A stretch of DNA of 29,723 nucleotides from a virus: positions 1 through 29,723 of IMG/VR virus record IMGVR_UViG_3300037460_000195; one strand, given 5' to 3'. The notes below the pieces were generated by a model. It had not been told where the DNA came from and searched no databases. It saw nothing but the letters and a program-made list of their open reading frames with translations. Positions 1-29,723 of the stretch are shown here, in pieces (the stretch's first letter is position 1; the number at the start of each line of letters is the position of its first letter). Made by a program: the position numbers and the translations under genes.

Positions 1-988
1 CCAACTGTTGCGAGAGAGTCATGGATCTCAACTTCAATCCTTGCTGCGCGATGAGAGTTTCTTCTGCAACTGGACCACCGACAACACTGGACGGAATTGA
101 CAGCGCCGCCAGAGCAACTGGCACAGGGCCAGATCCAAGAGCAGCCATATCCCAGACGGATGCACCTGCTCTGAACGCTTGATCAACGTACAGACCGGCA
201 GCCCTCTCCGGCTCCGTTCTTGTATCTATTTCTCCCTTGACAACCGACCCCTCCGGTGGAGGTTCGTAGTCCGGAGCATACTCTTCAATAGCCTTCGCCA
301 TTTCAAGTGAGATGATGGTCACCGTGTCGTCAATTTCGTTGACTAATCTGGCGTCTCCAGTTTCGTCTGAGATTTCTATGCGTGTATGCCCATCAACGAG
401 AGCAAAGGCATTTCTTCTATCCATGTCCCACAGATCTATCAGGTCTGAGATCTTTGCTTCGCGCATTGCCATCGCTCTTGAACCACCGGCTCCTCTTGCC
501 ACGGTCTTCATCGCCTGGATTCTTTCCTTCCACTCCTGCTCGTACTCTAGCTTAGAAATATCCATTTCCGCCTGACTCACTGGTCCTTGCGCCCTCGCCA
601 TTGCAAGATCCAGTTGACTCATTCCTGCCGCCTGTTCAGACTCAAACTCTCTCTGTTCCGCGGCGAGTGGGCCGAGGTTGCGCGAGACTGCTGCGGCAGT
701 TTCACCGAACGCGCCAGTCCTCGTTGGCGCACCGAGTCCGGCAGATATGGCGAACAACTTTTCAGCGCGCGACGGTCCCTTCATCTCTTGGAGGCGTTCT
801 TGCGCTTTACGAAGAGCGCCCATCACCTCGGTCTCCTGCTCGCGAAGACTTTCTATACCGCCATAGTCTAACGTCGGGCGTTCTCTTTGGAGAACAGAGC
901 GAGCATAGTCTAATCCTTCTGGAGAAGATGGACCTCCTCCAAGAGCCGTCTGCAGTGCTGCCACTAAATCTTCTTCAGGCATCGACAT
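1..988 (-). CDS. Candidate internal virion / ejection protein, 3' end cut by window edge
   Basis: This reading frame starts at ATG 988, which overlaps the TAA of the upstream gene (TAATG). It stays open for 329 codons to the left edge, so the C-terminus is missing. A second in-frame ATG lies at 982. The product is largely helical and Ala/Glu/Arg rich. A segment around residues 77-100 (GPSRAEKLFAISAGLGAPTR, then TGAFGE) is followed by a long charged helix (about 105-165) with coiled-coil character. Segments of this type occur in large internal virion proteins of podoviruses, but I cannot name the family with certainty. It follows two other candidate ejection proteins in the same orientation, which supports a role in a DNA-ejection complex inside the head. 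That role is inferred from context. Confidence 0.75.
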   Translation of the reverse strand, partial: MSMPEEDLVAALQTALGGGPSSPEGLDYARSVLQRERPTLDYGGIESLREQETEVMGALRKAQERLQEMKGPSRAEKLFAISAGLGAPTRTGAFGETAAAVSRNLGPLAAEQREFESEQAAGMSQLDLAMARAQGPVSQAEMDISKLEYEQEWKERIQAMKTVARGAGGSRAMAMREAKISDLIDLWDMDRRNAFALVDGHTRIEISDETGDARLVNEIDDTVTIISLEMAKAIEEYAPDYEPPPEGSVVKGEIDTRTEPERAAGLYVDQAFRAGASVWDMAALGSGPVPVALAALSIPSSVVGGPVAEETLIAQQGLKLRSMTLSQQL

Positions 989-2052
989 TAGATTCCTCCC
1001 CATCCTTCTTGCGGTTTCCAATAAGTTGGCTCAGCTTCCTTCTCAACGAAGCCTCCCCTCGCGTACTGCGCGAGTCCACCCTCCGAGCCACCCCATCCCA
1101 TCGTATCGTATATCCCCGCTCCTGCGGTGAGCAGCGATCCAAGTTGAGAAGCGCCGGACGGCTGATACTGAAGCTGAGGCATCGGACCGTACTCAGTGAC
1201 GTTTCTCCTGGAATCGTACGGCAATCCTCTCACCGTTGCACCCATCCAGTCGATGGTCTCCCTGGGATAATTCTGCTGACGCAAGAAGTCTTGATAGGCA
1301 AGATCTAAACTGCCTTGCTCCATGCCACGCCCCGTTCTGCCGACTGCCTCCATCGCGGCGGCGTCGCCGTATCCCATTCGCGATGCCATCTCACCGAGCG
1401 CTCCGTATCCCCTCGCACCCTCCACCCCAAGTTCACCGGCGACACCGGCTCCCGTGATGTAACGATTAGCATCCGCTCCGTAAAGCTCGCCGGCCTGACC
1501 GTATCCCGTAGACAGAGTCGCAAGTTGCTGCGCGTTCAAGCTCTCACCAAAGTCTCTTGACGCTCTCTCCCCCATCTCCATCATGCGATCACTGCCGAAG
1601 TGACCGGCCCGAGTGAACGCGCCTTGCAGTTGAGGAAGTGTCTGCTCATCAAACTGCCTGTTCGCAAGATCAGACTGACGCTGAAGAACGTGACCTATGA
1701 ACGGATCCATGTATTCGTCGACCGCGCCAGGAAATCCTCTAGTTCCTTCGCCGAGCATTCCAGCCGCCTGACTTAGCCCGCCTCCGAGCGTCGCTCCGGC
1801 CGCGCCGAGATAGGGTTGATACGCTCCGACAGTTTCGCGCGCTATGTCAAACCCTTGCTCTTCATCTTCCGAGAACCCTGCTATACGCGGACCTCCGTAG
1901 GCTTGATACGGTTCAGCCGCTATCACATTCGCGCGCTTGATTAGTCCTTGCGTATAATCAGAAAGCCACTTCGGCATCGACTCGACAGTCTGTCCGTAAG
2001 ATGTGACTGACGGTGGTGGTCTTCCCTCAAATAGAAAATCGTTAACTGGCAT
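988..2052 (-). CDS. Candidate DNA-ejection / internal virion protein
   Basis: A 354-residue protein with start ATG 2052 preceded by a purine-rich GGTAAGGAA site. The middle (about 110-190) carries the pattern YMDPFIGHVLQRQSDLANRQ, then a LPQLQGAFTRAGHFGS-like stretch. Such segments are common in podoviral proteins annotated as internal virion or DNA-transfer proteins. It is rich in Gly, Ala and Gln, has no signal peptide, and ends with an ARGGFVEKE segment close to the C-terminus. That Gly-Gly-x-Val signature also occurs in three other proteins of this window. It sits between the 712-residue glycine-zipper protein and the partial helical protein. The ejection role is inference from composition and position. 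Confidence 0.75.
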   Translation of the reverse strand: MPVNDFLFEGRPPPSVTSYGQTVESMPKWLSDYTQGLIKRANVIAAEPYQAYGGPRIAGFSEDEEQGFDIARETVGAYQPYLGAAGATLGGGLSQAAGMLGEGTRGFPGAVDEYMDPFIGHVLQRQSDLANRQFDEQTLPQLQGAFTRAGHFGSDRMMEMGERASRDFGESLNAQQLATLSTGYGQAGELYGADANRYITGAGVAGELGVEGARGYGALGEMASRMGYGDAAAMEAVGRTGRGMEQGSLDLAYQDFLRQQNYPRETIDWMGATVRGLPYDSRRNVTEYGPMPQLQYQPSGASQLGSLLTAGAGIYDTMGWGGSEGGLAQYARGGFVEKEAEPTYWKPQEGWGGI

Positions 2053-2056
2053 TTCC

Positions 2057-4195
2057 TTACCCTCTTCGTATGAATTTCTTAGTTACCAGACCACCACGAG
2101 CGAGCTTGAACTCTGGGCTCATGGAATCTAACTGCGCGGTAATCTCACTGACACGTTTCTTATTGCCAGTTGTGATCGCCGTTTCTAATTTGTTGGCGAG
2201 TCTTGTCAAATCCTTGAGTGCAGGCTTCGCCTTGATCGCGCCACCCTTCGCTTCCTTCAACTTCTCCAGTTCGTCGGCAGACCTGCCCTTCAGGTTTATC
2301 AGTTTATCGAGAAGACTCAACGTCTCCTCTTCCTTCTTCGTTGGTTTCTTCTTCTTCTTTTCCCAGTAGTCGCCGTACTTCTTGTTCCACAGTCGGTAGC
2401 GAGCGGTCCCCTCTTTATAGGGATTCTCCTTCGGAGGAACGTATCCACCCTCCTGCATGTAACGCTCCGGCTTCTTGGCCGCGTCACTGAATCCACCCTT
2501 CGCAAGTTTCTTGCTCTTGTGCTTCCGCAAATTCTCCCGCATCTCATCCAGTCGCCGCGCTCCGGCGTCCGTACTTCCGTCGCCGAGCAGCGCAACCGAC
2601 TCGCTGTCAATCACGTACTCCCCGTCGCTCAGCACTGCCGGAATTTCATCGCTGCGACCAGTCCCAGGTCCTCGCACGTGTCCGCCCGTTTGATACTTTT
2701 GAATAAGACCGCCGAGTGCCGCCGGAACTGGACTGGTATTGTATCCCGGAGGAGGATTCATCATGTTCGTAGACGGGTCAAACGTCCATCCTTGCGCCTG
2801 AAGAGTTGCTCTCCTCACATTTCCGCCGTATCCAGCATACCCTCCCGGTCCTCCTCCAGTAGCTCCCGGACCTCCGGCAGTTGGAGACGTAGATGGGATA
2901 GCATTAGGATTGAAGAAACTGAACTCACTTTCTTGCGGCGCTCCGACCTGTCCATAGTTGCTGTAGTTCTCCATCGGCATCTGTTGTCTATTGTATGGCA
3001 GAGTTCCCAAGTCATCCGTGAACCCCGGAGGCAGTTGACTCGAGAAATCTGGCGGACCTTCGTCTTTGTTCCCTCCGGCTCCCATCATCCCCGCGATACC
3101 GAGCGCTCCTCCAGCCGTCAACCACGGATGCTCCTTCATCCATCCAGTAGCTTTACCCCACATACTTGGATCTGCCTCTGGAAGTGCAGTTCCGAACACC
3201 GATGTTCCCGGACCGGCCGGACTCTGACCCTCACCGATGTAGTATCCTTCTTGGGGAGCAGCAATAGGACCGACGTCGCCAGGACCGTATCCAGTGTAGC
3301 CGAATGGATCTTCTACCTTTGATCCACCGACACCTTCCATTCCGGGAGTAACGTCGAACTCACCCTCTCCCGGCTTGAAGATACCGCGACCAATGTCAGT
3401 CAGCTTCTTCTCCGCTTGCTGCATCGGATTCTGCATGAGAGATGACATCGCCTGACCAGTTGCGCCAGCACCGAATCCTGCGCCAGTCGCTGACCCGGCT
3501 GCTCCGCCGAGTAGTGCGTCACCCGCTATCTTCGCAGTCGCACCCTTCAGTCCAAGTTTCTTACCGATGTCGCTACCGACGCCGCTCATAGTGAGACCAC
3601 TCAGCGCTCCACTGATTGCGCCAGTCTTGCCTCCACCTAGTGCGCCGATGCCAGTACGAAGAAGAGTGTTGCCGATGGTCGCCGCCGCTTTGCCAGTCGC
3701 ACCGAGCATTCCACCGAGCGCCGATCCCAGGCCGGGAGCGAATATGTTCAGTGCGATGGGCGCAACGAAGCTGAAGAGCGGACTCTTGACAATTTTCTTG
3801 ACAGTCTTCTTAATCCCCTTCCACAGTTTACTCAGGAATCCGTACTCGGGGATGCCCGTATTCGGGTTGATGTCAGGCTCACCCCACATGGAAGTGATAG
3901 CCTCGTACTCTTCGGGAGCCAAGTGCAGAAGCATCTCGTCGTCGCCACGACCAGCTTGACGAACTTCGTCAGCTTGCTGCTCCATGATCATGCCGAGACC
4001 ACCCTGAGCGTATCCCTTGACCTCGCCTCCCATATTGTAGAGACGAAGTTTCTTGGTCTTTCCGCTCTTCGGGCCACCGAGCTCTTCGGCAGCAATCGTC
4101 ATCAGCATTTCCAGTCCACCGGGAACCTGAGCGACCGCGCCGATCTGCTCAGCTATGTCTTTGCCGCGCTGATATTCTGTTTTCTTCCGTGCCAT
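2057..4195 (-). CDS. Large glycine-rich candidate ejection protein with GG-x-V and SDGEYV motifs
   Basis: A 712-residue protein. Residues 138-250 form a glycine-zipper stretch (many GxxxG and GxxxA steps, moderately hydrophobic) that could insert in a membrane. Residues 440-460 are nearly pure Gly/Pro/Ala/Tyr. Residues 504-530 carry GGHVRGPGTGRSDEIPAVLS followed by DGEYVI. This is a recognisable module of phage tape-measure and internal virion proteins, usually seen as GPGTGxSDxIPAxLSxGEFVI. The C-terminal third is Lys rich and helical (605-700). Gly-Gly-x-(Val/Ile/Leu) motifs recur at about 56, 65, 495, 504, 583, 651 and 701. Downstream of the nozzle gene in a podovirus-like block, a role in the DNA-ejection apparatus is more likely than a long-tail ruler. 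Function is inferred. Confidence 0.78.
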   Translation of the reverse strand: MARKKTEYQRGKDIAEQIGAVAQVPGGLEMLMTIAAEELGGPKSGKTKKLRLYNMGGEVKGYAQGGLGMIMEQQADEVRQAGRGDDEMLLHLAPEEYEAITSMWGEPDINPNTGIPEYGFLSKLWKGIKKTVKKIVKSPLFSFVAPIALNIFAPGLGSALGGMLGATGKAAATIGNTLLRTGIGALGGGKTGAISGALSGLTMSGVGSDIGKKLGLKGATAKIAGDALLGGAAGSATGAGFGAGATGQAMSSLMQNPMQQAEKKLTDIGRGIFKPGEGEFDVTPGMEGVGGSKVEDPFGYTGYGPGDVGPIAAPQEGYYIGEGQSPAGPGTSVFGTALPEADPSMWGKATGWMKEHPWLTAGGALGIAGMMGAGGNKDEGPPDFSSQLPPGFTDDLGTLPYNRQQMPMENYSNYGQVGAPQESEFSFFNPNAIPSTSPTAGGPGATGGGPGGYAGYGGNVRRATLQAQGWTFDPSTNMMNPPPGYNTSPVPAALGGLIQKYQTGGHVRGPGTGRSDEIPAVLSDGEYVIDSESVALLGDGSTDAGARRLDEMRENLRKHKSKKLAKGGFSDAAKKPERYMQEGGYVPPKENPYKEGTARYRLWNKKYGDYWEKKKKKPTKKEEETLSLLDKLINLKGRSADELEKLKEAKGGAIKAKPALKDLTRLANKLETAITTGNKKRVSEITAQLDSMSPEFKLARGGLVTKKFIRRG

Positions 4196-4199
4196 AATT

Positions 4200-4439
4200 C
4201 TATCCTACTAAGTCTTGGGTCAAGAAGAATAAACTTGCCCACTCACGCCAATCATCAAAGTCGTATGGAACTGGAGCGTCTCTCCCAACTTCATCTGGAT
4301 CGCCGACCAAATTCATAGCCCAATCCTGCCATTTTTCCGGGTCTTCCAATTTCTGCACCGAGCCAGTTCCAATCTCGTAGAACTGGTTCATGTTGTCTGT
4401 CCATTCCAGAACTTCCATGTAGTACGGGTTGAGGATCAT
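4200..4439 (-). CDS. Small conserved-looking structural-region protein (79 aa)
   Basis: A small acidic, tryptophan-rich protein. Its ATG overlaps the stop of the nozzle gene (ATGA), indicating translational coupling. The C-terminal segment FDDWREWASLFFLTQDLVG is its most distinctive part. Similar short proteins with a DWREWA-type ending accompany nozzle or ejection genes in other podovirus-like genomes, as far as I recall, but no function is known to me. It has no cysteine pair, signal peptide or transmembrane segment. Because it is coupled to the nozzle and precedes the ejection protein by 4 bases, it is probably a minor virion or assembly component. Confidence 0.7.
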   Translation of the reverse strand: MILNPYYMEVLEWTDNMNQFYEIGTGSVQKLEDPEKWQDWAMNLVGDPDEVGRDAPVPYDFDDWREWASLFFLTQDLVG

Positions 4440-5974
4440 GACTCAACTCTTTCGCCCGTTGGTTCTAAGTGAGCCAACGTCTCACCAAATTCATAATTAC
4501 CGCCGACGACGTTGGACGTAAACTTAAAGCTCATCAGCCTCCTGACGGTCTTCAGTTTGATTGTCTCGTCTGTCGGGTCTGTCGGTACTTCCTCAAATGT
4601 TCTCGGGCCATCCTCTACGAATGGAGCCTTTGAGTTGATGCGACCTCGCACGTTGAGCGTCATTTCTTTGGCCTGAACAAAGTCCGGCTCCACTCTCGCC
4701 ACTCGCAATTCTGCGCTGCTCGGTTCTTGTTCGTCGACCGGCATTCCCATCTCTGCCGTCTCAAAGAACGATTCTATTGCCACGATGCTGGAACCGTCAA
4801 TCTGATCTACTCCAGTCTCGTGCTGCCAGAGTGTGAAGGCATCCGTTCCGGGAGCGCCAACATCATCCGCGTCAACTAAGAACGGCTTGTTATACACTCG
4901 CGCGTAGATCCCCGCCGTTCTGCCCGGTACATTCCCCGGTTCACGTTCGGTGGGCAGTTCCGTGTCGTACCAAGAACCCTCCTTCACGTTGAAGATGATC
5001 GCGTGGTTGCACTCCGTCGCTCCATCCTTGGGGAAGCACCACCATATCTCGTGGAACCGAGGAACCTTGAACGCGAACACCTTCTGCCGCTCACTGAAGT
5101 TCAGGTTGTCGTAGAAGAAGTTGACGTTGAAGTCGTTCGGCACATCGCGCACGACACCGTTGAACATGAGCCACCGATCCACTCCTGGCCAGAAGTACGT
5201 TCCGTCGTACTCGATGACTGCCTGACTGGAAAGAATGCTGATGTCACTGGCGAGCGTATCAAACTGCCAGATCGCAGTTCCACCGACGAACGTCGCACGA
5301 ATCAGTGCGTCGAGCGACCAGAATATTCCGGCCGGACCCTGACCCGCTCCGCGCAGAGGCTGTCCGGCAACGATCTTCTGCTGCGTGATGAACGCCTCCG
5401 AGTCTAGCGTCGTGGGGTCATTGACGTTCGACCATCCAATCTGTCCGCTGTTACCAAAGAAGAACAGGTACGGACCGAGCGTAACGATGCCACCACTGAC
5501 GGATGCGAGTGTACTGTCGATCAACACTGCGGAGTCAACGGCGTCGCCGATGTAGATTGGAGATTCCACCGTGCTATCTATGTCATTGAGATTATGACCA
5601 CCATGAGCGATAACATCCGTCGTGGCTGTGACACCGTCGTAGAAGTGATCGAACTGCCAGAGCGCCATCGGGTCCGAGAACCCCACTGGAGTTCTGTCGT
5701 TCTGCGCACTGAGCGAGCCGCTTCCAGTTACGATGTATTGAGTGAGGTTGCTCGCGCCGCCGATGTGCAGATACCGAAGACCGTTCGCACTGAAGCTGGT
5801 CATTCCTCGCGCAACTTCCGGAACCGTGCTGGTCACTGCCTGATAGCCGCCGATCTTTCGCGGACGCCCACGCTGGAACCGACACCACTTTCCGTCGATG
5901 TAGTTCTGTCCCTCAAGAACAGTCCCGTCCCGCTTGATGCCAGGAGCAGAGTGAATTCTGATCGGTTTCGTCAT
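4436..5974 (-). CDS. Tail nozzle / P22 gp10-like tail protein
   Basis: A 512-residue, all-beta-looking protein. The N-terminus has the opening typical of gp10-like packaged-DNA-stabilisation or nozzle proteins: residues about 17-45 give a GTVLEGQNYIDGKWCRFQRG segment and then RPRKIGGYQ. Repeated aromatic beta blades follow (for example FFFGNSGQIGWSNVNDP, YFWPGVDRWLMFNGVVRDVP, HEIWWCFPKDG), as expected of a beta-propeller. In P22 and phiEco32/SU10-type phages such a protein plugs the portal-adaptor channel and forms the distal tail. The start ATG 5974 overlaps the fibre stop (TAATG). Its place after a head-tail adaptor and a fibre fits this role. Confidence 0.85.
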   Translation of the reverse strand: MTKPIRIHSAPGIKRDGTVLEGQNYIDGKWCRFQRGRPRKIGGYQAVTSTVPEVARGMTSFSANGLRYLHIGGASNLTQYIVTGSGSLSAQNDRTPVGFSDPMALWQFDHFYDGVTATTDVIAHGGHNLNDIDSTVESPIYIGDAVDSAVLIDSTLASVSGGIVTLGPYLFFFGNSGQIGWSNVNDPTTLDSEAFITQQKIVAGQPLRGAGQGPAGIFWSLDALIRATFVGGTAIWQFDTLASDISILSSQAVIEYDGTYFWPGVDRWLMFNGVVRDVPNDFNVNFFYDNLNFSERQKVFAFKVPRFHEIWWCFPKDGATECNHAIIFNVKEGSWYDTELPTEREPGNVPGRTAGIYARVYNKPFLVDADDVGAPGTDAFTLWQHETGVDQIDGSSIVAIESFFETAEMGMPVDEQEPSSAELRVARVEPDFVQAKEMTLNVRGRINSKAPFVEDGPRTFEEVPTDPTDETIKLKTVRRLMSFKFTSNVVGGNYEFGETLAHLEPTGERVES

Positions 5975-8307
5975 TATGAATTATCAACAATTATAAAGTA
6001 CCAGTCTCGATCTTCGTGCTCTTGTCCACCGATGGCACCCATGTCTGGAAAACCAACAGTCACTTCGAAAGAGTTTGCTGTTGGATCTACTACACTAACC
6101 AAAATGAATTCCTGATCACTGGCACCCGTCCCTGTCAGTGTGATGATGAGATCAGTGAGAGGGGATAGACCAAGATTGTGAGTTACTGTGTAGATGCCGA
6201 TACCGTCTCGAACCACAGACCAACCGGCTGGAACAACTTCTCCAACTGCGTTCGCTGGTACGAATCCAGTATAGATGGTCCCTAGGCTTCCGCCACCGAG
6301 ATCTGCCGTGGTCAGTACTCGCTCGAATCCTGCGCCAGTATCTTGGTTATCAACTTCAAGACCACCCGATGCAGCAACCACAGTGCGAGCGGTTTCAACA
6401 TTGTTGAAGTACATCGCTGACTTGCCGTTCGCTGTACCGTAGAAGGCTATCTCGCCGTTGGCAACTTGAAGACTGAGATCAGTGTCTGCCCGTAGAATAG
6501 TAAGAGCATCGGGATCAGCTAGGAGATACGTTCGAGGACTGCCGCCAAAATCGAATCCCCTAAGTTCAAATTCTTGTCCGTTGATGTTATTGGCTAGATG
6601 CAGTTTCGCTTCTGCCGCAGTCCAGCCCCAGTCACCCTTTATATTTCCCGAAGAATCTTTGAGCTGAACAAGATGCTGCTCAGTAGGACTGTTGCCGTCA
6701 GCGAATACGTCCACGATACCGGCTAACGATGAAGCGATTAATCGCAGTGTACCGGCAGGATTAAGAGTGACACTGGATGCTGCCCCAGAAGTGAGTTCGA
6801 TAGCTCCGCCAGCCATGAGGTTCGCAATTCTAAGGGGGAGTGAAGCAGTGGGCTGACCGATCAGCGCCCTCGGAGTTCCGTCTGAGTGCGCGAATTCAAG
6901 CAAGCGAACTTCCGCGTCCGCGTTACCGTCACTTCGTAACTGTGCGATGCCGAGAAGTTCAGCAGTGACCCGCACGTTGCTCGCACTATCAACGAGTTGA
7001 CTGACGTTACCAACCACAGAAGACAGTGTTGTCTTCTTTATGGCGTCGGAGTCATCAATGTCCTGGAACGTAACGAAGTCCCCCGAAGCGATGACTTCTA
7101 CTGGAATGCCGGAATAATCAAGATCGTGCTCTCTATCAATACTTAGGTCTCCACCTCCCGTCAGTCCAATTCCAGTATCAATCAAACGTGTAAGTGGAGG
7201 AACTCCCAGGTTCGTTCGCGCTAGAGCGGCAGTCGTTGCTCCCGTTCCACCCTGACTGATGGTGATGGGGAAAGTAACGACGCTGGACTCAGCATCCACC
7301 ACGTCGACTCCATCGCAATATAGAATCGCTCTACTATCATCTGGAATTTCTACGGGGACAGCTTGTCCTGCCGTATTGACAAACAGAGAGAACGCACCTG
7401 TCGTAGATTTGTCCACCCAATATTCTTGAATCGTATTGGGAACAACTATGTTCCTATCGCCAGTCAACGTTCCGATGAACCGATACGCCACGCGATCAAG
7501 CTGGACGCCGGACAACACGAAGTCACCCGAACCGGAGACGTCTATCTCGGTGAAGTCAAACCCGGTATCCAAGGATGATGTCAGTCCAATCGTGAACCAG
7601 TTCGTGCCATCCGTGACGAACGTACCAGACACTCCCGGATTCAACATCAAGCTTCCGCCGTCGTCAATGACTCCGGATGGAGTTGATACTGTTAATATGC
7701 CAGATCCGTCGTTTCTTATGTAGGTGAACCAGTCAGAACCGACTGTTCCAGGATCCGGCAGATTAAACGTGCCGACGCCTGAATCCCAGACATTCAATTG
7801 CGCACGATCAGCATCCGTCATGTTCAGTGGAGAACTACCAGCAAGTACGATCGTAGGTGGAATCGTTTGATTCAACGTCGTCGTGATTGCTTTTAATCCT
7901 GCTCCTGCAAGCGCAGATGCAGCCGCGACAGATACAGTTGCTCCCAGTTGAAATGACCTCCACACTCCAGCCGATGTGCTGTTATCTGTAAGATAGATAA
8001 ACCATGATGCTCCGCCGATAAGAGATATGATTGTACCTCCGCCACTGTCTCTAACTGTAAACGTGTTGGAACCGATGTTAGTGAACAGAGTCGTGTATCC
8101 AGTAGACACCTGACGAGCATCATCAAAGTCAATGTTGAGACCGGCGATAGTTGCATCAACATCGATGATGTCCACCGCAACATCGTCGCCACCGATCTGT
8201 TGCTCGATCGGCCACTGTAGCTGAACATCAGCGCTGATCGTCAGTTCTAAGTATGTTCTCTGTGCGGGGTTGATCGATCCGCCGCCAAAGACGTCGTTAT
8301 AAGCCAT
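5974..8307 (-). CDS. Tail fibre protein (777 aa)
   Basis: A long beta-rich, Asp/Gly/Thr/Ser-rich protein lacking cysteine pairs or transmembrane segments. The N-terminal 150 residues (starting NDVFGGGSINPAQRTYLELT, then SADVQLQWPIEQ) look like the virion-anchor domain of a widespread podoviral fibre family. The middle carries a fibre-type ISQGGTGATTAALARTNLGV segment (a QGGTGAT motif is common in phage tail fibres). The C-terminus, from about residue 700, is a beta domain with VTHNLGLSPLTDL and DPTANSFEVTVGF segments, typical of fibre tips. It lies between the adaptor and the nozzle, where a tail-attached receptor-binding fibre is expected. Host receptor unknown. Confidence 0.85.
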   Translation of the reverse strand: MAYNDVFGGGSINPAQRTYLELTISADVQLQWPIEQQIGGDDVAVDIIDVDATIAGLNIDFDDARQVSTGYTTLFTNIGSNTFTVRDSGGGTIISLIGGASWFIYLTDNSTSAGVWRSFQLGATVSVAAASALAGAGLKAITTTLNQTIPPTIVLAGSSPLNMTDADRAQLNVWDSGVGTFNLPDPGTVGSDWFTYIRNDGSGILTVSTPSGVIDDGGSLMLNPGVSGTFVTDGTNWFTIGLTSSLDTGFDFTEIDVSGSGDFVLSGVQLDRVAYRFIGTLTGDRNIVVPNTIQEYWVDKSTTGAFSLFVNTAGQAVPVEIPDDSRAILYCDGVDVVDAESSVVTFPITISQGGTGATTAALARTNLGVPPLTRLIDTGIGLTGGGDLSIDREHDLDYSGIPVEVIASGDFVTFQDIDDSDAIKKTTLSSVVGNVSQLVDSASNVRVTAELLGIAQLRSDGNADAEVRLLEFAHSDGTPRALIGQPTASLPLRIANLMAGGAIELTSGAASSVTLNPAGTLRLIASSLAGIVDVFADGNSPTEQHLVQLKDSSGNIKGDWGWTAAEAKLHLANNINGQEFELRGFDFGGSPRTYLLADPDALTILRADTDLSLQVANGEIAFYGTANGKSAMYFNNVETARTVVAASGGLEVDNQDTGAGFERVLTTADLGGGSLGTIYTGFVPANAVGEVVPAGWSVVRDGIGIYTVTHNLGLSPLTDLIITLTGTGASDQEFILVSVVDPTANSFEVTVGFPDMGAIGGQEHEDRDWYFIIVDNS

Positions 8308-8311
8308 GATT

Positions 8312-8956
8312 CTACGCCTCCCTTCTCGTTGAAGACCTATCTATGATCTTCTGTATGTCTTCGCCGTTGAGTAGTTGCAGATCACGGTCATACGTAGTCT
8401 GCCACGTTGGAATTCGTTTGTCGTTCACCAAGAATCTTGTCGCCTGGAGCAGCGCCGCGTGAAGCAGTGCGTTCGGCGCATACGTCGATGACCAGTTCGT
8501 TTGATTCGTATCGTCCAGAAGTGCCGGAAGTTCATAGTACAGAAGCTCGAACGGATAATCAAAGTCCGGCGTCGGACTGAACAGGTAGTTGAAATAATTG
8601 TAGTCCGCGTAGAACCTCGGCTCTCTCCTCAAGTCTTCATCGGGCCAGTACATTCGACAGTACTCGTAAGAACGTGGGAACAGAGGGGTTCTCACCTGCT
8701 CCGTTCCCACGCCAAAGTTGATGCTCACTGTATCTCTCCAGCGATCTGGCTTCTGGTAAACAGACGTTCCAGCGGCCATCGTACTGGTGACAACATTTAT
8801 GAACCCTTGAATCTTGAGCGCGCGAGCAAGGTCTCGTTCCGCAAGGTTGATCAGGCGGGGGAGTTGATCGAACACTGTCGGATCGACTGATGTCCCTCGC
8901 TCCAGGTAATCGCGAAGATCATCTTGCAGGGAATCAAATGTCATTGCAGTAGGCAT
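8312..8956 (-). CDS. Head-tail adaptor, SU10 adaptor-like
   Basis: A 214-residue helical protein with start ATG 8956 after an AAGGAG site 8 bases upstream. Diagnostic segments are LPRLINLAERDLARALKIQG (about 31-50), a KPDRWRDTVSINFG strand, WPDEDLRREPRFYADYNYFN, an FELLYYELPALLDDTNQTNW stretch and a C-terminal helix ending IDRSSTRREA. These match my memory of a portal-associated adaptor family in podoviruses related to phage SU10. Such proteins form the ring joining the portal to the nozzle. It sits two genes before the nozzle. A second adaptor-like protein (15119-16195) occurs upstream, so the neck may contain two adaptor layers. Confidence 0.85.
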   Translation of the reverse strand: MPTAMTFDSLQDDLRDYLERGTSVDPTVFDQLPRLINLAERDLARALKIQGFINVVTSTMAAGTSVYQKPDRWRDTVSINFGVGTEQVRTPLFPRSYEYCRMYWPDEDLRREPRFYADYNYFNYLFSPTPDFDYPFELLYYELPALLDDTNQTNWSSTYAPNALLHAALLQATRFLVNDKRIPTWQTTYDRDLQLLNGEDIQKIIDRSSTRREA

Positions 8957-8968
8957 CGGTCTTGCTCC

Positions 8969-9364
8969 TTACTGAGTCGGGTCAGGCTCAGGAGTGGGTT
9001 CCCCTTCGGGAGCGAACTCAGGTTCCGGTTCTGGCTCAGGTTCTGGCTCAGGTTCTGGCTCAGGTTCCTCAGCCGCTTTCGCCGCCGCTTGGATTGCATC
9101 GTGAGCCGCATCACTGCGATCTCTCAATGTTTGCCACTCAGTCGGCGTCGGCGCTCTACTTTCCTTAGCCATAGCCGCGACCACATTCGCGAACTCCTTC
9201 AGTTCTTCATTCGCTTCGTCGCCGCGCTCCAGCAACTCCCCGAGCAGAGACAGAAACTCGGACGTTTCCTGTAGCTTCAGGCTGGATCCACCTCCGAGAG
9301 CCGGGTTGTTGGTCAGCAAAGATAGCCCGCGAACCGAGACAAGGATTAGTTGAAGTATACTCAT
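8969..9364 (-). CDS. Protein with C-terminal Glu-Pro repeat tail (131 aa)
   Basis: The N-terminus is a short hydrophobic stretch (MSILQLILVSVRGLSLL), weak as a membrane anchor. A helical acidic middle (30-99) follows. Residues 100-116 are an uninterrupted Glu-Pro alternation, then a Pro/Glu-rich end. Such EP repeats are rigid extended spacers, best known from TonB, where they cross the periplasm. The start ATG overlaps the stop of the lipoprotein gene (ATGA), linking it to the candidate lysis cassette, and the adaptor gene follows after 12 bases. It might be a periplasm-spanning lysis accessory or a virion spacer. I do not recognise the family. Confidence 0.7.
   Translation of the reverse strand: MSILQLILVSVRGLSLLTNNPALGGGSSLKLQETSEFLSLLGELLERGDEANEELKEFANVVAAMAKESRAPTPTEWQTLRDRSDAAHDAIQAAAKAAEEPEPEPEPEPEPEPEPEFAPEGEPTPEPDPTQ
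9021..9074. repeat. Tandem 12-bp repeat encoding the Glu-Pro tail
   Basis: On the plus strand the unit ggttctggctca recurs head to tail: three perfect copies at 9027-9062, with degenerate units on either side (ggttccggttct, ggttcctca). Read on the minus strand each unit encodes Glu-Pro-Glu-Pro. Perfect short tandem units can slip in replication, so the length may vary between related phages. Confidence 0.85.
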
Positions 9365-9786
9365 GTTTCTGCTCCTCGTACTGCGGTTATTAGGTTAGCG
9401 ATTAGAGGCATCACTCGATCGACCCATCCGTTTAGCTCATTCATGGTTCTCACGAACTTCTCCTCACCTGTTCCGCTGGCTTCGTACTCCACTCTGATCA
9501 CTGTAAATTCCAGAGCCGCATCCAGCATAGAGTCTGCCACTGGCTTCACTTGAGCATCCGCGCGTCCTATTGCACGAACGGCACTGTTCGGGATCTGACC
9601 ACTGGAAACGAGCTTCGCAGCTTGCTCCTCAATAATCACGAACGTGCCATACGCCGCGAACGCTCTTTGCTCAATCGTTTCTGCCTTCGCCATCGCATCT
9701 GTCACTGCGCACGATTGCAGCAACAACATGATCGCGAGTAAGTAGAACGCCTGAACTTGACGCGTTATTACGAACACTTGATTCAT
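9361..9786 (-). CDS. Predicted lipoprotein; candidate outer-membrane spanin-like protein
   Basis: A 141-residue protein. Residues 11-25 are a hydrophobic signal (VQAFYLLAIMLLLQS) ending in a lipobox L23-Q24-S25-C26, so Cys26 would be lipidated after signal peptidase II cleavage. The mature part is helical and moderately charged (30-135). It is coupled by ATGA overlaps to the holin-like gene upstream and the Glu-Pro protein downstream. A small phage lipoprotein beside a holin suggests the outer-membrane half of a two-component spanin, acting in the last step of lysis in Gram-negative hosts. It is longer than typical Rz1 proteins and not proline rich, so that assignment is tentative. Confidence 0.7.
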   Translation of the reverse strand: MNQVFVITRQVQAFYLLAIMLLLQSCAVTDAMAKAETIEQRAFAAYGTFVIIEEQAAKLVSSGQIPNSAVRAIGRADAQVKPVADSMLDAALEFTVIRVEYEASGTGEEKFVRTMNELNGWVDRVMPLIANLITAVRGAET

Positions 9787-10016
9787 CCTACTGTACCTCC
9801 TCCATCGCCCGAACCTGTGACTTTGTTTACCAGACGTCGGGCTGATATCGCCTGGAAGTCTTTACCGAACGTGATTGCACCACCGATAAGCAAGATGGTC
9901 CACTGAAGACCGGTGACGTCACTCAAAGAAGTGACTCCCGGTCCACTCAACAGTACCAGTGCCGCCGTCGCCAGAGCGATGACGGTCGCAATGAATGCTC
10001 CAATGATTGTGTTCAT
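9783..10016 (-). CDS. Two-TM holin-like protein (77 aa)
   Basis: A small membrane protein with two hydrophobic segments, about residues 4-24 and 37-52, a basic stretch (54-65) and a Gly-rich, soluble C-terminal end. Length, two membrane spans and a charged tail fit class II or III phage holins, which permeabilise the inner membrane at lysis. It is coupled (ATGA) to the DUF5675-like gene upstream and to the lipoprotein gene downstream. Holins share little sequence, so the call rests on topology and neighbours. Another small phage membrane protein is possible. Confidence 0.7.
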   Translation of the reverse strand: MNTIIGAFIATVIALATAALVLLSGPGVTSLSDVTGLQWTILLIGGAITFGKDFQAISARRLVNKVTGSGDGGGTVG

Positions 10017-10471
10017 TTCATCTCCTCATCTTCGTCGTATATCTCGATCCACACTTCCTCACTGAGTAATGCCTCAGCGATAGTTTCGTACAATCGTCTG
10101 TACGCTGAAACTGAACTGGTCACCTGACCTCGTTCAGTCACGTTTTGAACTTGACCATCACCAACGAGGATGCACCCCTCCGAATCGTCATCCTTATTGC
10201 CGACATGAAGATAGATAAACCGAAATCCCGGTACATCCTGAAGCCATAGCATTCCGTTGTGCCAACTAAATCGCTTCTTGTACCGTGTGACCATGCCGCC
10301 GTCGTTCCGAAAGATGATCTGATACCGTCCCGATGGGATGCGAGTCTCTCCCGGGATCTTCGGCTCGTTGTGCTGGTCCTCCAAAGAATAGCAGAAGAAT
10401 TTCTCATCGGCAAAGATTAGCCCGAGAGTAGCCTCGTCGCCACCAGAAAATCGTTTCAGTTGAAGTTCCAT
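10013..10471 (-). CDS. DUF5675-like protein with YkuD-type H...S-x-G-C motif; candidate cell-wall enzyme
   Basis: A 152-residue protein matching the pattern of the DUF5675 family: FFCYSLED (25-32), GETRIPSGRY (41-50), MLWLQDVPGF (74-83), then YLHVGNKDDDSEGCILVGD (87-105). His89, Ser97 and Cys100 recall the H...SxGC arrangement of YkuD-type L,D-transpeptidases, whose catalytic residue is the Cys. The family is frequent beside phage holins. Here it is coupled to the holin-like gene (ATGA) and follows a one-TM protein (TGATG). No other muralytic enzyme is visible in the window, so it may be the peptidoglycan-acting member of the cassette. The enzymatic activity is inference. Confidence 0.75.
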   Translation of the reverse strand: MELQLKRFSGGDEATLGLIFADEKFFCYSLEDQHNEPKIPGETRIPSGRYQIIFRNDGGMVTRYKKRFSWHNGMLWLQDVPGFRFIYLHVGNKDDDSEGCILVGDGQVQNVTERGQVTSSVSAYRRLYETIAEALLSEEVWIEIYDEDEEMK

Positions 10472-10839
10472 CAGCTTATGTTGTTATTCGCTTGAAGAGC
10501 AGCCTTCGCTTCTTCAAGCGCATCCATTTGAATTTCTAGATCTGCCAGATACGATGCATCCTCAGCAGTCCAGTCATCATTCGGAGGGTTATCTCGACGG
10601 AACTTCAACGCCGCGATCTCCTTCCTCGTGGCGTTGATGTCCCGCTGAAGCAAGGCGACGAAAGCATTGTTGATCGGTTCAGTCTGCTCCGCCACTATAT
10701 CCTTGATGTCCTCAGCCATCGCATTGAGGAGGAGTGGTTGCAGAATAAACCAGAAGACGGGGATGAGAGTAACATAGGTCACAATCTGATTGATTCCTAT
10801 ACGAATCCCGCGTTCTTTCACTTCGGCCTTGCTTGCCAT
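10471..10839 (-). CDS. One-TM coiled-coil protein; candidate inner-membrane spanin-like protein
   Basis: Start ATG 10839 is preferred because it follows a GGAG site and overlaps nothing. An upstream in-frame start at 10869 would run into the previous gene, which ends at 10841. The 122-residue product has a short basic N-terminus, one membrane span at about 17-40 (VTYVTLIPVFWFILQPLLLN) and a long charged helix-rich C-terminus (60-118), the layout of an inner-membrane spanin (Rz type). It is separated from the lipoprotein by the DUF5675-like and holin-like genes, whereas classical spanin pairs are adjacent or overlapping. It could also be a holin regulator. Confidence 0.7.
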   Translation of the reverse strand: MASKAEVKERGIRIGINQIVTYVTLIPVFWFILQPLLLNAMAEDIKDIVAEQTEPINNAFVALLQRDINATRKEIAALKFRRDNPPNDDWTAEDASYLADLEIQMDALEEAKAALQANNNIS

Positions 10840-10840
10840 T

Positions 10841-11116
10841 TTACTTCTCCGCTTGTTTTCCCGTCTCAACGGGTTTCAGATCAGACTTCTTCTTACCGTC
10901 GCCGTCACCCTCTGGCGTTATCACCGGCGGCACGTTCATCAGGATAACCTCGCCGTTTGCAATTGCCGTGAGCATGGAGTTCAAAATCGCCATCACCCCG
11001 CTGATCGCCATCGGACTCGGCACGGTGACCGCTCCCTGAGTATTGAGTAACTGAACTCCTGCTATCGCAGCTTGCTTCATCTGTTCTTGTGTGATGTCTA
11101 CTTTTCTCTGTTCCAT
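10841..11116 (-). CDS. Hypothetical protein (91 aa)
   Basis: Start ATG 11116 follows an AGAGGAAG site. The N-terminal part is helical (MEQRKVDITQEQMKQAAIAG...). A mildly hydrophobic centre (38-60, ISGVMAILNSMLTAIANGEV) does not look like a clear membrane span. The C-terminus is hydrophilic and Lys/Asp/Gly rich (68-91). The gene sits between a fibre-associated gene and the candidate lysis cassette, and its stop lies 1 base before the next start. I do not recognise a family and assign no function. Confidence 0.65.
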   Translation of the reverse strand: MEQRKVDITQEQMKQAAIAGVQLLNTQGAVTVPSPMAISGVMAILNSMLTAIANGEVILMNVPPVITPEGDGDGKKKSDLKPVETGKQAEK

Positions 11117-11127
11117 GATACTTCCTC

Positions 11128-11514
11128 TTAGTTTGCGCCGACGTCAATCTTGTCTCGTATTGCCGTCCGCAGTTGTGCGAATGTCAGATCAGGCAGTCCT
11201 TCAATGCTACGCAGCACGTTGAACTGATCCATAACTAACTCCGCGAATGCTTTCAAAAGTCGTTCGTTGTCGAACCGATTCTTCTCTTCCTCTTTAGCTC
11301 TTGCGGCTTGCGTAGCAGCGAAGGCATCGTCGATGACAGTCTGCTCCGCCGGACTCGCCAGCGTTACAACGTCGCCATTGATCATCCAGTATTTCTTCGG
11401 CTGACCCTGTACCACTGACAAATCAGGGTTGATGATCCATTCCACCGAACTGAAGTTCGGAGTGTGAACCGACGCTTTGAATTCCTTCGTTGCTCTGTTC
11501 AGTACTGATGCCAC
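11128..11514 (-). CDS. Conserved phage protein next to fibre genes (128 aa), GTG start
   Basis: The start is a GTG at 11514 preceded by a strong GGAGGG site. The N-terminus (MASVLNRATKEFKASVHTPN, then FSSVEWIINPDLSVVQGQPK) resembles a small family I associate with tail-fibre regions of environmental and siphovirus or podovirus genomes, where the pattern is MASVLNRxTxxFxxSVxTPxY..EWIxNPD. Its function is not established. The second half (75-128) is a charged helix and a TFAQLRTAIRDKID motif. It follows the LamG protein by 2 bases. It may be a fibre-associated structural or assembly protein. Confidence 0.7.
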   Translation of the reverse strand: MASVLNRATKEFKASVHTPNFSSVEWIINPDLSVVQGQPKKYWMINGDVVTLASPAEQTVIDDAFAATQAARAKEEEKNRFDNERLLKAFAELVMDQFNVLRSIEGLPDLTFAQLRTAIRDKIDVGAN

Positions 11515-11516
11515 TT

Positions 11517-12221
11517 CTATACCCTCCTTCTAAAACTGAGTCCGCCATCTTCTATATACTCTGGGACAGGCGCGCCGTCTTCGCCTCCATAAGCAATTTG
11601 CAATGGTCCTGCATCAATGGGATTCTTCGCAGTCACAAGAATGCCGGATTCCCTGTCATTCAAAAGTGGTCGGAGTAAAAGTCCCTCAACAATTCCGTCG
11701 TGACCTTGCGAAGTGTAGATAGTCAGCCACTCCTCCGCTGATAAAATCCTGTCGTAATATCGCACATCTGCTGTATCAACATCTTGTGTGTTGCCACCAT
11801 CGCTAGTGCCGCCGATTCCAAAGTTTTCACCATCATCAAATATTGTACCGGGATCATTTAATGTTGCTTCTAATACTCCGTTCAGCCAGATGTGCAGATC
11901 GGTGCCATCAAAATCTATGCCTGCATGAAACCACGTGTCAAGCGAAAGAAGTCCTGCGGTCGCTACCAACGTGGTGTTCGCAGCGCCATCAAAAGATATC
12001 GAAGAACGTAGCGTAAGCGCTCCTACGGTGTCAGGCTTTAAGAACCATGACTTGCTGGATGGATTGTCCCATACAGTAATGATTGTACGATTTTGTGGAT
12101 TACTGTCACCAGAATAAAGATTCGCCCACACCATCGTTGAGAACGGATCTTGCGTAAAAATATTCGCTGGATCAACAAACTGAAAGGTTGATCCGTCATT
12201 GTCATTAGTACGAACAGCCAT
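11517..12221 (-). CDS. LamG / concanavalin A-like lectin domain protein
   Basis: A 234-residue protein with the hallmarks of the LamG_3-type jelly roll: LDTWFHAGIDFDGTDLHIWL (about 93-112), then NGVLEATLND, and the closing ADVRYYDRILSAEEWLTIYT segment (about 151-170). Such domains bind glycans. In phages they occur in virion decoration or receptor-binding proteins. The ATG overlaps the stop of the 844-residue fibre (TGATG), so the two are co-translated and probably work together, for example as a detachable fibre tip or an additional surface lectin. The C-terminus (LQIAYGGEDGAPVPEYIEDG, then GLSFRRRV) is short and basic. Confidence 0.82.
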   Translation of the reverse strand: MAVRTNDNDGSTFQFVDPANIFTQDPFSTMVWANLYSGDSNPQNRTIITVWDNPSSKSWFLKPDTVGALTLRSSISFDGAANTTLVATAGLLSLDTWFHAGIDFDGTDLHIWLNGVLEATLNDPGTIFDDGENFGIGGTSDGGNTQDVDTADVRYYDRILSAEEWLTIYTSQGHDGIVEGLLLRPLLNDRESGILVTAKNPIDAGPLQIAYGGEDGAPVPEYIEDGGLSFRRRV

Positions 12222-14755
12222 CAGGTGAAACTCACTTTACATAGGAGCAAGTCCCAGTCGCCTGTCAAATCCGTTCCTCCGGTCGGAGCCACGCGGACCA
12301 GTTCAAACTGAGTGGTCTCTCCTGCCGTTACTCCGAGAGTCGCGAGCGCCACTGTCTGCGTATCCTCTTGGAAGAATTCGTTGGTCGGTATGTCAAGGTC
12401 CGTCAGTTGCGTCGCTGAACTCCACGCTTGGACTGCCGCGTTGTCCGGGATGCCTCGGTTGTATATGTCCAGACCAACGGTGTTCGCTATTCCGGGCGCA
12501 GTCTCCGCTCGCGCCACGAAGTCGAAGACGATGTTCGTCGCGCCTGCCGGAACTTCGATGGTGAAGCCGACTCCCTCCTCTGTCGTATCATCGAATAGTC
12601 TTACCGTCAGTCCTGCGTTGTTGCTGTCCGCTGATGCAGGCGCGAGTGCATTGACCGTCCAATCTGCATTGTTAGGATTCTCCAACTGATCCGCGAAGAA
12701 CTGAAACTCAGGGAAGGCAAGGAAGGATAGATTAGCATCGAAGAAAGTGAGCAACTGCGTGAACGTAGCTTCAGACAGAACACCTCCATCATTGGTGATG
12801 ATCGTATCTGCAGCGGCAATCGCTCCGCTGGCTGGCTGAGCCGTGATAGCCGTGACATCAAGCGCCAATGCAGTCGCGCCAGTGACCTGACCTGTATGAG
12901 TGGCGTTCGTGACTTTGGCAGTATTGGCCGGAACATCCGTTGCGATGTCGATACCGTCAACCGTGCCAGTGAGCGTGATGTTTCCAGTTACGTCGAGAGC
13001 CGCACCATCGTACGTGAGTCCGGTGGTTCCTTCAATGGTGCCGTCTCCAGTCCATACTCCAACTTGATTATCGACCGGAGTACCGACCTTAGATACATCG
13101 CCAGTTATTTCTGATAGGAACGCCAGAGTTTCCGCATCCTGTTTGATCCGACCAGTGAGCCCGGTGAAGTTGATGTCAACCGTCTGGAAAGCTGTGAAAT
13201 TATAATCTGTATTGTCGTGAGACTGTTCTACGTAGTCTGTGCCTCCGCCGCCAATGACTCGAACAGGAATACCTTCAAACTCCCAACGAACAACATCGCC
13301 GCTGACATTGAACGCTCCAATCGGAACATTACCACTGAATACCCACTGTCCCGTTTGGATAGCAATGGAAAAGTTATTTATCCCCGACTGTGAAATACTG
13401 AGAGTAGGAGTGGTCGTAAGCTGACCATCTAGTGTCACACTGCCATCTTGGAATGAGAACAAAGGAGCGTCGCTGAAGATGGTAGCAGTACTATTGAACC
13501 CGAAGGTCTGAGTGCTCTTGTCGTATGTGAAGCTGGGATCACCTTCAATCGTACCGTCGCCTGTCCACACGCCGACCTGATTGTCAACCGGAGTACCGAC
13601 CTTGAATACGTCACCAGCCGCTCCACCATTCAATACAAAATCACTTCCTGCATCGTCGGTGTACATCAGAACGTTCGGTACATCATCGCGTACCCAAACC
13701 TGACCGCGAGCAGCGACGCTCGACAGTGCCGCCGCTCTCTCATCGTAGAACGAAGACACATTGAATATGAACTCTGAGTCATCGGTCATCCGAAAGAGTG
13801 GAACCCCTGTTTGATTTCCGGGGTTCCAGAACCCCCAATCATGAACGATTGGACTGGAGTTCATAGCTGATCGACTATAGAACCCCGAAGGAGTACCTCC
13901 GTTCCTATCGGTAGACCAAACTGGTCCAACCGACGCTCCGATGTTGACGTGGATGAAAGCCTTGCGAACGTCAGTCGTAGAAGAACCTCCGCCGGAGATT
14001 CTACCGAGAGGAGATGTGGGTGGAGTCGCTGGATTGATCAGAATAGACGAGGAAATTACCGGCTCGTACTGATTGTTGCCGATATCCCAAATTGTTACCT
14101 GACCGTCAACGGTTCCAGCGACGACGTTAGCTCCAGTCGCTGCGCCAGTGAGATTGATGACGAGAATCACGCGAGTGTTTTGAGAGAGCGCTGATCCCTG
14201 CTGAATTAGGTTGGCGATACCAATCGTTGCAAAAGTTCCGCTATCAGTATTGGTTCCAACCTCTACGACAATGAAGTTGGCAGAGTCTGACTTCTCCTGT
14301 ATATAGATAAGCGAACCGGCAGTCAACAGACCAAGGAACGCTCCCACATCTACACTGCCATCATTGGTCTCAGCAATATATAGCTCAGTCGCTAGTGTTG
14401 GATCAGCATTGTCAAATCTTATCTGCCCGTTGGCAGGAGGAGTCCCCGTTTCCGTGCGGTATCTCCACTCACCTAATCCCGAGAGACCTCCGCTCGTTGC
14501 TGAAACTACAATCGAGTTGCCAGCACCATTGTCTACGATGGAGATACCATTTCCCTCAGTCAGTATCCGTTCGTTCGGAAGCGCCGCGTTCGCAGTAACA
14601 GTAACGAACGTCGCATCCAATCCAGCGGCAGACGCGGCGATGTCAGCTACCGTTGCTCGAGTACTATCCCCAGACGCATCTTCTAGCTCCAACTGCTCAT
14701 CCCCGACGAGAGGAAGAGTATTAGGAGGTAGCTCAGAAATCTTTATGCCTGCCAT
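12221..14755 (-). CDS. Large tail fibre protein (844 aa)
   Basis: The N-terminus (MAGIKISELPPNTLPLVGDE, then QLELEDASGDSTRATVADIA) is the common phage-fibre anchor pattern, xISxLPxxxxxxxxDxxxL...KxTVxxI. A beta-rich shaft follows, with two copies of the GDVxKVGTPVDNQVGVWTGDG module that also occurs twice in the 854-residue fibre. The last 150 residues look like a beta-sandwich tip (LENPNNADWTVNALAPASAD and FTIEVPAGATNIVFDFVARA segments). No catalytic motif or S74 chaperone domain is visible. Its stop overlaps the LamG gene start. Likely a receptor-binding fibre or a side-tail fibre. Confidence 0.85.
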   Translation of the reverse strand: MAGIKISELPPNTLPLVGDEQLELEDASGDSTRATVADIAASAAGLDATFVTVTANAALPNERILTEGNGISIVDNGAGNSIVVSATSGGLSGLGEWRYRTETGTPPANGQIRFDNADPTLATELYIAETNDGSVDVGAFLGLLTAGSLIYIQEKSDSANFIVVEVGTNTDSGTFATIGIANLIQQGSALSQNTRVILVINLTGAATGANVVAGTVDGQVTIWDIGNNQYEPVISSSILINPATPPTSPLGRISGGGSSTTDVRKAFIHVNIGASVGPVWSTDRNGGTPSGFYSRSAMNSSPIVHDWGFWNPGNQTGVPLFRMTDDSEFIFNVSSFYDERAAALSSVAARGQVWVRDDVPNVLMYTDDAGSDFVLNGGAAGDVFKVGTPVDNQVGVWTGDGTIEGDPSFTYDKSTQTFGFNSTATIFSDAPLFSFQDGSVTLDGQLTTTPTLSISQSGINNFSIAIQTGQWVFSGNVPIGAFNVSGDVVRWEFEGIPVRVIGGGGTDYVEQSHDNTDYNFTAFQTVDINFTGLTGRIKQDAETLAFLSEITGDVSKVGTPVDNQVGVWTGDGTIEGTTGLTYDGAALDVTGNITLTGTVDGIDIATDVPANTAKVTNATHTGQVTGATALALDVTAITAQPASGAIAAADTIITNDGGVLSEATFTQLLTFFDANLSFLAFPEFQFFADQLENPNNADWTVNALAPASADSNNAGLTVRLFDDTTEEGVGFTIEVPAGATNIVFDFVARAETAPGIANTVGLDIYNRGIPDNAAVQAWSSATQLTDLDIPTNEFFQEDTQTVALATLGVTAGETTQFELVRVAPTGGTDLTGDWDLLLCKVSFT
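13029..13102 (-). repeat. Copy of shared 74-bp fibre module (844-aa fibre, C-proximal copy)
   Basis: Encodes a GDVSKVGTPVDNQVGVWTGD-type segment, ending in GTIEGT. One of four equal-length (74 bp) copies in the window, two in each of two fibre genes. Confidence 0.85.
13542..13615 (-). repeat. Copy of shared 74-bp fibre module (844-aa fibre, N-proximal copy)
   Basis: Encodes GDVFKVGTPVDNQVGVWTGD and then GTIEGD. The peptide is nearly identical to the 13029 copy, while many third codon positions differ. Confidence 0.85.
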
Positions 14756-14756
14756 T

Positions 14757-15122
14757 CTATAACTCCCAAGGCGGAATTCCGCCGTCTGGTGCCTGTCCTA
14801 TCTCTCTAAACTGACCGGACGATGTGACTCTGTACGTGTTCGGCTGACTTGTCCCGCGGAGGTAGAACAGCAACATCGTGGAGTCGGGCTGCACTACATC
14901 ATCCAACGGTCTATCTGGTCTGACGAACAACAGATTAATTTCCTCAGTCGGCCTCGCGGCCAAACGATACGGATCGTAATCATCCAAGTCTTCGATGCAC
15001 ACCATCAATCCGGGCGCGTTCGGATCGCTGTACAGTTCACCGAGCGGCATCTTCTTACTGCATCGCGCACAGATGCCGAGTCCGAAGGTTGACTCCCCAC
15101 TGGGATCGATGAATAGGCTCAT
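14757..15122 (-). CDS. Zinc-ribbon-like phage neck-region protein with an incomplete second Cys pair
   Basis: A 121-residue protein. Residues 18-21 are CARC. A conserved-type stretch KMPLGELYSDPNAPGLMVC (24-42) is followed by DDYDPYRLAARPTEEINLLF. I know this layout from small proteins encoded near neck and adaptor genes of many phages, where a second CxxC usually follows 'GLxVC'. Here the second pair reads C42-I-E-D45, so the fourth ligand is missing or replaced by Asp45. Its ATG overlaps the stop of the adaptor-like gene (ATGA). The exact role is unknown; a zinc-stabilised structural protein is likely. Confidence 0.75.
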   Translation of the reverse strand: MSLFIDPSGESTFGLGICARCSKKMPLGELYSDPNAPGLMVCIEDLDDYDPYRLAARPTEEINLLFVRPDRPLDDVVQPDSTMLLFYLRGTSQPNTYRVTSSGQFREIGQAPDGGIPPWEL

Positions 15123-16195
15123 TTCGTGTACACCGAGATCCTTGGAGTGAGGCGAACTGGCGCACCATCATCTTCTCCGGTCCACGCGTCCTTCGACTGC
15201 TTCAGAAGGTCCGCTTGAAGAATTGGGAGCCTAGTTATGTCCGCTTCCGGGATTTCCATGCAAACATCGATGGACAGGTCCGCGATCACGAACTTATACC
15301 ATCGTTGAGGCACTTCAATTTCCTGAACCATCGTCCCGACGTCTTGAATCTGCCGCTTGACGTACAAAACGTACTGAAAGAACGTGAATTCAGTGTCCGG
15401 GAGCGGCCAGACCGTCGCAATCTGCTGTCCACCTTGTGCTGCCGCCTGTTTGTCGTACCAATACTCCGTCGGACGGCTCAAAAACGTCTTATCCGGCAAA
15501 TTCGAGTACGAATCCAGCGCGATCTTCGGCATCGGGATCTCGTTCGCCGTATTTCCAAGGAAAAACTCCGCAACGTCAAGCACTGTCGTCCCGTTTGCCT
15601 GCAATCTGAAGAATTGGAACGGGATTTGCTGCTCCAAGTCTATCCAGAGCCAATCTCCGGCGACCGCTTCAACTGCCGCGTTCGTAAACAGGTCCTCGAA
15701 CGTGATTCCGTCCTGCGATCCCTGAATCGTGATGTCCCAGGTCGCCGTCGCGTTGAAGAAGATGCCGTAGTTGTCCACCTGAACCGCATTACTAGATCCA
15801 AAGTTCGTTTGGATGAATCCACCCGGAGTCACTTGCGTACATGCAGTCGTGAGAATACTGTCGAAGGCGGCATCAGCATCTCCCTCACTCGCAGAGTTCG
15901 AATCACCGAGCGTACGATTGAGGTCTCGTATGTTGAAGTCCATCACGTCAACCGTTCCAACTGGCAACGGAACCGATCGCTGTCCACGATAGATGGGTAG
16001 GATAACCTTCTCAATCACCCAGAGTGGAATTCCGTAACCCGCGAGCGCAGACAGGTTCAAGAACAACAGATCAAACGCCGTTTGGATGTACTCCGGCGTG
16101 ATGGCCTGAGGCGGAATCTTGCATCTGCGAAAGGCGTGATCAATCACCTTCTGCGTTTCGAAGACCGTCTGTCCTACTGTTCCTGAGGTTGCCAT
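15119..16195 (-). CDS. Head-tail adaptor / tail accessory protein with inserted discoidin-like domain
   Basis: A 358-residue protein. The first 100 residues (VIDHAFRRCKIPPQAITPEY, then IQTAFDLLFLNLSALAGYGI) and the later part (about 225-350: LPDKTFLSRPTEYWYDKQ, IATVWPLPDTEFTFFQYVLY, VPQRWYKFVIADLSIDVCME) together match a common phage adaptor or tail-accessory family in which the two parts are normally contiguous. Between them, about residues 105-218, lies a beta-sandwich-like stretch with a DITIQGSQDGITFEDLF strand and a WLWIDLEQQIPFQFFRLQAN strand. This pattern resembles F5/8 type C (discoidin) domains. Such an insertion would project outward and may bind glycan. The adaptor call is moderate and the insertion is inferred from pattern. 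Confidence 0.78.
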   Translation of the reverse strand: MATSGTVGQTVFETQKVIDHAFRRCKIPPQAITPEYIQTAFDLLFLNLSALAGYGIPLWVIEKVILPIYRGQRSVPLPVGTVDVMDFNIRDLNRTLGDSNSASEGDADAAFDSILTTACTQVTPGGFIQTNFGSSNAVQVDNYGIFFNATATWDITIQGSQDGITFEDLFTNAAVEAVAGDWLWIDLEQQIPFQFFRLQANGTTVLDVAEFFLGNTANEIPMPKIALDSYSNLPDKTFLSRPTEYWYDKQAAAQGGQQIATVWPLPDTEFTFFQYVLYVKRQIQDVGTMVQEIEVPQRWYKFVIADLSIDVCMEIPEADITRLPILQADLLKQSKDAWTGEDDGAPVRLTPRISVYTK

Positions 16196-16198
16196 TAG

Positions 16199-16534
16199 TT
16201 ACCCCTTCTTAGCATACGGACACATCTTTCCGCCCTTCATCATGTAATACTTGCCTCCCTTCTTGTATGCCGCTCTTCCGCCGTGTCTGCATGCAACGTA
16301 TCCACCCTCCTTGAATCCAGGCGTCATACGCTTTGTTCCACCAGCCTCAACTTCCTGTTGATTGCGTCCCTTCCTCGCGGGCTGAACGCCGTGATCCATG
16401 TCGTCCATCTTGCTGGTCTTCGTGACAAACTGCGGGGAAGACTTAACTTGCCCGCCCTTCTTGAATCCCATCGCCTCGCCGTGACCTACAACTCCGGCTC
16501 CGGTCTGCGCGCCTTGCTTGAAACCTTCCATCAT
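16199..16534 (-). CDS. Small Lys/Gly-rich protein with repeated GFKxGG / KKGGK motifs
   Basis: The start is set at ATG 16534 (a second ATG follows immediately), 3 bases downstream of a GAGGAG site. Longer in-frame versions would run back over the 3' end of the fibre gene. The 111-residue product is basic and low complexity, with GFKQGAQ (4-10), GFKKGGQV (23-30), GFKEGGYV (73-80), HGGRAAYKKGGKYYMMKGGK (84-103) and a final CPYAKKG. The Gly-Gly-x-Val motifs match those in the candidate ejection proteins of this window. It has no membrane span. A small virion-internal or DNA-associated protein is plausible, but the function is unknown. Confidence 0.72.
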   Translation of the reverse strand: MMEGFKQGAQTGAGVVGHGEAMGFKKGGQVKSSPQFVTKTSKMDDMDHGVQPARKGRNQQEVEAGGTKRMTPGFKEGGYVACRHGGRAAYKKGGKYYMMKGGKMCPYAKKG

Positions 16535-16545
16535 GTTCTCCTCAT

Positions 16546-19110
16546 TTACGCCGTGATTAATCCCAGTGCGACCAGAGCCGCGTGAATCGCTGCGGCGGAT
16601 ACTGCAACGCCGGTCTGTAGTGAAATTGGAGCAGTCGTGTAGAAACCTATTTGACGTGCGCTCCCTGTCTCTCTTATGTTTATACAATCAAGACCACCAG
16701 CAACGAGTGACAAGTGGTCAGTCGCTGTCCAGCCTATCCCTGTATCGAGATCGGTCTGAGTTGGAAGTAATGTTGGATTTGATGCAGATGCCACTTCATT
16801 CTGTATCGAAGGACTGCCGCCTACTGCTCCACGCATCTGATTACCTACGAACCGAAATCTACCTATGCCGTCAACTGATACCGCAAGAATGCCGGGAACA
16901 GCAGAATAGAATCCAGTATCCGGGTCAACTACGAATGAAAGAGAAGGGTCCGCAGCAGTGCCAGCCGGACCAATGAGAACTTGGTCGGTCGTACTTTCTG
17001 ATAAACGTAGCATCTCAACGCCACCAGCGATGAGTGAAAGCGTATCAGCACCGAGAGAACCTATACCTGTATCAAGATCGCCACGATCTGGAACCAGTGT
17101 TGGATTCGTACCCGATGCCGATTCATTCAACATGCCTGCGCCGTCAGACAACTGCGATACGAAGAGGTCACCGCTCCAAGCGAACTTCGATGCACCTGCA
17201 CTGAGTACGAAAATATCAGTGCCTGACTGACGGAATCCACTTCCACCAGTTCCGAAAGATAATGTCGCTGCGCCAGTTCCCGCGTTAGTGGGGTCAACGA
17301 TTAGAGTTGGATGTCCAGTGACCTCAGTAAGACGTGCAACCTCAACTGCTCCAGAGATGAGTGAAAGCGTATCGAGACCGAGAGAACCTATTCCTGTGTC
17401 TTCATCACCTCGGCGTGGAACCAGTGTCGGATTTGTTCCAGAGGCAGCCTCATCAACTATGATAGGGCCAGCAACAGTCGACGCTTCTAAATCTCCCGTG
17501 AATATGTGTACTGTACTGGTAACACGAAGTTTTTCGACTCCACCAACGATCAGCGAGATGTCACCAGTAACGCCACCGATTCCTGTAGACACGCCGCCCA
17601 GAGCCGGAATCAATGTTGGATTAGTATGAGTTGACGCTTCGTTCTGTAGGCTAGGACCGTTTCCTGCGACGGCAACAAAGCGATCTGCGGTGAAGGTCCA
17701 TCGGTCCACTCCGGCAAGTGTTACTTTGAGCGCGTCATCGCTTAACTCACGGAAGCCACTGTCTCCATCACCGAATGCGAGCGACGGAAGAGCGGCACTA
17801 CCGAGTATCGCTCCCGGAGATATAATAAACTGATCTACCGCATCTTCTACCGCTCGTGCGATCTCTACACCACCAGCGACGAGTGAAAGCTGATCTGCTG
17901 CGCTCCAGCCAATGCCAGTATCAATGTCTGCTCTAGCAGGGCATAGAGTTGGATTGGTCGTTGACGGAACCTCGTTGATTAGGATTGGACCTTCACCAAG
18001 TCCTGCACCTACTCCAAGTGACTGGAATGATGCGTCATCAAAACGCCAGTACTCAACGCCACCTTCTACCCATCCGGTGTGCGTTGCCGCATCCTGATAA
18101 AAGCCAGTCCCTACTTCTCCTATCGCCACCGATGGAGTGGCTAAAACTCCGGCTCCAACTCTGGCACGCCCAGATGATAAGTTGAGAACCGTGCCATCCC
18201 ACGTTAAACCCGTATCGCCCTCAATCGTACCGTCGCCAGTCCATACACCGAGTTGATTGTTAACAGGAGTGCCGACCTTCGTTACGTCTCCTCCTCCGCC
18301 TCCTCCGGCTGCGAAGATCAACTGAGTCCAAATTGAATCAACAGTTGTTCCGATGAATGCCACTGACGCTCCCGCCGCGAGCGAGATAGCAGTATCAACT
18401 CCGGCACCAAGATCGTCACCCGATCCGGGGAATACGTCGCAAGCATTCGCACCATTGTTCTTGATGTAAACGACGGAACCTTGTAAGAAAGCTAGACCTG
18501 TGGGAAGTTTTACTGAATCCCCCAGAGTCGCAACAGTTGCTACGACATTGTATCCGCGATCCAATACTATTGCGCTACCTTGTCCTCCGCCTGCAAAGGC
18601 AGTCAAGCCAACTCCAGTATCCCACGCCGGAATGACTCCGATACTATTGCTTTCGGCGAGAACCAGTCCCGCTTTACCACCTGAGATTAATGAGAGTCTG
18701 TCGCCAGACTTCCAACCGATACCTGTATTCGCATCGGCAACTGCCGGACAGATAGATGGATTTGTTTCGGTTACCGTCGTGTCCCTGAGCATCGGTGCTT
18801 GACCGGAGCCAGTCTGTAATTTTAGATCTCCGGTAAATCTCGACTCCGAACTGGCAACGACGTTGAGAACACCACCATTGAAGGTAAGGTCATTAGTCCC
18901 TTCGATTGTGCCGTCACCTGTCCATACACCTACTTGACCATCCGCTGGGGTGCCGACCTTGCTTACATCTCCTCCGGATGGAATCAGAGTGAGGAGTTGT
19001 GTGACCGTTAATTTTTTGTCTCGCGTGTCGCCACTCTGACGCACACCGAACAGATCTGTGAGCGCAGGAACTGTGACAGCAACGAGATTGGGAATAGTTG
19101 AATTAGCCAT
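16546..19110 (-). CDS. Large repeat-containing tail fibre protein (854 aa)
   Basis: The N-terminus (NSTIPNLVAVTVPALTDLFG, then VRQSGDTRDKKLTVTQLLTL) is a fibre-anchor type segment. It is followed by the GDVSKVGTPADGQVGVWTGD module at 47-66, and a second copy after a Gly-rich hinge. The shaft is built from about six copies of a unit with core NPTLxPxxxDxDTGIG....DxLSLIxGGVE. These are interleaved with a second unit of core PSLxFGxxDSGFxx...L.V...G..RW.F. The C-terminus, GFYTTAPISLQTG then AAIHAALVALGLI, matches a widespread phage fibre terminal motif. GAG-GAC precedes ATG 19110. It is probably a trimeric receptor-binding fibre whose length can change by gain or loss of units. Confidence 0.86.
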   Translation of the reverse strand: MANSTIPNLVAVTVPALTDLFGVRQSGDTRDKKLTVTQLLTLIPSGGDVSKVGTPADGQVGVWTGDGTIEGTNDLTFNGGVLNVVASSESRFTGDLKLQTGSGQAPMLRDTTVTETNPSICPAVADANTGIGWKSGDRLSLISGGKAGLVLAESNSIGVIPAWDTGVGLTAFAGGGQGSAIVLDRGYNVVATVATLGDSVKLPTGLAFLQGSVVYIKNNGANACDVFPGSGDDLGAGVDTAISLAAGASVAFIGTTVDSIWTQLIFAAGGGGGGDVTKVGTPVNNQLGVWTGDGTIEGDTGLTWDGTVLNLSSGRARVGAGVLATPSVAIGEVGTGFYQDAATHTGWVEGGVEYWRFDDASFQSLGVGAGLGEGPILINEVPSTTNPTLCPARADIDTGIGWSAADQLSLVAGGVEIARAVEDAVDQFIISPGAILGSAALPSLAFGDGDSGFRELSDDALKVTLAGVDRWTFTADRFVAVAGNGPSLQNEASTHTNPTLIPALGGVSTGIGGVTGDISLIVGGVEKLRVTSTVHIFTGDLEASTVAGPIIVDEAASGTNPTLVPRRGDEDTGIGSLGLDTLSLISGAVEVARLTEVTGHPTLIVDPTNAGTGAATLSFGTGGSGFRQSGTDIFVLSAGASKFAWSGDLFVSQLSDGAGMLNESASGTNPTLVPDRGDLDTGIGSLGADTLSLIAGGVEMLRLSESTTDQVLIGPAGTAADPSLSFVVDPDTGFYSAVPGILAVSVDGIGRFRFVGNQMRGAVGGSPSIQNEVASASNPTLLPTQTDLDTGIGWTATDHLSLVAGGLDCINIRETGSARQIGFYTTAPISLQTGVAVSAAAIHAALVALGLITA
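16690..18790 (-). repeat. Diverged intragenic repeats of the 854-aa fibre shaft
   Basis: About six copies of the NPTLxPxxxDxDTGIG unit, roughly at 18.7, 17.9, 17.6, 17.4, 17.1 and 16.75 kb. The copies near 17030-17110 and 17358-17440 are the closest at the DNA level: both contain gatgagtgaaagcgtatc, followed by nearly the same 20 bases. Others differ strongly at third positions. Copy boundaries are approximate. Confidence 0.75.
18218..18291 (-). repeat. Copy of shared 74-bp fibre module (854-aa fibre, second copy)
   Basis: Encodes GDVTKVGTPVNNQLGVWTGD and GTIEGD. It is preceded in the protein by a poly-Gly hinge and followed by TGLTWDG. It resembles the copies in the 844-residue fibre gene about 5 kb away. 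Confidence 0.85.
18899..18972 (-). repeat. Copy of shared 74-bp fibre module (854-aa fibre, first copy)
   Basis: Encodes GDVSKVGTPADGQVGVWTGD and GTIEGT close to the N-terminus, directly after the anchor segment. The position suggests a collar between anchor and shaft. Confidence 0.85.
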
Positions 19111-19113
19111 GCG

Positions 19114-19296
19114 CTAGTCCTCTATAAGTCGATTGTCAGAATTGCCATCATCAATGAGGAGGGCATCGCCGCCGTCATCAATGAGAAGGATGTCGTCCAT
19201 CGGAGGCACGACTCCTCCGCCAGTGACCGTGTTCTTGGTCACAAGAGCGGCAGTGACCACCGAAGTAGTCACCGCGCTCGAAGTTATGCCAGCCAT
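19114..19296 (-). CDS. Small acidic protein with duplicated LLIDDG motif (60 aa)
   Basis: The start ATG 19296 overlaps the previous stop (TGATG), and the stop lies 3 bases before the fibre gene start, so this is a compactly arranged gene despite its size. The first half is Val/Thr/Ala rich (TSSAVTTSVVTAALVTKNTV). After a GGG-VVPP break, the second half is acidic and contains an internal duplication: ILLIDDGGD then ALLIDDGNSD. No family is recognised. It may be a small virion or fibre-assembly protein. The placement between a structural gene and the large fibre is the only functional clue. Confidence 0.65.
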   Translation of the reverse strand: MAGITSSAVTTSVVTAALVTKNTVTGGGVVPPMDDILLIDDGGDALLIDDGNSDNRLIED

Positions 19297-19928
19297 CAGG
19301 TCAGACCGGCTTGCTGAATCCTCAGGACTGCCGTACCCACACCAGAGTTAGTGAGCAGTCTACAGGCGCTGACGGGTGAGATGAATGTTCCATCGTCGTC
19401 AGCTGCGATGTTGGTAAGATCAGGATGATCTGTCCAACTGAAAGGTCCGGGAGCATCACCGAACACGTCATCAAACGTATACTCGACGGTGACATCAACC
19501 GTTCCGGTTATCGCCAGTCCAAGACTGACGTTGAACGGAGAAATGTACTGGTCGAGCGGAACCGTTTGAGAGGCTCCTATTCCGTTCGTTCCAACTTCAA
19601 CGTCCGACGCGAACGCCGCATCAGCGGCAATCTGCGTCACGGTCGCATAGTTGAGTGTCGTCGGAACAGTGCTGGCACTGATCCCAGTGATATCCTCACT
19701 GATCACCGCGCCAGAATCATCCGTTCCCGTAATTGTGAACACAACGGTCGCGATGTTACCGGCTGACTCAAAGATTACTTGTCGTTGCGATCCAAGCTGA
19801 GCGACTCCGGCTGCATCAACGAGTGATCCATCCAGAGTCAAATCTCCAGCCGCTCCGAGTTGCTGATCTTGAGCTACACCGTTCGCGACAGCGGCGGCAA
19901 GTTGCCGTGTCTGTACAATGGGTCTCAT
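19296..19928 (-). CDS. Beta-rich phage structural protein (210 aa)
   Basis: Start ATG 19928 follows an AAGGAG site. The N-terminus RPIVQTRQLAAAVANGVAQD is helical. The rest is beta rich with Thr/Asp/Ala/Val content typical of virion proteins (RQVIFESAGNIATVVFTITG, ISPFNVSLGLAITGTVDVTV). Residues 155-180 hold VEYTFDDVFGDAPGPFSWTD, a pattern I have seen in uncharacterised structural proteins near capsid genes. It lies two genes downstream of the capsid gene. A head decoration or neck role is possible; no defined family can be named. Confidence 0.72.
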   Translation of the reverse strand: MRPIVQTRQLAAAVANGVAQDQQLGAAGDLTLDGSLVDAAGVAQLGSQRQVIFESAGNIATVVFTITGTDDSGAVISEDITGISASTVPTTLNYATVTQIAADAAFASDVEVGTNGIGASQTVPLDQYISPFNVSLGLAITGTVDVTVEYTFDDVFGDAPGPFSWTDHPDLTNIAADDDGTFISPVSACRLLTNSGVGTAVLRIQQAGLT

Positions 19929-19940
19929 GACGTTTCTCCT

Positions 19941-20663
19941 TTAGCGACTTCCGCCGAAGAGAACGTAGTCAACGTCCAGCGTTTTCGCTGCGCCATCCAC
20001 ACCGTCGGAGAACAAGAACCCTGGATTCAATCCGACCGCTGTCAGATTCGCACCTGGGATCACTGTTCCGCCACCACCGACAACGCCATCTGGTCCAACG
20101 AACTGACCAGAGATCTTGTCAATGCCGTCCCAGTATATAGCGGCCTCGTACCACGTATCATCGTCGAGTGTACCGAGCGGAGTTGTTGACGTACCTCCAG
20201 CGGCGGCGATCGAGACCAAGTTGAGCGTATTGTCAACGTCGTCGGACTGAAGGAAGACTCCATCGACCGGAGCTACCGTTTCGTCGAACGGAGTGAAGCC
20301 GAAGACGAGAATGGTATTAAGCGCATCACTGATTCGGAAGCGAATACCGAACCATGCTTCAGCAGCGACTGCGATCCCGAAAGTATCAACGCCAGCAAGC
20401 TGAAGCGAGAGCTTATTACCGTCGGTCGCGGCTCCAGCGGAAACTTGCTGAAGAACGCCACTAGAACTGAGGGGGAAGACGTCGCCGGCCACTCCCGCAC
20501 CGATTGCGAGATCGGTCCAGTCTGCGATCTGTGTAGCTTGACCAAAATCCTCGACCGACAACTGCGCGCCGGGGAGAGGGAGAGGAACGGCGTTCAGAAC
20601 ACTGTTGTCTTTCGCGGTTCCTACTCCGTTTGGAAATTGTGTTACTTCAATATTCAAAGGCAT
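19941..20663 (-). CDS. Beta-rich structural protein, possibly jelly-roll (240 aa)
   Basis: The first gene after the capsid gene and its hairpin; start ATG 20663 is preceded by AGGAGT. The sequence is beta rich. It includes EAWFGIRFRISDALNTILVF (about 102-121) and DDTWYEAAIYWDGIDKISGQ then FVGPDG (about 166-191), which resemble strands of concanavalin-like or LamG-like folds, though the match is weaker than for the 11517-12221 protein. No signal peptide and no cysteines. A head decoration protein or capsid-attached lectin fits the position. Function is not proven. Confidence 0.72.
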   Translation of the reverse strand: MPLNIEVTQFPNGVGTAKDNSVLNAVPLPLPGAQLSVEDFGQATQIADWTDLAIGAGVAGDVFPLSSSGVLQQVSAGAATDGNKLSLQLAGVDTFGIAVAAEAWFGIRFRISDALNTILVFGFTPFDETVAPVDGVFLQSDDVDNTLNLVSIAAAGGTSTTPLGTLDDDTWYEAAIYWDGIDKISGQFVGPDGVVGGGGTVIPGANLTAVGLNPGFLFSDGVDGAAKTLDVDYVLFGGSR

Positions 20664-20690
20664 GTCGTACTCCTAATTAAGCCAGGAAGA

Positions 20691-20718
20691 AGCGGAGCCC
20701 AATTCTCCGGGCTCCGCT
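20691..20718 (-). terminator. Strong hairpin downstream of the capsid gene
   Basis: A perfect 10-bp inverted repeat (agcggagccc / gggctccgct) around an 8-base loop lies 23 bases after the capsid stop codon. On the transcribed strand it is followed by TCTTCCTGG, a pyrimidine-rich but not uniform U tract. It could be a partial Rho-independent terminator or an RNA-stability hairpin that limits expression of downstream genes relative to capsid. The sequence cannot tell which. Confidence 0.7.
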
Positions 20719-20731
20719 CTCGTTTCATGCA

Positions 20732-20750
20732 GGACTCTCGTTCAGAGTCC
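20732..20750 (-). other. Small hairpin overlapping the capsid stop codon
   Basis: A 7-bp inverted repeat (ggactct / agagtcc) with a 5-base loop includes the last bases of the capsid gene and part of its TGA. It lies just upstream of the 10-bp hairpin, so the capsid transcript would end in two tandem stem-loops. Confidence 0.5.
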
Positions 20751-21656
20751 CGGAGTGCCGAAGACCGTCCGAGGATCGGTCCATGACGGCCAGTACCGCT
20801 CCGTCGCTTTGTAACGCATGGAGTCAGTTTCGAAGTCGCCTTCCATTGACTTCTCCAGCTTGCGACGAGTAAGCAACTGCAAGCCACGCGGAGCATCGGT
20901 GCCGACCCACCACGCAGTCGTACTCGTGATTCGGGACAGATTTGCTTGTCCGTCAGCGAGCAGACCCATGGACTTGATCGGGTTGATGTCGTTGTTGGCA
21001 GTGCCAGCGCGAAGAACACTCTTCAGCAGAACTTCGGCTTGGAAGACGTTACTGGGACCAGTAACAATCTTCTTCGGCACGAGGCGGATTCGCTTGCCGT
21101 TGTTGTCGACTGCGTTACGGACTTGGATCAGTTGCTGTTCCAGCGACGTTTGCGACAGAGCCGCAGCAGTCGTGAGCAGATTACTGAACGTTCCGCTTGC
21201 GATCGGGTGAGCAGCGTTGTTGAGTGACACACCGTCACCTCCAGGGAACGCGCCGTTGAAAGCGCGGTTGAAGATGTTGGCAGTCAGTGTCTCCTTCGTC
21301 TCGATCATCGACTGAGCAAGATGCTCGGCGTAGATCGTACCGATCTTGATGTGATCGCCGTCCTCTACCAGAACTTTGGTGAGGGCGAACGCAAGACCGT
21401 AAACGCGATAGACGTAACGCTGAATGAAGAGAACTCCACCGGACTGATAAGTGACCGGCAAGCCATCGGGGAGCTCTGGAGCAGCCCCGAATCCGAAGAG
21501 GACAGGCTCTTCATGGTACGAACGGGGGATACCCGGACGCTCCTTGAAGCATGCCTTCCATTCATCGGCTCGTTGATTGTAGATACCATCGAAAACTTCG
21601 TTTAGGATGGGTTCCACTACTGACCGAAAGTCAGTTGACCTCATTGGGACAGCCAT
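20742..21656 (-). CDS. Major capsid protein (HK97 fold expected)
   Basis: A 304-residue protein with the strongest ribosome site in the head module (AGGAGGA before ATG 21656). Features that fit a phage major head protein: an N-terminal helix with FRSVVEPILNEVFDGIYNQR, an E-loop/P-domain-like stretch (VTYQSGGVLFIQRYVYRVYG, then LAFALTKVLVEDGDHIKIGT), a long helix with AEHLAQSMIETKETLTANIF, NRAFNGAFPGGDGVSLNNAA, a P-domain helix LSQTSLEQQLIQVRNAVDNN, and a KKIVTGPSNVFQAEVLLKS segment. Position after scaffold and cement genes and before a strong hairpin agrees. The family name is not certain from sequence alone. Confidence 0.9.
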   Translation of the reverse strand: MAVPMRSTDFRSVVEPILNEVFDGIYNQRADEWKACFKERPGIPRSYHEEPVLFGFGAAPELPDGLPVTYQSGGVLFIQRYVYRVYGLAFALTKVLVEDGDHIKIGTIYAEHLAQSMIETKETLTANIFNRAFNGAFPGGDGVSLNNAAHPIASGTFSNLLTTAAALSQTSLEQQLIQVRNAVDNNGKRIRLVPKKIVTGPSNVFQAEVLLKSVLRAGTANNDINPIKSMGLLADGQANLSRITSTTAWWVGTDAPRGLQLLTRRKLEKSMEGDFETDSMRYKATERYWPSWTDPRTVFGTPGL

Positions 21657-21668
21657 AGTTTAGTCCTC

Positions 21669-22226
21669 CTAGATTGAAGCGATGTCGGCGACGGTCTGGT
21701 GCTCAGAGATCTGAACAAGTACGATCGGGAACGGGTCGTCGATCTCGTTGTCAGGTCCCGGATTTATACCCAGAACGCGAAGGCCGGCGTTAGCACCAGC
21801 GGAAGCGGTATCCAGAGCCACAGCCGAGAGTCCCGTGATGGCTTGTCCAGTCAGGGCAGTCCAGTCGTATTGCTGACCAATGTCAGCTTGAGCTAGAGCC
21901 GCGTCTGCCTGAATTTCATACATCACAGTATCCTGAGCTTGGATGTAATACACACGAACGTTCGTTGCGATCGTATTGGCGATCCACCGATTGCCGACGC
22001 GATGTCGACCCTCAGTATCATCCCATTCCACTCCTTGGAACGTGCCGATGGCCCGATTTCCGGGAGCGGCACCAACGATGAATCCACCGGCATTGATCAT
22101 GACCGGCTCATTCTGAAAAATATCAGTGGGATGAGCCGACACGATAGTGCCGAGTGGACCCGGACGCACAATCCCAGAAGGACTATACGCCGGTCGCAAT
22201 CCGAACGGAGCTTGTATTTGAGACAT
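21669..22226 (-). CDS. Candidate capsid-stabilising (cement) protein
   Basis: A 185-residue beta-rich protein whose N-terminus (QIQAPFGLRPAYSPSGIVRP) matches an 'APFGLRPxxHPSG' pattern of small proteins encoded directly before major capsid genes in many phages. Later parts contain AIGTFQGVEWDDTEGRHRVG, then NRWIANTIATNVRVYYIQAQ and a C-terminal strand PFPIVLVQISEHQ. Position between the 208-residue head protein and the capsid gene, with a GGGAG site, supports a head decoration or stabilising role. This is family memory plus context; a head-completion role is the main alternative. Confidence 0.75.
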   Translation of the reverse strand: MSQIQAPFGLRPAYSPSGIVRPGPLGTIVSAHPTDIFQNEPVMINAGGFIVGAAPGNRAIGTFQGVEWDDTEGRHRVGNRWIANTIATNVRVYYIQAQDTVMYEIQADAALAQADIGQQYDWTALTGQAITGLSAVALDTASAGANAGLRVLGINPGPDNEIDDPFPIVLVQISEHQTVADIASI

Positions 22227-22254
22227 TTCTTACTCCCAATTCAGATTAGTGATC

Positions 22255-22881
22255 CTAGAACTGACTCACTTCGCCTTCGCCCTCGGGAACTTCCCCGAGG
22301 TTTTCTGCGAACGAGCCGGGATCTAGGTCCTGTCCCAGTTCAGCCATGCCTTCCTCCATCTCAAACTTAATCCCACGAGCTCCGCTCTTCGCTGCCATTG
22401 CTGCTTCCTCTCGGATAGTATCAAGGACAGACGAAAGCTTCTCTTCTTCGAACAGGGGTTGAACGTGGTGAGCTTCCCGCATGTATGCCTCATAAAGACT
22501 CATGGGCAGTTTGAACGCGAGCATCTCATTCACGCCGATGCATCCTGCGTACTCACCGGTCTTCGTAGTAGCGAACTCCCACCCGGGAACATCCTTCGCT
22601 TGAACCGGCTCGTAACCGAGACGCACTCTCCCCGGAATCGAATCCCTGGGATTTGTAGTTGTCAACCAGCAGACATGATACCCCGGGATCGGTGGTAGAT
22701 CCGGGAGAACTGACTGGAAAAATGATTTACGAAACTCATCCAAACGCTCCTCGTCTGAAAGCACACGCGCTTGATTCGCAGACTGGCGATCGCTCGCTGT
22801 CCTCGTTTGCCGTGCCTTACTCGGAGACCTCTTCCGTCTCGTGCTTGTCTTGCCTTTCTTACCTATTTTCTTGTCCGTCAT
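22255..22881 (-). CDS. Conserved head-module protein of unknown function (208 aa)
   Basis: The N-terminal 35 residues are very basic (MTDKKIGKKGKTSTRRKRSP...), perhaps contacting DNA. The core has LPDLPPIPGYHVCWLTTTNP (60-79), DSIPGRVRLGYEPVQAKDVP and a YAGCIGVNEMLAFKLPMSLY segment, which I recognise as a widespread phage protein found between scaffold and capsid genes. Its role is not established to my knowledge. The C-terminus is acidic (EMEEGMAELGQDLDPGSFAE...). A GAGGG site precedes ATG 22881. It probably takes part in capsid assembly with the scaffold. Confidence 0.75.
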   Translation of the reverse strand: MTDKKIGKKGKTSTRRKRSPSKARQTRTASDRQSANQARVLSDEERLDEFRKSFFQSVLPDLPPIPGYHVCWLTTTNPRDSIPGRVRLGYEPVQAKDVPGWEFATTKTGEYAGCIGVNEMLAFKLPMSLYEAYMREAHHVQPLFEEEKLSSVLDTIREEAAMAAKSGARGIKFEMEEGMAELGQDLDPGSFAENLGEVPEGEGEVSQF

Positions 22882-22910
22882 TACTTCACCCTCTCATTCA
22901 GCGAGTTGCC

Positions 22911-23945
22911 TCAGTCGTTAGCGTGTTCGCGATCCCATTCTGCATACCTCTTCAGGTAGTTCTTTCGCAGAACCGGGTCATCCCACACTCCAGCCTCTTG
23001 CATGGCTTCTTTGCGATCACGACTGATATGTACTTCGTTAGACTTAAGAGGACGCTCCTGCCCGCCGATGCGGAACTTGGGTCCTCCAGGCTTTCTTTGA
23101 CCTCCTCTGTCTTGCGGATCGTCTTCATCGATGTGTTCATCACCACCGAGATTATCCTCACCGTTCCCTTTTCCTCCAAGTTTCTTAGCCAGATGAGGCA
23201 GACGCCGCGCGACGCGCTTGTCCAACTCAGCGTAGTACTCCGAGGTTCTCGGGTCGTAACCATCGCGAATCAGCATGTCGTCGATTGCTCCGGCGATTGC
23301 TGAGTCTTCGTCACGCCGACCGAAGTCGAACCACTTGTTTCTTTCGCTCCAAGACTTGACCTGATCAATGAGCGCAGGATCCACGTAGTCTTCCGTCGGT
23401 GTTCCTGCTGATGCCTGCTCCTTGTGCGCTACTAGACTATCACGCTGATCCTTCAGGCTATCACGGATGCGCATCGCTTCCGAAGCATCCTTCCCCTCGT
23501 TGGCGTCGATTGCCTTCGCATACACGTCGTCGGCACTTCGCATCGCGTTATCTAACTGAGCGATGCGTTGATCGATGGTCGCAGTTTCAGTAGCCGTCTG
23601 ACGCCGAGTAAGCTCGCCAATTTGTCGCTCGACCTGCTCGTTGCGACCACGGAGGAACTTCAGTTCGCGCTGATCGCGATCTCTTGCCTCCTTCTGCCGC
23701 TGACGCCGTGATCTGCGCTCAACTCTTCGAGCCTCCGACTTGTCATCACCTTCCGGTTCGCCACCTCCGACTCGCTCATCACCCGCATCAGCGGACAAGT
23801 CACCGTCGCCATCTCCCTCTCCTTCACCCTCTCCATCTCCCTTTCCTGCATCTTCATCGCCGACTGGCGGGACCGCTGCTTGATCCCCCTCCTCGACGCC
23901 ATCGCCGACCATGACTAAGTCGTCGTCTTTTTCTTCGATTGCCAT
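22911..23945 (-). CDS. Capsid scaffolding protein
   Basis: Start ATG 23945 follows GGAG by 8 bases. A longer version would begin at a TTG two codons earlier and has no better site. The 344-residue product has a strongly acidic Asp/Glu/Gly N-terminus (1-68), then a long charged helical region (70-190) with coiled-coil character (RRSRRQRQKEARDRDQRELK), a second helical region (200-245), and a basic C-terminal helix ending VLRKNYLKRYAEWDREHAND. Acidic, helical and with a basic capsid-binding end is the profile of podoviral scaffolds, which template the procapsid and then leave. Its place between portal and capsid genes agrees. Confidence 0.83.
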   Translation of the reverse strand: MAIEEKDDDLVMVGDGVEEGDQAAVPPVGDEDAGKGDGEGEGEGDGDGDLSADAGDERVGGGEPEGDDKSEARRVERRSRRQRQKEARDRDQRELKFLRGRNEQVERQIGELTRRQTATETATIDQRIAQLDNAMRSADDVYAKAIDANEGKDASEAMRIRDSLKDQRDSLVAHKEQASAGTPTEDYVDPALIDQVKSWSERNKWFDFGRRDEDSAIAGAIDDMLIRDGYDPRTSEYYAELDKRVARRLPHLAKKLGGKGNGEDNLGGDEHIDEDDPQDRGGQRKPGGPKFRIGGQERPLKSNEVHISRDRKEAMQEAGVWDDPVLRKNYLKRYAEWDREHAND

Positions 23946-23968
23946 GTTCAAGACTCCTTCAGTCTACG

Positions 23969-24430
23969 CTACTTCAGATAGGCGATTACTTCTAACGGAT
24001 CGCCTGTGATTTCTCCCGACAAATCCAGATCGTTGAACAGAACGAACAACGCTGAGTCTGACGAGTTGGGAACTGAAACCTCCCACCGATCTCCGCCGTA
24101 CTTTGGACATCGCACGAAGGCTCCAGGTTGGACCCACTTCCCCTCAGGCCACACTTCAAGGGTATCTCGGTTGCAAAAAGCGACAGGTCCAAGCGCGATG
24201 ACTTTGGAAACTTGAGTATTCCACTGCTCAGTTTCTCGGGACTCATCTGGAATGATGATTCCCTCTTTCGTCTGCAACATCGGAGTCCTAATCTGCACCA
24301 GAACTTTGGACCCGAATGGTGAGAGACCGGGATCAACCTCTGGGAAGGCTTGATCAAGGGTGTCGTACGCTAAAGTCACACGACTCTCCGCTCCGGCGTC
24401 AGCCAGTTTCAAACTATTTTGATTTGTCAT
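23969..24430 (-). CDS. Phage GroES-like co-chaperonin
   Basis: A 153-residue protein with a Cpn10-type core at about 37-151: PFGSKVLVQIRTP (38-50) matches the first GroES strand; QTKEGIIIPDESRETEQWNT (53-72) corresponds to the mobile loop, with the hydrophobic triplet Ile58-Ile60 as the GroEL-binding IVL; VSKVIALGP (74-82) and VQPGAFVRCPKYGGDRWEV (100-118) match the later core strands; the C-terminal LEVIAYLK fits the final 'ILAIVE'. It has a 35-residue N-terminal extension and a short insertion relative to about 97-residue GroES. Phage co-chaperonins (T4 gp31 is the known case) replace host GroES to fold capsid protein. Its place next to the scaffold and capsid genes fits exactly. Confidence 0.88.
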   Translation of the reverse strand: MTNQNSLKLADAGAESRVTLAYDTLDQAFPEVDPGLSPFGSKVLVQIRTPMLQTKEGIIIPDESRETEQWNTQVSKVIALGPVAFCNRDTLEVWPEGKWVQPGAFVRCPKYGGDRWEVSVPNSSDSALFVLFNDLDLSGEITGDPLEVIAYLK

Positions 24431-24608
24431 CTGCTACTTCCTCTATCGCTTGCGTTAGCAACTGCTCGGCGAGTAACAGACCCTGATACGTCCCACACGC
24501 TTCACCATAACCGAAGTCCGTCTTGTCCTTTGGTCTTCGCAGTGCCGCGTCGGCGTACTCTGTCTGCATGCCCTTGAGCTTCCTAAGGTAAACTTCTAAC
24601 TCGTGCAT
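24414..24608 (-). CDS. Small helical protein upstream of the co-chaperonin (64 aa)
   Basis: Start ATG 24608 follows an AAGGTG site. The product is helical: MHELEVYLRKLKGMQTEYAD, then a GYGEACGTYQGLLLAEQLLT segment (33-52) and an acidic end. Small proteins with a G-x-x-G-x-x-x-G-L-L-L-A-E-x-L-L pattern occur near portal and head genes of many phages, but I know no function. It overlaps the co-chaperonin start by 17 bases. It could be a portal- or terminase-related accessory protein. Confidence 0.7.
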   Translation of the reverse strand: MHELEVYLRKLKGMQTEYADAALRRPKDKTDFGYGEACGTYQGLLLAEQLLTQAIEEVADDKSK

Positions 24609-24640
24609 CCTACACCTTTATACGTGGGTGAACAAGGATG

Positions 24641-24808
24641 CTATTTTCCACGACGATGCGTCGGGACAGTGTGGCTCCCTCTGCGATTGTCGCTCGCGCC
24701 TGACGGACCACGATCGTTATTGACCGTGCTTTTCCCGCTGGCAACGCCGCTCGCCTTTTGCCCGAGCTTGCCGCTCGTAGCGAGGTTATAATGTTGTCTC
24801 ACGTACAT
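24641..24808 (-). CDS. Small basic, disordered protein (55 aa)
   Basis: ATG 24808 follows a clear AAAGGAG site and the frame closes at TAG 24641. This fills most of an otherwise empty 270-base gap between the portal gene and the next small gene. The product is Gly/Ser/Arg/Asn rich and basic (MYVRQHYNLATSGKLGQKAS..., ending PTHRRGK), without hydrophobic core, membrane span or cysteines. Such a composition suggests a disordered nucleic-acid-binding or virion-internal peptide. The strong ribosome site is the main evidence for a real gene. About 70 untranslated bases separate it from the portal stop; I see no convincing promoter or terminator there. Confidence 0.65.
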   Translation of the reverse strand: MYVRQHYNLATSGKLGQKASGVASGKSTVNNDRGPSGASDNRRGSHTVPTHRRGK

Positions 24809-24878
24809 GATTTTCTCCTTTGTTTCTCTTCACTGGTTCCAATTCAATTTCTGAAGTGCCGAGGGATGATGTTTAATC

Positions 24879-27443
24879 CTATGGATTTATACCCGTTCCG
24901 GTCTGCAGATTAGTCTTGTTCCCAGCTTCCAATTCCGCTGCTACAATCTGTAACGCCGTCAAGTTGTCCTGAGTATTTCTGCGTTCGTCAGATGCCAGCT
25001 TGGTAGCGATGCGTTCGTCTTCGGCGCGCTCGGTAAGCATGAGCTCTTCGAGCCGAGCAGCTCTTTTCTGAGCTCGTTCTGCCTCTTCCATTGCCGCCTC
25101 GACTGCCTGCTCTCGCTCGTCCGCGGAAAGTTTTGCAAACTCGATTTCGGTCTTGCTCTGCATTTCCAGACGCTTCGTTTCGTCCTTCTTCGCATCGTCC
25201 GCTCTTCGCCGTTCGATCTCCGCCATCTGGTTCGGATCGACTGGCAACTGCGGAGTCTCCGGCTTGAACTGCTGGAGTGCCTGCATGGTCTGCTGAATGA
25301 TCTCCGGCATCTGCTTAAATACCTCGGCAGAGCGCTCCATGACCATACTCGATCCCGCCGCAAGTGTCTTGGACAGTTCCTTGCGAGTCGCCGGATCTTG
25401 TTCCTCCATTATCTGGCGCATTCCTTCGTCGTCGCTCTCCGATGCTTCCATCATCAACTCATAGTTGCTGTTGATGTACCAGAGAACCATGTGTTCCTTG
25501 ATGTGTTCCAAGACCGCTGGCATGAATATTGGAGCAATGACCGGACTCTGTCCAAACTCCACGCTCATCAGATAATCCACGTGGACCTGGAGATGGGCAA
25601 GATGCTCCTGATCGGGGAACGCAGCGACCGGTCTTCCCAGGCTCATCGCCGCGTTCTCGTTGACAGCGTTCTGATCCTGCGGTAGGTCCTCTGGAATTAG
25701 GAGCTCGTCCGGGTTCGGTATCTTCGTACGCTCCAGAAGACGCTTCTCTACGACGCGACGATTGTACAGGTCCGGCAGTGCATCCGCTCTGTCGGCCACG
25801 ATCTGTAGCTGCGCGAGTCGTTGCACGTCGCTGAATACTTGCGGGTCCGCAGTCGGTACGACATCCATCGGTCCCTGGAAATCATCGCGATACGCCAGCA
25901 ACTCGCCGAGCTCGTCAAGCATCTCCTTGTCGGTGATGTACATCTTGTTGATGCGGTACAGAATCTCTATGACCATTGTCATGGAGTGGTACGAGCGGAG
26001 GTGGATGGCAGACATCACCTGCATCCCCTCCTCTATCATTGCGAGCGTAGTGCCGACCGGCATGTTCGGGTTCTGATCCTTCAGTTGCTCGAACGTGGTG
26101 CGGACGACTCCCCTTCCGGCATCAACGCAGAACCCCAGAAGCTGGAACAGAACAGGACTCGGCGGATTGAACGGCAGAGGCATGAGCAGCTTCCGGATGT
26201 CGTCTCCGGCAATGCCGCCATCGATCTCCGCTATCTCCGTCGCCTGAATCTCGGTCTTGGTCTGTCCCATGAAGTTCGCACCCTTCAGCCTGATGGCCGT
26301 CGGTATGTTGTTCACATGAGCAGAGTCCAAAAGAGCGCGGAGCGCACCAGTCGCGGCTCCCGCAAGGCTACCAATCATTTGACCGAGCCCGATTGAATAC
26401 GCTCCACGCCAAGGAATGAACCCGAACTCTACCATCCACTGCATCCGCTCCTGGTACTCATCCTCCTCTTCCCAGTTGCGCACGACTGCGACAATCTTGT
26501 TAGATGGTTCGTCCAGACTAATGAGGTACGGGACAGCGCCGGCGAGATCCTCCTCTTCCTCAAAGTTTATGCTACAACTGATCTCGTGAACGACGCGCAG
26601 ACCGTCCTCGTTATAGAAGTCATAGTCTTCCTTCCCCTCCACCTTGTCCGTGGCTTTCTGCGCGTCAGTTGCCTCGGGCATCTGCGCGTTGACCAGCGGA
26701 GTGATGTCGCGGTACATGCCATCCTTGACGCGATCCTCAAACTCCATCTTGGTGACCGGCTCGTGGTACGTCTGTCGCTGCGCGGTATAGAAGTTGCTCG
26801 CACTGTATGGGATAGACACTTGATCCTGCGGAATGTACTGCGGAACAGGACGCGTCTTCCTCTTAGACCAGTCTGGCGTCAACCGAATATACTGCGACCC
26901 GGACAGAGCCAGTTGCGGAAGAAGTTGTTCTAACTCTGGACGGAACCCTTTCATCTGCTTCAGGAACTGCCAGTTCATGTACGACTTAACTCGGTCCGCC
27001 TTCTGCAGACGCTCCGGAGTTATGTTCTCACCTGGGATGTACGATCGGACTGGACCGTCCGGCGGCATCAGTTCCTTGATTGCACGAGCGGAGTAGTCCA
27101 CACTCGACTCGGTCAGCATCGGATGCACGACGCGAGACGCTCCGGTGAACTCCGCTCCACCCGGAGCCTCGTGTCCGAGTCCAGTTCGCTTTATTGCCTC
27201 GGCATACTCTTTGTCACGCTTCTTCCTGGCCTCCTTGTCTCGCTTGATGGCTTCCTGCAACGTCGTCGCGAGCTTGGTCAGCTCTTCGTCGCTGATCTTG
27301 TCAACCATGTTGTCGTAGAATTCGTAGGTCTTCGCGGTAGTGTCTTCGTCTCCCACCTTGACGATTGCCCCGCCGTCATCCGTGTCCACCACGTCGGGCT
27401 GAGGCGGTTCAAACTGCATCACTTGTGACTCAGGTGTAGCCAT
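24879..27443 (-). CDS. Portal protein (P22-like, large)
   Basis: An 854-residue protein, longer than P22 gp1 (about 725 aa). GGAGGT precedes ATG 27443. The N-terminal third holds a helix of Lys/Glu (AIKRDKEARKKRDKEYAEAI), then PGGAEFTGASRVVHPMLTES and the conserved SVDYSARAIKELMPPDGPVR segment. The middle carries the clip and stem parts, with NNIPTAIRLKGANFMGQTKT and a long helical crown (RSYHSMTMVIEILYRINKMY...). The C-terminal 150 residues are a charged coiled coil (about 700-820), like the barrel of P22-type portals. The start overlaps the ART-like gene by 14 bases. The product forms the DNA entry ring. Confidence 0.9.
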   Translation of the reverse strand: MATPESQVMQFEPPQPDVVDTDDGGAIVKVGDEDTTAKTYEFYDNMVDKISDEELTKLATTLQEAIKRDKEARKKRDKEYAEAIKRTGLGHEAPGGAEFTGASRVVHPMLTESSVDYSARAIKELMPPDGPVRSYIPGENITPERLQKADRVKSYMNWQFLKQMKGFRPELEQLLPQLALSGSQYIRLTPDWSKRKTRPVPQYIPQDQVSIPYSASNFYTAQRQTYHEPVTKMEFEDRVKDGMYRDITPLVNAQMPEATDAQKATDKVEGKEDYDFYNEDGLRVVHEISCSINFEEEEDLAGAVPYLISLDEPSNKIVAVVRNWEEEDEYQERMQWMVEFGFIPWRGAYSIGLGQMIGSLAGAATGALRALLDSAHVNNIPTAIRLKGANFMGQTKTEIQATEIAEIDGGIAGDDIRKLLMPLPFNPPSPVLFQLLGFCVDAGRGVVRTTFEQLKDQNPNMPVGTTLAMIEEGMQVMSAIHLRSYHSMTMVIEILYRINKMYITDKEMLDELGELLAYRDDFQGPMDVVPTADPQVFSDVQRLAQLQIVADRADALPDLYNRRVVEKRLLERTKIPNPDELLIPEDLPQDQNAVNENAAMSLGRPVAAFPDQEHLAHLQVHVDYLMSVEFGQSPVIAPIFMPAVLEHIKEHMVLWYINSNYELMMEASESDDEGMRQIMEEQDPATRKELSKTLAAGSSMVMERSAEVFKQMPEIIQQTMQALQQFKPETPQLPVDPNQMAEIERRRADDAKKDETKRLEMQSKTEIEFAKLSADEREQAVEAAMEEAERAQKRAARLEELMLTERAEDERIATKLASDERRNTQDNLTALQIVAAELEAGNKTNLQTGTGINP

Positions 27444-28095
27444 TTACGAGACCTCCGGTTTGGAATGGTGGTTCATACTTCTTTACCTTCTGTTTTATTC
27501 TGTAATCAGCCAGACTCGATGGAGCACCGAGCACCTCCACGAGCTCTCTCAGTTCTTCCACTGTAGTCATCTTACCCTGCGGAAGGACGAGCTCAGCCTC
27601 ATCACTGAACGGCATGTGTTCACCCGTCACATCCTTCCACGCCGGTTCGTCAAACATTATTCCCGGTGAACCTCTCGGTACTTGGATCTCACCTATGAGT
27701 GCAGGATCCTTCGCCGGATGCGGATCCATCCATCCCTCCGCGTATGTGTAGGCACTCCCAGGTTCGTACGTCGTCGTGAACGGGTATCCGTGCTTCGGTT
27801 CAAACTGCCCCTCGGTAGACCCTCGCCACACGGTCAGATCCTCTGGTGCTCGCGGCGCTCTGCGCATTATCTCTTCCAACCGAGCAGCCAAGTCCTCTGA
27901 TCCATACTGCTCACCCTTATACCCGAGGTCCATCGCATGGTACGGTCCCGCGAGATGTCCACTGAGCGTCTCAATGTCTTTCGATGGTAGATCACGAATG
28001 AACGCGGCGTGTCTCTTCTTCAGTGCAGCGAGCGCTCGCTTGTTCGCGGCACTCGACTGCATGAACTTCTTAGTGATAAGAGCAGCTTGACCCAT
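27430..28095 (-). CDS. Predicted ADP-ribosyltransferase (R-S-E / E-x-E type)
   Basis: A 221-residue protein with three ART-fold motifs in order: Arg91 in LTVWRGS (88-93); an STS-like FTTTY (106-110) followed by an aromatic helix (SAYTYAEGW); and Glu166-x-Glu168 in FSDEAELVLPQGKMTTVEEL (163-182), the classical ExE catalytic loop before the final strand. These enzymes transfer ADP-ribose from NAD to protein or nucleic acid. The C-terminus, KKYEPPFQTGGLVNGYT, has the Gly-Gly-x-Val motif also seen in the candidate ejection proteins. Start 28095 is chosen because it gives a TGATG overlap with the upstream gene; an ATG at 28173 would overlap it by 79 bases. Target unknown; T4 Alt is a precedent for virion-borne phage ARTs. 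Confidence 0.75.
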   Translation of the reverse strand: MGQAALITKKFMQSSAANKRALAALKKRHAAFIRDLPSKDIETLSGHLAGPYHAMDLGYKGEQYGSEDLAARLEEIMRRAPRAPEDLTVWRGSTEGQFEPKHGYPFTTTYEPGSAYTYAEGWMDPHPAKDPALIGEIQVPRGSPGIMFDEPAWKDVTGEHMPFSDEAELVLPQGKMTTVEELRELVEVLGAPSSLADYRIKQKVKKYEPPFQTGGLVNGYT

Positions 28096-28436
28096 CAGTT
28101 GCTCTTCCTTCTTGACGAGGCTACTTCGTCGGCCGCTCTTACGACCGTACCCTCCAACACGCAAGCCGGACATCCGTTGTGCATAGACAGAGCAGGACCA
28201 CCGAAGATGCTCAGCACTCCGACGAACAGAGTGTGCATCACCTCCGTGTACGCGTCCATGTCACCGGCAATAATCAAGTCGCGTCGTTCATCGTCCGTCA
28301 GTTCGCAGTCGGCGCCGAACCCACGCTCTATCATCAGCGCACGAACGACCGACTGATGCGGATCGCAGAACTCGACCTGCTGTACATTCGACTGGTCCTC
28401 TCCGCAGTCCGGACACACTACAATCTCAGCCGTCAT
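28095..28436 (-). CDS. Small protein with two Cys pairs, terminase-adjacent (113 aa)
   Basis: Start ATG 28436 follows a GGAGG site and overlaps the terminase stop by 11 bases. CPDC at 8-11 and CPAC at 89-92 could form one zinc site; Cys24 and Cys44 are additional. The centre is helical (HQSVVRALMIERGFGADCEL, RRDLIIAGDMDAYTEVMHTL). I do not recognise a family. Next to the terminase and before the portal, it may be a packaging accessory. No small terminase is seen in this window, but there is no helix-turn-helix either, so it should not be called one. Confidence 0.68.
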   Translation of the reverse strand: MTAEIVVCPDCGEDQSNVQQVEFCDPHQSVVRALMIERGFGADCELTDDERRDLIIAGDMDAYTEVMHTLFVGVLSIFGGPALSMHNGCPACVLEGTVVRAADEVASSRRKSN

Positions 28437-29723
28437 ACGGATTGCCTCCTTTCTCTTTCTTCTTGGCTTTCTCCGCCGCCATCCTCGCCTTCTGTCGTTG
28501 CACTTCGATTGGATCTTTCTTGATCGTGAGCGGACCGATGTACTGGTCCATGAATACGCGCATCGCCTGAGTAGACGTGTCCATCAGATCGTCACGCTCT
28601 ATGCTTCCTTCCCCGATGAAGCTACAGACCTGAGTGATGCACGGATCCATGTACGTCTTCGGTTCGCCCGGAGTAGTGTCGCTCTCTATGCACCACACTC
28701 TGCGGTGCGCCCACATCGGCGAGGTGAGATGCAGACGCGTGAGCTTGTCAGCAGCGCCGGGATTGTATCCGGTGGTCAGTATTCCCTCCACCGCGAGCGA
28801 CTGCATGAGACTGATGCCGGAGGCCTTCTCCTCGATGAGTATCATGTCAACCTTCTTGCCCTGATGCTTCGGCTTGTCCTTCGTGCGGATGCCAGACGGT
28901 CGCAGCATCGGCTCGTCGCTATCTCCGTACGTCAACCTCCGTTCGCGCTTCACCTTCTTGATCAGGTCAGGCAGACCGAGCCACTCTTCCCACGCATCGA
29001 GCAGCATCACGTGATTCTCTTTCTTCCAGGTGAACAGACCCCAGACCGTGCAAGCCGTCGGGTCGTTGGTCTGCTTCTTCTTGTCGTGTTGCTTCTCGCT
29101 GAACGCAGTGTCCAACGACATGAGGATAACTTGGAACTTCGGCAGAGGCTTCTTGTCCGGCCAGATGCGCCACCACGAGCGCTTGACTATGCCCTCCTCC
29201 TCCGGATCCAGGATCTCACCCCAGAGTTCTTGTCGCCCGACCTTCGTCCCCTCGTACTTCGCCACGTTATCAAAGAACGACTTGGTCAGGTTCTCCCGGT
29301 TCTCATACGTGCTGCCGACGATGGTCGTACTGTGTTCGTCGGTGACCAGCCTCCGCATGAACGGAGTCGGCTTCGGTGTGCCAGTCCACAGAATCTGAGG
29401 GTGATCGCCGAGCCGCAGTCCGAACCAGAGATTGTCCCACGCATCTTGCGGATACTTCCACGAGGCGATCTCGTCGCACCACGCTTTGTGATGCTGCGGT
29501 CCTCGCAGTCGCTCCGGTGTGTCGCCGGCGAAGCCACGAATGAACGAGCCATTCCAGAGCGTCAGGCTCGGCAGGCTAGAGTTCGTGTCGGCGATGAGTA
29601 AGGGGGGAACCACGGAGTAGAGTCCGGTCGGTCCTTCAAAGCAAGTGTAGCGAACGTCGTCGTGAGTCGGGGCGACTACTGCGTACAATCCTGGGATTGA
29701 GCATGCCTCTCCTCCGATCCAAT
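28426..29723 (-). CDS. Terminase large subunit, 5' end cut by window edge
   Basis: The frame is open from the right edge to TGA 28426. A TTG at 29688 could serve as a start, but in-frame codons upstream (reading WIGGEACSIPGLYAVVAPTH) continue the fold, so the N-terminus and Walker A lie outside the window. Visible parts are the ATPase core with VVAPTHDDVRYTCFEGPTGL, a Walker B-like AWCDEIASW, and a coupling WTGTPKPT segment. The RNase H-like nuclease domain has three acidic sites: VILMSLDTAFSEKQ, MILIEEKASGISLM and RDDLMDTSTQAMRVF. It cuts and translocates DNA into the procapsid through the portal encoded just downstream. The short C-terminal tail is Lys rich. Confidence 0.92.
   Translation of the reverse strand, partial: WIGGEACSIPGLYAVVAPTHDDVRYTCFEGPTGLYSVVPPLLIADTNSSLPSLTLWNGSFIRGFAGDTPERLRGPQHHKAWCDEIASWKYPQDAWDNLWFGLRLGDHPQILWTGTPKPTPFMRRLVTDEHSTTIVGSTYENRENLTKSFFDNVAKYEGTKVGRQELWGEILDPEEEGIVKRSWWRIWPDKKPLPKFQVILMSLDTAFSEKQHDKKKQTNDPTACTVWGLFTWKKENHVMLLDAWEEWLGLPDLIKKVKRERRLTYGDSDEPMLRPSGIRTKDKPKHQGKKVDMILIEEKASGISLMQSLAVEGILTTGYNPGAADKLTRLHLTSPMWAHRRVWCIESDTTPGEPKTYMDPCITQVCSFIGEGSIERDDLMDTSTQAMRVFMDQYIGPLTIKKDPIEVQRQKARMAAEKAKKKEKGGNPYDG

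Follow-up and report, generated by a model that had tools for sequence, protein, structure and literature searches.

A five-gene cassette in a viral genome fragment with a predicted endolysin of the L,D-transpeptidase fold

The window analysed here is a 29.7-kb fragment of a viral genome (IMGVR_UViG_3300037460_000195, positions 1 to 29,723). Five small open reading frames (ORFs) lie together on its minus strand (Table 1), and the ORF list confirmed them at the position where an earlier note on this DNA had proposed a lysis set. The overlapping starts and stops described there were also found. The one-TM and DUF5675 genes share 1 base (TGATG), and the DUF5675/two-TM, two-TM/lipoprotein and lipoprotein/EP joins are overlaps of 4 bases each (ATGA). 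A further small gene upstream is separated from the cassette by a 1-base gap. The EP repeat of the last protein is evident from its sequence. The set had been described as nested among tail genes; its place was correct, but the neighbours are fibre-like genes and an SU10-type adaptor, not tail genes alone.

Table 1. Genes of the cassette and its direct neighbours (positions in the window)
Feature	Position	Strand	Description
91-aa upstream protein	10841..11116	-	kept in part of the relatives; no Pfam or PHROG family
One-TM protein	10471..10839	-	122 aa; ORF; alternative TTG start at 10869
DUF5675 enzyme	10013..10471	-	152 aa; Pfam PF18925; predicted endolysin, YkuD fold; H89/C100 putative catalytic pair
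Two-TM protein	9783..10016	-	77 aa; class II holin-like by hydropathy; basic C-terminal tail
Lipoprotein	9361..9786	-	141 aa; C26 in lipobox LQSC; candidate o-spanin
EP-tailed protein	8969..9364	-	131 aa; hydrophobic N-terminus without lipobox; ORF and alignment
SU10-type adaptor, downstream structural neighbour	8312..8956	-	PF24175, E 1.1e-25; phrog_2941

The second gene of the cassette encodes a clear member of DUF5675 (95.7 bits, Pfam cut-off 26.7; E 2e-27), a family that corresponds to phrog_1501, without assigned function. No signal peptide was present. The protein had been called YkuD-like, and this description was supported for the fold only. The AF2 model (pLDDT 88.5, pTM 0.85) was compared with known structures by VIA-align, and among the matches listed 50 of 50 were YkuD-fold enzymes with Z values from 8.5 to 5.7; the guidance given with the tool rates values around 8 as only middling. 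Foldseek returned no significant match for the same model (best E 0.035; Tlde1a E 0.039). At the sequence level, PF03734 (YkuD) was not matched by the window protein up to E 1, and the DUF5675 homologue L050 reached 14.4 bits, below the cut-off of 23.4. The closest sequence relation beyond DUF5675 was Tlde1_dom, at E 0.0042 and below the Pfam cut-off. H89 and C100 were invariant in 38 of 38 sequences. The canonical L,D-transpeptidase motif is given as HG(S/T)-X10-(S/T)XGC-phi-R (PMC12729407, in part); H89, S97, G99 and C100 are kept in the window protein, and the remainder deviates. HVG replaces HG(S/T), the His-Cys spacing is shorter at 11, and the Arg after GC-phi is absent, as it is in all 24 aligned DUF5675 sequences.

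The cassette was compared among 31 related viral contigs, several of which are near copies of one another. The five-gene order was kept in 30 of them and the 31st contig starts inside the cassette; the order is therefore not due to chance. The EP-tailed protein was found in the same place in all 31. The slot between the one-TM and two-TM genes was occupied by DUF5675 in 19 contigs, by phrog_3108 in 8 and by phrog_465 in 4. On a tree of the adaptor, built from the same set with the near copies included, about 10 changes of slot type were counted, 6 of them between DUF5675 and the rest. DUF5675 thus occupies the syntenic slot of known endolysin families, although PHROGs applies the label 'endolysin' only to phrog_465 (slot match E 6.5e-28) among the two families that replace it in 12 of the 31 relatives. 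This slot exchange is the strongest new evidence for a role of DUF5675 in lysis. The phrog_465 member is perhaps an M15-type peptidase, its PF13539 match having an E value of only 0.078. Of the 30 phage rows among the matches listed (159 records matched), 3 name the phrog_3108 homologue 'endolysin' or 'lytic murein transglycosylase'. One homologue with a transglycosylase/endolysin annotation sits in a transglycosylase-holin-Rz set, and another, annotated as hypothetical, lies directly downstream of a holin gene. The AlphaFold model of phrog_3108 was poor (pLDDT 57.5, six sequences) and the Foldseek list obtained with it was discarded as meaningless, so that the lysozyme-like nature of this family was judged solely from annotation and neighbours. 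Sequence searches of solved structures yielded nothing credible for DUF5675 or phrog_3108.

The earlier note had seen no classical lysozyme, amidase or transglycosylase, and this held among the window ORFs scanned over 29.7 kb, of which three very small ones (4200-4439, 24414-24608 and 28095-28436) were scanned against PHROGs only. A search for a second endolysin, as the note had proposed, detected none in the window ORFs and none in the nearest long relative (63.8 kb). In the latter, 80 ORFs of 60 aa or more were chosen after removal of overlapping ones, which included the one-TM gene; 76 of the 80 were scanned and no other wall hydrolase family was found. PF00959, PF01510, PF01464 and PF13539 were absent from all records searched, which included subsets of 35, 20 and 40 records. 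The window and its relatives are either fragments or not proven to be complete, so an unrecognised endolysin may still lie elsewhere.

The neighbourhood of DUF5675 was also inspected in other viruses. Thirty-five records were hand-picked from loci mostly found through DUF5675; 31 carried one DUF5675 each, a proportion that is not a frequency, and the other four carried phrog_3108 (three) or phrog_465 (one). No full-length match to either of these families was found in the 31 DUF5675 records. G026 and G027 each had a weak, incomplete phrog_3108 match (50 and 43 positions, respectively), and neither was taken for a second endolysin. The holin family phrog_3427 was present in 9 of the 35 records, and it lay within 1.7 kb of DUF5675 in all nine and within 250 bases in seven; these nine include near relatives and are not fully independent. 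In a set of 17 loci chosen from 43 distant ones by flank (at least 2.5 kb) and by identity to loci already kept (less than 80%), phrog_3427 was matched by 7 of 149 ORFs and an Rz-like family by 2. Rz/Rz1-like pairs follow DUF5675 in L026, L030 and L033. Further subsets covered 19 loci by eye (among the matches listed), 20 records and 40 records. The holin linkage expected of an endolysin was thus observed for the DUF5675 family in other viruses, with the holin of the window itself a predicted one.

DUF5675 also occurs outside lysis cassettes. It is widespread in bacterial genomes, in some of them in more than one copy, and is present in crAss-like phages and microviruses. In Kuja and Cygsa01 it adjoins the portal gene, near prohead genes. 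The Kuja record contains no annotated endolysin except a tail lysozyme. The place after the Kuja portal gave no support for an endolysin slot, as no wall enzyme was found there in two other Ackermannviridae and one Tevenvirinae; the two other Ackermannviridae simply have no gene at this place. The slot enzyme might instead be a wall hydrolase packed in the virion, opening the wall locally for DNA ejection, which would explain the structural-gene setting both in these phages and in the window, where fibre-like genes and the adaptor flank the cassette. We regard this as unlikely, since the enzyme gene lies among genes for two membrane proteins and a lipoprotein, adjoins holin and Rz/Rz1-like genes in other viruses, and has a slot partner, phrog_3108, that was found in a holin/Rz set.

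For the membrane proteins, predictions were based on hydropathy and on conservation among homologues. The one-TM protein has a transmembrane segment at residues 19-37, followed by about 85 residues predicted to be periplasmic. A single segment near the N-terminus was seen in 14 of 14 homologues, which is the topology of an i-spanin. It was not assigned to a Pfam family, its PHROG match fell below threshold, and we treat it as a candidate i-spanin or holin-associated protein. In the two-TM protein, a strong hydrophobic stretch (4-22) and a weaker one (34-50) were found across 15 alignment rows; the protein matched no Pfam or PHROG family, those of holins included. All 18 lipoprotein homologues keep the lipobox C26 and Asp was absent at +2, consistent with the lipobox and outer-membrane sorting of an o-spanin. 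Named phages gave no tblastn match to the one-TM, two-TM or lipoprotein genes, and bacterial genomes gave none to the lipoprotein.

The earlier note had described spanin-like halves separated by two genes. Topology and lipobox agree with this description, whereas constant co-occurrence and a spanin family match were not found. With the one-TM protein as i-spanin and the lipoprotein as o-spanin, the pair would be split by the enzyme and the holin, a reading that adds to the lysis model and does not compete with it. Both genes are retained in 30 of the 31 related contigs. Their separation in the window is about 0.7 kb; published cases of separated spanin genes extend to some 700 bases and some 1 kb (PMC6139136, in part), so that such a distance is not in itself unusual. 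Neither protein matched a spanin family, however, and the lipoprotein homologues are not proline-rich (1.4-4.4% Pro). In addition, in seven contigs scanned of one group, a one-TM homologue adjoins DUF5675 without a comparable lipoprotein; L016, one of this group, showed one short spurious ORF. The spanin pair is therefore a possible but rather doubtful assignment. The TM protein that precedes Rz/Rz1 in L026, L030 and L033 was rejected as an equivalent of the one-TM protein (profile comparison probability 0.3%), and for this reason an argument against the i-spanin from these loci was dropped.

The computations established the order of the genes, the fold, the invariant residues, the exchange at the slot and the linkage to holins in relatives. 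The five-gene set is probably a lysis cassette whose predicted endolysin is a hydrolase of the L,D-transpeptidase fold. The suggestion of an L,D-transpeptidase-like lysis set was thereby strengthened by the slot exchange, the holin/Rz linkage elsewhere and the lack of a second endolysin among the ORFs scanned in the 63.8-kb relative; the spanin halves are candidates. The cassette would serve lysis in a tailed phage that looks virulent and would have a diderm host. As holin, the two-TM protein would let the cytoplasmic DUF5675 enzyme reach the periplasm. There, the thiolate of C100, together with H89, would attack meso-DAP of the stem peptides at its L-centre; mDAP-D-Ala bonds, perhaps also 3-3 bonds, would be hydrolysed. 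Cross-links would thus be cut and not made, a transpeptidase-type fold doing the work of a lysozyme. The surrounding membrane and lipoprotein genes may complete the disruption of the inner and outer membranes, perhaps in the form of a split spanin pair.

If the window enzyme were a plain L,D-carboxypeptidase, it would shorten stems and leave cross-links intact, and lysis might then fail. An enzyme that edits the wall was also considered: an L,D-carboxypeptidase or amidase of the Tlde1/DpaA kind, which would trim stems or free an outer-membrane lipoprotein from the wall and leave the bulk cutting to an unrecognised enzyme or to host autolysins. The sub-threshold relation to Tlde1_dom agrees with such a role, as do the VIA-align rows, which include DpaA, Csd6, Pgp2 and Tlde1a. 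The Arg that transpeptidases conserve is missing from DpaA (PMC12729407, in part) and likewise from the 24 DUF5675 sequences aligned. Yet DUF5675 and an endolysin family alternate at the cassette slot, and no second wall hydrolase was found among the ORFs scanned in the 63.8-kb relative, both of which make wall editing unlikely.

A broader reading of the predicted endolysin appears tenable but is put forward tentatively. DUF5675 may form a distinct class of phage endolysins, predicted YkuD-fold cysteine L,D-endopeptidases with a shortened motif that cut cross-links directly, occur in tailed phages (including crAss-like phages) and microviruses, and are freely exchanged with lysozyme- and peptidase-type endolysins at one slot. 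A literature search for 'DUF5675' returned nothing about lysis. The accessible portions of the literature on transpeptidases with endolysins, lysis cassettes, spanins or crAss phages do not name DUF5675 as an endolysin, and the available part of a lytic-protein resource (PMC12596118) mentions neither DUF5675 nor transpeptidases. PhaLP includes 10 YkuD-type cases, with DUF5675 not brought up in the part available. If the assignment is correct, a widespread unassigned family, found here, in crAss-like phages and in microviruses, gains a function that is testable by one mutant pair, C100A/H89A. An L,D-specific enzyme would then join the endolysin repertoire, and a wall-building transpeptidase fold would have been turned into a lysis tool interchangeable with other endolysins.

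Among known systems, the phrog_465 endolysins and phrog_3108 enzymes share the gene slot with DUF5675 in close relatives but belong to unrelated sequence families. Homologues of DUF5675 in crAss phages are already named 'L,D-carboxypeptidase/transpeptidase' in database records. In Bacteroides phage PhiCrAssBcn1 (OQ221536), a homologue with 32.3% identity to the window protein (tblastn) lies two genes from a 'lysis regulatory protein/holin', which resembles the window cassette; the neighbouring genes, compared by name, are called differently, and the function of the enzyme is an annotation. For crAss001, three genes for lytic functions are reported and the enzyme is not named in the part of the source available (PMC6235969). 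The closest named phage homologue, at 48.6% identity, is the 'peptidoglycan hydrolase' TPMD03_43 of Thiohalocapsa phage LS06-2018-MD03, which lies two genes downstream of an annotated Rz-like spanin, with other neighbours than in the window. Tlde1a, an L,D-transpeptidase effector of the Salmonella T6SS, serves as a fold reference only (VIA-align Z 6.8, Foldseek probability 0.85; the Pfam match of the window enzyme to its domain is the sub-threshold one above). Both proteins have a short His-Cys spacing, with H121/S128/C131 in Tlde1a (PMC9638812, in part) and H89/S97/C100 in the window enzyme. However, Tlde1a is a secreted effector with an immunity protein, and it possesses a second motif His that is absent from the window enzyme. 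Pgp2, Csd6 and DpaA, which head the VIA-align list with Z 8.5, 7.8 and 8.0, are chromosomal enzymes of cell shape or lipoprotein release without significant sequence match to the window enzyme, and their roles are those of hydrolases and not of transferases.

The window is a 29,723-base fragment of a virus from IMG/VR; its minus strand carries a phage structural region with genes for a terminase large subunit, a GroES-like co-chaperonin, a major head protein, fibre-like proteins and an SU10-type adaptor. An 854-aa protein without a family match is presumably the portal, by analogy with similar phages. The five-gene cassette with overlapping starts and stops described in an earlier note was borne out: the ORFs run in the same direction, with a TGATG at the first join and ATGA overlaps at the other three. 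The cassette is most likely of the holin-endolysin type, with a predicted endolysin of L,D-transpeptidase-type fold.

Positions and lengths of the cassette genes and other features of the window
Feature	Position	Strand	Length	Remark
Cassette	10839 to 8969	minus		five genes, one direction
One-TM protein		minus	122 aa	cassette gene 1
DUF5675 protein	10013..10471	minus	152 aa	cassette gene 2
Two-TM protein		minus	77 aa	cassette gene 3
Lipoprotein		minus	141 aa	cassette gene 4
EP-repeat protein		minus	131 aa	cassette gene 5
Laminin-G-like protein	11517-12221			adjoins cassette
Long fibre-like protein	12221-14755	minus
Long fibre-like protein	16546-19110	minus
GroES-like co-chaperonin	23969-24430	minus		Cpn10 E 2.4e-05, phrog_3188
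Portal-position protein	24879-27443		854 aa
Weak ADP-ribosyltransferase exoenzyme match	27430-28173			E 0.0022, below cut-off

The protein with a Laminin-G-like domain of concanavalin-type lectin kind (Pfam E 1.1e-10) is likely a glycan-binding appendage, and in translations the two fibre-like proteins share a repeated phrase of approximately KVGTPVDNQVGVWTGDGTIEG. The GroES-like gene sits between the portal-position and head genes; one is also present in a 63.8 kb relative, and in two further virus contigs (L136 and L138) visual inspection of the ORF translations showed GroEL-like and GroES-like genes ~1 kb upstream of DUF5675, separated from it by three small genes. The product encoded just upstream of the portal-position gene is perhaps a virion-packaged phage ADP-ribosyltransferase.

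Relatives of the DUF5675, one-TM, two-TM and lipoprotein products were taken from the viral collection, and all ORFs were compared. The order one-TM protein, enzyme, two-TM protein, lipoprotein, EP protein and adaptor was conserved in 31 distinct contigs; all five flanking genes were present in 30, and the 31st starts within the cassette. The enzyme slot held a DUF5675 protein near that of the window in 9 of the 31 contigs, a divergent DUF5675 protein (Pfam E 1.4e-13) in 10, a phrog_3108 protein in 8 and a phrog_465 protein in 4. The PHROG label of phrog_465 is endolysin (slot protein match E 6.5e-28). The family phrog_3108 has no function label in PHROGs; 3 of 30 listed homologue rows (159 records matched) were annotated 'endolysin' or 'lytic murein transglycosylase', and homologues lie immediately 3' of a holin gene in one phage record and within a transglycosylase-holin-Rz set in another. 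A quick adaptor-protein tree required the slot to change 10 times when all four types are distinguished (6 for DUF5675 versus the rest), and the lipoprotein tree 9 (5); the two trees disagree, and the region is therefore mosaic. A single DUF5675 was found in 31 of 35 selected records, chosen mostly via DUF5675 loci, so that this is no frequency; the other four carried phrog_3108 (three) or phrog_465 (one), and full-length matches to either family were absent from the 31 DUF5675-bearing records. This is how interchangeable endolysins would behave.

The earlier note had proposed looking for an endolysin elsewhere. This was done on the nearest long relative, a possibly incomplete contig of 63,806 bases (identity to the window 80% for the portal-position protein, 72% for DUF5675, 68% for the lipoprotein), and no other plausible wall enzyme emerged: among 18 Pfam families (E 1e-4) in 76 of 80 selected ORFs, DUF5675 was the sole plausibly wall-active one. 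Phage_lysozyme was not found in 20 records plus six named ones, Amidase_2 and SLT in 35, or Peptidase_M15_4 in 40, all sets of possibly incomplete contigs. The same relative (L182-L185) encodes 5-hydroxymethyl-dU DNA kinase domains, a thymidylate synthase and a family A DNA polymerase, a combination that suggests hypermodified thymine in this phage group.

An AlphaFold2 model of the window DUF5675 protein (38 sequences) reached pLDDT 88.5 and pTM 0.85. A Foldseek search of the PDB returned nothing at E 0.001; Tlde1a ranked second (E 0.039, probability 0.85). In a second look with VIA-align, all 50 rows shown were YkuD-fold enzymes (Z: Pgp2 8.5, DpaA 8.0, YkuD 8.0, Csd6 7.8, Mycobacterium LDTs ~7.5, Tlde1a 6.8). 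The uniformity of this list is the stronger point, as the Z values alone are middling. Residues R7, T15, P46, G48, Y50, P81, H89, N92, G99, C100 and G104 were invariant in 38/38 sequences. Compared with the YkuD motif in the available text of a review (PMC12729407), (S/T)XGC-phi is kept in the window protein, whereas HG(S/T), the spacing and the following Arg are departed from. The His-Cys spacing of 11 is near the 10 of Tlde1a H121/C131, whose S128 corresponds to window S97 (available text of PMC9638812), and DpaA is a YkuD-fold hydrolase also described as having no conserved Arg (PMC12729407). The protein is thus placed as YkuD-like in putative action and, by motif and Pfam score, outside the YkuD family proper.

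Operon-like coupling, slot exchange, the modelled fold and the invariant residues were obtained by computation. In the proposed mechanism the holin would let the enzyme out, the enzyme thiol would attack the mDAP-D-Ala bond in stem peptides, and cross-links would be hydrolysed. This chemistry is plausible, since the same review (PMC12729407) counts both L,D-carboxypeptidases and L,D-endopeptidases among the enzymes of the YkuD family. Only its size and hydropathy make the two-TM protein a candidate class II holin. The one-TM protein has i-spanin topology and the lipobox is kept in 18/18 lipoprotein homologues; however, no comparable lipoprotein was found near the one-TM homologue in seven scanned contigs of its other group. 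We therefore regard the spanin pair proposed in the earlier note as possible rather than probable. Separated spanin genes with gaps of up to ~1 kb are already described in the available text of PMC6139136.

The holin family phrog_3427 was matched in 9 of the 35 selected records; each of the nine also carries DUF5675, 18 to 1693 bases away (<250 in 7/9). GTA_holin_3TM (PF11351) follows DUF5675 in two loci (L013 and L019). In three others (L026, L030, L033) the genes after DUF5675 encode a small TM protein, then another TM protein and an Rz-like protein whose gene overlaps that of an Rz1-like lipoprotein; the L026 pair gave weak PHROG spanin matches. A DUF5675-like gene is also present in two microviruses with only six or seven genes annotated (L192 4839-5252, L193 3650-4042), where it is a possible endolysin replacing the usual microvirus lysis strategy. 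Against lysis-cassette linkage counts the position of DUF5675 next to the portal gene in Kuja and Cygsa01; in Vibrio phage Kuja (NC_048827 126740-127204; L280, L197) the annotation contains no endolysin besides a tail lysozyme. Its commonness in bacterial genomes, chiefly Bacteroidota (80 loci kept of 143), counts in the same direction.

Our literature search found no paper that calls DUF5675 an endolysin. The idea already stands as annotation in records of a Thiohalocapsa phage and of crAss phages: the Thiohalocapsa phage homologue, two genes away from an annotated Rz-like spanin, is named peptidoglycan hydrolase, and that of crAss phage Bcn1, at the same two-gene distance from a 'lysis regulatory protein/holin', is named L,D-carboxypeptidase/transpeptidase.
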